A program made the position numbers and the translations under genes. DNA of 64,000 nt from Pseudomonas sp. HMWF032. Lineage in GTDB: Bacteria; Pseudomonadota; Gammaproteobacteria; Pseudomonadales; Pseudomonadaceae. Within the stretch, counting starts at the first letter, position 1; every line of letters starts with the position of its first letter. Below the pieces are notes generated by a model. The model did no database searches. It had not been told where the DNA came from and saw only the letters and a program-made list of their open reading frames with translations. Of this stretch, positions 1 to 64,000 are shown piece after piece. The DNA is taken from NCBI RefSeq assembly GCF_003060885.1, contig NZ_QAIG01000005.1, positions 430,054-494,053 on the forward strand, in the 5' to 3' direction.

Positions 1-1075
1 TGCTGGCGTTGCCCAGCAGGGCATCCAGGCTGCGCAGGTTGCCGGCCAGGGCGCCGAGCGAGCGCAGCAGGTGACGCCAGGCCGGGTTGCTCTGCACGCG
101 CAGGTGTTCGAGGGAGTCGTGCAAATCGTCGAGCGCCTGGCGGCAGAGCTCTCGGTATTCAAATGGCTGGCGCAGCTCGATGGCCTGGGCCAGGCGCTGA
201 CAGGCTTCGCCATGCAGGCACAGCAGGCGTTGGCAGCGGAACAGCACGTCGCTGTGAAAGAAGGCTTCGGCCAGCTCGTTATAGGGGTAGTGCGAGGAGC
301 TGGCGCGTTCGTGAATGTCCTGGGCGAGAAAGTACAGTTTCAGGTAGCGGCTGACTTTCGGCCCCGGCCGGCCATTGCCGACCCGGTGCAGGATGATTTC
401 CTTGGTCGCATTGAGCGCCGCCACCACCCGACCATTCTGCTTGGCCAGGGCCAGGCGGCGCTCTTCCACATCCAGTTGACGCAGCGGTTCGAACAGCGCG
501 GCCTTGAGCTTGAGGTACTGGCCCAGTTCGCGAAACAGCCGTGCCAGGCTGTGCTGCACCGGCTGGTTGGCAAACAGCGCATTCCACAGCACCGACAGCA
601 GGCCGTACCAGGCTGCGCCGGCTACCAGCAGCAGCGGCTCTTGCCAGAGGCCCGCCGTGCCACCGCGCTGCTCCACGCCGATCATGCTGTACACCGCGAG
701 AATCAGCGTGGCCGCGCCGAGGGTGGCATAGCGTTCGCCGAGTGCGCCGAGCATGGTCAGGGCAAAGCTCGATAGCGCCAGAGCGCAGACGAATAGCCAG
801 GGGTAGGGGAACAGAAACTCCACCGCATAGGCCGCTACGCTGAAGCAGCCGAGGGTGACCAGCAGCGCGATCACGCGGCCTTGCCAGCTGTCATCGGTTT
901 CCGCCAGGGCGCTGGCGATCACCCCGAGAAACAGCGGGATCAGCGCATGCATCCAGCCCAGCGACCAGCACAGCAGCAACGCCCCGCTGAGGGCGATAAA
1001 CACCCGCAGGCTGTAGCTGAATTTATCCTGGGCCCAGAGGCGGCGCAGCGTATGAGGCAGGCGGGGGGAAGGCAT
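1..1075 (-). CDS. yccS: YccS-type FUSC-family inner-membrane protein (5' part, truncated by window edge)
   Basis: The reverse strand is open from an ATG at 1075 to the window edge, about 358 residues. The N-terminus (MPSPRLPHTLRRLWAQDKFS) is followed by several hydrophobic segments over roughly residues 20-190. After them comes a soluble stretch rich in charged residues with the pattern typical of YccS/YhfK proteins (AALNATKEIILHR, then YLKLYFLAQDIHERASSSHY). The family consists of roughly 700-residue putative efflux or aromatic-acid exporter-like membrane proteins of poorly defined substrate; about half is visible. It is divergent from the downstream solute-binding gene. The family call rests on motif recall, so a paralogous FUSC protein is possible. 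Confidence 0.8.
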   Translation of the reverse strand, partial: MPSPRLPHTLRRLWAQDKFSYSLRVFIALSGALLLCWSLGWMHALIPLFLGVIASALAETDDSWQGRVIALLVTLGCFSVAAYAVEFLFPYPWLFVCALALSSFALTMLGALGERYATLGAATLILAVYSMIGVEQRGGTAGLWQEPLLLVAGAAWYGLLSVLWNALFANQPVQHSLARLFRELGQYLKLKAALFEPLRQLDVEERRLALAKQNGRVVAALNATKEIILHRVGNGRPGPKVSRYLKLYFLAQDIHERASSSHYPYNELAEAFFHSDVLFRCQRLLCLHGEACQRLAQAIELRQPFEYRELCRQALDDLHDSLEHLRVQSNPAWRHLLRSLGALAGNLRSLDALLGNAS

Positions 1076-1245
1076 GGACTGGCCTTAAATGACGGTAACG
1101 GGCAGCAGCCTAACGGAGTCGGAGTGAGCTGTGCAGCCTGAACCGCCTGTTCAACCTGATTTAGCTACAGCTTGGTCGTTTGTTTGGTGTGAAGTGGCGC
1201 AGCCGACTAAGCTGAAAAAATCCACCAACCCGCGAGGCAGCTGCA

Positions 1246-2022
1246 GTGTTGTACACCCGTATGCGTGGATTGTTCTCACTGCTTTTTGCCAGTCTCATGT
1301 CTGCACAGGTACTGGCTGAGCCGCTGCGCTTGTTTACCGAAGAATATCCACCAATCAATTTCAGCGAGAACGGCAAGCCAACGGGTCTGGCCACTGAGGT
1401 TGTGGAAGCGATAATGCATCGTTCCGGGCAGAGTGCACCGATCAGCGTGGTGCCCTGGGCGCGTGGGTATCAGGAAGCCCTGCAGCGGCCCAACACCGGG
1501 TTGTTTGTCACCATGCGCACGCGTGAGCGTGAGCAGCTGTTTAAGTGGGTAGGGCCGATTACCCGAAACGTCACCAGCTTTTATGCGTTGCGCCGTTCAT
1601 TTCTCTCGATCAGCCGTATCGAGGAGGCCCGTGAGTACGGCGAAATTGCCGTGCCGCGCGATTGGTACAGTCACCAGCGGCTGCTGGCCGAGGGTTTCAA
1701 CAACCTCACCCCGGTCACCGGACCGGCGCAAGTGGTGAGCATGCTCAAACGTGGGCGGGTCAAGCTGATGGTGCTGGATAACCTGAGTATCAGCGCGCTG
1801 CTGGCTCAGGGTGATATTCAGAGGGACGAGGTGCAGTTGCTCTTCGATTTCATGCACAGCGACAGCTATATCGCCTTTTCCCAGCAAACGGATGATGTGC
1901 TGGTCAGTCGCTGGCAGCAGGAGCTGGAGGCCATGAAGAACGATGGCAGCTTTGCCGCAATTCACCAAAAGTGGCTACCAGGTGAGCCGTTACCGCCGCT
2001 TGAATCCGCCCCCGCGCCCTAG
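1246..2022 (+). CDS. Periplasmic solute-binding-domain protein (SBP_bac_3 type)
   Basis: A 258-residue secreted protein. A signal peptide (basic start, hydrophobic GLFSLLFASLMSAQ, likely cleavage after VLA) precedes a family-3 extracellular solute-binding fold: LRLFTEEYPPINF near the mature N-terminus, then PTGLATEVVEAIM and a VVPWARGYQEAL segment. No permease or ATPase gene lies nearby, so this is a stand-alone binding protein; such orphan proteins in Pseudomonas often sense or bind amino-acid-like ligands, but the ligand is unknown. The GTG at 1246 is chosen because GAGG lies 8 nt upstream; the ATG at 1261 is the alternative. It converges with the next gene with one base between them. Confidence 0.85.
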   Translation: MLYTRMRGLFSLLFASLMSAQVLAEPLRLFTEEYPPINFSENGKPTGLATEVVEAIMHRSGQSAPISVVPWARGYQEALQRPNTGLFVTMRTREREQLFKWVGPITRNVTSFYALRRSFLSISRIEEAREYGEIAVPRDWYSHQRLLAEGFNNLTPVTGPAQVVSMLKRGRVKLMVLDNLSISALLAQGDIQRDEVQLLFDFMHSDSYIAFSQQTDDVLVSRWQQELEAMKNDGSFAAIHQKWLPGEPLPPLESAPAP

Positions 2023-2023
2023 G

Positions 2024-3208
2024 TCAGACAAATTGTGCGGCGGCATAGCCTGAAGCCCAGGCCCACTGGAAGTTGAAACCGCCCAGGTGCCCCGTCACAT
2101 CCAACACTTCGCCGACAAAATACAGCCCTGGTGATTTCAGCGATTCCATGGTTTTCGATGACACTTCGCGGGTATCGACGCCACCCAGGGTGACCTCGGC
2201 GGTGCGGTAGCCCTCGGTGCCGGCGGGTACCAGCTGCCAGTCGCCGAGCTGCCCGGCAATCGCCTTGAGTTCGGTGTGGGTGTACTGTTTCAACGGTTTG
2301 GAGGCAAACCAGTTGTCTGCCAGCAGGCCGGCCATCTTCTTGGTAAACAGCTCGGCAAGCAGGGTTTTCAGCTCGCTGTTGGGGCGTTCGCGTTGCTGCT
2401 CGGACAGCCACTCGGGCAGGTCGATGTGTGGCAGCAGGTTGATGCGGATGGCCTCGCCTGGCTGCCAGAATGAGGAAATCTGCAGAATCGCCGGGCCGCT
2501 TAAACCGCGGTGGGTAAACAGGATATTTTCCTTGAAACTCTGCCCGTTGCAGCTCACCACGCAGTCTTCCACCGAGGTGCCGGACAGCGCGTTACACAGC
2601 TCTTTGAGCTGCGGGTCGGTGATGGTGAAAGGAACCAGGCCTGCGCGGGTTGGCAGCAGGGTATGGCCGAACTGCTGGGCCACCTGATAGCCGAAGCCAG
2701 TGGCGCCGAGGGTCGGAATCGACAGGCCGCCGGTGGCGATCACGAGTGATTCGCCGTGCACCCTACCGGCGCTGGTCTGCAGTTGGTAGCCGCTGTCCAG
2801 CTTGCAGATTTCACTGACCGAGGTATTCAGGCGCAGCTCGACGCCTGCCTCATCGCACTCGCTGAGCAAGAGGCCGAGGATGTCGCTGGCCTTGTTATCG
2901 CAAAACAGCTGACCGAGCTTTTTTTCGTGGTATGGCACGCCATGTTTGGCGACCAGGCCGATAAAATCCCATTGGGTGTACCGCGCCAGGGCGGATTTGC
3001 AGAAGTGCGGGTTTTCCGAGAGGAAGTTGCTCGGCTCGCAGTACATATTGGTGAAGTTACAGCGCCCACCACCGGACATCAGGATCTTCTTGCCGGCCTT
3101 GTTGGCGTGATCGAGCAACAGCACCCGGCGCCCGCGCGTCGCGGCGGTCAGCGCGCACATAAGGCCGGCAGCACCGGCTCCGATAATCACGACCTGGGGT
3201 GTCAACAC
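2024..3208 (-). CDS. NAD(P)/FAD-dependent oxidoreductase, YhiN/BaiN (HI0933-like) family
   Basis: A flavoprotein of about 394 residues. The N-terminus carries a dinucleotide-binding Rossmann motif (VVIIGAGAAGLMCALTA) followed by the family signature GKKILMSGGGRCNFTN; near the C-terminus is a second FAD-contact region (GLYFVGEVLDVTGHLGGFNFQ). HI0933-like proteins are aminoacetone oxidase-like or BaiN-type reductases; the true substrate here is unknown. The frame is open further upstream to 3259, but the GTG at 3208 has AGAGGA seven bases before it and begins right at the flavin motif, matching the usual 390-400 residue length. It is flanked by two solute-binding-protein genes. Confidence 0.88.
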   Translation of the reverse strand: MLTPQVVIIGAGAAGLMCALTAATRGRRVLLLDHANKAGKKILMSGGGRCNFTNMYCEPSNFLSENPHFCKSALARYTQWDFIGLVAKHGVPYHEKKLGQLFCDNKASDILGLLLSECDEAGVELRLNTSVSEICKLDSGYQLQTSAGRVHGESLVIATGGLSIPTLGATGFGYQVAQQFGHTLLPTRAGLVPFTITDPQLKELCNALSGTSVEDCVVSCNGQSFKENILFTHRGLSGPAILQISSFWQPGEAIRINLLPHIDLPEWLSEQQRERPNSELKTLLAELFTKKMAGLLADNWFASKPLKQYTHTELKAIAGQLGDWQLVPAGTEGYRTAEVTLGGVDTREVSSKTMESLKSPGLYFVGEVLDVTGHLGGFNFQWAWASGYAAAQFV

Positions 3209-3319
3209 GGCACGTTCCTCTACGACAACTGCGCACGATGTGCGCAAAACAGCGCGCATCTTAACTGATGGTCCCTCACGGCTGTGATCGGCTAGGCTTA
3301 GCTTTCTGCTCTTGCTGGG

Positions 3320-4066
3320 ATGGCGTTGATGAATGGATGGCGTCTGTGCCTACTGCAGTGGGCCCTGCTGGTGCCCCTGGGGGGCAACGCTGCGCAGCCG
3401 CTGCGTTTGGTGGCAGATCCCTGGCCTCCATTTAATGATCAGGCGTTGCCGCACAATGGTGTTGCTTCTGATCTGGTCACGACTGCATTGCAGCGTGCCG
3501 GCTATACCACCCGCTATGCTCAGGTGCCCTGGGAGCGTGCAGTGCGCGGGTTGCAGCAGGACATCTACGATGTGCTGATCAATGCCTGGTACACCGATGA
3601 ACGGGCAATATTCGGCTACTTTTCACAGCCCTACCTGATCAATCGCATTCGCTTTCTGCAGCGCAAGGGCAGTGGTATCAGGTTCAACCAGCTGTCGGAT
3701 CTCTATCCCTACAGCATCGCCGTGGTGCGCGGTTATGCCTATTCGAGTGAATTCGATCAGGACAGCCGCTTGACCAAGGTGGGTGTGGTCGGCTTTGAAG
3801 TGGCTGCGCGTATGTTACAGGCGCGTCGGGTGCAGCTGACCCTGGAGGATGAGCTGGTTGCCCGGTTTCACTTGAATCGCAGCCTGGCCGGTATTCGTGA
3901 TCAGCTGGAATTTCTGCCACAGCCCTTAAGCGAGAACGGGTTGCACATCCTGATCAGTCGGCGACATCCGCAGCACCAGAAAATTGCTCAGGATTTCAAC
4001 AGGGCGATTGACGCGATGCGTGCCGATGGGAGCTATGCGCAGATATTTCGGCGTCATGGCCTGTAA
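3320..4066 (+). CDS. Periplasmic solute-binding-domain protein, paralogue of the one at 1246
   Basis: A 248-residue exported protein with a signal peptide (LCLLQWALLVPLGGNAAQ) and a family-3 solute-binding domain: LRLVADPWPPFNDQ, then GVASDLVTTALQRAGY and VPWERAVRGLQQDIYDVL. It resembles the protein at 1246-2022 in length and motif order, so the two are probably distant paralogues flanking the flavoprotein gene. No transport partners are encoded nearby. The ATG at 3320 is used; another ATG lies nine bases later. The stop codon directly abuts the stop of the convergent diguanylate cyclase gene, leaving no room for a terminator between them. Confidence 0.85.
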   Translation: MALMNGWRLCLLQWALLVPLGGNAAQPLRLVADPWPPFNDQALPHNGVASDLVTTALQRAGYTTRYAQVPWERAVRGLQQDIYDVLINAWYTDERAIFGYFSQPYLINRIRFLQRKGSGIRFNQLSDLYPYSIAVVRGYAYSSEFDQDSRLTKVGVVGFEVAARMLQARRVQLTLEDELVARFHLNRSLAGIRDQLEFLPQPLSENGLHILISRRHPQHQKIAQDFNRAIDAMRADGSYAQIFRRHGL

Positions 4067-5302
4067 CTACTGCCAGAAGTTGCGTCCACGGCCCTGGGCT
4101 TTGGCCTGATAGAGCCGCAAGTCAGCCTGATGCAGCAGGCTTTCCAGGTCATCCGGAGCGCCAAAGTAGATGCCGGCACTGAATGAGAGTGACGGCGCGC
4201 CCACCGCATACTTGAGAGTGGCGCAATGGTTGCGCAGTTGATCAAGCGCAGCGTTCAGGGTTGCGGCGTCCTGCTGGCTGACCATGGCAAACTCTTCGCC
4301 ACCCAGACGGCCGAGTATGGCGTCGGGGAAGGCGGTCGAAAATGCACGGGCAAAAGCAATCAGAGCAGCATCGCCACTGGCATGACCGTGCTCGTCATTG
4401 ATTCGTTTGAAAAAGTCCAAGTCGAGCATTGCCACACTGAGGTCGCGGCCGCCTGAGCGCGCTTGCTGAAACAGGCGCTGGCCGTGTTCATAGAACGCTC
4501 GGCGATTGTTCAGGCCGGTAAGGGCGTCGAACTGCGCCGCCTGTTTCAGCGCGCGCAACAGATCGCGGCGCTCCAGCGTCGACATCACCCGGCAGTTGAG
4601 CTCTTCCGGACAGAAGGGCTTGCGCAGAAAATCATCGGCGCCGTGCTTGATAAATTTGGCGCTGAGCGAGCCCTTGGTGTCAGCGGACAGGCCGAGAATG
4701 ATCAGCTCATGGCGTTTCATCTTCTGCCGCAGCAGTTTGACCAACTCAAAACCGCTGAGTCCGGGCATGCTGTGGTCAACCACCAGCAGGTCGATGTCGG
4801 GTTGCTCCTTGAGCAGGCGCAGGGCTTCGTCACCGTCGCAGGCTTCGAGAATTTGATAGCGGTGCGGCGTCAGCACATGACGAATGTAATGGCGAGTGGC
4901 CTCGGAGTCTTCGGCGATAAGGATTTTGACCGTGCTGTTGCTTTCCAGGCGATGCAGCAGGCGGAAGGCATATTCGTAGGAATGCTGGCTTTCCTTGAGC
5001 ACATAGTCGACCACGCCTTTGAGTAACATCTGGTCGCGGCGTTGTTCGTTATAGGTGCCGCTGAGGACGATGCAGGGCAGGTGGTAGCTCATCACCACGT
5101 CGACTATTTCACCATCCGGGGCGTCCGGCAGGTTGAGGTCGACGATGGCGGCGAAGAACAGCTCCGCCGAGGTTTCCAGCATCACCTGGGCTTCTCCGAG
5201 CGAGGCGCAGAAGATTGGCTGAAAACCGCTTTCCTTGCGAAACAGATGCTCGAGAATTTTCAGCACCAGTGGGCTGTCTTCGATCACCAGAATATTGCGC
5301 AA
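4067..5302 (-). CDS. Response regulator diguanylate cyclase, REC-REC-GGEEF
   Basis: A cytoplasmic signalling protein of about 411 residues. Two receiver domains come first: the phospho-acceptor Asp is in IVDLNLPD (about residue 55) and in LVVDHSMPG (about 176), each followed by its conserved Lys (DYVLKES and FLRKPF). A C-terminal GGDEF domain has DALTGLNNRRAF and the active-site motif GGEEF near 334-338, so it should make cyclic di-GMP. The RxxD product-inhibition site normally just upstream of the motif reads AFPD and looks absent. The TTG at 5302 is preferred because AGGAG lies seven bases upstream; the frame extends to 5323. The PleD-like arrangement suggests dimerisation-controlled activity; no cognate kinase is nearby. 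Confidence 0.88.
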   Translation of the reverse strand: MRNILVIEDSPLVLKILEHLFRKESGFQPIFCASLGEAQVMLETSAELFFAAIVDLNLPDAPDGEIVDVVMSYHLPCIVLSGTYNEQRRDQMLLKGVVDYVLKESQHSYEYAFRLLHRLESNSTVKILIAEDSEATRHYIRHVLTPHRYQILEACDGDEALRLLKEQPDIDLLVVDHSMPGLSGFELVKLLRQKMKRHELIILGLSADTKGSLSAKFIKHGADDFLRKPFCPEELNCRVMSTLERRDLLRALKQAAQFDALTGLNNRRAFYEHGQRLFQQARSGGRDLSVAMLDLDFFKRINDEHGHASGDAALIAFARAFSTAFPDAILGRLGGEEFAMVSQQDAATLNAALDQLRNHCATLKYAVGAPSLSFSAGIYFGAPDDLESLLHQADLRLYQAKAQGRGRNFWQ

Positions 5303-5373
5303 AGCTATGCTCCTGTACTGCAAGCCGCTCGAGTGCGGCAGCCGGTCTCGCCCTTTCTACCAGAATCTGAAGG

Positions 5374-6753
5374 TTAGAGGGTGCGCACACGCAGTGAGCG
5401 ACCCTTGATTTTGCCTTCGCTCAGGCGCTTGAGCGCCTGTTTGGCCAGGCTGCGTTCGACCGCCACGTAAGCCTGATAGTCGAAGATGGCAATTTTGCCG
5501 ACGTGCGCGCCAGGGATGCCTGCTTCTCCGGTCAGTGCGCCGAGGATATCGCCTGGGCGCAGCTTGTCTTTGCGCCCGGCCGCGATGCACAGGGTGATCA
5601 TGGGGGGGTGCAGCGGTTCACCACCGAGGCTTTTCAGGCTGCTCAGCGGATGCCAGTTGAGCGGTGCCTTCTGCAGGGTTTCGATGGCCTGGGCGCGATG
5701 GCCTTCGGCCGGCGCGACCAGACTCATGGCCAGGCCCTTTTCCCCGGCGCGACCGGTACGGCCGACGCGGTGAATGTGAATTTCCGAGTCGCGCGCCAGT
5801 TCGACGTTGATCACCATGTCCAGCGCATCGATATCCAGGCCGCGTGCGGCCACATCGGTGGCCACCAGTACGGACAGGCTGCGGTTGGCGAACATCGCCA
5901 GTACCTGATCGCGGTCGCGCTGCTCCAGATCGCCATGCAGGGCGGCGGCAGAAATGCCGCTGGCCGCCAGATGATCGACCACTTCCTGGCACTGCTGTTT
6001 GGTAAAGCAGAAGGCCACACAGGACTGCGGGCGAAAGCTGGCCAGTAGCTTGACCACGGCCCCCATCCGTTCTTCCGGGGCGATTTCGTAAAAACGCTGT
6101 TCGATCTGTGTGTCGTCGTGCAGTGTTTCGGCTTTGACCTGCTGCGGGTCGCGCATAAAGGTCGCGGACAGCTGCTTGATCCCGGCCGGGTAGGTGGCGG
6201 AGAACAGCAGGGTCTGCCGGCGCGTCGGAGTTTGGCTGATGATGTCGGCGATGCTGTCGTAGAAACCCATGTCGAGCATGCGGTCGGCTTCATCGAGCAC
6301 CAGGGTGTTCAGGCCGTCGAGCTTCAGGGTGCCTTTGCTCAGGTGTTGCTGGATGCGCCCCGGGGTGCCGACGATGATCTGCGCGCCGTGTTCCAGCGAG
6401 CCGATCTGCGGGCCGAAGGGTACGCCGCCGCACAGGGTGAGGATCTTGATGTTGTCTGCCGCGCGGGCCAGGCGACGCAGCTCTTTGGCCACCTGATCGG
6501 CCAGTTCGCGGGTTGGGCACAACACCAGTGCCTGGCAGCCGAAATAGCGAGGGTTGAGCGGGTTGAGCAGGCCGATGCCAAACGCGGCGGTCTTGCCGCT
6601 GCCGGTCTTGGCCTGGGCAATCAGGTCCATGCCCTTGAGCATTACCGGCAGGCTCTGCGCCTGGATCGGGGTCATCTCGGTGTAACCGAGGGACTCGAGG
6701 TTCGCCAGCATGGCGGCGGAAAGCGGCAGAGAAGAGAAAGCGGTGTGGGTCAC
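5374..6753 (-). CDS. dbpA: DEAD-box RNA helicase DbpA
   Basis: A 459-residue helicase with the Q motif (MTPIQAQSLP), Walker A AKTGSGKT, DEAD box in LVLDEADRMLDMGF, SAT (LLFSATY) and motif VI HRVGRTGRAG. The last 75 or so residues (PMITLCIAAGRKDKLRPGD onward) form the DbpA-type RNA-binding domain, which in E. coli DbpA recognises hairpin 92 of 23S rRNA during large-subunit assembly. Length and domain order match the family. It lies 60 bases downstream of priA on the same strand and may share its transcript. Confidence 0.95.
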   Translation of the reverse strand: MTHTAFSSLPLSAAMLANLESLGYTEMTPIQAQSLPVMLKGMDLIAQAKTGSGKTAAFGIGLLNPLNPRYFGCQALVLCPTRELADQVAKELRRLARAADNIKILTLCGGVPFGPQIGSLEHGAQIIVGTPGRIQQHLSKGTLKLDGLNTLVLDEADRMLDMGFYDSIADIISQTPTRRQTLLFSATYPAGIKQLSATFMRDPQQVKAETLHDDTQIEQRFYEIAPEERMGAVVKLLASFRPQSCVAFCFTKQQCQEVVDHLAASGISAAALHGDLEQRDRDQVLAMFANRSLSVLVATDVAARGLDIDALDMVINVELARDSEIHIHRVGRTGRAGEKGLAMSLVAPAEGHRAQAIETLQKAPLNWHPLSSLKSLGGEPLHPPMITLCIAAGRKDKLRPGDILGALTGEAGIPGAHVGKIAIFDYQAYVAVERSLAKQALKRLSEGKIKGRSLRVRTL

Positions 6754-6813
6754 GGTACAGGCCTGCTAAACGAAATGACGTGCAGTGTAACAGGCTGCGC
6801 GCGGCGGCCTGTC

Positions 6814-9033
6814 CTAGAACAGATCGATGGGGTCTACGTCCAATGACCAGCGCACCGCACGGCCGCTGGGCATTTGTTCCAGTGCATGCATCCAAGTGTT
6901 GAGTAAGCGATGCAGCGGCGCGCGGGCGTTGGCTTGCACCAGCAACTGGGCGCGGTAACGACCGGCGCGGCGTTCCATCGGCGCGGGTACCGGCCCGAGC
7001 AGTTCGATGCCGCTGAGTTTCAGTTCATTCAACAACAACTCGGCTTCGGTGCAGGCGTCGTCGAGAAAGCCTTCGGCCTGACCGGGTTTATGCGCTTCGG
7101 CGCGCAGCAGGGCGAGGTGGCAGAAGGGTGGCAGGCCGGCACTGCGGCGTTCACTCAGGGCCTGTTCGGCGAAGGCGAAGTAGCCCTGTTCGGTCAGCTG
7201 CACCAATAACGGATGGTCGGCCAGGTGGCTCTGGATAATCACCTTGCCCGGCTCTTCGGCACGTCCGGCGCGACCGGCGACCTGCACGATCAGCTGGGCC
7301 ATGCGTTCGCTGGCGCGAAAATCCGCAGAAAACAGCCCGCCATCGGCATCGAGAATCGCCACCAGGGTCACTCGGGGGAAGTGGTGACCCTTGGCGAGCA
7401 TCTGCGTGCCGACCAGGATGCACGGCTCGCCGCGTTGTACGGTGTTGAACAGGGTGGCCATGGCTTCCTTGCGCGAGGTGCTGTCGCGGTCGACGCGCAA
7501 GACCGGTACCTCGGGGAAGAGAATTTCCAGGCGCTCTTCAGCGCGCTCGGTGCCGGCACCGACAGGGCGCAGGTCGACGTTGTTGCACTTCGGGCAGTTG
7601 CTCGGCTGGCGCTCGACGTGGCCGCAGTGGTGGCAACGCAGCTCGCGCGAACGCTGGTGCACGGTCATGCGCGCGTCACAACGCGGGCATTCCGACAGCC
7701 AGCCGCAGTCGTGACAGAGCAATGTTGGGGCGAAGCCGCGGCGGTTGAGGAATACCAACACCTGTTGGCCGGCTTGCAAGGTTTGTGCGATGGCCTGCTG
7801 CATTGGACCGGAGATGCCGGAATCCAGCGGTCGGCTTTTCACATCCAGGCGCAGAAAACGCGGCTGCTTGGCACCGCCGGCGCGCTCACGCAGGTGCAGC
7901 AGGGCGTAACGGCCACTGTGGGCGTTGTGCAGGCTTTCCAGCGAGGGCGTGGCCGAGCCCAGCACGATCGGGATGTTTTCCTGATGCGCGCGTACCACCG
8001 CCAGGTCGCGGGCGTGGTAGCGCAGACCTTCCTGCTGTTTATAGGAGGCGTCGTGTTCCTCGTCGATGATGATCAGCCCCGGCCGCTGCATGGGGGTGAA
8101 CAGCGCCGAGCGGGTGCCGATGATGATATCGGCTTCGCCATCGCGCGCCGCCAGCCAGGCGTCCAGGCGTTCACGGTCATTGACTGCCGAGTGCAGCAGG
8201 GCGATGCGCGCGTTGAAGCGCTGCTCGAAACGCGCCAGGGTTTGCGGACCGAGGTTGATCTCCGGGATCAGCACCAGAGCCTGTTTGCCGGCCTCCAGGG
8301 TTTCGCGGATCAGCTGCAGGTAGACCTCGGTCTTGCCGCTGCCGGTCACCCCGGCGAGAAGAAAGGCGTTGAAGCTGCCGAAACCTGAGCGGATCGCCTC
8401 GCTGGCCGCGCGCTGTTCGGCATTCAGCGGCAGTTCTGGCTGGGCCAGCCAGTTGGCGTGGCGCTTGCTCGGCGCATGGCGGCGTACGTCAACCTGAACC
8501 AGGCCTTTCTCCAGCAGCAGGTCGAGGCTGTCCTTATTCAGCTGCAGTTTGCTCAGCAACTGGTGGGCGACCCCGTGGGGGTGCTGCGCGAGGGTGCGCA
8601 GGGCGTCGCGCTGGCGTGGCGCGCGGATCAGCCGTGGGTCGTCGAGTTGCGCGCCGTCGCTCACCGACCAGAAACGCTCCTGACGCGCCTCGGCCGGTTC
8701 GCCCTGACGCAGCAGCACCGGCAGCGCCCAGTTCAGGGTGTCACCGAGGCTGTGCTGGTAGTACTGCGCGGTCCACAGGCACAGCTTGAACAGCGCCGAT
8801 GGCAATGGTGACTGGGCGTCAAGCAGGTGTAGGGCGGGCTTGAGCTTGTCGGCCGGCACTTCGCTGTGATCGGTCACTTCTATCAGGATGCCGATCATCT
8901 CGCGCCGACCAAACGGCACGCGCAGCCGCGCACCGGGCTGCAAGGCGCTGCGCGGCACACCGAGCGGGGCACGGTAGTCGAACAGGCGGCGCAGCGGCGA
9001 AGGCAGGGCGAGGCGCAAAATGACGTCGGGCAA
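6814..9033 (-). CDS. priA: Primosomal protein N' (PriA), replication-restart helicase
   Basis: The 739-residue protein has an N-terminal DNA-binding region, a Walker A motif in LAGVTGSGKTEVYLQ, a DEEH box (LIIIDEEHDASYKQQEG), and a zinc region with four CxxC pairs (LLCHDCGWLSECPRC, then LRCHHCGH and SNCPKCN). These are PriA hallmarks: a 3'-5' helicase that recognises stalled forks and loads the replisome through PriB/DnaT-type partners. Length fits the family (about 730-740). It is divergent from rpmE, with about 150 bases between the start codons, and is followed by dbpA on the same strand. Confidence 0.97.
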   Translation of the reverse strand: MPDVILRLALPSPLRRLFDYRAPLGVPRSALQPGARLRVPFGRREMIGILIEVTDHSEVPADKLKPALHLLDAQSPLPSALFKLCLWTAQYYQHSLGDTLNWALPVLLRQGEPAEARQERFWSVSDGAQLDDPRLIRAPRQRDALRTLAQHPHGVAHQLLSKLQLNKDSLDLLLEKGLVQVDVRRHAPSKRHANWLAQPELPLNAEQRAASEAIRSGFGSFNAFLLAGVTGSGKTEVYLQLIRETLEAGKQALVLIPEINLGPQTLARFEQRFNARIALLHSAVNDRERLDAWLAARDGEADIIIGTRSALFTPMQRPGLIIIDEEHDASYKQQEGLRYHARDLAVVRAHQENIPIVLGSATPSLESLHNAHSGRYALLHLRERAGGAKQPRFLRLDVKSRPLDSGISGPMQQAIAQTLQAGQQVLVFLNRRGFAPTLLCHDCGWLSECPRCDARMTVHQRSRELRCHHCGHVERQPSNCPKCNNVDLRPVGAGTERAEERLEILFPEVPVLRVDRDSTSRKEAMATLFNTVQRGEPCILVGTQMLAKGHHFPRVTLVAILDADGGLFSADFRASERMAQLIVQVAGRAGRAEEPGKVIIQSHLADHPLLVQLTEQGYFAFAEQALSERRSAGLPPFCHLALLRAEAHKPGQAEGFLDDACTEAELLLNELKLSGIELLGPVPAPMERRAGRYRAQLLVQANARAPLHRLLNTWMHALEQMPSGRAVRWSLDVDPIDLF

Positions 9034-9091
9034 GCGATGGGCTCCTGGTTGCAGGGCGCGATCTTAGCATGCAGCCGGTCGACGGCCGGCC

Positions 9092-9119
9092 TTGCGTCGC
9101 CGCGGTGCTCTGGTATTAT
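9092..9119 (+). promoter_or_regulatory. Predicted sigma-70 promoter of rpmE
   Basis: TTGCGT at 9092-9097, a 16-base spacer and TATTAT at 9114-9119, preceded directly by TGG, which fits an extended -10. It lies about 70 bases before the rpmE start. Prediction by eye only. Confidence 0.5.
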
Positions 9120-9189
9120 CGCCGGCCTATTTCCGTGCGGTACCTGACAATAGTGTCTGGTGGCGGCACGACAGCCCTGAGGAATCATC

Positions 9190-9405
9190 ATGAAAGCCGA
9201 TATCCACCCGAACTATGTAGCCGTCACCGCCACTTGCAGCTGTGGCAACGTGATCGAAACTCGCTCCACCCTGGCCAAACCACTGAGCCTGGACGTGTGC
9301 AACGAGTGCCACCCGTTCTACACCGGCAAGCAGAAAATGCTGGATACCGGCGGCCGTGTTGATCGCTTCAAACAGCGTTTCGGCATGTTCGGCGCCAAGC
9401 AGTAA
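9190..9405 (+). CDS. rpmE: 50S ribosomal protein L31, zinc-binding form
   Basis: A 71-residue protein starting [10 protein letters not shown], the standard L31 N-terminus. Cysteines at 16, 18, 37 and 40 (ATCSCGN and [11 protein letters not shown]) are those of the zinc-containing C+ form that bacteria use when zinc is plentiful; zinc-free paralogues lack them. L31 sits on the central protuberance of the large subunit. The start has GAGGA 8-9 bases upstream. A terminator hairpin follows within 80 bases, but it lies inside the next reading frame. Confidence 0.97.
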
Positions 9406-9431
9406 GCGTGCGCGCAGCGACGCAGGCCCAC

Positions 9432-10232
9432 ATGGTTTGCACCTCGCTACTGAAAAAGGCGTCCCTCGTGGGCGCCTTTTTCGTTTTCGGCGTTTATGCC
9501 GGCGGAGTGTTGGCGTTCTGCCCGGCGCCGGGCAACTTGCCGAGTGCCAAGGTGCAGCGCGTGGTGGATGGCGACACCCTGCGTTTGGTCGATGGCCGCA
9601 ATGTGCGCTTGATCGGTCTGAACAGCCCGGAAATGGGCCGCCAGGGCCGCTCTGCCGAGCCTTTCGCCGAGGCGGCGCGCAAACGCCTGCAGGCACTGGT
9701 GGCGGCCAGTGATGGTCGGGTCTCGTTGCAGTACGGCCAGCAGGCCAAGGATCACTACGGGCGCACCCTGGCGCACGCCTATGACAGCAGCGGGCGCAAT
9801 CTGGAGGCGCAGTTGCTCGCCGAGGGTTTGGGTTTCCAGGTGGCAGTGGCGCCCAATCTGGCGTTGGTGCAGTGCCAGCAAGACGCCGAGCGCAGCGCCC
9901 GGCAGGCCCGTACCGGGCTCTGGCAGCGTTCGCCGGTGCAAGCCGTCGAACAGTTGAGCAGCGGCGGCTTTGCTCTGGTGCAGGGCCAGGTTGAACGTGT
10001 CGAGCGCAATGGCGGCGGCCTGTGGCTGGAAATGGGCGATTCGCTGGTGCTGCATATCGCGCCCCGGGCGTTGGGCAATTTTGATCTGCGTGCTGTGCAA
10101 CGCCTTGAAGGCCGTAAGGTCGAAGCTCGCGGCTGGGTGATCGACCGCTCCAGGCGTGGCGGCTCGCGTGCTGGGCAGGCGCGCTGGATGCTGCCATTGA
10201 CCGATAAGGCCATGTTGGGTGTGCTGGACTGA
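9432..10232 (+). CDS. Secreted thermonuclease-family (SNase-like) protein
   Basis: A 266-residue protein. The N-terminus (LLKKASLVGAFFVFGVYAGG) is a plausible signal peptide with cleavage near VLA-FCP. The SNase core is visible: VQRVVDGDTLRLVDG, VRLIGLNSPE, then KDHYGRTLAHAY and LLAEGLG. Family members cleave single- and double-stranded nucleic acid with calcium; the catalytic-site context (DGDT, R in VRLIG, GRTLA) is present. The ATG at 9432 has AGG five bases upstream; the frame extends slightly further 5'. A strong intrinsic terminator lies within codons 8-17, so transcription reading in from rpmE may be attenuated here. Confidence 0.85.
   Translation: MVCTSLLKKASLVGAFFVFGVYAGGVLAFCPAPGNLPSAKVQRVVDGDTLRLVDGRNVRLIGLNSPEMGRQGRSAEPFAEAARKRLQALVAASDGRVSLQYGQQAKDHYGRTLAHAYDSSGRNLEAQLLAEGLGFQVAVAPNLALVQCQQDAERSARQARTGLWQRSPVQAVEQLSSGGFALVQGQVERVERNGGGLWLEMGDSLVLHIAPRALGNFDLRAVQRLEGRKVEARGWVIDRSRRGGSRAGQARWMLPLTDKAMLGVLD
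9453..9481 (+). terminator. Rho-independent terminator of rpmE, inside the nuclease reading frame
   Basis: AAAAAGGCG at 9453-9461 pairs with CGCCTTTTT at 9473-9481. An inner CCC/GGG pair closes a TCGT loop, with one bulged T. The T tract is formed by the distal arm. It lies 48 bases after the rpmE stop codon and overlaps codons of the nuclease signal peptide. Confidence 0.75.
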
Positions 10233-10355
10233 GTGACATCGTCACAAGGTGCTGTTAAACGTTTTCTCGAAGAGCGTGGGCTATCCCGCAAAGCCCGTTT
10301 CTTCGGGGGTAACGGCCCGTTTCTGGTGCGCCGTACGTAACCGGACTCGCCAGTC

Positions 10356-10385
10356 TTGTGCAGCTGTATACAACTTGCGTATCCT
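10356..10385 (+). promoter_or_regulatory. Candidate maeB promoter with TGTATACA palindrome
   Basis: TTGTGC at 10356-10361 and TATCCT at 10380-10385 are 18 bases apart, a weak sigma-70-like pair about 40 bases before maeB. The perfect 8-base palindrome TGTATACA at 10365-10372 falls between them, a typical place for a repressor site of GntR type. Both calls are tentative. Confidence 0.3.
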
Positions 10386-10426
10386 CGCCGCCTGCCTGTT
10401 CAACAGCCCCAAGCGGAAATGCCACC

Positions 10427-11695
10427 ATGTCTGATTTGAAAACAGCCGCTCTCGATTATCACGCCAATCCCCGTCCGGGTAAGTTGAGTGTCGAGCTAAC
10501 CAAGCCCACCGCAACCGCACGCGACCTGTCCCTGGCTTACAGCCCAGGTGTTGCCGAGCCAGTGCGCGAGATTGCGCGTGACCCGGAGCTGGCGTACCGC
10601 TATACCGGCAAAGGCAACCTGGTGGCAGTTATTTCCGACGGTACTGCGATTCTCGGCCTGGGTGATCTTGGCCCGCTGGCCTCCAAGCCGGTTATGGAAG
10701 GTAAGGGGGTGCTGTTCAAACGCTTTGCCGGCATTGATGTTTTTGACATTGAAGTCGAGTCCGAAAGCCCACAGGCCTTTATCGACACCGTTCGTCGCAT
10801 CTCGATCACCTTTGGTGGTATCAACCTGGAAGACATCAAGGCACCCGAGTGCTTTGAGATTGAACGCACGCTGATCGAACAGTGCGATATTCCGGTGTTC
10901 CACGACGACCAACACGGTACCGCTATCGTTACTGCGGCCGGTATGCTCAACGCCCTGGAAATCGCCGGCAAGTCCCTGCCGGACGCTAAAATTGTCTGCC
11001 TGGGCGCTGGTGCTGCCGCCATCTCCTGCATGAAGTTGCTGGTGAGCATGGGGGCCAAGGTCGAGAACATTTACATGATTGACCGCAAGGGTGTGATTCA
11101 CGCAGGTCGTGATGATCTGAACCAGTACAAGGCGGTGTTTGCCAGCGAAACCAGCAAGCGCACCCTGTCCGATGCGCTGGATGGTGCGGACGTGTTTGTC
11201 GGCCTGTCCGGTGCCAACCTGCTGGCCCCTGAAGATCTCAAGCGCATGGCGGCTAACCCGATTGTGTTCGCCTGCTCCAACCCGGACCCGGAAATCAAGC
11301 CGGAGCTGGCGCGTGAGGTGCGTAGCGATGTGATCATGGCCACTGGTCGTTCCGACTACCCGAACCAGGTCAACAACGTTCTTGGCTTCCCGTTCATTTT
11401 CCGGGGTGCGCTGGACGTTCGTGCGACCCGTATCAACGAAGAAATGAAAATTGCAGCGGCCCTGGCCCTGCGTGACCTGGCCAAGTTGCCAGTGCCGCAG
11501 GAAGTCTGCGATGCGTACGGTGGTATCGCCTTGTCGTTCGGCCCTGAGTACATCATTCCGAAACCGATGGACCCGCGCCTGATTACCGTAGTCTGTGATG
11601 CAGTGGCCAAGGCGGCTATCGAGAGCGGTGTGGCGACCCTTCCGTATCCGAAACACTACCCGCTGCAGTCGGTCAACGATGTGTTCAACGGCTAA
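10427..11695 (+). CDS. maeB: Malic enzyme, short NAD(P)-dependent form
   Basis: A 422-residue enzyme that oxidatively decarboxylates malate to pyruvate, feeding NADPH and pyruvate supply. The malic domain is visible ([51 protein letters not shown], then [12 protein letters not shown] with the metal-binding Asp pair). The C-terminal NAD(P)-binding domain has [13 protein letters not shown]. Unlike the long MaeB of enteric bacteria, it has no phosphotransacetylase-like C-terminal domain. The ATG at 10427 begins [12 protein letters not shown]; the frame is open further 5' but without family similarity. It ends at a strong shared terminator, convergent with the penicillin-binding protein gene. Confidence 0.93.
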
Positions 11696-11708
11696 ACCTG
11701 CGAATAAT

Positions 11709-11734
11709 AAAAAACCCGCTACGGCGGGTTTTTT
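11709..11734. terminator. Bidirectional terminator between maeB and mrcA
   Basis: An 11-bp perfect stem, AAAAAACCCGC with GCGGGTTTTTT, around a TACG loop. The A and T tracts make it work in both directions for the convergent genes on each side. Confidence 0.9.
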
Positions 11735-11796
11735 ATTGCGTGCATATCCGCTTGAGCATTCGGGAGTACGCGTGGCGCGCCCCTGGCCGTGGCGAT

Positions 11797-14211
11797 TTAG
11801 AACAGGTCGAGTGGTGCGGCCTCATCTGCCGGCAGTGGGCTACCGGGGATGCTCATGCCTGGGTCGAATTCTCCCATGGGCGGTGGCGAATCTTCGCTCT
11901 TGAACAGCTCGAAGTAGGCGTCCGGTGTATCTGGTGTGGCGGCTCGGCCGCTGTGTGGGTCAACGCGCAGCGTCAGGAGGCCTTCGGGTTCGGGCAGCAT
12001 GTGGCTGGGTTTGTCCTTCAGGGCGGCGCCCATGTAGTCCATCCAGATGGGCAGTGCCACGGTGCCGCCGTATTCATTGCGGCCAAGGCTTTCCGGCTGA
12101 TCGAAACCCGTCCAGACGGTCGTGATGTAGTCGGCGTTGTAACCGGAGAACCAGCTGTCCTTCGACTCGTTGGTGGTGCCCGTCTTCCCTGCCAGGTCAT
12201 CCCGGCCCATCGCCATGGCGCGGCGACCGGTGCCGCGCTTGATCACGTCCTGCAGCATGCTGGTCATGATGTAGGCGGTACGGCCATCAATGATCTGTTC
12301 GGCCAGGATCGGTTCGGCTGGCACGGGTTGATCGCCCACGATCAGCGTTGCGCTACGCTGCTGGGCACGCTGTTCAATACCTGCGGGGGTTTGTGCCGGG
12401 TTGGCGTTGAACAGTTGCTTGCCGTTGCGGTCTTCAATGCGCTCGATCAGGTACGGTTCGATCTTGTAGCCGCCGTTGGCAAAGGTGCTCCAGCCTTCGG
12501 CGATCTCCATCGGCGTCAGGCTTGCTGTGCCCAGGGCCAGGGATAGGTTGGGCGGCAGATTCTTGCGCTCAAAACCGAAGCGCTCGATATAGCTCAGCGT
12601 GCTGTCGATGCCGAGGTCCTGTAGCAGACGAATCGAAACCAGGTTACGTGAGCGGTACAGCGCTTCGCGCAGGCGAATCGGGCCGAGGAAGGTGTTGTTA
12701 TCGTTCTTCGGTCGCCAGACCTGCGAAAGCGCATCATCGGCAAATACGATCGGCGCATCGTTCACTAGCGTCGCGGCTGTGTAGCCCTTATCCAGAGCGG
12801 CGCTGTAGACGAAGGGCTTGAAGCTTGAGCCTGGCTGGCGCTTAGCCTGAGCCGCACGGTTGTAGTTGCTCTGTTCAAAGGAGAAACCGCCGACCAGCGC
12901 GCGAACGGCGCCGTTGTTAGGGTCAAGTGATACCAGCGCACTTTGTGCTGCAGGCAGCTGCACAAAGCGTAGGCTGGCGTCGTCCTGGCGCTGTACGCGA
13001 ATCAGGTCACCAATCTGGCTGACATCCGCTGGCTGCTGTGGGCGTGGGCCGAGGCTGTTGGTGTTAAGGAAGGGGCGTGCCCATTTCATGCTATCCCAGG
13101 CCACAGCCTGCTCTTCGCCGTTGCGTAACAACACCAGAATCCCGCTTTTTTCCACGCTGGTAACAATGGCGGGCTCCAGGCCGCCAAGGGATGTCTGCTT
13201 GCTCAGTGCGCTTAGCCAGTTCTCCTTGGTCATGCCCGGCAGGCGGCTTTCCGGTCCACGGTAGCCATGGCGCTGGTCGTAGGCAATCAAACCTTCGCGC
13301 ACAGCGCTGTTGGCGGCGATTTGCAGGTCACTGGGCACAGTGGTGGTGACGTTGAAACCCTCGGTATAAGCCTCGCTGCCATACCGACCGACCATTTCAG
13401 CGCGGGCCATTTCGGCAATATAAGGCGCAACCAGTTCCGGGGCAGGAACGTGGTAACTCACGTTGATCGGTTCTGCCAGGGCTTCGTCGTAGCGCTGCTT
13501 GTCGATCCTGCCAAGGTTGTGCATGCGGCCCAAAATCCAGTTGCGGCGTTCAAGTGCGCGCGTTGGGTTCACCAACGGGTTGAAGCGCGAGGGTGCCTTG
13601 GGCAGGCCGGCAATCATGGCCATTTGCGCCAGGCTGGTGTCACGGATCGACTTGCCGTAATAGACCTGGGCGGCCGCTTCTATACCGTAAGCACGGTTCC
13701 CCAGGTAAATCTTGTTCACATAAAGTTCAAGAATTTCATTCTTACTAAGTTCTCGTTCAATTTGCAGTGCAAGAAGTATCTCGTTGATCTTGCGAGAGAA
13801 ACTTCGTTCACTGGTAAGAAAGAAATTCTTCGCCACCTGCATGGTGATGGTGCTGCCACCCGTTTGGATCTGCCCGCTTTTCACGATTTGCGTTGCAGCG
13901 CGCATCAGGCTGGTAAGGTCAACGCCATAATGGTTGGCAAAATTGTCGTCTTCGGCGGCGAGCAGCGCGCTGATGAAGTCCTGGGGGATGTCGGCAAAGG
14001 CGATAGGCGAACGGCGCATTTCGCCAAACTCGGCGATCAGTTTGGCATCGCTGCTGTAGACCCGCAGCGGGATCTGCAACTGGATGCTGCGCAAAGATTC
14101 GACGGATGGAAGGCTGGGGCTAAGATAGAGGAAGGCTCCGCTGAAACTGAGCACCAAGCCACAAAAAACGGCGAGGCAGGACCAGCAGAAAAAACGCAAA
14201 AGACGCATCAA
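11797..14211 (-). CDS. mrcA: Penicillin-binding protein 1A, bifunctional transglycosylase/transpeptidase
   Basis: An 804-residue inner-membrane enzyme that polymerises and cross-links peptidoglycan. A short cytoplasmic tail and one transmembrane anchor (FFCWSCLAVFCGLVLSFSG) are followed by the glycosyltransferase domain (LLAAEDDNFANHYGVD with the catalytic Glu; GGSTITMQVAKNFFL; ILELYVNKIYLGNRAYGIEA). The transpeptidase domain has SxxK in PGSSFKPFVYS, SRN in YRSRNLVSI and KTG in GKTGTTNESKDSW. The gene (ponA in Pseudomonas) is divergent from the pilM operon, an arrangement conserved in the genus. Start ATG at 14211; a second Met codon follows directly. Confidence 0.96.
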   Translation of the reverse strand: MMRLLRFFCWSCLAVFCGLVLSFSGAFLYLSPSLPSVESLRSIQLQIPLRVYSSDAKLIAEFGEMRRSPIAFADIPQDFISALLAAEDDNFANHYGVDLTSLMRAATQIVKSGQIQTGGSTITMQVAKNFFLTSERSFSRKINEILLALQIERELSKNEILELYVNKIYLGNRAYGIEAAAQVYYGKSIRDTSLAQMAMIAGLPKAPSRFNPLVNPTRALERRNWILGRMHNLGRIDKQRYDEALAEPINVSYHVPAPELVAPYIAEMARAEMVGRYGSEAYTEGFNVTTTVPSDLQIAANSAVREGLIAYDQRHGYRGPESRLPGMTKENWLSALSKQTSLGGLEPAIVTSVEKSGILVLLRNGEEQAVAWDSMKWARPFLNTNSLGPRPQQPADVSQIGDLIRVQRQDDASLRFVQLPAAQSALVSLDPNNGAVRALVGGFSFEQSNYNRAAQAKRQPGSSFKPFVYSAALDKGYTAATLVNDAPIVFADDALSQVWRPKNDNNTFLGPIRLREALYRSRNLVSIRLLQDLGIDSTLSYIERFGFERKNLPPNLSLALGTASLTPMEIAEGWSTFANGGYKIEPYLIERIEDRNGKQLFNANPAQTPAGIEQRAQQRSATLIVGDQPVPAEPILAEQIIDGRTAYIMTSMLQDVIKRGTGRRAMAMGRDDLAGKTGTTNESKDSWFSGYNADYITTVWTGFDQPESLGRNEYGGTVALPIWMDYMGAALKDKPSHMLPEPEGLLTLRVDPHSGRAATPDTPDAYFELFKSEDSPPPMGEFDPGMSIPGSPLPADEAAPLDLF

Positions 14212-14280
14212 GATTTTTGGATTTCCAGATAAAAGAACGAGTTAAGCCGAACACAAGGTTAAAAGAGAAAAACTGATCAC

Positions 14281-14286
14281 ATTATA
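14281..14286 (-). promoter_or_regulatory. Predicted -10 element for mrcA
   Basis: A perfect TATAAT on the minus strand, about 70 bases before the mrcA start. No good -35 is visible at 16-18 bases (best match TGGCTA), so the promoter may rely on an activator or on the A-rich upstream tract. Confidence 0.4.
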
Positions 14287-14311
14287 AGCGGTTTTTTTGC
14301 TGGGTAGCCAT

Positions 14312-14340
14312 TTGCGCTTCTGTCAAGACTGTTATTTAAT
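14312..14340 (+). promoter_or_regulatory. Predicted sigma-70 promoter of the pilMNOPQ operon
   Basis: TTGCGC at 14312-14317, a 17-base spacer and TTTAAT at 14335-14340, about 50 bases before the pilM start. The region between mrcA and pilM is AT-rich, as expected for two divergent promoters. Prediction by eye. Confidence 0.4.
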
Positions 14341-14365
14341 GTGAAAAAACATAAATAGTCCGTAA

Positions 14366-15456
<1,091 letters not shown>

Positions 15457-15457
<1 letters not shown>

Positions 15458-16029
15458 TGGCACGTATTAACTTACTCCCATGGCGGGAGCAATTACGTGA
15501 AGAGCGTAAACAGCGTTTTCTTGTCACACTTGCTGGGGTTTTTATAGTTGCAGCAGGCTTTGTTTTTCTCGGGGACCAATACCTTAGTGGTGCGATTGAG
15601 CAGCAAGATGCGCGAAATGAGTTTGTTCGTAAAGAGATTGCCGTTCTAGATGCGCGCATAAAGGAAATTAGTGAGCTTAAAACACGCCGCCAGCAGTTGC
15701 TTGAGCGTATGAAGATTATTCAGGATCTTCAAGGTAACCGACCAATTATTGGGCGTGTTTTTGACCAGCTAGTTAGAACACTTCCTGATGGCGTGCATTT
15801 TACTGGCGTGAAAATGACCGGGAAAAGTATTGCGATCGTTGGTGCTGCTGAGTCTAATAATCGGGTTTCTAATTTGATGCGAAACCTAGATGCATCAGAT
15901 TGGTTAACAGCGCCTAATCTTACTGAAGTTAAATCTGTGACTGCAGGTGCAGTTGATCAGGCGAACATATTTCAGCTAACGGTTCAGCAAACTCAGCCTG
16001 ATTTGGCTGTTGAGGAGAGTAAGCAATGA
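15457..16029 (+). CDS. pilN: Type IV pilus assembly protein PilN
   Basis: A 190-residue bitopic inner-membrane protein. It starts MARINLLPWREQLREERKQR, the conserved INLLPWR segment that binds PilM, followed by one transmembrane helix (FLVTLAGVFIVAAGFVFLG) and a coiled-coil plus periplasmic core that pairs with PilO. It overlaps pilM by one base and pilO by four. The coding sequence is clearly richer in A and T than the genes around the operon. Confidence 0.95.
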
Positions 16030-16649
16030 GCCTCAATGACTCTTTGGAGAGTTTGCGTAAAATTGATCTGAATGACCTTGATCTTAACAACGTTGGGTCT
16101 TGGCCGGCGGCTGTAAAGATTATTGCGGGTGTTATTCTATTGGTTGCAGTTTTGGCGCTTGGCTATAACTTTCATTTAAAAGATTTGCAGGCTCAGTTGG
16201 AAATTAAGCAAGTTGAAGAAGTTGCTCTGAAGGATCAGTTTTCAACTAAGGCGTTTCAGGCCGCCAATTTGGATGCCTATAAAGAACAGATGCAAGAGAT
16301 GGAGGTATCTTTTGGTGCCCTTCTGAAGCAGTTGCCCAGCGATACGGAAGTTCCCGGTTTGCTGGAAGATATTACTCGAACTGGGCTGGGTAGTGGCTTG
16401 GAGTTTGAAGAGATCAAGCTCTTGCCAGAGGTTGCTCAACAGTTCTATATCGAATTACCTATTCAGATTACTGTTGTTGGGTCTTATCATGATTTAGCGA
16501 CTTTTGTCAGTGGTGTTGCAAGTCTCCCGAGGATTGTAACTTTGCATGATTTTAGTTTGATTTCCGCTGATCTAGATGGCGCGTCGAAATTAAGAATGAA
16601 TATTCTGGCTAAAACCTATCGTTATAATGATAAGGGGGCGCAGCCATGA
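16026..16649 (+). CDS. pilO: Type IV pilus assembly protein PilO
   Basis: A 207-residue partner of PilN. A short cytoplasmic part is followed by a transmembrane segment (AAVKIIAGVILLVAVLALGY), a helical stretch and a periplasmic ferredoxin-like core (LEFEEIKLLPEVAQQFYIELPIQITVVGSYHDLATFV). PilN-PilO heterodimers form the alignment complex spanning the periplasm between the PilM platform and the PilP-PilQ secretin. The starts and stops overlap by four bases with both neighbours. AT-rich codon use is strong here. Confidence 0.95.
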   Translation: MSLNDSLESLRKIDLNDLDLNNVGSWPAAVKIIAGVILLVAVLALGYNFHLKDLQAQLEIKQVEEVALKDQFSTKAFQAANLDAYKEQMQEMEVSFGALLKQLPSDTEVPGLLEDITRTGLGSGLEFEEIKLLPEVAQQFYIELPIQITVVGSYHDLATFVSGVASLPRIVTLHDFSLISADLDGASKLRMNILAKTYRYNDKGAQP

Positions 16650-17170
16650 GGGTTTGTTTAAGTTTTCTTTCTCTTTCTTTTATGTTTATTGCTGGGTGTG
16701 GTGCCGGAGGAGATTTTTCAGATCTTCAGGGTTATATGGATGAGGTGCGTACTCGCCCTAAAGGTGAGATTGAGCCGATGCCAAAATTTTTGCCTTATGA
16801 AAGCTTTGCTTACAGTGCTGCCGCGCTTAGAAGTCCTTTCCAGCCTCCCGTAAAGTTAGAGATGGCTGCAAGGCAGAAAGGGTTGCAGGGAATAAAACCT
16901 GATGAGGCTCGTACGAAACAGTTTCTTGAAGGTTTTAACATAGAAACCTTCGCTATGGTTGGTACTCTTGCGAACGACTCTGGAGTTTTTGCGCTGATTA
17001 GCGGGGTCAGTGGGGTTCATCGGGTTAGGGTTGGCGATTATTTGGGGCGCAACTACGGGCGTATAATTACTATCGATGAATCTAAAATCGATGTAGTGGA
17101 AATTGTGCCTGATGGTGAGGGGGGCTGGTTAGAGCGCCCGCGAACGTTATCTCTTAAAGAGCGCTCTTGA
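16646..17170 (+). CDS. pilP: Type IV pilus lipoprotein PilP
   Basis: A 174-residue lipoprotein: the signal peptide ends in a lipobox (MFIAGCGAGG, Cys at about 18), then a flexible region and the beta-sandwich HR domain (FNIETFAMVGTLANDSGVFALISG, then VHRVRVGDYLGRNYGRI). PilP links the PilNO dimer to the PilQ secretin. One hand-counted 60-base line at its start (16621-16680) has 23 G or C, far below the window norm. Confidence 0.95.
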   Translation: MRVCLSFLSLSFMFIAGCGAGGDFSDLQGYMDEVRTRPKGEIEPMPKFLPYESFAYSAAALRSPFQPPVKLEMAARQKGLQGIKPDEARTKQFLEGFNIETFAMVGTLANDSGVFALISGVSGVHRVRVGDYLGRNYGRIITIDESKIDVVEIVPDGEGGWLERPRTLSLKERS

Positions 17171-17188
17171 AGCTAGAGCGGAGTAAAT

Positions 17189-19345
17189 ATGAAAAAGAAT
17201 AACCAATCTGCTCGGCGGAATATGATGATGAATAACTCCATTTTGTCGATAGGGCTCTCGCTTATTGTTGTGCTTTTTTCTCCTCCAGTCTTGTCTGCTA
17301 ACTTACAGGCTCTTGATGTTGCTACACTGCCTGGTGACCGAGTTGAGTTGAAACTTTCGTTTGATGAGCCTGTGTTGGCGCCGCGTGGCTATACGATTGA
17401 GCAGCCTGCTCGCATTGCTCTCGATTTGCCAGGTGTATCAAACAAGCTTGGGGCTAAGAATCGTGAGCTAGGTGTTGGTAATGCGCGTAGTGTGACTGTT
17501 GTTGAGGCTGGAGATCGCACTCGCCTGATCATTAATTTAACAAGTCTTGTTCCATATCAGACACGTGCTGATGGTAATAGCCTATATGTGACTGTTGGTG
17601 ATGGTGGCTTGGTCACTGTGCCAGCTACGAGCAATCCCTTGGTTGCTAAAACTACAGTGCCAGCAATTAAAAAATATATTCCTCAGTCCAGGGAGATTGG
17701 CGGTATTGATTTTCAGCGTGGCGAACTTGGGGAAGGAAATATAGTTATTAGTTTGTCTGATGCTTCTGTTGCTCCTGATATACAGGAGCAGGATGGAAAA
17801 ATTCGTCTGGATTTTGCTAAGACTAGCCTCCCCGAGGCTCTTCGAGTGAAGTTGGATGTTAAGGATTTTGCTACGCCTGTCCAGTTCATTACATCGACAG
17901 GCGTAGGTGATAAGGCAAGTGTTATTATTGAGCCTGCCGGTGTATATGACTATCTGGCGTATCAGGCAGATAATAAGCTAACGATTAGTGTGAAACCATT
18001 GACCCAGAATGAGGTTGAAAGGAGGAAGGCGGAGAGTTTTGCGTATTCTGGGGAGAAACTTTCTCTTAATTTTCAGGATATTGATGTTCGATCGGTTTTA
18101 CAGTTGATTGCAGATTTTACTGACTTAAACCTTGTTGCAAGTGACACTGTTTCTGGGAATATCACTCTGCGCTTGCAGAATGTGCCTTGGGATCAGGCGT
18201 TGGATCTTGTTCTGAAAACTAAGGGTTTAGATAAGCGCAAGGTTGGTAATGTTTTGATGGTGGCACCGGCAGATGAAATCGCCGCTAGAGAGCGTCAAGA
18301 GTTAGAGGCTCAGAAACAAGTGGCGGAACTTGCTCCTTTGCGCAAGGATGTTATTCAGCTTAATTATGCCAAGGCCTCTGATATAGCAAAAATATATGAG
18401 GATAATGATTCGAAAGGGGTGTTAAAAGATGATATGCGGGGGGCTGTCATTTCTGATGATAGAACTAATACCCTCATAATTACACTCACTCAAGAGCGAA
18501 TTGATGAGCTTCGCCGTATTATTACTCAATTAGATATACCTGTAAGGCAGGTCATGATTGAGGCTCGTATAGTTGAGGCAAATGTTGATTTTGACAAGTC
18601 TCTGGGCGTTCGCTGGGGCGGCAACCTTTGGGCTGGGGATAGTGGCAAATGGCTGGGTTATGGTAAGAACGGGAGTTTGACAGTCGAAGATGATGACGAA
18701 AGTCGAGTGGGTCAATTCGCAGGTAAGCTAAAGATTCCAGCTAACACACCTTTTGTCGATCTTGGGGCTGCTGGTGCAACTACTGGCATTGGTATTGGAT
18801 TTATCACTGATAACGCAATTCTGGATCTTCAGCTGAGTGCTATGGAAAAGACCGGGTCTGGAGAGGTTGTTTCGCAGCCTAAGGTTGTAACTGCGGACAA
18901 AGAGACTGCAAAAATATTGAAAGGCCAAGAAGTTCCATACCAAGAAGCTAGTTCAAGTGGTGCAACAAGTACATCGTTTAAGCAGGCTGCTTTATCTCTT
19001 GAGGTTACACCGCAAATAACACCAGACAGTCGTGTCATCGTTGAGGTTAAGGTAACAAAAGATGCTCCAGATTTCTCGCAGGCTGCTGCTACCGGTGGTG
19101 TGCCGTCAATAAATAAGAACGAAGTTAATGCGAAGGTTCTTGTTGCGGATGGTGAGACTATTGTTATAGGTGGTGTTTTTTCTAACACTCAATCGAAGTC
19201 AGTTGATAAGGTGCCATTCTTGGGGGATATACCCTATGTAGGGCGTTTGTTCCGTCGTGATCTAGTTCAGGACAAGAAGTCAGAGCTGCTGATTTTCCTG
19301 ACTCCGCGAATCATGAACAACCAAGCTGTCGCGGTGAGTCGTTGA
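17189..19345 (+). CDS. pilQ: Type IV pilus secretin PilQ
   Basis: The 718-residue outer-membrane secretin through which the pilus passes. After the signal peptide come AMIN-type domains that bind peptidoglycan ([34 protein letters not shown]), a secretin N0 domain ([20 protein letters not shown]), an N1-type domain and the C-terminal beta-barrel region with the signature [17 protein letters not shown] and a final [10 protein letters not shown]. It is preceded by an 18-base gap after pilP and followed four bases later by aroK. AT-rich like pilN-pilP: a hand-counted line at 18361-18420 has 21 G or C of 60. Confidence 0.96.
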
Positions 19346-19349
19346 TTCA

Positions 19350-19868
19350 GTGCAAAATTTGATTCTTGTTGGCCCGATGGGGGCGGGAAAGAGCACCATC
19401 GGGCGTCTATTGGCTAAAGAGTTGCGGTTGCCGTTCAAGGATTCTGATAAGGAAATTGAGCAGCGCACAGGGGCGGATATTCCTTGGATATTCGATGTCG
19501 AGGGAGAGCAGGGCTTTCGTGAGCGTGAGCAGGCGGTAATAGTCGAACTCTGTGATGTTGATGGCATGGTATTAGCGACGGGGGGCGGTGCTGTTATGCG
19601 TGCTGAAAACCGCGCGGCTCTGAAGCGTGGTGGCCATGTGGTTTATTTGCATGCTTCTGTTGAGCAGCAGGTGGATCGCACTTCGCGAGACCGCAATCGA
19701 CCGTTGTTGCGTGCGGCAGATCCAGGCAAGGTTTTGGCAGAGCTGTTCGCGGTTCGTGATCCGCTGTACCGCGAGGTTGCCGATATTGTCGTGGAAACCG
19801 ACGAGCGTCCTCCGCGTTTGGTCGTGCAAGAGATTCTTGAGCGCCTTGCGGTGCTTTCTCCCCGTTAA
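19350..19868 (+). CDS. aroK: Shikimate kinase
   Basis: A 172-residue kinase that phosphorylates shikimate, step five of the chorismate pathway. The P-loop is GPMGAGKST at residues 8-16; the shikimate-binding Asp is in [13 protein letters not shown], followed by GGGAVM and the lid Arg in [10 protein letters not shown]. The GTG start at 19350 sits four bases after pilQ, so it is probably read from the pil transcript. Placement before aroB is standard in Pseudomonas. The pathway feeds aromatic amino acids, including precursors the aryl polyene cluster could draw on. Confidence 0.95.
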
Positions 19869-19919
19869 AGCGCAGGCGTAACTGCGCTATCCTAGCCCCC
19901 TTTGTTATCTGGGGGTTTT

Positions 19920-21023
19920 ATGCAGACTCTTCATGTCGATCTTGGTGAACGCAGCTATCCGATCTATATCGGTGCCGAGCTGTTGGCTCGTGCTGATTTG
20001 TTGGCGGCCCATATTGTCGGTCGACAAGTCGCGATAGTGACCAATGAGACAGTTGCTCCCCTTTACCTTGCTACGCTTGAGCGTTCGCTCGCAGGCTATG
20101 CCGTTGCCTCTGTTGTTTTGCCTGATGGTGAGAGTTACAAAACCTGGGAAACACTGCAGCTGGTTTTTGATGGACTGCTGGGGGCGCGACATGATCGACG
20201 CACAACGGTGATTGCCCTGGGGGGGGGGGTGATTGGTGATATGGCGGGTTTTGCGGCTGCCTGTTATCAGCGTGGCGTGAACTTTATCCAGGTACCGACA
20301 ACGCTATTGTCCCAGGTCGATTCATCCGTTGGCGGCAAGACGGGTATTAATCATCCGCTGGGTAAAAATATGGTGGGCGCGTTTTACCAGCCGCAAGCCG
20401 TGTTGATTGATACGGCCACGCTGGTTACTTTGCCGGCTCGTGAGCTATCTGCTGGTCTTGCGGAAGTAATCAAGTATGGCCTGATCTGTGACGAGCCTTT
20501 CCTGTCCTGGCTTGAGGAGCACATGCTTGCATTGCGTTGTCTGGATCAGCAGGCGTTGACGGCCGCTATTGCTCACTCCTGTGCTGCCAAGGCGCGGGTG
20601 GTGGCTGCGGATGAGCGTGAGTCTGGTGTGCGTGCCACCTTGAACCTCGGGCACACTTTTGGCCATGCCATAGAGACGCATCAGGGTTACGGTGTCTGGT
20701 TGCATGGTGAGGCTGTTGCCGCCGGTACGGTCATGGCGTTGGATATGTCCGAGCGCCTGGGCTGGATTACGGCTGCTGAGCGTGAGCGGGTGGTGCGCTT
20801 ATTTGTCACGGCCGGTTTGCCTGTGGTGCCGCCGCAAGATATGACAGCCGAGGATTTTATGGAGCATATGGCGGTCGACAAAAAGGTCCTCGATGGCAAA
20901 TTGCGCTTGGTGTTGTTGCGCGGCTTGGGCGAGGCGGTGGTAACCGGTGACTTTCCCCGGGAAATTTTGAATGCCACGCTGAGCGCAGATTATGCGGCGC
21001 AGCTGGCTCAGCTTAAAAACTAA
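19920..21023 (+). CDS. aroB: 3-dehydroquinate synthase
   Basis: A 367-residue enzyme that converts DAHP to 3-dehydroquinate using NAD and a divalent metal. Visible motifs are the NAD-binding [36 protein letters not shown], the metal ligand in [11 protein letters not shown] and the His pair in [12 protein letters not shown]. The ATG at 19920 follows a GGGGG element; the frame extends 18 bases upstream. The three glycines of the NAD motif are all GGG codons, producing a run of 11 G at 20219-20229, a likely slippage site. Confidence 0.96.
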
Positions 21024-21033
21024 CGAGTGGCCC

Positions 21034-22632
21034 ATGACAAGTTTGCATGCTGACGAGGCGTTTCTCGATCACTACCAGTTCACTCATGACCCCTTCGCAT
21101 CGCGAGTGCCAGGGTTCAAGTTCTTTCCAGCGCAGCGCAAGCCGGTATTGGGGCAGCTGCATCACCTGGCGCGCTACAGCCAGTTGTTGTTGGTGGTCAG
21201 CGGCCCGGATGGCAGCGGTAAGACGCTGCTGCGTCAGGCGTTGGTAGCGAGTACCAACAAGCAGGCCGTGCAGAGCATTGTGGTTTCTGCGAAGGGCTCT
21301 TCTGATCCTGCAAGCATTCTGCGTCAGGTTGCTCAGGGCTTGCAGGTGCAGCGTCCAGAGTTGCCGGCGATTCTGGCGCAGGTCGGTCAGTTGGCGCTGA
21401 CTGGGCAGGAAGTTTATGTGCTCGTCGATGATGCCGAGGACCTCAGTGATGCCGCGCTGACCAGTCTGTTGAGTTTGGCTGTTGGCAATGCCGAGGGGCG
21501 GCCTCACGTGTTTCTGTTCGCCGAGTCGCAGTTGTTGCTGCGTCTTGAGCAGGTTGCTGCGGGCGATGAATGCTTCCACGTCATTGAGCTGCAACCCTAT
21601 AGCGAAGACGAGACCCGGGAGTACATGGCGCAGCGCCTTGAGGGAGCTGGGCAGGGAATTGAACTCTTCAGTGATGATCAGGTTGCCGACATTCATGAGC
21701 AGTCCGGCGGTTGGCCGGGTGCGATCAACCAGGTCGCCCGCGAAATACTGCTGGATTCGATGCTGGCGCGGCGCGGTGCGGCGAGCCGTGGTGGGTTTGC
21801 CTTTAGTCTGCCGCGCAAGCATTTGCTGGCGCTGTGTGTCGTCGCTATCGGTATTCTCGCCGCCTGGTTTATGCAGGGGCGTGTGGTTGAGGATGTCGAG
21901 GCGCCAATGATTGCGCAGTTGCCCCTGGGCGGCGCTGTGCCACCGGCTGTGGCAGTGGACGCGGCAGCGCCTGCTGCGCCTGCGGTTGCACCTGCTATTC
22001 AGTTTGAGGGGGCCAACCAGCCGTTACCGCTGCCTTTGGTGGGTGAGGCGCAACCGGTGATACGTGAGCCTCTGGCTCAGGCGGCTGGATTGAGCGGTGC
22101 GGAGGAGTCAGATGTGGCGGGTGCGGCCACAGCTCCTGAGCTGGTAGCTGAGGCTGCTCCGGTGCGATCTGCGACGATCCCGGTCGTCCCGGCTACGCCA
22201 GTTGCACCTCCTGTGGCTGAACCTGTGAAAGTTGCACCGCCGGTCGCTCCGGTGGTCAAGCCCGTGGCGCCAGTTGTTGCTGCTGCGCCATTAAGTAAGC
22301 CGCTGGTCTCAGTTGCTCCGGCCAAGCCCGCGGCTTCGGCGGTGGGGGGCGACTGGTATGCAGCCCAGGCTGGTTCGCGTTTTACCCTGCAGATCCTCGG
22401 TGCGCGACTGGAAAGTGGTGCGCAGGCTTTTGTAAAAGCCCATGGCGCGGATTACCACTATTTCAAGAAGCAGCATCAGGGTAAGCCGCTGTACGTGGTG
22501 ACGTATGGCAGCTTTGCAACCCGTGAGGCTGCTCAGGCGGCCTTGCGCACCCTGCCCGCCAAGGTGCAGGCTGGTAAGCCATGGCCGCGCAACTTTGCTG
22601 GGATCCAGCAAGAGATTGCTAAGGCGCGCTAG
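21034..22632 (+). CDS. DamX-like AAA ATPase with C-terminal SPOR domain
   Basis: A 532-residue protein. An N-terminal ExeA-like AAA domain has Walker A GPDGSGKTLLRQ and Walker B VYVLVDDAEDL; a transmembrane helix (KHLLALCVVAIGILAAWFM) follows near residue 275, then a long linker rich in Ala, Pro and Val, and a C-terminal SPOR domain (FTLQILGARLESGAQAFVK to the end) that binds denuded peptidoglycan at the division septum. The gene sits between aroB and gltB, its usual place in Pseudomonas. ATG at 21034 chosen; the longer frame overlaps aroB without homology. Confidence 0.88.
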   Translation: MTSLHADEAFLDHYQFTHDPFASRVPGFKFFPAQRKPVLGQLHHLARYSQLLLVVSGPDGSGKTLLRQALVASTNKQAVQSIVVSAKGSSDPASILRQVAQGLQVQRPELPAILAQVGQLALTGQEVYVLVDDAEDLSDAALTSLLSLAVGNAEGRPHVFLFAESQLLLRLEQVAAGDECFHVIELQPYSEDETREYMAQRLEGAGQGIELFSDDQVADIHEQSGGWPGAINQVAREILLDSMLARRGAASRGGFAFSLPRKHLLALCVVAIGILAAWFMQGRVVEDVEAPMIAQLPLGGAVPPAVAVDAAAPAAPAVAPAIQFEGANQPLPLPLVGEAQPVIREPLAQAAGLSGAEESDVAGAATAPELVAEAAPVRSATIPVVPATPVAPPVAEPVKVAPPVAPVVKPVAPVVAAAPLSKPLVSVAPAKPAASAVGGDWYAAQAGSRFTLQILGARLESGAQAFVKAHGADYHYFKKQHQGKPLYVVTYGSFATREAAQAALRTLPAKVQAGKPWPRNFAGIQQEIAKAR

Positions 22633-22725
22633 CTGATACACTTCAGCGCTTGCGCTGACTGGTTGGTCGCTACCACGACCTTCCGGTCTAATCCTTCGTT
22701 TTCGCGACATATGTTTTCAAGGCGT

Positions 22726-22745
22726 CGTCACTAAGATTTGTGACG
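22726..22745 (+). promoter_or_regulatory. Inverted repeat CGTCAC-N8-GTGACG overlapping the gltB -35
   Basis: Two perfect 6-base arms separated by eight bases. The right arm covers most of the predicted -35 of gltB, so it could be an operator or activator half-site pair. The binding protein is not identifiable. Confidence 0.35.
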
Positions 22746-22766
22746 GCCTAGGTGGGTATGTACAAT
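22738..22766 (+). promoter_or_regulatory. Predicted sigma-70 promoter of gltBD
   Basis: TTGTGA at 22738-22743, exactly 17 bases of spacer, TACAAT at 22761-22766. This would give a leader of about 100 bases before the gltB ATG. It is the best-matching promoter seen in the window. Confidence 0.6.
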
Positions 22767-22872
22767 GACCACCCTTTCGCCTGCGCAAAGCTGGGGCTTC
22801 GTCCTGCGCGTATGGTAAGTGGTTGAATTAGAAAGTAATTGCCTTGTGATAGGCCGTCTGGTGAGAGTCCCT

Positions 22873-25800
22873 ATGAAAGCAGGTTTGTACCGTCCTGATG
22901 AGTTCAAGGATAACTGCGGCTTCGGCCTGATCGCCCACATGCAGGGTGAGGCTAGCCATCACCTGTTGCAGACCGCGATTGAAGCCCTGACATGCATGAC
23001 CCACCGTGGCGGGATTAACGCCGACGGTAAGACCGGTGACGGTTGTGGTCTGCTGATCCAGAAGCCTGATGCTTTCCTGCGGGCCATGGCCCAGCAGCAC
23101 TTTGCCGTCGAACTGCCCAAGCAGTACGCCGTCGGCATGGTCTTCTTCAACCAAGATCCGGTGAAGGCTGAAGCCGCCCGCGCCAACATGAATCGCGAGA
23201 TTCTCGCTGCCGGCCTGAGTTTAGTCGGCTGGCGCAAGGTGCCAATCGATACCAGCGTGCTTGGCCGCCTGGCGCTTGAGCGTCTGCCGCAGATTGAGCA
23301 GGTGTTTATCGGGGGCGAAGGCCTGTCCGATCAGGAATTCGCGATCAAGCTGTTCAGCGCGCGTCGTCGTTCTTCGGTGGCTAACGCTGCGGACAGTGAT
23401 CACTACATTTGCAGCTTTTCGCACAAGACCATCATCTACAAAGGGTTGATGATGCCGGCCGACCTGCAGCAGTTCTACCCAGACTTGGGTGACGAGCGCC
23501 TGCAGACCGCCATTTGCGTATTCCACCAGCGCTTCTCCACCAACACCCTGCCGAAATGGCCGCTGGCGCAGCCGTTCCGCTTCCTGGCGCACAACGGTGA
23601 AATCAACACCATCACCGGTAACCGCAACTGGGCGCAGGCGCGCCGCATGAAGTTCGCCAACGACCAGATCTTTGATTTGGATGAGCTCGGCCCGCTGGTC
23701 AACCGCGTGGGTTCCGACTCCTCGAGCATGGACAACATGCTCGAGTTGATGGTCACCGGCGGCATCGACCTGTTCCGTGGCGTGCGCATGATCATTCCGC
23801 CAGCCTGGCAGAACGTCGAAACCATGGACGCCGATCTGCGTGCGTTCTACGAATACAACTCCATGCACATGGAGCCCTGGGATGGCCCGGCCGGTGTGGT
23901 ACTCACCGATGGCCGTTACGCCGTGTGCTTGCTTGACCGTAACGGCCTGCGTCCGGCGCGCTGGGTTACGACCAAGAACGGCTACATCACCCTGGCGTCG
24001 GAAATCGGCGTGTGGAACTACGCGCCCGAAGACGTCTTGGCCAAGGGCCGCGTCGGGCCGGGTCAGATCCTCGCCGTGGACACCGAAACCGGGCAGATCC
24101 TCGGCAGCGACGACATCGACAACCGCCTGAAGTCGCGCCACCCCTACAAGCAGTGGATGCGCAAGAGTGCCCAGCGCATTCAGGCGACTCTGGAAGACCG
24201 TGACCATGGTTCGGCGTTCTACGATGTCGATCAGCTCAAGCAGTACATGAAGATGTACCAGGTCACCTTCGAGGAGCGTGATCAGGTGCTGCGACCGCTG
24301 GGCGAGCAGGGCCAGGAAGCCGTCGGTTCCATGGGTGACGACACGCCGATGGCCGTGCTCAGCCAGCGCGTACGTTCACCGTATGACTACTTCCGCCAGC
24401 AGTTCGCGCAGGTCACCAACCCGCCGATCGACCCGCTGCGTGAAGCCATCGTCATGTCGCTGGAGATCTGCCTCGGTGCCGAGCGCAATATCTTCGAAGA
24501 GTCACCTGAGCACGCTGCGCGGGTGATTCTCAGCAGCCCGGTGATTTCGCCGGCCAAGTGGCGCGCCTTGATGAACCTGGATCGCCCGGGCTTCGAGCGT
24601 CAGCTGATCGACATGAACTACGACGAGTCGCTCGGCCTGGAAGCCGCCGTGCGCAACATGGCCGATCAGGCTGAAGAAGCCGTGCGCGCCGGTAAGGTGC
24701 TGCTGGTGCTGTCGGACCGTCATATCGCCCCAGGCAAGCTGCCGGCCCACGCCTCGCTGGTTACCGGTGCGATTCACCACCGTCTGACCGAGAAAGGCCT
24801 GCGTTGTGACTGCAACATCCTGGTCGAAACCGCGACCGCTCGCGATCCGCATCACTATGCCGTGCTGCTCGGCTTCGGCGCGTCGGCGGTTTATCCGTTC
24901 CTGGCTTACGAAGTGCTGGGCGACCTGATCCGCACTGGCGAAGTGCTCGGCGATCTGTATGAAGTGTTCAAGCACTACCGCAAAGGCATCTCCAAGGGCC
25001 TGCTGAAGATCCTGTCGAAGATGGGTATCTCCACTGTTGCTTCTTATCGTGGTGCGCAGCTGTTCGAAGCGGTCGGCCTGGCCGATGACGTCACCGAACT
25101 GTGCTTCCGCGGTGTGGCCAGCCGCATCAAGGGCGCGCGCTTCGTCGATATCGAAAACGAGCAGAAGCTGCTCGCGGCCGAAGCCTGGAACGCGCGCAAG
25201 TCGATCCAGCAAGGCGGCTTGCTCAAGTTCGTTTACGGCGGCGAGTACCACGCCTACAACCCGGATGTGGTCAACACCCTGCAGGCGGCGGTGCAGCAAG
25301 GTAGCTACGAAAAATTCAAGGAATACACCACGCTGGTCGACACCCGTCCGGTGTCGATGCTGCGCGACCTGCTTAAACTGAAGCTGGCCGACCAGCCAAT
25401 CGCGCTGGATCAGGTTGAGCCACTGGGCGATATCCTTAAGCGCTTTGACTCTGCTGGGATTTCCCTCGGCGCGTTGTCGCCGGAAGCGCACGAAGCCATT
25501 GCTGAGGCGATGAACCGTCTGGGCGCGCGCTCCAACTCCGGTGAGGGCGGTGAAGACCCGGCCCGTTACGGCACCGTGCGCAGCTCGAAGATCAAGCAGG
25601 TGGCCACCGGCCGCTTTGGCGTGACCCCGGAATACTTGGTCAACGCCGAAGTGCTGCAGATCAAGGTGGCTCAGGGCGCCAAGCCCGGTGAGGGCGGCCA
25701 GCTGCCGGGCGGCAAGGTCAACGGTCTGATCGCCAAACTGCGTTATGCCGTGCCGGGCGTGACCCTGATTTCGCCACCGCCGCACCACGACATCTATTCC

Positions 25801-27321
25801 ATCGAAGACCTGGCGCAGCTGATCTATGACCTCAAGCAGGTCAACCCGGCCGCGCTGGTTTCGGTCAAGCTGGTGGCGGAAGCCGGTGTCGGCACCATCG
25901 CCGCCGGTGTGGCCAAGGCCTATGCCGACCTGATCACCATCTCCGGTTACGACGGTGGCACCGGTGCATCGCCGCTGACCTCGATCAAGTACGCCGGTGC
26001 GCCGTGGGAACTCGGCCTGGCCGAAACCCACCAAACCCTGCGCGGCAACGACCTGCGCGGCAAGGTGCGGGTACAGACTGACGGTGGCTTGAAGACCGGC
26101 CTCGACGTGATCAAGGCCGCCATCCTTGGCGCCGAAAGCTTCGGCTTCGGTACTGCGCCGATGATCGCGCTGGGCTGTAAATACCTGCGCATCTGTCACC
26201 TGAACAACTGCGCCACCGGCGTGGCGACGCAGAACGACAAGCTGCGCAAGGATCACTTCATCGGCACCGTCGAAATGGTGATGAACTTCTTCACCTATGT
26301 GGCCGAAGAAACCCGTGAGTGGCTGGCCAAGCTGGGTGTCCGCAGCCTGGAAGAGCTGATCGGGCGTACCGATCTTCTGGAAATGCTGCCAGGCGAAACC
26401 GCCAAGCAGGGTCATCTTGACCTGACGCCGCTGCTCGGCAGCGACCACATTCCGGCCGACAAGCCGCAGTTCTGCCTGGTTGATCGCAACCCGCCGTTCG
26501 ACGAAGGCCTGCTGGCTGAGAAAATGGTTGAGTTGGCCAAGCCGGCAATCGAGGCTGCCAGTGGCGCTGAGATTGATCTGGACATCTGCAACTGCGACCG
26601 TTCCATCGGTGCCCGTGTCTCCGGCGAAATTGCCCGCAAACACGGTAACCAGGGTATGACCCATGCACCGATTACCTTCCGCTTCAAAGGCACTGCGGGC
26701 CAGAGCTTCGGCGTGTGGAACGCCGGTGGCCTGAACCTGTACCTGGAAGGCGATGCCAACGACTACGTCGGCAAGGGCATGACCGGCGGCAAACTGGTGA
26801 TCACCCCGCCGAAAGGCAGCCCGTTCAAGACCCAGGACAGTGCCATCATCGGTAACACCTGCCTGTACGGCGCCACTGGCGGCAAGCTGTTCGCAGCCGG
26901 TACTGCGGGCGAACGTTTCGCCGTGCGTAACTCCGGTGCGCACACGGTGGTGGAAGGCACGGGCGACCATTGCTGCGAATACATGACCGGCGGCTTTGTC
27001 TGCGTACTGGGCAAAACCGGCTACAACTTCGGTTCTGGCATGACCGGCGGTTTCGCCTATGTGCTCGATCTGGATAACAGCTTCTATGACCGCGTTAACC
27101 ACGAGCTGGTGGAAATTCAGCGGATCAACAATGAGTCGATGGAGGCTTACCGTAGCCACCTGGAGCGTGTACTCGTCGAGTACGTCCAGGAAACATCGAG
27201 TGAGTGGGGCGCGACCCTGCTGGAAAACCTGGACGACTACCTGCGCAAGTTCTGGCTGGTCAAACCGAAGGCGGCAAGCCTGAAGTCGTTGCTCTCCAGC
27301 ACCCGTGCCAACCCGCAATAA
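22873..27321 (+). CDS. gltB: Glutamate synthase (NADPH) large subunit
   Basis: A 1482-residue enzyme that makes two glutamates from glutamine and 2-oxoglutarate with GltD. The N-terminal class-II amidotransferase has its nucleophile at Cys15 ([13 protein letters not shown]), normally exposed by removal of the propeptide. The FMN-binding synthase domain has [20 protein letters not shown] and [15 protein letters not shown], and the 3Fe-4S cysteines are in [19 protein letters not shown]-terminal GXGXG beta-helix ([19 protein letters not shown]) closes the protein. ATG at 22873 gives the standard N-terminus; the frame is open to 22819. Confidence 0.97.
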
Positions 27322-27346
27322 GAATGCGCCTGAAGTGGTTTGATGA

Positions 27347-28801
<1,455 letters not shown>

Positions 28802-28828
28802 GGCGGCCGCGACAAATTGACCCTATAG

Positions 28829-28860
28829 ACAAAAGGCACGGCACCCGCCGTGCCTTTTGT
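28829..28860 (+). terminator. Rho-independent terminator after gltD
   Basis: A perfect 14-bp stem (ACAAAAGGCACGGC with its complement) around ACCC, followed by TTTT. It ends 58 bases before the hemE start, so hemE must be transcribed by read-through or from a promoter overlapping the hairpin. Confidence 0.88.
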
Positions 28861-28918
28861 TTTGTGCTCTGCGAAAATGCCCGCACTTTTTTACCGATTA
28901 CTTCGACCGGGAACTGCC

Positions 28919-29986
28919 ATGACCGCCCTGAAAAACGACCGTTTTCTTCGTGCCCTGCTCAAGCAGCCGGTGGACGTTACGCCTGTATGGATGATGCGTC
29001 AGGCAGGTCGTTATCTGCCCGAATACCGCGCCACTCGCGCCAAGGCCGGTAACTTCGTCAACTTGATGAAGAATCCGGAGCTGGCGTGCGAGGTCACCAT
29101 TCAACCGCTGGACCGTTACCCGCAGTTGGATGCCGCGATTCTGTTCTCCGACATCCTGACCATCCCCGATGCCATGGGCCAGGGCCTGTATTTCGAGACC
29201 GGTGAAGGCCCGCGCTTTCAAAAAGTCATCAGCTCAATGGCTGATATCGAGGCGCTGCCGATCCCCGACCCTGAGCAGGACTTGGGGTATGTAATGGACG
29301 CCGTGCGCAATATCCGTCGTGAACTCAGTGGCCGTGTGCCGTTGATCGGCTTTACCGGCAGCCCCTGGACCCTGGCCACCTATATGGTCGAAGGCGGCTC
29401 GTCGAAGGACTTCCGCAAGTCCAAGGCCATGCTCTACGACAACCCGCAGGCCATGCATGCGCTGCTCGACAAGCTCGCGCAGTCGGTCACGGCCTACCTC
29501 AATGGGCAGATCAAGGCCGGCGCTCAGGCCGTGCAGATATTCGACTCCTGGGGCGGCAGCCTGTCAGCGGCGGCCTATCAGGAATTCTCCCTGGCCTACA
29601 TGAAGAAGATTGTGGATGGCTTGATTCGCGAGCACGACGGTCGCCGTGTGCCGGTCATTCTGTTCACCAAGGGTGGCGGTCTGTGGTTAGAGTCGATGGC
29701 TGAAACCGGCGCTGAGGCACTGGGTTTGGACTGGACCTGCGACATCGGCAGCGCCCGCGCCCGCGTTGGCAACAAGGTGGCGCTGCAGGGCAACATGGAC
29801 CCGAGCGTGCTGTACGCCAACCCGGCGGCGATTCGTGCTGAAGTCGGGCGTATTCTTGCCGCTTATGGTCATGGCAGTGGTCAGGTGTTCAACCTGGGGC
29901 ACGGCATCACCCCGGAAGTTAACCCCGCCAATGCTGGCGCGTTCTTCGAAGCGGTGCATGAGCTGTCGGCGCAGTACCATCAGTAA
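28919..29986 (+). CDS. hemE: Uroporphyrinogen decarboxylase
   Basis: A 355-residue cytoplasmic enzyme of heme synthesis that removes four acetate carboxyls to form coproporphyrinogen III. The signature [16 protein letters not shown] near residue 22 carries the substrate-binding arginines; [14 protein letters not shown] has the catalytic Asp, and [19 protein letters not shown] and [11 protein letters not shown] are further family blocks. The ATG at 28919 gives the standard N-terminus. It is convergent with the cytochrome c gene across a bidirectional terminator. Confidence 0.97.
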
Positions 29987-29995
29987 ACCTTGCAC

Positions 29996-30027
29996 AAAAC
30001 AAAGGCCGCTCATGCGGCCTTTGTTTT
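29996..30027. terminator. Bidirectional terminator between hemE and the cytochrome c gene
   Basis: A perfect 14-bp stem, AAAACAAAGGCCGC with its complement around TCAT; A and T tracts on both sides suit the convergent genes. Confidence 0.9.
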
Positions 30028-30040
30028 ATCTGCGTGTTGC

Positions 30041-30370
30041 TCAGGGCTTACGCAAATCGCGCACAGCTTTTACCAGCGCCAGCTGTTCGGCTTCGCTGAG
30101 TGTGTCGGCGTAACCGGGCATGGCACCTGGACCTTCCTGAATGGCGTCGAGGATGTCACGGTCACTGTTGTTGTCCTGCCATTTGGCCTTGCTCAGGTTC
30201 TGCGCAAAGTACAACCAGCCGCGCATGGTGTTGGCGCGGCCGTCTTCGGCGTGGCATTTGGCGCAATGTTGTCGATACAACGCTTGGCCGTCTACGTCAG
30301 CCAGTGCGGGTACGCTACCGATCAGGGTCAATGCCATAAACAGGCCGATCAGGGAGCGCTTATTTGACAT
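30041..30370 (-). CDS. Small secreted c-type cytochrome
   Basis: A 109-residue protein: signal peptide (LIGLFMALTLIGSVPALA), one heme attachment site CAKCH with Cys36, Cys39 and His40, and a likely distal Met in GAMPGYAD. This is a class I monoheme periplasmic cytochrome of the c5/cbb3-associated type. It overlaps the end of the upstream small gene by 11 bases, so the two are probably co-transcribed. The redox partner cannot be told from context. Confidence 0.88.
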   Translation of the reverse strand: MSNKRSLIGLFMALTLIGSVPALADVDGQALYRQHCAKCHAEDGRANTMRGWLYFAQNLSKAKWQDNNSDRDILDAIQEGPGAMPGYADTLSEAEQLALVKAVRDLRKP

Positions 30371-30803
30371 TGGCGAGGTTCCCTTTAAGTGCTACGCCTG
30401 CCATCAATGCACCGGCGTGGCATTCATACTTTTGGCTGTCTTTGTACTCAACGTGTTTGTAGTTGCTGGCGATATCCACGACCGCATTGGCCCCAGCAGC
30501 CTTGGCTGCTTTTTGCAGATGAACTAAGGCGGATTGCAAAGCCCAGTTGCAGGCGGCTTGATCGCTTTTGTTAAAAGCGTTGGTCTTTTTGCTGGTGGTT
30601 ACACCGGCCTTAAGCACACTGCTCGACCCTGCCGGTTGGTTTCCTGCCAGGTAGAACTTAACACTGCCGTCGAGTCTGCCCGCACTCAGTGCTTCCTGAA
30701 CGACTGCGTCAAACGGCAGAAAGTGGGTGGTGTCACGGGCCTGGCTGATGGCGGGGAACAAGCTGGTGCAGGCTGCTACGAGAATCCAGGATTTGGCGTT
30801 CAT
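30360..30803 (-). CDS. Hypothetical exported protein, conserved in Pseudomonas next to hemE
   Basis: A 147-residue protein with a signal peptide (SWILVAACTSLFPAISQA) and a mature part containing two widely spaced cysteines. The C-terminal half (GANAVVDIASNYKHVEYKD) recalls the YbjQ-type pentamer fold segment GANAVV but is not enough to assign it. Homologues are, as I recall, sometimes labelled excinuclease ATPase subunit; nothing in this sequence (no P-loop, no zinc finger) supports that label. ATG at 30803 has GGAGCG 8 bases upstream. It probably forms an operon with the cytochrome c gene. Confidence 0.7.
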   Translation of the reverse strand: MNAKSWILVAACTSLFPAISQARDTTHFLPFDAVVQEALSAGRLDGSVKFYLAGNQPAGSSSVLKAGVTTSKKTNAFNKSDQAACNWALQSALVHLQKAAKAAGANAVVDIASNYKHVEYKDSQKYECHAGALMAGVALKGNLANVK

Positions 30804-30886
30804 GGGGCGCTCCTTGTTATGAGGCTTTCTGGGGACTGCTTGTGAGTTGCGCAAAAGGGGATATCACCACAACCGGTGTAATCCAG

Positions 30887-30925
30887 CTGTTTTAAACCTA
30901 GCAGGGGCGACGTGCAGCAGACATT
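30887..30925 (+). repeat. Fragment of the dispersed repeat found whole at 50506-50637
   Basis: The stretch from CTGTTTTAAAC through GCAGGGGCGACG and GCAGCAGA matches the right end of the later element (TTGTTTTCAACG, GCAGGGCCGACG, GCAGCAGA) with a few mismatches and in the same orientation. It lies ten bases beyond the stop of the last aryl polyene gene. Confidence 0.5.
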
Positions 30926-30934
30926 GCACAGTCC

Positions 30935-32170
30935 TCAGCTCCAGCGTTTAAAGATCAGCGACGTATTCACTCCGCCAAAGGCGAAGTTGTTATTCATCAC
31001 GTACTGGTGGTTCATCTGGCGGAATTCACCGCGCAGGTAGTCGAGTTCGCCACAGGTCGGATCGACCGTGTCCAGGTTCAGGGTCGGCACATAGCTGTCG
31101 GCGTTCATCATTTCGATACTGAACCAGGACTCCAGCGCGCCGCAGGCACCCAGGGTGTGGCCGAAGTAGCTCTTCTGCGAGCTGATCGGCATCTGGCTGC
31201 CGAACAGTTCCTGGGTCGCCAGGGTTTCCGCGACGTCGCCCTGGTCGGTGGCGGTGCCGTGGCCGTTGACGTAACCGATGGCGGAAGGCGCTAAACCGGC
31301 ATCCTGCAGCGCCAGCTCCATCGCCCCGCGCATGGTCGCCTGCACGGGTTTGGTGGCGTGTTGGCCGTCGGCGTTGCAGCCAAAGCCGACGATTTCGGCG
31401 TGGATGGTCGCGCCCCGCGCCAGTGCATGTTCCAGCTCTTCCAGCACCAGGATGCCGGCGCCTTCACCGATCACCAAACCATCGCGGCCGCTGTCATAAG
31501 GGCGCGGTGAGGTGTGCGGCGCGTCGTTTTTCAGGCTGGTGGCATAGAGCGCATCGAAGACCATGGCTTCGGTGGGGCACAGTTCCTCGGCACCGCCGGC
31601 GAGCATCATCGGCAGGCGGCCGAACTTGATCGCTTCATAGGCGTAGCCGATACCCTGGCTGCCACTGGTGCAGGCGCTGGAGGTGGGGATCAGGCGACCC
31701 TTGAGGCCGAAAAAGATGCTGATATTGGCGGCCGTGGTGTGCGGCATCATGCGGATATAGGAGTTGGCATTGAGGCCGTCGGCCACTGAGTTGAGCAGCA
31801 TATTGCCGAATGCCTTGATCTCGTCGGTGCTGCCGGTGGAAGAGCCGCAGGCCACGCCCATACGACCGTCCTTGATCGACTCGTCACCGAGCAGGCCGGC
31901 ATGTTCCAGCGCGCGCTCGGCGGCGTACACCACCAGCTTGGAGACGCGGCCCATGCTGCGGGTCTGTTTGCGGTTCCAATGCTTGGGGGTGACGAAATCG
32001 TCCACCGGGCCGCCGAGGCGGGTGTTCAGTTCGCTGAACCTGTCCCATTCGTGCATGTAGCGGATGCCACTTTTGCCGGCTCTAAAGTTGGCTTGAATCG
32101 TCGACCAGTCGCTGCCCAGCGAGGTCACCCCGGCCATGCCGGTGACTACCACCCGTTTGCATCCGTTCAT
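30935..32170 (-). CDS. Aryl polyene cluster: beta-ketoacyl-ACP synthase (KAS II-like)
   Basis: A 411-residue condensing enzyme, last gene of the cluster. The catalytic triad is intact: Cys167 in TSSACTSGSQG, His304 in NGHGTATDQGD and His338 in KSYFGHTLGACGA. In aryl polyene systems such an enzyme, paired with a chain-length factor, extends the ACP-bound polyene by two carbons per cycle. The ATG at 32170 overlaps the ketoreductase stop codon (TGATG), indicating coupled translation. Which of the two cluster ketosynthases acts with the chain-length factor cannot be decided from sequence alone. Confidence 0.9.
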   Translation of the reverse strand: MNGCKRVVVTGMAGVTSLGSDWSTIQANFRAGKSGIRYMHEWDRFSELNTRLGGPVDDFVTPKHWNRKQTRSMGRVSKLVVYAAERALEHAGLLGDESIKDGRMGVACGSSTGSTDEIKAFGNMLLNSVADGLNANSYIRMMPHTTAANISIFFGLKGRLIPTSSACTSGSQGIGYAYEAIKFGRLPMMLAGGAEELCPTEAMVFDALYATSLKNDAPHTSPRPYDSGRDGLVIGEGAGILVLEELEHALARGATIHAEIVGFGCNADGQHATKPVQATMRGAMELALQDAGLAPSAIGYVNGHGTATDQGDVAETLATQELFGSQMPISSQKSYFGHTLGACGALESWFSIEMMNADSYVPTLNLDTVDPTCGELDYLRGEFRQMNHQYVMNNNFAFGGVNTSLIFKRWS

Positions 32171-32916
32171 CAGCACAACCCACCGTTCACCGCGAGGACC
32201 TGACGGGTAATGTAGGCCGCCTCCTCGGACATCAGAAAATTCACCGCACCAGCCACTTCTTCCGGGGTGCCCATACGTTGCGCCGGCACCATCTTGAGGA
32301 TTTCCTCGATGGGTACATCGGCATCGAGAATTTCGGTATCGATCAGTCCGGGTGCGACGCAGTTGACCGTGATCTTGCGCTTGCCCAGCTCGATCGCCAA
32401 GGCCTTGGCGGCACCGATGATGCCGGCCTTGGAGGCGCTGTAGTTGACCTGGCCGCGGTTGCCAATCAGCCCGGATACCGAAGTGATGCAGACGATGCGT
32501 CCGGCCTTGCGCCGTCGCACCATAGGCATGGTCAACGGATGCAGCACGTTATAGAAACCGTCCAGATTGGTGCGCATGACGATGTCCCAGTCGTCCTCGC
32601 TCAGCGCCGGGAAAGCACCGTCGCGGGTCAGGCCGGCATTACACACGACCCCATAATAGGCGCCGTGCCGCTCGACATCGGCCTCCAGCGCCGCGCGGCA
32701 GGCGGCGCGGTCGGACACGTCGAACTGCAGAATGCGCGCCTGCTGGCCTAGCTCAAGGATCTGCGCGTGCACCGCTTCGGCTTCCTCGCGGCGGGCGCGG
32801 CAATGCAGCACGATGTCATAGCCGCTTTTGGCCAGGCGCAGGGCAATCGCCCGGCCGATGCCACGGCTGGAGCCGGTGACCAGTATGGTTTCGCGCAGGG
32901 CTGCTGTTTCGCTCAT
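32170..32916 (-). CDS. Aryl polyene cluster: 3-oxoacyl-ACP reductase (FabG-like SDR)
   Basis: A 248-residue short-chain dehydrogenase that reduces the beta-keto intermediate with NADPH. The cofactor motif is VTGSSRGIGRA near residue 14, with NAG in VVCNAGLTRDG and the catalytic Ser, Tyr and Lys in ITSVSG and NYSASKAG. It overlaps the dehydratase gene upstream by four bases and the ketosynthase gene downstream by one. Together these genes supply a complete extension cycle that stops at the double bond, since no enoyl reductase is present. Confidence 0.92.
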   Translation of the reverse strand: MSETAALRETILVTGSSRGIGRAIALRLAKSGYDIVLHCRARREEAEAVHAQILELGQQARILQFDVSDRAACRAALEADVERHGAYYGVVCNAGLTRDGAFPALSEDDWDIVMRTNLDGFYNVLHPLTMPMVRRRKAGRIVCITSVSGLIGNRGQVNYSASKAGIIGAAKALAIELGKRKITVNCVAPGLIDTEILDADVPIEEILKMVPAQRMGTPEEVAGAVNFLMSEEAAYITRQVLAVNGGLC

Positions 32917-33377
32917 GGCTGAGTTTCCTGAAATTCTTCCTGAAGGTAGCTGTCCACCTGGGGGGGGCGGAATACGTTAAGCCGGGCCAGGGCCTCGATG
33001 CCGGGACCGCGCAGCTGGCATTCGAACACGCCCATGCCGTTATCATCCTGCAGCGAGCGGCTCGCATGGATATGCAGCTCGGCTCCGGCCGGGAAACGTT
33101 CGACATTGCACTCGTACTTGCGTGTACCGAGCAGAAAGCCCAACTCCACCGGCTCGCCGCGCAGGCGCGCCTGGCAGCCGGCGTAGGCCGCCACGCTCTG
33201 CGCCATCAGCTCGATGCCGACCCAGGCCGGCAGGCTGCCGTCCTTCAGGTTGAACAGGCCGCCGTTGCGGATGGTCAGCTGGGTTTCGATGTCCTCGTCG
33301 CCAAAGCGCAGCACCTGATCGATCAGGATCATGTCACCGGCGTGGGGGATCAGTTCGGCGATTGGCCATTGGTTCAT
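32913..33377 (-). CDS. Aryl polyene cluster: hotdog-fold 3-hydroxyacyl-ACP dehydratase
   Basis: A 154-residue protein with the pattern of ApeP/FabA-like dehydratases: IAELIPHAGDMILID near the start, then LPAWVGIELMAQSVAAYAG where the central hotdog helix lies. The expected product is the trans double bond added in each cycle. It is the second dehydratase domain of the cluster; the other is fused to the acyl-activating enzyme. Four-base overlaps join it to the genes on both sides. The coding strand holds an 8-C tract at 32960-32967. Confidence 0.85.
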   Translation of the reverse strand: MNQWPIAELIPHAGDMILIDQVLRFGDEDIETQLTIRNGGLFNLKDGSLPAWVGIELMAQSVAAYAGCQARLRGEPVELGFLLGTRKYECNVERFPAGAELHIHASRSLQDDNGMGVFECQLRGPGIEALARLNVFRPPQVDSYLQEEFQETQP

Positions 33378-34615
33378 GTGTGTCTTCCCGGCGCTTCATT
33401 GCGCGTGTTATCCGCTTCATTCGCCAGCTCTTCACCTAGGAGCAGGCTGATATTGTTGCCGCCAAAGGCGAAGGAGTTACTCATCAGCCGGCGCGGGCGG
33501 TTGTTGCTCAGCGATGTGCCGGGCGCTACCAGATTCAGCGCCGGCAAGGCCGGGTCAGCTTGGCCGTCCCACAGGTGCGGGGGTAGCAACTGCTGCGGGT
33601 TGTAGGCGCTCAAGGTCAGCCAGCAGAAAGCCGCTTCCAGCGCCCCAGCCGCGCCCAGCGTATGGCCCACCAGGGATTTACTTGATGAACAGGGCACGCC
33701 GTGCGGAAAGATCGCCTGCACCGCGTGGCTTTCCATGGCGTCATTGTGGGGGGTGGCGGTGCCATGCAGGTTCAGATAGTCGACCTGATCCGCGCTGATC
33801 CCGGCCGCCGCCAGAGCTTTGCGCATGGCTGCCTGGGCACCGAGGCCTTCGGGCTGCGGCGCGGAAATATGGTGGGCGTCTGAGCTGGCCCCGCCGCCGA
33901 GTAAGCTGATGGCGAGTCCGGCATTGTCCAGGGGGTTTCTGCTCATCAAGAATACGGCCGCGCCCTCGCCGATATTGATGCCGTTGCGGTTTCGCGAAAA
34001 TGGGTTGCAGCGTTCGGCCGAGACCGCCTCAAGCGCATAGAAGCCGTTCAGCGTGAGGCGACACAGGCTGTCCACCCCTCCGCAGATGACCGCATCACAG
34101 AGGCCGAGATTGAGCAGTCGCTGGGCGCTGAGCAACGCCCGCGCGCCTGAGGTGCAGGCGGTGGAAATACCGAAGCACGGTCCGCTGAGGCCCAGCCAGT
34201 CGCTCAGGAAGTTTGCGGGTGCGGCCAGTTCCTGTTGAGCGTAGTCATAGGATTCCGGTAACTGCCCGTGCGTAAGAAATTGGGTAATGCCTTGGCTGGC
34301 TTCTTCGATGCCAGAGGTACTGGTGCCTAGCACCACGCCAATACGCGCGGGCCCGAAGCGTTTGATGGCCGTGCGCAGTTCGGGTTCGATTTCCTGCGCG
34401 GCAGCCAGCAGCAACTGGTTGTTGCGGCTTGTCGGGCGTCCGGGCAGCGATGGCAGTGCGCCGGGCACGGCGCCAACCGTGAGAACACGCTCATTGACCC
34501 AGCCGTTTTGCGGACGCATCCCGTGGTCATCGCCATTGAACAGCGCTGTTGCTACCGCCTGTTTGCCTTGGCCAAGGGCGCAGTTGAGGCCCAGGGCTGA
34601 GAGGTATGCGGCCAT
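33374..34615 (-). CDS. Aryl polyene cluster: second beta-ketoacyl-ACP synthase
   Basis: A 413-residue ketosynthase distinct from the one at 30935. The triad is present: Cys154 in ISTACTSGARA, His284 in LNLHGTATPHND and His318 in LVGHTLGAAGA. It starts directly with the fold (MAAYLSALGLNCALG), without the usual longer N-terminus. In characterised aryl polyene systems one ketosynthase elongates with the chain-length factor and another is thought to act in the first condensation; assignment here is open. The stop overlaps the next gene by four bases and the start overlaps the lipoprotein stop by one. Confidence 0.88.
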   Translation of the reverse strand: MAAYLSALGLNCALGQGKQAVATALFNGDDHGMRPQNGWVNERVLTVGAVPGALPSLPGRPTSRNNQLLLAAAQEIEPELRTAIKRFGPARIGVVLGTSTSGIEEASQGITQFLTHGQLPESYDYAQQELAAPANFLSDWLGLSGPCFGISTACTSGARALLSAQRLLNLGLCDAVICGGVDSLCRLTLNGFYALEAVSAERCNPFSRNRNGINIGEGAAVFLMSRNPLDNAGLAISLLGGGASSDAHHISAPQPEGLGAQAAMRKALAAAGISADQVDYLNLHGTATPHNDAMESHAVQAIFPHGVPCSSSKSLVGHTLGAAGALEAAFCWLTLSAYNPQQLLPPHLWDGQADPALPALNLVAPGTSLSNNRPRRLMSNSFAFGGNNISLLLGEELANEADNTRNEAPGRHT

Positions 34616-35115
34616 CAGGGTGCCTTGTCGTCAGGGAGAGGGCTGACCTGATAGATCAGATCGGGTGAACGGTTCAGGGTGAAATCCAGCGGCGCACGGT
34701 AACGGATTCGCCACTGTGGGTTAAGCCAGCGGGTGCCGTCTGCATCAAGTCGCCAGTGGTCAACCGGATACTGTCTGGGCAGTTGCGCGTCGGGCGTGAG
34801 GGCAAACAGCAGCGCGCTGAACAACTCGCGGGCTTCGGCGTTGGGCGGCAACAAGCCGTCGTTCTGCCACTGGCCGGCGCGCAACACCTGGCGTGCGAGG
34901 GGAACGCCGAGCGGGTCGAACAACGACGCGCGCAACCCCTCCGGCTCGTTCTGCAGCACCAACCACCAGGTTTGCTGGGTGGCGACCTGCTGACGCTGCA
35001 CCTGCAGGGCCAGCGGTAACGCCACCACCAGCGCAGGTGACGGGGCCAGCAGTGGCGTCTGCGCGGCGCAGGCCGCGAGCAGCAGGCACAGGCCGATAAG
35101 CCAAGCATGGCGCAT
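34615..35115 (-). CDS. Aryl polyene cluster: DUF3261-type lipoprotein
   Basis: A 166-residue lipoprotein: signal peptide ending in the lipobox LLAAC (Cys at about 16), then a globular domain with QQTWWLVLQNEPEGLRASLFDPLGVPLARQ. DUF3261 lipoproteins are regular members of aryl polyene and xanthomonadin-type clusters and are assumed to help move the lipid-linked pigment to the outer membrane together with the LolA-like and RND proteins. The biochemical role is unknown. The start overlaps the methyltransferase stop (TGATG). Confidence 0.82.
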   Translation of the reverse strand: MRHAWLIGLCLLLAACAAQTPLLAPSPALVVALPLALQVQRQQVATQQTWWLVLQNEPEGLRASLFDPLGVPLARQVLRAGQWQNDGLLPPNAEARELFSALLFALTPDAQLPRQYPVDHWRLDADGTRWLNPQWRIRYRAPLDFTLNRSPDLIYQVSPLPDDKAP

Positions 35116-35840
35116 CAGCTGCGTGGTTCCAGCGGCTTGCGCGCCACCACGTTGACCAGGGTTTCATGGCGTTGGCCGACCGGCTTGGGTTTCATCAAAC
35201 CCCAGCGTTCCAGCAGGCCGAAGTCCTTGGCGCGGCTCCACCACAGGTAGGGGTAGGAGACATTCTTGGCATCGAACGCGAAGCCCTGGCCGCGCAGCAT
35301 GTTCAGATAGCCTTCGGCGCTTTTTTGCACCTGCATGGGGTGGCGGAACAGCCAGCGGATCACCCAGGTGTCGATGTAGTACTGGGTCGACTCGGCAAAC
35401 AGCAAGTAGCCTCCCGGCTTGAGCACGCGCCAGAACTCGGCCAGGGCCTGTTCCTGCTCGACCAGGTGGTGGAAGGTCTGGTGACAGAACAGCAAATCAA
35501 CGCTGGCATCGGCCAGGTCGATGGCCGCGCAGTCGCTGGCGATCAGTTGCACCTCCAGGCCCAGGCGCGTGGCCTCGGCACGCGAGCACTCGAGGCTGTG
35601 CGGATCGGCATCCAGACCGATTATCCGCGCGGGCTTGAACGCCTCGGCGAGCAAGCCGAACGACTTGCCCTGGCCACAGCCGGCATCCAGCAACACCGGT
35701 GACTCGGGTAGCGCAGAGGTGAACAGGCCGCGCAGGTCATTGATCGCCACGCGCAGCACATGGTGCTGCCAGACGTGGCTCTGCAAGAACCAGAAACCGA
35801 AGCGAGTTTCTTCGACGTAGGTAGCAGCCGGGTTGTGCAT
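35115..35840 (-). CDS. Aryl polyene cluster: class I SAM-dependent methyltransferase
   Basis: A 241-residue methyltransferase. SAM-binding motif I is VLLDAGCGQGKSFGLL, followed by an acidic residue in IIGLDADPHSLE and motif IV in VDLLFCHQTFHHL. In known aryl polyenes the aromatic head is methylated next to its hydroxyl, so ring C- or O-methylation of the head group is the likely reaction; the exact position is not readable from sequence. It lies 12 bases after the halogenase-like gene. Confidence 0.85.
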   Translation of the reverse strand: MHNPAATYVEETRFGFWFLQSHVWQHHVLRVAINDLRGLFTSALPESPVLLDAGCGQGKSFGLLAEAFKPARIIGLDADPHSLECSRAEATRLGLEVQLIASDCAAIDLADASVDLLFCHQTFHHLVEQEQALAEFWRVLKPGGYLLFAESTQYYIDTWVIRWLFRHPMQVQKSAEGYLNMLRGQGFAFDAKNVSYPYLWWSRAKDFGLLERWGLMKPKPVGQRHETLVNVVARKPLEPRS

Positions 35841-35852
35841 AAATATCCTTAT

Positions 35853-37097
35853 TCAGTGAGCAGCGCAGACTTCAGCCAGCACCCGCAGACGGCGTTTGGG
35901 TTCGGCGACGTAGGGATTGTTCTGGTCCCAGGCGTAGCCGGCAAGAATCGAGCTGATCATGCGGCGAATCTCCGGCTGGGCTTTCTCGAAATAGATCACG
36001 TCCTGAAAGCTGCCGTCGTACCAGCCTTCGACATACACGCGGAAAGTGTCGACGCCGCGCTTGAGTGGGATGGCAAAGTCCTGTTCCCAGTCCACCGTCT
36101 CGCCGCGTAGTTGGCGGTGCAACAGGCCGGCGGCCATGCTCGCCGAGCGCATGGCGATGGTCACCCCGGAGCTGAACACCGGGTCGAGGAACTCCGCCGC
36201 ATTGCCGAGCAGAGCAAAACCTGGGCCGTGCAGGGCTTTGACGTTGGCCGAGTAGCCGCCGATGGTACGCGCCGGGGTATCCCATACGGCGTTTTTCAGC
36301 ACCTTGTGCAGGCTGGGTGTCTCTTCGATAAATTGCTTGAGGCAGGCGTCCAGGTCGGCCGGACGACCCTGATAGCGGGTGGCATCGGCGACCACGCCCA
36401 CCGAGCAGCGGCCGTTGCTGAACGGGATGGTCCAGAACCACACATCGCGCAAGGTCGGGTGAGTGGTGATGAGGATTTTTTCGCGGTCGAAACCGCTGCC
36501 CTCGCTGCGGTCCTCAACATGGGTAAACACCGCCTGGCGTACGGGGAAACTCGACGGCGTGTCGAGGTCGAGCAGGCGTGGCAGCACGCGGCCGTAGCCG
36601 CTGCCGTCGAGGACGAAGGCGCATTCCACCTGATACTCATGGCCATCGGCGAGGCGGCGTACCGAGAGGCGCGGGCAGTCGCCGCTGAAATCAACGGCGA
36701 AGATTTCCTCTTCGTAGCGGATTTCCACACCCTGCAGTTCGGCTTGATCGGCCAGCAGCTTGTCGAAGTCGGCCCGCAGCACCTGATAGGTTGAACCCTG
36801 CCCCTGGGTGAAGGTGTCGCGGAAATCGAATTCGGTATAACGCTCACCCCAACCAAAGGCTGCGCCATGTTTGGTCTGAAAGCCGGCGGCACGTACGGCG
36901 TCGAGCATGCCGGCTTCTTCAACGAAGTCCAGGCAATGCGACAGCAGGCTCTCGCCAATCGAAAACCGTGGGAAGCGTTGGCGCTCCAGCACCAGTACGT
37001 CATGGCCGTTGCGTTTGAGCAGCGCCGCGGCGATTGCCCCGGAAGGGCCGGCCCCGATAACGACGACTTGGCGTTGTTCGACTTCAAGAGACTTCAT
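35853..37097 (-). CDS. Aryl polyene cluster: FAD-dependent halogenase-like oxidoreductase
   Basis: A flavoprotein of about 414 residues in the tryptophan-halogenase/geranylgeranyl-reductase superfamily. The FAD motif VVVIGAGPSGAIAAALL lies at residues 11-27, and the halogenase motif WxWxIP is present as WFWTIP at 220-225. A lysine at 76 (FQTKHG) is a candidate for the essential halogenase lysine. Xanthomonadins are brominated aryl polyenes, so halogenation of the head is one possibility; hydroxylation or another oxidation is the alternative. The ATG at 37097 overlaps the upstream gene by 14 bases; the frame extends to 37124. Confidence 0.82.
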   Translation of the reverse strand: MKSLEVEQRQVVVIGAGPSGAIAAALLKRNGHDVLVLERQRFPRFSIGESLLSHCLDFVEEAGMLDAVRAAGFQTKHGAAFGWGERYTEFDFRDTFTQGQGSTYQVLRADFDKLLADQAELQGVEIRYEEEIFAVDFSGDCPRLSVRRLADGHEYQVECAFVLDGSGYGRVLPRLLDLDTPSSFPVRQAVFTHVEDRSEGSGFDREKILITTHPTLRDVWFWTIPFSNGRCSVGVVADATRYQGRPADLDACLKQFIEETPSLHKVLKNAVWDTPARTIGGYSANVKALHGPGFALLGNAAEFLDPVFSSGVTIAMRSASMAAGLLHRQLRGETVDWEQDFAIPLKRGVDTFRVYVEGWYDGSFQDVIYFEKAQPEIRRMISSILAGYAWDQNNPYVAEPKRRLRVLAEVCAAH

Positions 37098-38241
37098 GGC
37101 GGCTTCTTGCCTCGTTAATGGCATGGGTGGCTGGGCGCGTGCCGAGCAGGGCTGGCAGCAGTGTGGAAAACAGGCTCATCAGCAGCAAGCTGAAATACAC
37201 CAGGGCATCGATCAACTGCAATTGCAGCAGCAGGTTGAGGAAGACGATTTCGGTCAGCCCGCGAATATTCAGCAGCAGGCTTTCCTGCCATTTGATCTGG
37301 CTTGAGGCCGCCGGGTCGGCCCAGTGCAGGCCCAGCCAGCTGCCCAGTACCTTGCTCAACACCGGCAGCACCAGCAGCGCGCCGAGGTAGAGCCAGGAAT
37401 AGTGCGCGCCGATGTTGTGGAAATCCACGCGCAGCACGCCGTAGGTGAGAATTAGCGGCACTGCCAGGCCATTCAACAGCAACTTCCAGTGACGCGCCGG
37501 CAATGGCAGACGAAACGGCTGCTTGAGCCAGGCCAGGCACAGCATATAAGCGATGCCGAACACCAGGGCGTTGAGCCCCAGTTGCTGGAACAGCAGCATC
37601 AGGGCAAAGAACGGCAGGCTGTAGAGCAGGCCGTGACGCAGTTTCAGCGCGCGCAGAAGCAGCGGCAGGCCGGCGGCCAGCAGCGGCCAGAGCAACGTGG
37701 CCGGGTTGCTGCTGCCCTGGGCCAGGCCGAACAGGCTCCAGCACATAAAGTCCATTAGGATGGCCGCGTGCAGCAGGCGTTTGGTCGCTTCCAGCGGGTA
37801 GCCGATGCTCTGCAGAAACAGGTACAGCACCGGGATTGCGGTGATCGAAAACAGCAGGCCGATGCCCACCGCGCTCAACCAGTCGCGCTCGCCGGGCAGC
37901 AGCCAGACCGCGCAGGCCAAACCGGCCAGCATCGGCACCAGGAAGCTCGGCAGGGCGATCTTCAGGCAGGCAGCATTCACCTCCAGGTCGATCACATCAC
38001 TGAGGATGTAGCCCAGCAGCAACGCGAAACACAGGCCGTAGGCCAGGTTCAGCCATTCCGGCGCGAGCAGCTGCTTGGCGCTGAGCTGCCAGTGCGGCTC
38101 GACCCACAACAGTAGCAACGCCGGAATAGCCAGGCTGGCGACCAGCAACTGACCGACGATGGGAATCAAGCGGCGGCCGCCGACCCAGGCCACCAGCGCA
38201 TAGAGCGCCAGGGCCAGCAGCCAGAACCCGATAACACTCAT
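37084..38241 (-). CDS. Aryl polyene cluster: membrane protein resembling CPA-type cation/proton antiporters
   Basis: A 385-residue, very hydrophobic protein with about 11-12 membrane segments. The C-terminal part (LLLNIRGLTEIVFLNLLLQL, then FSLLLMSLFSTLLPALL) matches the last helices of sodium/proton exchangers of the CPA2 family, which read RGxxEIV near the end. Helix 5 normally has a carboxylate pair; here a single Asp in HAAILMDFMCWSLFG is the best candidate. It overlaps the exporter gene by four bases (ATGA) and the flavoprotein gene by 14, so it belongs to the operon. I do not know such a gene as a core part of aryl polyene synthesis. Confidence 0.7.
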   Translation of the reverse strand: MSVIGFWLLALALYALVAWVGGRRLIPIVGQLLVASLAIPALLLLWVEPHWQLSAKQLLAPEWLNLAYGLCFALLLGYILSDVIDLEVNAACLKIALPSFLVPMLAGLACAVWLLPGERDWLSAVGIGLLFSITAIPVLYLFLQSIGYPLEATKRLLHAAILMDFMCWSLFGLAQGSSNPATLLWPLLAAGLPLLLRALKLRHGLLYSLPFFALMLLFQQLGLNALVFGIAYMLCLAWLKQPFRLPLPARHWKLLLNGLAVPLILTYGVLRVDFHNIGAHYSWLYLGALLVLPVLSKVLGSWLGLHWADPAASSQIKWQESLLLNIRGLTEIVFLNLLLQLQLIDALVYFSLLLMSLFSTLLPALLGTRPATHAINEARSRHEVS

Positions 38242-40589
38242 GACGCTATTCCTTGACTACGAGTTGGTGCGCTTACTCGCTGGGTGCCGGCCCAGGGTGC
38301 GAGCAGGAAGCAGAACAGCAGGCCAAGGCTGATCGCCAGGCCGAAGTTGGCAATCGCCGGGGTGTCGCTGATCAGCAGCAGGCCGAACGACAGCCAACTG
38401 GTCAGCGCCGAGAGCAGGGTGCCGAGCAGGCTGACCGCCGGCCCGCCGATGTTCTCGCGCATCAGAATGGCGTAATCGACGCCGATGGCGGTGATCAGCA
38501 GCAGGCCGAACAGGCTGAACAGGGTCAGCGGCTGGCCCAGCCAACCCAGACAGGCTAACGCCGCCAGCGCGGCCAGCAGCGGCAGGCAGACCACCCGCAG
38601 TGCGCCGCCAAGGCCGAATGGCAGGCACAGCAGCAAGAGGATCGCCATGCTGGAGATGAGTTTTAATTCGGCGGCGCTGAGTTGGGTGGCGCTAAACAGT
38701 GCGTTGAGTTCGCTGATTCGATCCACCAGCTGCACCCCCGGCAGGTCCTCGACCAGCGGCTTGAGTGCGCTGCTGTTGCTGAGTCCCTGCAGGCTGACCA
38801 GCCCGGCGACGCCATCTGTATGAGCGCCCAGCCATAGCGGTCTCCAGGCCTCACCCAGAGGGCTGGCCAGCGCCTGCTCCAGGCTCGCTTGGTTGTTCTG
38901 TTGCAGTTCCAGCCGTTCGCTGTGCAATGCAGCTGGCGGGATGCCGAGATCGAGCAGCGGCTGCCAGTGCTGCGGCAGTGTGCCCACTGCCGCGCGCAAT
39001 TCCTGCAGCTGACGGTCCGGCGCGACCAGTTGGCTGAGGGCGCGGTAGTCACGTAGCAGGCCGTTCTGCACCGCCTGATCCAGGCGCTGGCTCAGCGCCG
39101 CTTGGCGCTCCAGCAATTGCTGCGGGTTCGCGGCGCGCACCAGCAAGAACTGGCTGGTGGGCTGCTGGCCGGTCAGCTCGGCGATGCGTTGGGCTTCGGC
39201 CAGCAATTCCGGCTCCTGACCCAGCCACTGGCGCAGGTCATTTTGTGTATGCAGCTGCCACAGACCTGCGGCGCAGAACAGCAATAGCAACGCCAGCAGC
39301 GGCGTGCTGCCGACTTTGCCTAGCAAGCGTGCCCGAGCGGCCAGCAGGCGTTGGCTAAAGCTCAGCAGCTGCGGCGATGGGCTTAGCCGTAGGCCACGCA
39401 ACCAGGCTGGCAGCAGGCAGACCGAGCACAGATAAGCGGCAATCAGCCCAGCGGCGGAGAACAGCGCGACCTGGGTCAGCGCCGGAAACGGGGTAAAGGC
39501 CAGCGCCAGATAGCCGATCAGGTTGGTGCCCAGGCTCAAGCTCAGGCCCGGCAAGGTGGCGCGCAGGGCGCCCCAACTGGTCCAGCCTTCGCTGCCTTCG
39601 GCGTTGCTCCAGCTTTTACTCAGATAGTGTTGCGGGTAGTCGGCGGCGACCCCGACCAGGCTGGCACCCAGGACCAAGGTCAAGGCGTTGATCTGGCCGA
39701 ACACCAGCACGCAGGCGGTGCAGCCAGCCAGCAGCGCCATGCCGATGGGCAGCAGGCTTACCAGTACGCGCACACGGCGGAAGGCCAGCAGCAGCAGCAG
39801 CAGGGTACCGAGCGTAGCGCCGCCGCCAATCAGGCTGATTTCGCGGGTGGCCTTGGCTTGCCCGGCGGCCGCGTACAACACGCCACCGGCCGCCAGCAGT
39901 TGGCCGCCGGCGGTTTCGATCTGTGTGCGGGTAGCGGCGACCTGCGCGGCAATCAGCGGCGGCTCCTGCATATCGAAGGCGCTGCCCTGGGCGCTGGCGC
40001 GCAACAGGGTCCAGGTCATGCTCGGTTCTTCCAGCAGCAGTGCGCCGCTGCTCAGGTCAGCCTGGATGCGGCTGCCGGGGTTCAGCGCCTGCTGCGCGCG
40101 CGCGCCCAGGCCCAGCCAGTCCTGTTCGATGGGCAACAGGCTGAAACCGGCGAAGGTGTCGAACAGCCGCGCGGCCCGTTGTTCGATCAACTGCTGCGGT
40201 TGCTCCAGCAACAGCTGGCGATCCGCACTCGGCAACAGGGCCAGACGGTTGCTGCGCAGGTAGTCGCGCAGCGCCGCGAGGTCGCTGTCGACGCTCCACT
40301 GCACCTGAGCGAAACGGCCGCTGCCGCGCCACTGCTCGCCCACCTGTTGCACCAAGGCAATCGCCTGTTCGCGCTGCGGGTGACCGATCAACAGCAACAG
40401 GTCGCGAGTGAGTGGTTCTTGCATGCGCTGTTCGGCCTGCTGCACTAGCGCATCGCCGCTACCCGCGGGCAGTAGCGCGAGCATGTCGGCCGCGACGGGC
40501 GGGCCGTTACGCCATTGCCAGGCGGCGAGGATCAACAGGGCGGCGAACAGCAGCAGAAAGCCGCGCGGCAGCCAGCGTTCACTGAGCAA
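38238..40589 (-). CDS. Aryl polyene cluster: RND/MMPL-family exporter (xanthomonadin exporter type)
   Basis: A 783-residue inner-membrane protein with the MMPL layout: one helix at the N-terminus, a periplasmic domain, five or six helices, a second periplasmic domain and a last helix bundle. Recognisable blocks are ALVLGASLVGVAADYPQHY, with the Asp expected in the proton path, and LFGLLLITAIGVDYAILM in the second half. It should move the lipid-linked pigment out of the inner membrane. The TTG at 40589 is used, with AGGAG ten bases upstream and an 11-base overlap with the LolA-like gene; no better in-frame start exists. Confidence 0.88.
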   Translation of the reverse strand: MLSERWLPRGFLLLFAALLILAAWQWRNGPPVAADMLALLPAGSGDALVQQAEQRMQEPLTRDLLLLIGHPQREQAIALVQQVGEQWRGSGRFAQVQWSVDSDLAALRDYLRSNRLALLPSADRQLLLEQPQQLIEQRAARLFDTFAGFSLLPIEQDWLGLGARAQQALNPGSRIQADLSSGALLLEEPSMTWTLLRASAQGSAFDMQEPPLIAAQVAATRTQIETAGGQLLAAGGVLYAAAGQAKATREISLIGGGATLGTLLLLLLAFRRVRVLVSLLPIGMALLAGCTACVLVFGQINALTLVLGASLVGVAADYPQHYLSKSWSNAEGSEGWTSWGALRATLPGLSLSLGTNLIGYLALAFTPFPALTQVALFSAAGLIAAYLCSVCLLPAWLRGLRLSPSPQLLSFSQRLLAARARLLGKVGSTPLLALLLLFCAAGLWQLHTQNDLRQWLGQEPELLAEAQRIAELTGQQPTSQFLLVRAANPQQLLERQAALSQRLDQAVQNGLLRDYRALSQLVAPDRQLQELRAAVGTLPQHWQPLLDLGIPPAALHSERLELQQNNQASLEQALASPLGEAWRPLWLGAHTDGVAGLVSLQGLSNSSALKPLVEDLPGVQLVDRISELNALFSATQLSAAELKLISSMAILLLLCLPFGLGGALRVVCLPLLAALAALACLGWLGQPLTLFSLFGLLLITAIGVDYAILMRENIGGPAVSLLGTLLSALTSWLSFGLLLISDTPAIANFGLAISLGLLFCFLLAPWAGTQRVSAPTRSQGIAS

Positions 40590-41172
40590 AGTCGCGTCGC
40601 TCCTGCTCAGTCAAGGCATCGCTGGCCTGGCTTTCGGGTAAGCGCAAGACGCTGCGGTCGCCCTGGGTTTCATGCAGCTCAATGCGCTGCACCAGCGCGC
40701 CGCCGTCGATCTGGATGTGGCTGAAAATCTGCTTGAGCAACACTGAATTCGGCACCAGACGCAGTTGCCAGGCTTCAGACGTGCCGCTTAGTTGCAGTGT
40801 AAAGTCCCGCGCCAGTCCGCTGTGGTTGCCCTTGAGCACCGCGAGAAACAGCCGGCTCTGCTGGGCCGCAACATCCTGCCCTGATTGCTGTTGCCAGCCG
40901 CCGGGGGTGCGTTTGGCGATGCCCTGGGCGTCGATACGGTAAGCCTGTTGGAGCGGGCTTTGCAGCTGCCAGAGCAGGCCGAGGTCGCGGCTTAGTACGA
41001 ACTGACCGCGACTGGTCAGCGGTTGCGGCAGGGCGCGCAGGTGCTTTTCCTGAATCAACGGACCGCGTACCACCGCAGGCTTGGCCAGCTGGGCGCTGAG
41101 TTGGTCGAGGTCAAAGGCGTGGGCGTGGGTGGTTAAGAGCAGCAGGAACAGTACGCTTAGTGTTCGGCTCAT
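40579..41172 (-). CDS. Aryl polyene cluster: LolA-like outer-membrane carrier protein
   Basis: A 197-residue periplasmic protein: signal peptide (TLSVLFLLLLTTHAHA) and a LolA-type half-barrel (FDLDQLSAQLAKPAVVRGPLIQEKHLRALPQPLTSRG, the pattern of the lipoprotein carrier family). It probably shuttles the lipid-anchored polyene through the periplasm. The reading frame stays open for another 112 codons upstream through the repeat at 41176-41500. That extension has no signal peptide and resembles the spurious ORFs such repeats produce, so the ATG at 41172 is used. Confidence 0.85.
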   Translation of the reverse strand: MSRTLSVLFLLLLTTHAHAFDLDQLSAQLAKPAVVRGPLIQEKHLRALPQPLTSRGQFVLSRDLGLLWQLQSPLQQAYRIDAQGIAKRTPGGWQQQSGQDVAAQQSRLFLAVLKGNHSGLARDFTLQLSGTSEAWQLRLVPNSVLLKQIFSHIQIDGGALVQRIELHETQGDRSVLRLPESQASDALTEQERRDFAQ

Positions 41173-41175
41173 TGC

Positions 41176-41500
41176 TGCGGGCGCCTGTAAGAACGTGTTT
41201 CGCCCCCTCGGGCGAGTTACGTTCTCTTTGCTCGTGCAAAGAGAACGTAACCAAAGAGAAAGCACGCCCGGCATACGGGTCTCGCTGCGCTCGACTTCCC
41301 TCACTCCATCACTGTTCCAGAGGCCCGCCCTGGGCGGCACCCCGACGAAGGGCCATCCCTGGCCCATCGCGGCTCTCGCGGCATCCATGCCGCTCAACCT
41401 CTTCCACAGCGATTGCGCTCGGCCTTCTGACGGGGGCTGTCCCCGCTCCGACATTGCCGGTAGACAGGAGCCAGGGGGGCGGCTCAGCTCGGGCCAAAGA
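41176..41500. repeat. Long intercistronic repeat-like element inside the aryl polyene operon
   Basis: The 332 bases between the LolA-like start and the thioesterase stop hold no believable gene. They contain a perfect hairpin at 41216-41251, a second copy of part of that sequence (CCAAAGAGAAAG just after), and phrases such as GGCGGCACCCCGACGAAGG and GGCATCCATGCCGC that I recognise from dispersed Pseudomonas repeats giving rise to spurious ORFs. All three reading frames toward lolA were considered; one is open throughout but lacks protein-like features. Confidence 0.65.
41216..41251. repeat. Perfect 16-bp hairpin within the intercistronic element
   Basis: GTTACGTTCTCTTTGC and its exact complement surround a TCGT loop. 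There is no T tract, so a role in RNA stability or as a repeat terminus is more likely than termination. Confidence 0.8.
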
Positions 41501-41504
41501 CTGT

Positions 41505-41930
41505 TCACGCCAGTACCTTCTCAACGGCGTCGATCAGCACCTGGGGTGAGGCAAACTGCATCTCGCGGGTGGCGATTTCCACCGCCACTTGCACGCTGCT
41601 GCCACGGGTCATGCGCTCACCGGTTGCGGCATCGCTGATCAGGTAGTTGATCTTCAGGCGGTTCTCCCACTCCACCAGATCGGCGCGGACGATGATCGTT
41701 TGGCCGAACTGTGCGCCGCGGATATAGCGCAGTTGCAGGTCGATCACCGGCCAGGCATAGCCAGCGTCACGCATCTGCACGTAGTTGTGGCCGAGCTTGT
41801 CGAGCAGCGCGCAGCGCGCCTCTTCGAAGTATTTGACGTAATGGCCGTGCCAGACCACCTCCATCATGTCGACGTCGAAGAACGGCACCAGCAGTGTGAT
41901 TTCCGCCTGCAATACGCCCTTGCTACGCAT
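41505..41930 (-). CDS. Aryl polyene cluster: YbgC/4HBT-type acyl thioesterase
   Basis: A 141-residue hotdog thioesterase. The active-site pattern FFDVDMMEVVWHGHYVKYFEEAR matches YbgC proteins, where the first Asp and the His of WHGHY carry activity. In aryl polyene clusters this enzyme (ApeK type) probably hydrolyses or edits acyl-ACP or acyl-CoA thioesters. The start overlaps the end of the ammonia-lyase gene by eight bases. It is followed by the 332-base repeat region rather than directly by the next gene. Confidence 0.87.
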   Translation of the reverse strand: MRSKGVLQAEITLLVPFFDVDMMEVVWHGHYVKYFEEARCALLDKLGHNYVQMRDAGYAWPVIDLQLRYIRGAQFGQTIIVRADLVEWENRLKINYLISDAATGERMTRGSSVQVAVEIATREMQFASPQVLIDAVEKVLA

Positions 41931-43464
41931 AAAGCCTCCAGTGCTGTTCGCGGATGCGCACCAGGCACAGGCGCAGTTCGGCTTCCAGAGCGCGGTCTTC
42001 GATCACCGGGGGGAAGTCCACGGCCAGTTGTTCGCGCATGGCGGCGATCGGCGCAGGGAGGTCGTGTTTGCCGGCGCGCTGACGCAGCCACACGCCCTGG
42101 TTGGCGGCCAGCAGGGTGGCGGCGGCGACCTGCTCGGTCAGCTCCAGGCTGCGCAGGGCGTCGCGCGCGGCGATGGTGCCCATGCTGACCTTGTCCTGGT
42201 TGTGGCATTCGGTGGAGCGCGAGAACACGCTGGCCGGCAGGGTGTTTTTCAGCGCTTCGGCGGTCCAGGCACTGGTGCCGATCTGCACGGCCTTGAAGCC
42301 GTGGTTGATCATCGCGCTGACACTCGGCGCGCCGGACAGGTTGCTCGGCAGGCCGTGGTTGTAGCGGGTGTCGACCAACAGGGCGAGCTGGCGGTCGAGC
42401 AGGTCGGCGACGTTGCCCACCAGGTTTTTCAGGCTGTCCATGGCGAAGGCGATATGCCCGCCGTAGAAGTGCCCGCCGTGCAGCACGCGCTCGGCTTCGG
42501 CGTCGATCAGCGGGTTGTCGTTGGCGCTGTTCAGCTCGATCTCGATAAATTGGCGCAGCAGGCCCAGGCTATCAGCCAGTACACCGAGCACATGCGGTGC
42601 GCAGCGCAGCGAGTAGCGATCCTGTAGGCGGTGCAGCGGTGCGGTCGGCGCGTCGATAGCCAGGTCCTGGCGCAACCAGGCGGCGACTTGCATCTGCCCT
42701 GGATGCGGTTTGGCGGCGAACAGGCGTTCGTCGAAATGCTCCGGGTTGCCTTCCAGCGCCACCACGTTAAGCGCGGTGATACGGGTGGCCAGCTTGAGCA
42801 GGTAATCGGCGCGCGAATAGGCCTGGCAGGCCAGGGCGGTCATCACGGCGGTGCCGTTCATCAGCGCCAGAGCCTCTTTCGGACGCAGGGTCAGCGGCGT
42901 CCAGCCGAGCTCTTTGTGCACATCGGCTGAATGACGGCGCTCGCCCTTGAACATCACATCGCGCTCACCGCTGAGGGTGGCGGCGACATAGGACAGCGGC
43001 GTCAGATCGCCGCTGGCGCCCACCGAGCCTTCTTCCGGAATCAGCGGCAGCACATCAAATTCGAGAAACGCCTGCAGGCGTTCGAGCAGCTCCACGCGCA
43101 CGCCGGACACGCCCTGACACAGCGACTGCAAGCGCGCGGCCAGTACGGCGCGGGTGGCAGGCTCATCCAGCAGCTTGCCCAGGCCGCAGCCGTGGAAGGT
43201 GTAGAGGTGACGCGGCAACGCTTCGACTTGGTGCAGCGGCACGGCCACCACACAGGAGTCGCCGTAGCCGGTGGTGACGCCGTAAATCACGCCTTCCTTG
43301 TCCAGCAGGCTGTCGAGGAAACGCGCACCCTTGGCGATTTTTTCGCGGTAGGCGGCATCGCTTTGCAGTTGCGCCGGGGCGCTGCGGCTGGCCAGGGCGA
43401 CAACCTGTTCGATGCTCAGGGGGCGTTCGCCAAACACAATGGGGTCAGGCTGATGTGTCGTCAT
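41923..43464 (-). CDS. Aryl polyene cluster: MIO-type aromatic amino acid ammonia-lyase (HAL/PAL/TAL family)
   Basis: A 513-residue lyase. The Ala150-Ser151-Gly152 triad in GSVGASGDLTPLSY forms the MIO electrophile; the catalytic Tyr61 is in VIYGVTTGYGDS; NSANDNPLID and FYGGHIAFAMD are further family blocks. The residues that set substrate choice read Phe90-His91 (LYTFHGCG), unlike the Ser-His of histidine lyases or His-Leu of Rhodobacter tyrosine lyase. By context it should make a cinnamate-type starter (coumarate from tyrosine or cinnamate from phenylalanine), not degrade histidine; no other hut genes are near. The ATG at 43464 fits a GGA site; 43470 is possible. Confidence 0.88.
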   Translation of the reverse strand: MTTHQPDPIVFGERPLSIEQVVALASRSAPAQLQSDAAYREKIAKGARFLDSLLDKEGVIYGVTTGYGDSCVVAVPLHQVEALPRHLYTFHGCGLGKLLDEPATRAVLAARLQSLCQGVSGVRVELLERLQAFLEFDVLPLIPEEGSVGASGDLTPLSYVAATLSGERDVMFKGERRHSADVHKELGWTPLTLRPKEALALMNGTAVMTALACQAYSRADYLLKLATRITALNVVALEGNPEHFDERLFAAKPHPGQMQVAAWLRQDLAIDAPTAPLHRLQDRYSLRCAPHVLGVLADSLGLLRQFIEIELNSANDNPLIDAEAERVLHGGHFYGGHIAFAMDSLKNLVGNVADLLDRQLALLVDTRYNHGLPSNLSGAPSVSAMINHGFKAVQIGTSAWTAEALKNTLPASVFSRSTECHNQDKVSMGTIAARDALRSLELTEQVAAATLLAANQGVWLRQRAGKHDLPAPIAAMREQLAVDFPPVIEDRALEAELRLCLVRIREQHWRLYA

Positions 43465-44374
43465 CTTCATTCCAGAACGGGTAGAAATTGAACCATTGCA
43501 GGGGCGCATCCAGGCAGCGTTGCGCGAGCTGGTCGGCGTAGCGCTGCGTCCAGTGGCGGATCACTGCGTCCCGCTCGCTGCGTTTCCAGTGCAGACGCTC
43601 GGCGAAGGGCTCGATGATCACCTGGTAGCGTTTGTCGATTTTCAGGCAGTGAATCAGGTTGACTGGGCATTGCAGCAGCCCGGCCAGCAACCACGGGCCT
43701 TGTGGAAAGGCGGCGGGCTTGCCGAGGAAGTCCACGGTTACGGTGCGGCTACCTGTCAGTGGTACGCGGTCGCCGGCAATTGCCAGCCATTCGCCGCGCT
43801 CCAGACGCTCTGACAGTTGCAGCATGATCGCCGCGTCCAGTTCACTGACCTGAATCAGGCGCAGGTTGCTGGCCCCGGCATCACCGAGCAGGCGGTTGAA
43901 CTGTTCGGCGTGTTTGGTGTGCACCAGCACGTTCATCGTTACCTGCTCGCCGAGTTCGGCGAGGGCGCGGCAGACTTCCAGGTTGCCCAGGTGTGCGGCC
44001 ACCAGCATTTGCCCACGGCCTTGCTGGCGGGACGTTGCAGTGGCTGTGTCGATCAGGGTTACTTGATCCAGACCGAGTTTGCCGTTCCACACGTCGAGCT
44101 TGTCGAGCAGGGTGTCGGCGAAACTCATGAATTGGCGAAACACGGACAGGCGGGTGGGCTGCAGTGCTGGGTGACCACTCCAGTTGGCCAGGTTGTACTG
44201 GTACTGACGGATGCTGCGCCGCGCCTTGGCGCCGAACAGGTAGAAATACAGCACGATCAGGTACAGCAGCGGGCTGATCAGGCGGCGGCCGAGCTTGCGC
44301 GCCAGCCAGGCAGTGAATTTCATCAGGATAAAACTGCCGCGCTCGCGTTGCCCGGCCCAGTGTTGCTGGCTCAT
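43445..44374 (-). CDS. Aryl polyene cluster: LpxL/HtrB-like lipid acyltransferase
   Basis: A 309-residue membrane-anchored acyltransferase. A hydrophobic N-terminal anchor (LISPLLYLIVLYFYLFG) precedes the HX4E catalytic motif AAHLGNLEVCRAL and a second block GEWLAIAGDRVPLTGSRTV. The family transfers acyl chains from ACP to lipid A or related lipids; here it may attach the polyene to its lipid anchor. The ATG at 44374 overlaps the glycosyltransferase stop by four bases (ATGA). A longer frame upstream overlaps the glycosyltransferase gene and lacks homology. Confidence 0.87.
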   Translation of the reverse strand: MSQQHWAGQRERGSFILMKFTAWLARKLGRRLISPLLYLIVLYFYLFGAKARRSIRQYQYNLANWSGHPALQPTRLSVFRQFMSFADTLLDKLDVWNGKLGLDQVTLIDTATATSRQQGRGQMLVAAHLGNLEVCRALAELGEQVTMNVLVHTKHAEQFNRLLGDAGASNLRLIQVSELDAAIMLQLSERLERGEWLAIAGDRVPLTGSRTVTVDFLGKPAAFPQGPWLLAGLLQCPVNLIHCLKIDKRYQVIIEPFAERLHWKRSERDAVIRHWTQRYADQLAQRCLDAPLQWFNFYPFWNEDDDTSA

Positions 44375-45105
44375 CCGCGCCACCTGCGCCAGAGAATCAG
44401 TGGTGCGCGCAGCAACATGCCGAAGAACAGCGTGGCGTGCATCTTCGAAATCAGCGCGTTGTCGAGCCACAGGCGAAAGTGTGAGAGGCCGTCCAGCGGG
44501 TAATGCACTTTGGTTGGCAACCAGTGCATCGGCTGATTGCGCCAGGCCAGGCGCACCAGAATTTCGGTGTCGAAATCCATGCGTTTGCCGATTTTGACCG
44601 TGTTGATCAGCGCCAGGGTAGCCGGCAGCGGATAGACGCGAAAGCCGCACATGGAATCGCGGATGCTCAGCGACAGGGTGTTGATCCACACCCACACATG
44701 GGTCAGGTAGCGCGCGTAGAGGCGGCCTTTCGGCACGCTTTCGTCGTACTGCGGATAACCGCAGATCAGCGCCTCGGGGGCGGCTTGCGAGGCGTGGATA
44801 AAGCGCGGCAAATCGCTGAGGTCGTGCTGACCGTCGGCGTCTACCTGCAGTGCATGGCTAAAGCCCAGACGCGCGGCTTCACGCAGGCCGGCCATCACCG
44901 CGCCGCCCTTGCCCTGATTGACCGCCAGGCGCACCAGGTGGGTATCGGGTTGCTCGGCCAGCTGATCCATCACCGCCGCGCAGGCCGGGCTGGAGGCATC
45001 GTCCACCAGCACGCAGGGCAGGCCAGCCGCATGCAGCGTGGCGACGACCACGGGCAGCGCGTGTTCGTGGTTGTACACCGGGATCACCGCACAGGGCTTA
45101 TGCAT
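44371..45105 (-). CDS. Aryl polyene cluster: family 2 glycosyltransferase
   Basis: A 244-residue GT-A fold transferase: AVIPVYNHEHALPVVVATL at the N-terminus, VDDASSP, GKGGAVMAGLREA and the metal-binding DADGQHD. The resemblance is to dolichol-phosphate mannose synthase-like enzymes without a membrane tail. It may add the sugar that links the polyene to its lipid anchor. The upstream side is open: 126 bases, largely filled by a palindromic repeat, separate it from the previous cluster gene. Confidence 0.88.
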   Translation of the reverse strand: MHKPCAVIPVYNHEHALPVVVATLHAAGLPCVLVDDASSPACAAVMDQLAEQPDTHLVRLAVNQGKGGAVMAGLREAARLGFSHALQVDADGQHDLSDLPRFIHASQAAPEALICGYPQYDESVPKGRLYARYLTHVWVWINTLSLSIRDSMCGFRVYPLPATLALINTVKIGKRMDFDTEILVRLAWRNQPMHWLPTKVHYPLDGLSHFRLWLDNALISKMHATLFFGMLLRAPLILWRRWRG

Positions 45106-45132
45106 GGCAGCACTTGGCGCTGAAGTTGGTCA

Positions 45133-45211
45133 CGTAGGTTGGCGCTGAGGAACGAAGCCCAACATCTGCGGCGTTGGTCGTAGGGCTTCGCAGGCTCAGC
45201 ACCAACCTACG
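45133..45211. repeat. Full palindromic copy of the GTAGGTTGG repeat, between cluster genes
   Basis: Left arm 45133-45163 (CGTAGGTTGGCGCTGAGG ... GAAGCCCAAC) and right arm 45173-45211 are imperfect inverted copies; the outer ends CGTAGGTTGG and CCAACCTACG match exactly. It fills most of the gap between the glycosyltransferase and ligase-dehydratase genes. Confidence 0.8.
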
Positions 45212-45231
45212 AAGATTGCAGTGCAGGGCCG

Positions 45232-46899
45232 TCATTGCGCAGGCTCCAGTAATACGCGCCCTGAGGAGCAGGCCGCCTCGCCATGGCGGAAGGCGAAGTA
45301 CAACTTGCCGCGCGCCGCGTCGAAACGCAGGGTCAGTTGCAACTGATCACCGGGGCGCACCAGTTGTTGGAATTTCAGCACTTCCATGCCGCAGAACCGT
45401 GGCGGCAGGTCTTTGATCAGGCGACGTGCCAGTTGCTGGGCCCAGTCGATCTGCACCACACCCGGCAGTACCGGGGTCTGCGGGAAGTGGCCGGTGAAGT
45501 GCGCAAGATCCAGTGGCACCAGCAGTTCCACCCGCCATTCGCCGTCCTGTTCGACCGCCGACAGTGGCTCCACTTGGGTGGGGCGTGGCGCCGCGAGCAG
45601 AGCGTCCACGGTGGCTTGCGCCAACTTGCCCTGGCTGTTGTAGGGCAGTTGCGCGAGCAGCCGCCAGCGGCGGGGCAGGGCGATGGCTTCGCAGTGGCTG
45701 GCCAGATGGCGGCGCAGGGTTGCGGTGACGGTCTTGCGCCCCTGGTTGCGCAGCGCATGCAGGCCGGCCGGGCTCAAGGCCACCAACGCGCCGAGGTAGG
45801 CGCGGCCCTCCTGCACCACGCCGAGCCGTGCGTCACTGAGCCATTCGTGGCTGCTCAGCGCCTGTTCAAGCATGGGCAGGGAGATGCGTTTTTCTTCCAG
45901 CTTGATAATCCGGTCCAGGCGGCCGCGCAGGGCGAAGCGGCCATCGGCTTGTAGTTCCACGGCATCGGCGGTTTGCTCGCGATGGCCGGGCGGTAGATAG
46001 GGTGAGCTCAGGTGCAGCGCGCCTTCGGCGTTCTGTCCCAGTTCGACGCCGGCAAACGGGGTCCACAGCTCGCCGCCCTGACGCCAGGCGATACCGCCGG
46101 TTTCCGAGCTGCCGTAGATTTCCGTGGGCCATTGGCCTAGCAGGTGCTGCAAGTCGGCTGCAGTTTCCGCCGGCAGCGCGCCACCGGAAGAGAACACCTG
46201 ACGTACTGCGCGCAGGGCCGGCCAGTTGAGGTTGTCGCCCATGCGTTTCAACAGGGCTGGGCTGGCGACCCAGGCAAAGTCGCTGCCGCTGGCCAGGCTT
46301 TCGCGCTGTAAATCTTCGGGGAATGGCTGGGCGCGGCGCAAAAAGGCGCGGCCGGCGCACAGCGGCCAGAGCACGCGAAACAGCAGGCCGTAGATATGCT
46401 GGGTGGCAACGCTGCCAAGGATGGTCGCGCTGCCCAATTGCGCGCCCCAGAGTTGCTCCAGGGCGGTGACTTCATTGGCCAGCTGGCGTAAGGATTTGTC
46501 GATCAGCTTGGCTTCGCCGCTGGAGCCGGAGGTGCACAGGGTCAGCTGGCATTGGTCGAGATCAAGTGGCGCTGGAGGCAATGCAGCGCTATTGGCGTTA
46601 AGCAGTCCGTCAATGCTATCCAGCCATAGCTCACACTGCGTACTCATGCGCTGGCGGGTCTGTGGCTGGGCATCGGCGGGTAGCAGCACGGCAATCCCGG
46701 CGCGCCAGGCGGCCAGCAGGGCAATGGCCAGCTCAGCGGCATCGTCGAGGTACAGCGCCAAGCGCTTTACGCCGCGATCTTGCAGCTCAGCCGCCAGTTG
46801 CAGAGCGTGCTGGCGCAGCTGGGGGTGATCCATATCGGCGGTTACTGCACGGCCTGGGTGGGCGTCGAGCAGCAGGTGCTCGAGGGGCAGCCAGTTCAT
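45232..46899 (-). CDS. Aryl polyene cluster: acyl-activating AMP-ligase fused to hotdog dehydratase
   Basis: A 555-residue two-domain protein. Residues 1 to about 440 are an ANL-family ligase: P-loop CTSGSSGEAK at 122-131, YGSSETGG, GRLDRIIKLEEKRI and the C-terminal catalytic Lys425 (NSQGK). From about 448 a FabA/FabZ-like hotdog domain follows: HFTGHFPQTPVLPGVVQID with His467 and His471, then PRFCGMEVLKF. The first domain should activate the aromatic starter and load it on an ACP; the second should dehydrate 3-hydroxyacyl intermediates. The fusion joins two functions that are often separate genes. It overlaps the membrane-protein gene by four bases. Confidence 0.87.
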   Translation of the reverse strand: MNWLPLEHLLLDAHPGRAVTADMDHPQLRQHALQLAAELQDRGVKRLALYLDDAAELAIALLAAWRAGIAVLLPADAQPQTRQRMSTQCELWLDSIDGLLNANSAALPPAPLDLDQCQLTLCTSGSSGEAKLIDKSLRQLANEVTALEQLWGAQLGSATILGSVATQHIYGLLFRVLWPLCAGRAFLRRAQPFPEDLQRESLASGSDFAWVASPALLKRMGDNLNWPALRAVRQVFSSGGALPAETAADLQHLLGQWPTEIYGSSETGGIAWRQGGELWTPFAGVELGQNAEGALHLSSPYLPPGHREQTADAVELQADGRFALRGRLDRIIKLEEKRISLPMLEQALSSHEWLSDARLGVVQEGRAYLGALVALSPAGLHALRNQGRKTVTATLRRHLASHCEAIALPRRWRLLAQLPYNSQGKLAQATVDALLAAPRPTQVEPLSAVEQDGEWRVELLVPLDLAHFTGHFPQTPVLPGVVQIDWAQQLARRLIKDLPPRFCGMEVLKFQQLVRPGDQLQLTLRFDAARGKLYFAFRHGEAACSSGRVLLEPAQ

Positions 46900-47441
46900 T
46901 CATGTCTCCTTACACGCTGGCGCACCAGCCATTCACCGGCAAACAGCAGGCCCATCAGGCCGTAGGCAATCAGCCCGGTATACAGTGTCCACCAGCTCAG
47001 CGGCGCCCAGACATTCAGCGCCACCACCACCAGACCATTGGCCAGGAAGAACCCGGCCCAGACCTGGGTGACAGTCCGTGTATAGCGTACGGCGACCTCC
47101 GGCAACTGCGGCTCGGTCAGGCGCGCCAGGCGCTCGATCAGCGGCGGGCCGAATTTCAGACTGAGGCCGAACAGCGCCAGCAATAGGCCATTGAGCAGTA
47201 CCGGATACCAGCGCAGCAGCTCGGGCTCACCGGCGAGCCCCAGTAGCAGGCAGAACCCCAGGGCGACGGCGGTCATCCAGCGATTGCCTGGCTTGCCCCA
47301 TTGGCTCAGCGCACGCACCAGCCACAGTCCGCCGAGCACGGCGGCGAACAGGCGTGGCGACAGATGCTCCATGCCGTAATACACGGCAAAGGGATAGAGC
47401 AGTCCGGCCAGCAGCAGGAGCAGGCCAAATAGGCGACTCAT
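46896..47441 (-). CDS. Aryl polyene cluster: small integral membrane protein (COG4648-like)
   Basis: A 181-residue protein with about five or six membrane helices (GLLLLLAGLLYPFAVYYGM, WMTAVALGFCLLLGLAG, VWAGFFLANGLVVVALNVW, LYTGLIAYGLMGLLFAG). Proteins of this type are frequent in aryl polyene clusters between the ACP genes and the ligase. No catalytic motif is visible and the role is unknown. Four-base overlap with the ligase gene; its first base is the last base of the ACP gene stop-start junction. Confidence 0.78.
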   Translation of the reverse strand: MSRLFGLLLLLAGLLYPFAVYYGMEHLSPRLFAAVLGGLWLVRALSQWGKPGNRWMTAVALGFCLLLGLAGEPELLRWYPVLLNGLLLALFGLSLKFGPPLIERLARLTEPQLPEVAVRYTRTVTQVWAGFFLANGLVVVALNVWAPLSWWTLYTGLIAYGLMGLLFAGEWLVRQRVRRHE

Positions 47442-47701
47442 TATTCGCTGGCTGGGGCGTTGACCAGTCGCAGCACCGCCTCGACCACGTCACCGACGGT
47501 GCGCACTGCCTTGAACTCCTCAGCGGCGAGCTTTTTGCCGGTCTGGCGTTTGATATGGTCGATCAGGTCAACCGCATCGATGCTGTCGATTTCCAGGTCT
47601 TGGTAGAGGTTGGCGTCTGCGGTAATGCGCTCTGGTTCCAGCTCGAACAGCTCCACCAGGGCATCGCGCAAGGTCTCGAAAATCTCTTCACGGGTTTGCA
47701 T
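47441..47701 (-). CDS. Aryl polyene cluster: acyl carrier protein (second of two)
   Basis: An 86-residue acidic carrier protein with Ser40 in LEIDSIDAVDLIDHI as the phosphopantetheine attachment site. Each aryl polyene system uses two carriers, one probably for the aromatic starter and one for chain growth; sequence alone does not say which this is. It begins 11 bases after the stop of the other carrier gene. Confidence 0.92.
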   Translation of the reverse strand: MQTREEIFETLRDALVELFELEPERITADANLYQDLEIDSIDAVDLIDHIKRQTGKKLAAEEFKAVRTVGDVVEAVLRLVNAPASE

Positions 47702-47712
47702 CGGTGGCGTCC

Positions 47713-47973
47713 TCAGGCGGTCTGTTGCGATGACACGAATGCCGCCAGGCTGGCTACGTTGGCAAAGTGCTTGCGGGTGTCTTTGGCTTCGGCGTCGATC
47801 TTGATGCCGAAACGTTTCTGGATGGCCAGGCCGAGTTCCAGGGCGTCTACCGAATCCAGGCCAAGGCCCTCGCCGAACAGGGTCAGGTCAGCAGCGATGT
47901 CTTCTGCGGCCATGTCTTCGAGGCCTAGGGCGTCGATGATCAGGTTCTTAATTTCCAGCTGCAAATCGCTCAT
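47713..47973 (-). CDS. Aryl polyene cluster: acyl carrier protein (first of two)
   Basis: An 86-residue carrier starting MSDLQLEIKNLIIDALGLED, with phosphopantetheine Ser41 in GLGLDSVDALELGLAI. The LDSVDALEL context is the classical one. The ATG at 47973 overlaps the acyltransferase gene by 26 bases; the frame extends to 48033 without carrier-like sequence. It differs clearly from the second carrier (DSID versus DSVD and different helix III), consistent with separate partners. Confidence 0.92.
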   Translation of the reverse strand: MSDLQLEIKNLIIDALGLEDMAAEDIAADLTLFGEGLGLDSVDALELGLAIQKRFGIKIDAEAKDTRKHFANVASLAAFVSSQQTA

Positions 47974-48763
47974 CTTGGGCGAGCTCCTTAATAAAGTGTT
48001 GGTGCAGAACATCGTTGAGTTTGCGGGACGCAATCGGCGCAGGACCCAGCACGCTGAACTGGTGTGGGTGGATATCCTCGCCTACGCGCAGGCGAATGTG
48101 AAAACGACGCGACGGAATGCTGTACCAGGGCTCGGCCTTGGTCAGGGTGGTGGGCGTCACGCTGATCACCACTGGGGTGACGATGCGCGCACCGCGCAGG
48201 GCAATGGCCGCTGCACCACGATGAAATTCGGGATGTTGCCCCGGTGTGGTGCGCGTACCTTCGGGGAATATCACCAGAGTCTGACCGCTTTGCAGCGCGC
48301 TGGCCGCTTCATCGAGCATGTCCATGCTACCGCTGTTGCTGATGTAGTGGGCCGCGCGCAGGGGGCCGCGCATGCTCGGGTTGTTCCACAGGCTCTGTTT
48401 GACCACGCAGTTGGCATCGCGAATAAAGGCGATCAGCACCACCACGTCGATCAGCGACGGGTGGTTGGCGATGACCATTTGTCCCGGCTGACCGAGGCGT
48501 TCGATGCCTTCGACTTCGTAGGTCAACACACCGCTGCGGTACATAAAGCGTACGAACAGGTAGAAGGTTTTACTCACCACCGCACGAGCACGGGTGCGTC
48601 GGGCCAGGCTGTCGCCGGGCAGTAAGGCCAGTAATGGGAAAATCAGTACGCGCAGCAGCACGCCGCCGATACCGAACAGGCTGAAACTCAGGGCCGTGGC
48701 CATCAGCCGCCACCAATACGGTGCGCTATAGCGACTCAGGCCTTGTTGCGTGACCAGGTCCAT
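47948..48763 (-). CDS. Aryl polyene cluster: PlsC-family acyltransferase
   Basis: A 271-residue membrane-associated acyltransferase with the HX4D motif in MVIANHPSLIDVVVLIA and the second motif VIFPEGTRTTPGQ. PlsC-type enzymes acylate lysophospholipids; the copy in aryl polyene clusters is thought to help build the lipid anchor. One hydrophobic segment near the N-terminus (ALSFSLFGIGGVLLRVLIF) suggests membrane attachment. It overlaps both neighbours (26-28 bases). Confidence 0.88.
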   Translation of the reverse strand: MDLVTQQGLSRYSAPYWWRLMATALSFSLFGIGGVLLRVLIFPLLALLPGDSLARRTRARAVVSKTFYLFVRFMYRSGVLTYEVEGIERLGQPGQMVIANHPSLIDVVVLIAFIRDANCVVKQSLWNNPSMRGPLRAAHYISNSGSMDMLDEAASALQSGQTLVIFPEGTRTTPGQHPEFHRGAAAIALRGARIVTPVVISVTPTTLTKAEPWYSIPSRRFHIRLRVGEDIHPHQFSVLGPAPIASRKLNDVLHQHFIKELAQDERFAAGN

Positions 48764-49467
48764 TGTCGGCCTTTCCAGTGATGTTGCAGGGTGGTTTGGT
48801 CACTGCACAGGGCACGAACCAGATTGAGGGCATGCGGCCATTCGCTGCGTGCACCGCTGTCTTGGCGAAGATCCAGTTGCCAATCATCACCCGGCGTCAG
48901 CAGCAGGCCAACGGCATAGGGGAACGGCACGTCATCAATAAACGGTGCATAAAGCGTAGGCGGGGTTTCTTCGGCCAGCACCAGTAGCACGGCCGGTGCG
49001 CCGTCACGGAGCATGCCGCAGGCTTCCAACATGGCGTTCTCCAGGCCGTCGCCGGCACCGGCAAGGGCTGTCATTTCGCTGTGATCACCGCGCTGAATCG
49101 ACCACAGGCCGATAATTGCGTTATGTACCGAGAGGCTGAACTGCGTGGGCGATAGCGGCTCATCGTGTGCCAGATCGGTAAGAATGGTCAGGGTGCGTGG
49201 GGTTTCACCGTGACGGCTGACAAACACCATAGGCAACTGTGGATGTGCTTCTGCCAGCGGCCAGGCGACGTGAAAGGCCATGCGCGCCAGGCGGCTCAGT
49301 CGTCGGCGTTGCATCGCGGGGAGTGCGCTGACATCCGGTTGTTGGCCGGTATCGACCAGGCGCGAGGGTGTCTGATGCCAGGCGCACCAGTCAGCCGTGC
49401 TGTCCAGGCCAGGGGCCCAGGCACGCCATTGTTCGATCCGGAAGTGTGTCACGCGGTGGGCGTCCAT
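48736..49467 (-). CDS. Aryl polyene cluster: chain-length factor (truncated ketosynthase-like)
   Basis: A 243-residue protein with only the N-terminal ketosynthase fold: FRIEQWRAWAPG at the start, MPMVFVSRHGETPRTLTIL, then FSLSVHNAIIGLWSI. Where a ketosynthase has its nucleophilic Cys, the sequence reads ALAGAGDGLENAM, so it cannot condense. Such ApeC-type subunits pair with a catalytic ketosynthase and set chain length. It is the first gene of the cluster. ATG at 49467 used; a GTG lies 15 bases upstream, and neither has a clear Shine-Dalgarno. Confidence 0.85.
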   Translation of the reverse strand: MDAHRVTHFRIEQWRAWAPGLDSTADWCAWHQTPSRLVDTGQQPDVSALPAMQRRRLSRLARMAFHVAWPLAEAHPQLPMVFVSRHGETPRTLTILTDLAHDEPLSPTQFSLSVHNAIIGLWSIQRGDHSEMTALAGAGDGLENAMLEACGMLRDGAPAVLLVLAEETPPTLYAPFIDDVPFPYAVGLLLTPGDDWQLDLRQDSGARSEWPHALNLVRALCSDQTTLQHHWKGRQWTWSRNKA

Positions 49468-49528
49468 GTCGGCTGCAACCAATCACAGCCCGCATAGAGC
49501 TTGGCGGCAGGTGTGGCGAAGTGCTGGC

Positions 49529-49557
49529 ATTATCCAGACCGCGCGGCTCGTGCGCAA
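49529..49557 (-). promoter_or_regulatory. Predicted sigma-70 promoter of the aryl polyene cluster
   Basis: On the minus strand, TTGCGC (49557-49552), 17 bases of spacer and GATAAT (49534-49529). It would give a leader of about 55 bases before the chain-length-factor gene. The divergent parA gene starts at 49681, so both promoters share this region. Confidence 0.4.
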
Positions 49558-49680
49558 ATCCATGGCGCAGGCTTCAGACCACTGGCGGCAGAGCAATTGC
49601 CGAAAATCTCGCCCTTGTCACGCGGTTTGCATAGAATTCGGGACCATTTCGGGGTTAATGCGGGATCAGGGAGGTGTTTC

Positions 49681-50451
49681 ATGCGGCGCGTGATCTTCAA
49701 TCAGAAGGGCGGTGTGGGTAAATCCAGTATTGCCTGCAACCTGGCCGCGGTGAGTGCTTCCCAGGGCTATCGCACCCTGCTAATCGATCTGGATGCCCAG
49801 GCCAATTCGACCCATTACCTCACCGGCCTGACTGGCGATGACATCCCCATGGGCATTGCCGAGTTCTTCAAGGGCACGCTGTCGTCTGCGCCGTTCGGCA
49901 AGAAGGGCGGCGTGGACATCTACGAAACGCCCTTTGAAAACCTGCATGTCGTGACCGCGACGGCTGAGCTGGCTGACTTGCAGCCCAAGCTGGAGCAGAA
50001 GCACAAGATCAACAAGCTGCGCAAACTGCTCGAAGAACTCAGCGAAGACTATGAGCGGATTTACCTCGATACGCCGCCAGCGTTGAATTTCTACACCGTC
50101 TCCGCGTTGATCGCCGCTGACCGCGTGTTGATTCCGTTTGATTGCGACAGCTTCTCGCGTCAGGCGCTGTATGGCTTGCTGCGTGAAATCGAAGAGCTCA
50201 AGGAAGACCACAATGAGGGCCTGGAGGTGGAGGGCATCGTGGTCAACCAGTTCCAGCCGCGCGCCAGTTTGCCGCAGCAGCTATTGGAAGAGCTGATCGC
50301 TGAAGGGTTGCCGGTATTGCCGGTTAACTTGATGAGTTCGGTGAAGATGCGTGAGTCGCATCAGGCCTGTACACCGCTGATCTACCTGGACCGCAGCCAC
50401 AAACTGACGCAGCAGTTTGTCGAGTTGCATGACCTGCTTAACGACAATTGA
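49681..50451 (+). CDS. ParA-family ATPase (chromosomal orphan)
   Basis: A 256-residue P-loop ATPase with deviant Walker [12 protein letters not shown] (residues 7-17), switch I/II segments [12 protein letters not shown] and [11 protein letters not shown], and the C-terminal [17 protein letters not shown]. No ParB partner is adjacent. A ParA-like orphan next to uspA and metY is common in Pseudomonas genomes, so this is chromosomal backbone rather than plasmid partition. ATG at 49681 with GGGAGG eight bases upstream; the open frame extends to 49501 without homology. Confidence 0.9.
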
Positions 50452-50467
50452 GCGTTGGCTGTAATTA

Positions 50468-50493
50468 AAAAAAGCTGCCTAGGCAGCTTTTTT
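50468..50493. terminator. Rho-independent terminator after parA
   Basis: AAAAAAGCTGC pairs with GCAGCTTTTTT around CTAG; the symmetry lets it serve both convergent transcripts, parA and uspA. Confidence 0.9.
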
Positions 50494-50505
50494 ATTGGCT
50501 GGTTC

Positions 50506-50637
50506 AGAGCCTATTGAAGATCTCGCGAGCTAGAGCCGTGCAAGGCGAAAACAGGTGAGGACGCGGAGTGTACTTTTGTACATGAGCATTCCGAACTTGT
50601 TTTCAACGCAGCAGGGCCGACGCGCAGCAGATCGTCA
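50506..50637. repeat. Dispersed palindromic repeat of about 130 bases
   Basis: Ends are roughly inverted (TGAAGATCT near the left, AGATCGTCA at the right), inner blocks GAAAACAGG and CTTGTTTTC are inverted, and the centre is the hairpin TGTAC-TTTT-GTACA. There is no ORF. The phrase GAGCTAGAGCCGTGCAAGG is one I recall from a repeat found in many Pseudomonas and relatives. Its right end contains the uspA stop codon. Confidence 0.65.
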
Positions 50638-51435
50638 GCGGACGACGTAGATGTCGCAGGGTGCCTTGTGCAGAAAGTGCTGCGCCAAGCTGCCCAGCAA
50701 CGCTTGCGACAATGCGCTGCGGCCATGGCTGCCCAGTACCAGCAGTTCGATATCGTGGCTTTTCAGGCGGGCTTGCAGGCAACGCAGAATGCCGCCCTGT
50801 TCCACTGAGTGGCTCAGGGTCGGACCTTTTTCCGGCAGGTTCTGTGCTTCGTCTTCCAGCAACTGGTTGATCAGTGCCTTCTGTGTGGTCAATTGCGCTT
50901 CGACCTGCTTGGGCGTGCCCTTGTCCGGTTCAAACACATGCAGGGCATGCAGATCGGCACTTTCCGGTAGCAGGCGATAGGCTTGGCCGAGGGCGCTGCA
51001 GGCGCACAGGGAGAAGTCGATGGCAGCCAGGGCGCGCTCATACGGACTGAAATTGTTGCGCGCCACCAGCAGCAGCGGCACCGGGCAGTTGCGCGCAATG
51101 CGGTCGAGGCTGGTGCCGGAGAAGAAGTCGTGGCGCTGGTGATGGCCGCCAAGTACCAGCAGGTCGCAATCCAGCTCGTTGAGCTGCTGCAGGACCACTT
51201 CCGAGGGTTTGATGCCGCTGCGGATCAGCAGCTGGCTGCCGGGCGGGGCGTACTGCGTCAGGCTGCGATCCAGGGTCTGTTTGGCCTGTTCATGCTCCTG
51301 GCTACTCTTGCTCGGGTCGAGCACATGCAGGATGGTCAGTTTGGCGTTGAACTGCTTGGCCAGCTGCGTGGCGCGGCACAGCGCCATATCGGCAGTATCG
51401 CGCAGGTCGTGGGCAATAAGGATGTGACTGGGCAT
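50635..51435 (-). CDS. Tandem universal stress protein
   Basis: A 266-residue protein with two UspA domains. The first (HILIAHDLRDTADMALCRA to PVPLLLVARN) and the second (ERALAAIDFSLCACSALGQ to the end) share the fold; the second keeps the ATP-binding pattern in LLVLGSHGRSALSQALLGS. The first has LLVLGGHHQRHDFFSGTSL in its place, a weaker match. ATG at 51435 has GGAGAA eight bases upstream. Convergent with parA. The repeat at 50506-50637 reaches into its stop codon. Confidence 0.9.
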   Translation of the reverse strand: MPSHILIAHDLRDTADMALCRATQLAKQFNAKLTILHVLDPSKSSQEHEQAKQTLDRSLTQYAPPGSQLLIRSGIKPSEVVLQQLNELDCDLLVLGGHHQRHDFFSGTSLDRIARNCPVPLLLVARNNFSPYERALAAIDFSLCACSALGQAYRLLPESADLHALHVFEPDKGTPKQVEAQLTTQKALINQLLEDEAQNLPEKGPTLSHSVEQGGILRCLQARLKSHDIELLVLGSHGRSALSQALLGSLAQHFLHKAPCDIYVVR

Positions 51436-51523
51436 GGTCGGCGTTCTCCTGCCGATGCATGTCGGCACATTTATTGTGACCTCGAGTCATAGCTGGACTT
51501 TTGACCCAGGGCAAGGTCAGGCG

Positions 51524-51967
51524 TCAGCGCGTGCGTAATTGGTACAAGCCGCGACTCTGAGCCACTACTTCACCACTGTCGTCGGTCAGCTGCAACTCTA
51601 AAACGTATTCCGCTTTGCCCTCTTCTGTTGCCTGTTTTTGCAGCCGCTGGATTTCTTCCTCTGCAAGGTGTGCCTCGACCCAGATATCGCCGCTGGCCGG
51701 GCGCCGAAAGCGCAGGTTCATTTCCTTGACGATGGGGTAGAAACGCCGGGTATCGAAGCTGGTGAGAAACAACGCACCGCCCGGAATTTCCGCCAGGGTG
51801 AACAGTGCGCCGGCGTACATGCTGCCGATATGGTTCTGGTTGCCCGCCAGCGGCATGCGCAGACGGACATGACCCACTTCCAGCATTTCCGCTTTGAGGC
51901 CGCTGCGCTGGACAAAGGCAATCTGTTCTTCGGTGAGCTGGCGCACCAGTTCAAAGGGCATTGGCAT
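51524..51967 (-). CDS. PaaI/YiiD-type hotdog thioesterase-like protein
   Basis: A 147-residue hotdog protein. The segment NHIGSMYAGALFTLAEIPGGALFL is the central helix pattern of YiiD-C/DUF4442 thioesterase-like proteins, with the HxxxxxxG...E arrangement of the active site. The substrate is unknown. ATG at 51967 with GGAG six bases upstream; a GTG at 51979 would add four residues. It is a stand-alone gene between uspA and trxC on the same strand. Confidence 0.82.
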   Translation of the reverse strand: MPMPFELVRQLTEEQIAFVQRSGLKAEMLEVGHVRLRMPLAGNQNHIGSMYAGALFTLAEIPGGALFLTSFDTRRFYPIVKEMNLRFRRPASGDIWVEAHLAEEEIQRLQKQATEEGKAEYVLELQLTDDSGEVVAQSRGLYQLRTR

Positions 51968-52061
51968 GGTTGGCTCCACAGTTATTGTTGTGCAGCCAGC
52001 CTAAAGGTTGGTCGTGATTGGAGTAATGACCGCGCTGCCGTGGCCTGATTGACCGATCCGC

Positions 52062-52496
52062 TCAAATGCCCTGCTGGCGCAGCCAGCCAAGCAGTTGCGG
52101 CAAGGGCAGTGCGCCACTCTGGCGGGCAACTTCCACACCGCCCTTGAGCAGGATCAGCGTTGGGATCGAGCGAATGCCCATTTCCGCCGACAGCTGAGGG
52201 TTGGCTTCGCTGTCCAGCTTGGCCAGGCGGCAGTGGCCTTGCAGTTGCGCGGCGGCCTGTTCGTAGATCGGGGCAAAGCTGCGGCAGGGGCCGCACCAGC
52301 TGGCCCAGACATCAATCAGCAGCGGCAGGTCGCCCTTGTTCTGCGCGTCGAAGTTGGCTTGGGTCAGGTCGAAGGGTGTGCTGGGCAGCACTGCCGATTT
52401 GCAGCGGCCGCAGCGCGGCGTATCGCCCAGACGCTCGGCGGGAATACGATTAAGACCGTTGCAGTGTGGGCAGGGGATCAGCAGGGGATTGGACAT
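52062..52496 (-). CDS. trxC: Thioredoxin 2
   Basis: A 144-residue thioredoxin with an N-terminal zinc finger (Cys9, Cys12, Cys29 and Cys32 in CPHC and CGRC) and the active site WCGPC with Cys68 and Cys71. The cis-Pro is in IRSIPTLILL. The zinc finger distinguishes TrxC from TrxA; the protein reduces disulfides and supports the oxidative stress response. Length equals the family norm. Confidence 0.95.
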   Translation of the reverse strand: MSNPLLIPCPHCNGLNRIPAERLGDTPRCGRCKSAVLPSTPFDLTQANFDAQNKGDLPLLIDVWASWCGPCRSFAPIYEQAAAQLQGHCRLAKLDSEANPQLSAEMGIRSIPTLILLKGGVEVARQSGALPLPQLLGWLRQQGI

Positions 52497-52556
52497 GGGC
52501 GACTCCAGAGGCGGTTATCCCTTATCTGGAGTCGCTTGCGCGGATATCAAGGGCGA

Positions 52557-53834
52557 TTAGCGCGCCGCGGCGTCCAGCGCCTGGGCCAGGTCGGCGAGAA
52601 TGTCGTCGCTGTGCTCAATGCCAATCGACAGGCGCACCATGTCGCGCGGTACGCCGGCACGCTCCAGTTCTTCGTCATTCAGCTGGCGGTGGGTGGTCGA
52701 GGCCGGGTGGCAGGCCAGCGATTTGGCATCGCCGATGTTGACCAGGCGCACCACCAGCTGCAGCGCATCGATAAAGCGCGCGCCGGCTTCCTGACCACCG
52801 ACAATGCCGAACGAGAGGATCGAGGCCGGTTTGCCGCCGCAGTAACGTTGCGCCAGTGCATGCTCGGGGTGATCCGGCAGGCCGGCGTATTTCACCCAAG
52901 CCACTTGCGGGTGATTTTGCAGGTAATGGGCGACCTTCAGTGCGTTCTCGCAGTGGCGCTCCATGCGCAGCGCCAGGGTTTCCAGGCCTTGCAGAATCAG
53001 GAAAGCGTTGAACGGCGAGAGTGCCGCACCGGTGTTGCGCAACGGCACCACGCGGCAGCGACCGATAAAGGCCGCCGGGCCGAAGGCTTCGGTGTAGGTC
53101 ACGCCGTGGTAGGACGGGTCCGGGGTGTTCAGCAGCGGGAAGCGCGCCTTGTTGTCGGCCCAGGGGAATTTGCCGGAATCCACCACGATGCCGCCGATGC
53201 TGGTGCCGTGACCGCCGATGTATTTGGTCAGCGAGTGCACGACGATGTCCGCGCCATGCTCGAACGGGCGGCAGAGGATCGGCGTGGCCACGGTGTTGTC
53301 GACGATCAACGGCACGCCATGGCGGTGCGCGGCGGCGGCCAGCGCGGCGAGGTCAACGATATTGCCGGCCGGGTTGCCGATGGATTCGCAGAACACCGCT
53401 TTGGTGCGCTCGTCGATCAGCGCTTCGAGGGCGGCGATGTCGTCATGGGCGGCGAAGCGGGTCTGAATGCCGAAGCGCGGCAGGGTGTGGGCCAGCAGGT
53501 TGTAGGTGCCGCCATACAGTTTGGCCACCGAGACGATATTGTCACCGGCTTCGGCGACGGTCTGGATCGCGTAGGTGATCGCGGCCATGCCCGAGGCCAC
53601 GGCCAGCGCGCCGACGCCACCTTCCAGCGCCGCCACGCGCTCTTCGAGCACGGCGTTGGTCGGGTTCATGATCCGTGAATAGATATTGCCGGCGACCTTC
53701 AGGTCGAACAGATCGGCACCATGCTGGGTGTCGTCGAAGGCAAAGGAGCTGGTCTGGTAGATCGGCACCGCCACCGCCTTGGTGGTCGGGTCGGGGCTGT
53801 AGCCGGCGTGGATGGCCAGGGTTTCCAATTTCAT
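52557..53834 (-). CDS. metY: O-acetylhomoserine sulfhydrylase (MetY)
   Basis: A 425-residue PLP enzyme of the Cys/Met-metabolism family. The PLP lysine is Lys204 in HSLTKYIGGHG; the N-terminus (KLETLAIHAGYSPDPTTKAVAVPIYQT) and YSRIMNPTNAVLEERVAALEGG are typical of MetY. It makes homocysteine directly from O-acetylhomoserine and sulfide. The next gene upstream encodes a TauE/SafE sulfite or sulfonate transporter, a plausible sulfur-metabolism partner. No SAM riboswitch is evident in its leader of about 130 bases, which instead contains a terminator hairpin of the upstream gene. Confidence 0.93.
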   Translation of the reverse strand: MKLETLAIHAGYSPDPTTKAVAVPIYQTSSFAFDDTQHGADLFDLKVAGNIYSRIMNPTNAVLEERVAALEGGVGALAVASGMAAITYAIQTVAEAGDNIVSVAKLYGGTYNLLAHTLPRFGIQTRFAAHDDIAALEALIDERTKAVFCESIGNPAGNIVDLAALAAAAHRHGVPLIVDNTVATPILCRPFEHGADIVVHSLTKYIGGHGTSIGGIVVDSGKFPWADNKARFPLLNTPDPSYHGVTYTEAFGPAAFIGRCRVVPLRNTGAALSPFNAFLILQGLETLALRMERHCENALKVAHYLQNHPQVAWVKYAGLPDHPEHALAQRYCGGKPASILSFGIVGGQEAGARFIDALQLVVRLVNIGDAKSLACHPASTTHRQLNDEELERAGVPRDMVRLSIGIEHSDDILADLAQALDAAAR

Positions 53835-53886
53835 GCGCGCGTTCCTTCAGGGCAGTTTGAAAGACCCGCAGCATGGCCAAAGCAAG

Positions 53887-53925
53887 AAGGCCCGGTCAAT
53901 GCGCTGGGGCAATGAAACGGGCCTT
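53887..53925 (-). terminator. Probable terminator of the TauE/SafE gene
   Basis: AAGGCCCG pairs with CGGGCCTT, and inside it TCAATGC pairs with GCAATGA apart from one mismatch, leaving a short loop. The minus-strand tail (CTTCTTGCTTT) is only moderately T-rich. Confidence 0.5.
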
Positions 53926-53965
53926 TGTTAGAACGTTTTATAAGATGCTTATGACGCTACCCGTC

Positions 53966-54946
53966 TTAGCTCAGGGCCTTATATATGTTGTAGGCGCTGA
54001 TCAGGGTGATCAGGCAACCGACGATGGTCAGTAGCGTGCGCGCCGACAGCTTTTTGCACAGCAGCGCGGCGAACGGTGCGGCGAACATGCCGCCAAACAC
54101 CAGACCGGCGACCATCATCCAGGTGTCCGGTTGGCCGGCGAGGAGGATGAATGAGGCGGCGCTGGTGATGGTCAGGAAGAACTCGGCGAAGTTCACCGAG
54201 CCGATCGTGGTGCGTGGGTCGCTACCCGATCCGAGCAGGCTGCTGGTGACCACCGGCCCCCAGCCGCCGCCGCCGGCGGCATCGACGAAGCCACCAAACA
54301 GCGCGAGTTTGGCCACATGCTTGGGCTCACTGCGTTGCTGCTGCACGTGGCGATACGCCTTGCGCAGAATGTACAGGCCCATCAGCAGCAGGTAAGCGGA
54401 GATGAATGGCTTCATCACTTCGCCATCGAAACTGGTGATCAGCACCGCGCCGAGCACGGCACCGATGATCCCGGGCAGCAGCAGGCGCAGAAACAGCGAT
54501 TTGTTGACGTTGCCCAGCTTGGCGTGGGAAATCCCCGACAGGCCGGTGGTGAACACTTCGGCGATGTGCACGCTGGCACTGGCGGCAGCGGGAGAGGCGC
54601 CAGCACTGAGCAGGAAGGTAGTGGCTGTTATGCCATAAGCCATGCCCAGCGCGCCGTCGATGACCTGGGCGAAAAAGCCGACCGCCACCGCGCTCCAGAA
54701 GGTCGGGCTGCGCAGGGTGGTTTCGATGATCTGCAGGCCGCTATGGCCGTTGTTGTCGCCGAAGAACAGGCGCCAGGCGAGAAACAGCAGCAGGCCGATC
54801 AGGGTCAGCGCGGCGAACCATACGGCTGCTCGCAGTACGGGGTGATTGTCCGGGTGGGTGACGAAGTCTTCTACAGGGGGGAGCCCCAACGCCTGATGCT
54901 CGTCATTGAGCGGGCTTGAGCTGAGATCGAGATTACGAATTTTCAT
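53966..54946 (-). CDS. TauE/SafE family membrane transporter
   Basis: A 326-residue inner-membrane protein of the TSUP family. About 35 hydrophilic residues precede eight or so helices. Internal repeats GFFAQVIDGALGMAYG and GGFVDAAGGGGWGPV are the paired TSUP motifs in the first and second halves, as expected for a duplicated fold. The family exports or imports sulfite and organosulfonates. It lies directly upstream of metY with a terminator between, so co-expression is not assumed. Divergent from the racemase gene. Confidence 0.9.
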   Translation of the reverse strand: MKIRNLDLSSSPLNDEHQALGLPPVEDFVTHPDNHPVLRAAVWFAALTLIGLLLFLAWRLFFGDNNGHSGLQIIETTLRSPTFWSAVAVGFFAQVIDGALGMAYGITATTFLLSAGASPAAASASVHIAEVFTTGLSGISHAKLGNVNKSLFLRLLLPGIIGAVLGAVLITSFDGEVMKPFISAYLLLMGLYILRKAYRHVQQQRSEPKHVAKLALFGGFVDAAGGGGWGPVVTSSLLGSGSDPRTTIGSVNFAEFFLTITSAASFILLAGQPDTWMMVAGLVFGGMFAAPFAALLCKKLSARTLLTIVGCLITLISAYNIYKALS

Positions 54947-55016
54947 AACTAGGGGCGCGCCTGACAGCGGGTGGTAGAACAGGGCGTAAAACAGGCCGCG
55001 AAGATAATCGGCTTTG

Positions 55017-55031
55017 CTTAGAGAGTCTAAG
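55017..55031. promoter_or_regulatory. Palindrome CTTAGA-GAG-TCTAAG in a divergent intergenic region
   Basis: A perfect 6-base inverted repeat in the 215-base space between the TauE/SafE and racemase genes, inside an AT-rich patch where promoters are expected. It is a possible operator; no regulator is identified. Confidence 0.3.
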
Positions 55032-55161
55032 AATGTTTGGAAAGGTTTATATGCCTTTTCGATTTAATAGATAAGGCTGTACCGGCTGCTCTACTGCGCA
55101 CTGTGCCTGTGCGCCGGACCCGTGGCGGATTAGGCTCAAGGCTTTATCGAGTGGAGGTGAT

Positions 55162-55855
55162 ATGCGTCAGTTAGGCATTCTGGGTGGTATGAGTTGGGAG
55201 TCCACGGCCAGCTATTACCGCTTGCTCAACCAGGGCGTGCGCGAATGCCTCGGTGGGTTGCACTCGGCGCCCTTGTTGCTGCATTCAGTGGATTTTGCCG
55301 AGATCGCCGAGCTGCAGCGGCGCGCGGACTGGCAGGCGGCGGGTGAGCTATTGGCCTGTGCCGCGCAGAGCCTGAAGCAGGCCGGCGCGACAGCTTTGCT
55401 GCTGGCCACCAACACCATGCACAAGGTGGCGCCGGCCATCGAAGCGGCGGTGGACATTCCCCTGCTGCATATCGGCGATGCGGTTGGCCAGGCCCTGCAA
55501 CGCCAAGGTGTGCGCCGTGCGGCCCTGCTCGGGACGCGGTTCACCATGCAGGAGGACTTCTACCGCGAGCGCCTGGCTGAGCGTTTTGCCATCGACGTGA
55601 TCACCCCGAACGCCGTGCAGATGACTGAAATTGACCGGGTGATCTTTGCCGAGCTGTGTCAGGGGCAGTTTTTGCCGCAGGCGCGGGCGTTCTATCTGGA
55701 CTGTTTGCATACGCTGCAGGGGCAGGGCGCCGAGGTGGCGATTCTTGGCTGCACCGAGATCGGTTTGCTGCTCGATGGGCTGGATGCTCCGCTGCCCTTG
55801 CTCGACAGTACCGAACTGCATGTGGCGATGGGGCTGGAGTGGATGCTGAGTGGTT

Positions 55856-55860
<5 letters not shown>
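55162..55860 (+). CDS. Aspartate/glutamate racemase-family protein (one catalytic Cys replaced)
   Basis: A 232-residue protein of the YgeA branch: LGILGGMSWESTASYYRLLN at the N-terminus, LLATNTMHKVAP at 81-92 and ILGCTEIGLLLDG at 195-207. Racemases of this family use two cysteines; the second is Cys197 but the first position is Ala82 (ATNTMH instead of CTNTMH). One-base racemisation may be lost, so isomerase, deaminase or binding functions are possible. GGAGGTG lies 6-9 bases before the ATG. The TAG stop codon is contributed by the repeat at 55856-55953. Confidence 0.83.
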
Positions 55861-60842
<4,982 letters not shown>

Positions 60843-60921
60843 AGTGACGATCGTTGGCTCGAAAAGAAGCTGAGTTTAACAGGCGCGTGGGTCAGCGCCT
60901 GTGTTGCGCATAACGGGCCGT

Positions 60922-60938
60922 GCAGAACGGTGTTCTGC
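60922..60938. repeat. Small hairpin GCAGAAC-GGT-GTTCTGC
   Basis: A perfect 7-bp inverted repeat in the 108-base gap between the nhaP2-like stop codon and the mscK start. No T tract follows on either strand, so a terminator is unlikely. Confidence 0.4.
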
Positions 60939-60950
60939 GCGTGCACCGGG

Positions 60951-62696
60951 CTACAGGAACAAGCTCGGAGCGGGGCTGCTGCCTTCGGGGAATCTGACGC
61001 CGACTTTGCGGATCTTGTTCCCTTCCATGGCCGCCACTGTCCAGGTCAGGCCTTGCCATTCGACCTGGTCACCAATGACCGGCTCACCCCCAATTTCATG
61101 GGTGATAAACCGGCCCAGCGGCATCTGGCCATCGGTCTCACCCAGTTTCAGGCCATAAAGGGCTGCGACTGCGGCCAGTTCGGCATCACCTTCCAGGACA
61201 AAATCACCAAAGAAGCGCAGGTCCTGACCGCGTTTGGGCGCCTGACTGAACAGCCGGCCCAGGGCGGTGAGGTTATGTTCGTGGCCGACCACGCAGAGCA
61301 GATCACCGGCTTCCAGTGTGGTACTGCCGGAGGGATGCAGCAGCTCGCGGTCACGGAACAGTGCAGCGATACGTGTACCTTCCGGCATGTTCAGCTCGCG
61401 CAGCGCCGCTCCGATACACCACTTTTCTGCGCCGAGGCGGTAGATGAACAGCTCCCACTCGCTGGTTGGGTGGGTTTCCAGGCCCGCGCGGGAAATCGGC
61501 GCCGGATCAGGCGGTACGGTGACCTTCAGCAGCTTGGCTGCCCAGGGCAGGCTGGTGCCCTGCAGCAGCAGCGACACCAATACGATGAAGAAGGCCACGT
61601 TGAAGAACAGCTGGGCATTCGCTAGGCCGGCCATCAGCGGGAACACGGCGAGAATGATCGGCACTGCGCCGCGCAGGCCGACCCAGGCGATGAAGGCCTT
61701 CTCGCGGTCGTGGAAGGCGCGGAACGGCAGCAGGCCGATGAATACTGACAGCGGCCGGGCGAACAGGATCATCCACAGCGCCAGGCCCAGAGCCGGCAGG
61801 GCAATGGGCAGCAACTCGTGCGGGGTGACCAGCAGGCCAAGGACCAGGAACATACCGATCTGCGCCAGCCAGGTTAGACCGTCGAGGAAATGCAGGATGC
61901 CGTGACGCGAGCGGATCGGCCGGTTGCCCAGCAGCAGGCCGCACAGGTAGATGGCGAGGATGCCGCTGCCGCCCACGGCGTTGGTCACCGCGAAGATCAT
62001 GATCCCGCCGCTGACCACCAGCAGCGGATAGAGGCCGTTGGCCAGGGTCATGCGGTTGACCACCTGCAGCAGCAACCAGCCAGCGCCAAGGCCGAGCAGG
62101 CCGCCGATGCCGAACTGCTGGATCAGGTGCACGACGAAGGTCCAGCTGAAGCCGGACTCGCCGCTGGCAAGCAGCTCGATCAGCGTTACGGTGAGGAACA
62201 CCGCCATCGGGTCGTTGCTGCCCGACTCGATTTCCAGGGTGGCGCTGACTCGCTCGTTGAGCCCGCGTCCGCCGAGCAGACTGAACACTGCAGCGGCGTC
62301 GGTGGAGCCGACGATGGCGCCGATCAGCAGACCTTCCATCCAGCTCAGTTCGAACAGCCAGGCCGCTGCGATGCCGGTCAGTCCGGCGGTAATCAATACA
62401 CCGACGGTGGCCAGTGAAAGTGAGGGCCACAAGGCCACGCGGAAGCTGGATACGCGGGTTCGCATGCCGCCATCGAGCAGGATGATGGCCAGCGCCAGGT
62501 TGCCTACCAGGTAAGCCGTTGAGTAGTCGTTGAACGCGATGCCGCCGGGGCCGTCGGTGCCGGCGAACATGCCGACCACAAGAAAGATCACCAGAATCGG
62601 GATGCCGAAGCGTGAACCGAATGCACTGACCAGAATGCTCATTGCCACCAGCACGCCACCGATCAAAAACAGATTATTGATGGTGCTGGCATCCAA
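60951..62696 (-). CDS. nhaP2: NhaP2-type potassium/sodium-proton antiporter
   Basis: A 581-residue antiporter. About twelve helices include the CPA1 core: [30 protein letters not shown] with the functional Thr-Asp pair, [13 protein letters not shown] with the Asn-Asp pair, and a late [16 protein letters not shown] soluble C-terminus of about 190 residues carries RCK-C ([27 protein letters not shown]) and CorC/HlyC-like parts that sense the cytosol. This layout is that of NhaP2/CvrA. It stands between mscK and the acyl-CoA dehydrogenase gene, all on the minus strand. Confidence 0.92.
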
Positions 62697-62869
62697 GGCG
62701 CGTACTCCGTGCGAGGTGGTCGACTGCGCCAGTATGCATGGCGCATGCCAGGGATTCTAACCGCTGCTCGTCTTTGTCGCTGGAAAAAAACGGCCTCTGT
62801 TCAGCCTGGCGTCAGACAGGCTGGGCGATGTGCATGGCTGACGAGGCGGTGGGCCATACCTTGCGCCAT

Positions 62870-62903
62870 AAAAAATGCCGCTCAGCTTCTGCTGTGCGGC
62901 ATT
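62870..62903 (-). terminator. Rho-independent terminator of the acyl-CoA dehydrogenase gene
   Basis: On the minus strand, AATGCCGC and CAGC pair with GCTG and GCGGCATT (one mismatched pair, 4-base loop), followed by TTTTTT. It lies 29 bases past the stop codon. Confidence 0.88.
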
Positions 62904-62931
62904 GCAAGGGGTAGCAGGTATCCCGTAGGGC

Positions 62932-64000
62932 TCAGAACCAGGCGTCCTGCATCGCCAGGCAGGTGTCGTCGCGGGCTTCAAGGATGGCCAGGTCGTGGTG
63001 GCAACTCGGCACTTCCCAGGTCAGGAAGTAACGTGCGGCCTGCAGCTTGCCTTGGTAGAAGTCGACATCGGCGGGATTGCCACGCGCCAGGCCTTCTTCC
63101 GCGCGAATGGCCTGTTCCAGCCAGCGCCAGCCGATCACGGTATGGCCGAACACCTTGAGGTACAGCGCCGAGTTGGCCAGGCCTTCGTTGACCTTGCCGC
63201 TCATCAGGTCGCCCAGCAGGGCCAAGGTCACCGCTTGCAGGCGTGCCAGCAGGTGCTCCAGCGGCTGGCGCAGGGCGGTCAGCGAGGCGTGGGCTTCGGC
63301 GCGCTGGCAGGTGCCATGGATCAGCTTGAGCAACTGCTTGAGCGCCGCGCCACCGTTAATCGACACCTTGCGCCCGAGCAGGTCGAGGGACTGGATGCCG
63401 TGGGTGCCTTCATGGATCGGGTTGAGGCGGTTGTCGCGGTAGTACTGCTCCACCGGGTAATCGCGGGTGTAGCCGTGGCCGCCGAGAATCTGGATGGCCA
63501 GCTCGTTGGCCTTGAGGCAGAACTCCGACGGCCAGGATTTAACGATCGGGGTGAGCAGGTCGAGCAGTTCCAGGGCGATGCGGCGCTCGTCCTCGGTCTC
63601 CAGCGTCTGGGTGTCGTCGAACAGCCGTGCGGCATACAGGCCGAGGTCGAAGGAACCTTCCACGTAGGCTTTCTGGGTCAGCAACATGCGCCGCACGTCA
63701 GCGTGTTCGATGATCGAAACTTGATTGGAGGTCGGGTCTTTGCCATCGGGTAAGCGGCCTTGCGGACGCTGGCGGGCGTAGTCCAGCGAGTACAGGTAGC
63801 CGGCGTAGCCGAGCATCACCGCGCCCATGCCAACGCCAATGCGCGCTTCGTTCATCATCTGGAACATGTAGCTCAGGCCATGGTGCGGTTTGCCCACCAG
63901 GTAGCCGACGCAGTCGCCGTTATCACCAAAATTCAGCGCGGTGGAGGTGGTGCCGCGCCAGCCCATTTTGTGGAACAGCCCGGCCAGCACCACGTCGTTG
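62932..64000 (-). CDS. Acyl-CoA dehydrogenase (C-terminal part, truncated by window edge)
   Basis: At least 356 residues of the C-terminal part are visible; the frame continues past position 64000, and the first visible start-like codon (GTG at 63993) is internal. Blocks include MMNEARIGVGMGAVMLGYAGY, ILGGHGYTRDYPVEQYYRDNRLNPIHEGTHGIQSLDLLGRK with the flavin-binding Arg and the likely catalytic Glu in IHEGT. The protein belongs to the long (about 600 residue) acyl-CoA dehydrogenase group with an extra C-terminal helical domain (LTWEVPSCHHDLAILEA at the end). It oxidises acyl-CoA in fatty acid breakdown. Confidence 0.92.
   Translation of the reverse strand, partial: NDVVLAGLFHKMGWRGTTSTALNFGDNGDCVGYLVGKPHHGLSYMFQMMNEARIGVGMGAVMLGYAGYLYSLDYARQRPQGRLPDGKDPTSNQVSIIEHADVRRMLLTQKAYVEGSFDLGLYAARLFDDTQTLETEDERRIALELLDLLTPIVKSWPSEFCLKANELAIQILGGHGYTRDYPVEQYYRDNRLNPIHEGTHGIQSLDLLGRKVSINGGAALKQLLKLIHGTCQRAEAHASLTALRQPLEHLLARLQAVTLALLGDLMSGKVNEGLANSALYLKVFGHTVIGWRWLEQAIRAEEGLARGNPADVDFYQGKLQAARYFLTWEVPSCHHDLAILEARDDTCLAMQDAWF

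Follow-up and report, generated by a model that had tools for sequence, protein, structure and literature searches.

A predicted rpmE terminator hairpin that also encodes part of the signal peptide of a neighbouring nuclease in Pseudomonadaceae

Introduction

How can a hairpin that looks like the transcription terminator of one gene lie within the coding sequence of the next? The question is raised by a locus of Pseudomonas sp. HMWF032 in which rpmE is followed by a gene for an SNase-family nuclease. The locus lies in a stretch of 64,000 nucleotides (contig NZ_QAIG01000005.1, positions 430,054 to 494,053, forward strand), which is called the window in this work and from whose first letter all coordinates are counted unless another contig is named. 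The initial annotation of the window had placed a strong rpmE terminator within the first codons of the nuclease gene and proposed that one sequence has to satisfy both RNA folding and protein export, and that ribosomes translating these codons could melt the hairpin and thereby attenuate the nuclease transcript. Here, we combined folding, codon statistics and comparison across Gammaproteobacteria to see how far these proposals hold.

Results

Arrangement of the locus

The features of the locus are as follows.

9190..9405, + strand: rpmE, encoding ribosomal protein L31 (PF01197, E 1.1e-31; NF000612), whose transcript the hairpin would end
9406..9452, + strand: spacer of 47 nt from the rpmE stop to the hairpin, holding the weakly initiated nuclease start codon
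9432..10232, + strand: ORF of the SNase-family nuclease with an N-terminal signal peptide (PF00565, E 4.3e-15); an alternative in-frame GTG lies at 9408
9432..9515, + strand: signal peptide MVCTSLLKKASLVGAFFVFGVYAGGVLA, from translation, with the cleavage site placed by eye
9453..9481, + strand: predicted terminator hairpin with a 12-pair stem and a 5-nt loop, equal to codons 8-17 of the nuclease (KKASLVGAFF)
9477..9489, + strand: T tract along the 3' side of the stem, broken up by CG; a 3' end is expected near 9482

The ATG at 9432 lies 26 nt past rpmE and opens a protein of 266 residues, which matches PF00565 with 56.5 bits against a Pfam gathering score of 21; the frame is open from either GTG 9408 or ATG 9432, and a malic enzyme gene follows downstream. 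Judged by eye, the N-terminus resembles a signal peptide, with a charged start, a hydrophobic core and an end at VLA/FC. The hairpin is made of the arm AAAAAGGCG (9453-9461), then TCCCTCGTGGG, and the arm CGCCTTTTT (9473-9481), after which CGTTTTC follows; it begins 21 nt after the start codon and 47 nt after the rpmE stop. Sequence, translation and folding all confirmed the overlap with codons 8-17 that had been annotated.

The hairpin as a terminator

A 41-nt segment with the hairpin folds at -21.6 kcal/mol (z -4.85; the hairpin itself at about -20 to -22), which none of 200 dinucleotide shuffles equalled. The stable G+C-rich stem and short loop of an intrinsic terminator are thus present, and the 12 pairs are kept in 99.8% of the aligned cells described below. 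The U tract is less regular: five T close the stem and CGTTTTC comes next. A simple terminator consensus scan missed the hairpin, because its T run is part of the stem and the 8 bases that come next hold only 4 T; the sole site that it listed in the region was at 10063, against 2.0 expected by chance. A search of Rfam gave nothing above the gathering score at the hairpin, the best match on the + strand being ctRNA_p42d with 25.2 bits against 50. The inner stem can be drawn in two ways, either with a bulged U and a CCC/GGG helix or as a continuous stem of 12 pairs that includes a U-G wobble and closes a loop of 5 nt. The former, a 9-bp outer part with CCC/GGG inside, had been annotated and is indeed the minimum free energy (MFE) fold of the segment, but the comparative data fit the continuous stem, which is therefore the drawing used here.

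Two constraints on one sequence

The core of the hairpin was compared in 128 nuclease loci of the family (67 distinct 30-mers), a 129th locus without the nuclease (L077) being excluded. It is exactly ten codons long in all 128. Given the amino acid, the synonymous entropy of the paired codons is 0.35, 0.37, 0.07, 0.20, 0.12, 0.07, 0.52 and 0.00 bits, against 0.95-2.10 bits expected for them from the same genes in the 128 loci. The loop codon is free (1.93 vs 1.80 bits expected), as is the final Phe codon (0.96 vs 0.97), in which the third base does not pair, and the flanking codons are reduced less (codon -4, 0.46 vs 1.75; codon 18, 1.59 vs 1.72), which is partly a small-sample effect. The frozen codons oppose gene-wide usage: the Phe codon is TTT in 127 of the 128 loci, and TTT makes up 38% gene-wide. 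Covariation points the same way, with 99.8% of 804 cells paired and two-sided changes at 5 pairs (20 cells); no shuffle among 500 scored as high, and structures slid along the alignment were paired in only 44-79%. Some compensating changes are silent on both sides (AAG/GCC to AAA/GCT, GCG/GGC to GCA/GGT). On a tree of the nuclease domain (127 loci, L116 excluded), the third base of the loop codon changed at least 50 times and any stem pair at most 16 times. In these 128 loci of Pseudomonadaceae, the idea that one sequence serves RNA folding and export at once is borne out by the entropy, the covariation, the ten-codon cores and the contrast with nuclease-less genomes given below.

Genomes without the nuclease

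In the genus, 30 genomes gave no nuclease match, and 27 of them have a true rpmE locus; the other three have no rpmE match or a paralogue only. The hairpin is kept in all 27 loci, in 26 by the detector and in the 27th (L077, which has a weak, spurious nuclease match) by the pattern. These loci show that the hairpin is retained for the sake of rpmE alone. In several of them the bases 3' of the hairpin still match the signal peptide of relatives, and we therefore read the absences as losses of the nuclease.

What happens to the stem after such a loss is informative. A U-A pair replaces the U-G wobble in 15 of the 27 nuclease-less loci, a change of GGC to GAC that would put Asp in place of Gly in the hydrophobic core, and in none of the 128 nuclease-bearing loci (Fisher 6e-14, with relatedness ignored). 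Hairpin lengths that are not whole codons occur in 6 of the 27. On the rpmE tree there were at least 13 changes in nuclease presence and at least 8 in the U-A allele; 5 contrasts were well supported, with a mean of 2.2 in the predicted direction and 0 in the opposite one; this is not significant. Taken together, these patterns suggest that coding for the peptide may have held the hairpin back from its best pairing.

One might ask whether protein constraint on KKASLVGAFF, together with codon bias, would yield the stem as a side effect. Shuffles by codon usage, a cruder test from which 13 loci were dropped, do often match the fold: the median z was -1.98. In the family, 77 of 135 loci had at most 10 matching shuffles out of 200 and the remaining 58 had more; in the order, 27 of 51 loci stayed within that limit. 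We nevertheless reject an origin of the stem by chance or by protein constraint alone and find it scarcely credible, in view of the dinucleotide shuffles, the low synonymous entropy, the covariation and the retention of the hairpin in nuclease-less genomes, as well as the other peptides and other hairpins found in other families.

Spread across genomes

The nuclease is present in 268 of 298 genomes of the genus and the hairpin pattern (up to 3 mismatches) in 291 of 298, with a reversed-pattern control of 0 in every listed genome. Samples of wider groups contain the nuclease in 128 of 148 family, 87 of 214 order and 88 of 229 class genomes, where the score limits of the searches differ and the loci read are samples. 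Within the family, the detector placed a terminator-like hairpin in the 5' part of the open frame, with a start upstream, in 126 of 128 rpmE-linked loci, a figure that is not fully unbiased in that 20 of the loci had been selected by hairpin variants; the genus counts are free of that choice. Control stretches of equal length further down the same nuclease genes gave 1 of 128. The two misses are L077, where the nuclease call is spurious, and L141, which lacks an upstream ATG, GTG or TTG. With the same detector, an in-frame hairpin with an upstream start was found in 45 of 56 rpmE-linked loci of the order (control 3/56); at class level the count was 52 of 68 loci (control 3/68). SNase genes unlinked to rpmE had the hairpin in none of six cases, of which the family sample supplied two and the order sample four. 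One of the two is a distant SNase-like paralogue in the window genome itself (L002, contig C3 of genome G000, 532824-533177), which has neither rpmE in its neighbourhood nor a hairpin ahead of it.

The codons of the hairpin are covered at least in part by a hydrophobic segment in 113 of 129 loci in the family (one more has no standard start), 34 of 56 in the order and 18 of 68 in the class. Among the other class loci, 26 of the 68 have the hydrophobic stretch 3' of the hairpin and an upstream start only, 9 have a possible start past the hairpin, 12 lack the hairpin and 3 have it before the open frame. On these comparisons the overlap is clear in Pseudomonadaceae and in most sampled Pseudomonadales, and beyond them it is apparently frequent but mixed: it recurs in many other gammaproteobacterial families with other hairpins and peptides, less uniformly. 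The 9 class loci just mentioned would fit the view that the nuclease starts 3' of an ordinary non-coding hairpin and that KKASLVGAFF is accidental. We give this view very little credence, since all but two family loci have a start upstream and a frame that stays open across the hairpin, the cores are exactly ten codons in every case, a hydrophobic segment overlaps the hairpin in most family loci and the Asp-coding base is absent from all 128.

The linkage of the nuclease to rpmE is itself strikingly stable (68 of 68 class loci, L231-L298; 56 of 60 order loci, L170-L229). We know of no functional tie between rpmE and an SNase-family nuclease.

Why coding sequence can tolerate the stem

In the nuclease frame, 0-based positions that sum to 28 pair with each other, so third positions face third positions and first positions face second ones. 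Lys (AA) faces Phe (TT), Ala (GC) faces Ala, and Ser or Pro (TC, CC) faces Gly (GG). Because third positions pair with third, silent changes can compensate one another. An A-tract, a GC-rich stem and a U-tract read in this frame would give Lys-Lys, Ala, and so on to Gly-Ala and Phe-Phe. Signal peptides show the same pattern of charge followed by hydrophobic residues. The overlap is probably tolerated because the in-frame terminator spells this pattern and the third-third pairing lets stem and peptide drift together. Among 62 other families with a hairpin that qualified, 46 have this register as the majority one, where chance would give one third, although these families are related and a p value would be only indicative. 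A bolder proposal would be that the rpmE terminator writes, and repeatedly rewrites, the export signal of the nuclease, with different terminators and frames across Gammaproteobacteria and mostly in the third-third register. We put it forward tentatively and would sooner bet against it, but if it is true, terminators are recurrent raw material for signal peptides, and the nuclease is a permanent read-through tail of a ribosomal-protein operon.

Other hairpins in the genome

The possibility that overlap of ORFs with terminators is a general habit of this genome was also considered. A single hairpin pattern has 156 matches per strand genome-wide, some of them overlapping, from which a sample of 33 distinct terminator-like hairpins, the one of the nuclease included, was checked for through-running ORFs. 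Stop codons are rare in AAAA/TTTT arms, so that many of these hairpins are crossed by an open frame through chance, and only the nuclease overlap looked genuine. The idea was rejected. The best other case (L306, 1500-1540, minus strand) is spurious: it is a hairpin between convergent ORFs whose in-frame reading, MEMKKAAQGSLF, arises by chance on the strand opposite a long ORF that we take to be citrate synthase. This case shows that A-tract/U-tract terminators easily give Lys...Phe peptides. The genome also has a region (L322, contig C2 of genome G000, 249200-250440) in which three near-identical 198-bp tandem units each carry tRNA-Met (CAT) followed by the same terminator-like hairpin.

Initiation at the nuclease start codon

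In 89 of the 128 family loci, 21 nt separate a start codon from the core; the rpmE stop precedes the hairpin by 20-58 nt (median 44). Shine-Dalgarno (SD) pairing is weaker for the nuclease than for rpmE in 66 of 88 loci, with medians of -4.1 and -5.9 kcal/mol; the nuclease is slightly better than random positions (-3.0). In the window the values are -2.6 for the nuclease and -6.1 for rpmE. By eye, a second small hairpin (AAAAGCCTTATGGGCTTTT) may form in the interval between rpmE and the terminator in a group of six loci (L053, L054, L065, L067, L068 and L070), with the nuclease ATG in its loop.

Discussion

Our preferred reading, which we regard as probable with appreciable room for doubt, is that the hairpin is the intrinsic terminator of rpmE, kept in frame as a signal peptide, and that a fixed leak through it yields the nuclease mRNA. 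Most polymerases would stop at the hairpin and leave an rpmE mRNA, and rare read-through would produce the sole mRNA able to encode the exported nuclease, so that the nuclease level would be a fixed small fraction of the ribosomal-protein transcript. Because the hairpin lies within the signal-peptide codons, every transcript that encodes the exported nuclease must cross it, wherever that transcript started. Weak initiation on the nuclease would limit useless translation of terminated transcripts that have no stop codon, which may be the reason for the weak site. In E. coli, according to the excerpted text of PMC4824070, a terminator placed 30 bp past the AUG of a translated ORF keeps all but about 10% of its efficiency, maximal efficiency (about 0.9) is reached once a terminator stands over 30 bp beyond an upstream stop codon, ribosomes are unlikely to reach the polymerase within the first 100 bp, and initiation on transcripts that end inside an ORF is described as wasteful. 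The weak SD sequence of the nuclease is consistent with the last point. These measurements favour a fixed read-through over an opening of the hairpin by translation or by a factor.

They bear directly on the translation-coupled attenuation proposed in the initial annotation, in which ribosomes that initiate on the nuclease or re-initiate after rpmE would melt the hairpin, and nuclease translation would control its own transcription. The geometry would allow it, with a start codon 21 nt ahead of the hairpin in most family loci and an rpmE stop close enough for re-initiation, and the excerpted text of PMC6045580 describes upstream-gene terminators that attenuate a downstream gene at ampC/frd and penA/nlpD1. 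As the main effect, however, this attenuation is unsupported: the loss of about 10% at 30 bp into an ORF and the low chance that ribosomes reach the polymerase within 100 bp (both from the excerpts of PMC4824070), the weak ribosome-binding site of the nuclease and an unsystematic look that noticed no antiterminator or pause element all speak against it. We regard it as unlikely, though worth keeping in mind, and translation may have a small effect on termination. A switch by conditional antitermination, in which a protein or RNA factor or the physiological state alters read-through and turns the nuclease on, appears quite unlikely. A widely conserved terminator within a gene would be a ready control point, and some loci have a second small hairpin around the start codon, but in the window no conserved extra element rose above the Rfam gathering score, and a regulatory structure around the start codon was rejected as a candidate, the spacer folding no better than its shuffles (z -0.98). 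Stable hairpins protect 3' ends, and this one might accordingly be mainly a 3'-end stabiliser, a processing site or a source of small RNA. We think this very unlikely, because its A-tract/U-tract layout is that of an intrinsic terminator, and it stays behind rpmE where the nuclease is gone, as a terminator would.

The leaky-terminator arrangement that we favour has relatives among known systems. At E. coli frd-ampC and Burkholderia pseudomallei nlpD1-penA, the terminator of an upstream gene likewise limits a downstream exported enzyme through read-through (PMC6045580, excerpted text), and the position of the hairpin inside the nuclease ORF would give the rpmE-nuclease locus a trait of the frd-ampC type, an upstream terminator that is crossed to express the downstream gene. 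The frd-ampC type also has the promoter of the downstream gene inside the upstream gene; at the rpmE-nuclease locus a crude consensus scan of 8800-10800 listed no sigma-70-like site. The penA hairpin, however, is untranslated and lies 25-73 nt before the start codon (excerpts of the same source), whereas that of the nuclease is inside the coding sequence and encodes signal peptide. Attenuators of the trp type and pyrBI also place a terminator over or after a short translated segment close to the 5' end, but no separate leader peptide, stall codons or alternative antiterminator were found at the rpmE-nuclease locus; what is likely to be translated ahead of the hairpin is the beginning of the nuclease, the MFE folds contain no competing structure, and a non-exhaustive look gave no sign of a leader-peptide attenuator. 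Transcript 3' ends within or early in ORFs, some of them intrinsic, have been reported for E. coli and P. aeruginosa (PMC7815308, PMC8297930), but the excerpted texts contain no case of a terminator and a signal peptide that are conserved together, and neither rpmE nor PA5048 appears in the main text of PMC8297930. Our search of the open-licence PMC literature found no account of an rpmE terminator doubling as a nuclease signal peptide. As in other RNA structures conserved within coding sequence, base pairing constrains synonymous sites here, but this hairpin belongs to the transcript end of a neighbour and pairs third positions with third.

One short sequence may act as a transcription stop, a protein export signal and, presumably, a control of expression level, in a compact and naturally repeated example that would explain how a terminator can be harmless within a coding region. 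The overlap also offers a clean test bed for the sensitivity of early-ORF terminators to translation, and it is a warning that sites of this kind escape any gene finder or terminator predictor from which coding sequence is excluded. As a minor observation, the Rfam family RF03157 (L31-Gammaproteobacteria ribosomal protein leader) has a weak match just 5' of rpmE, at 9134-9183 of the window (20.9 bits, below the gathering score of 33.2); if this leader is real, read-through into the nuclease would also be subject to L31 autoregulation.
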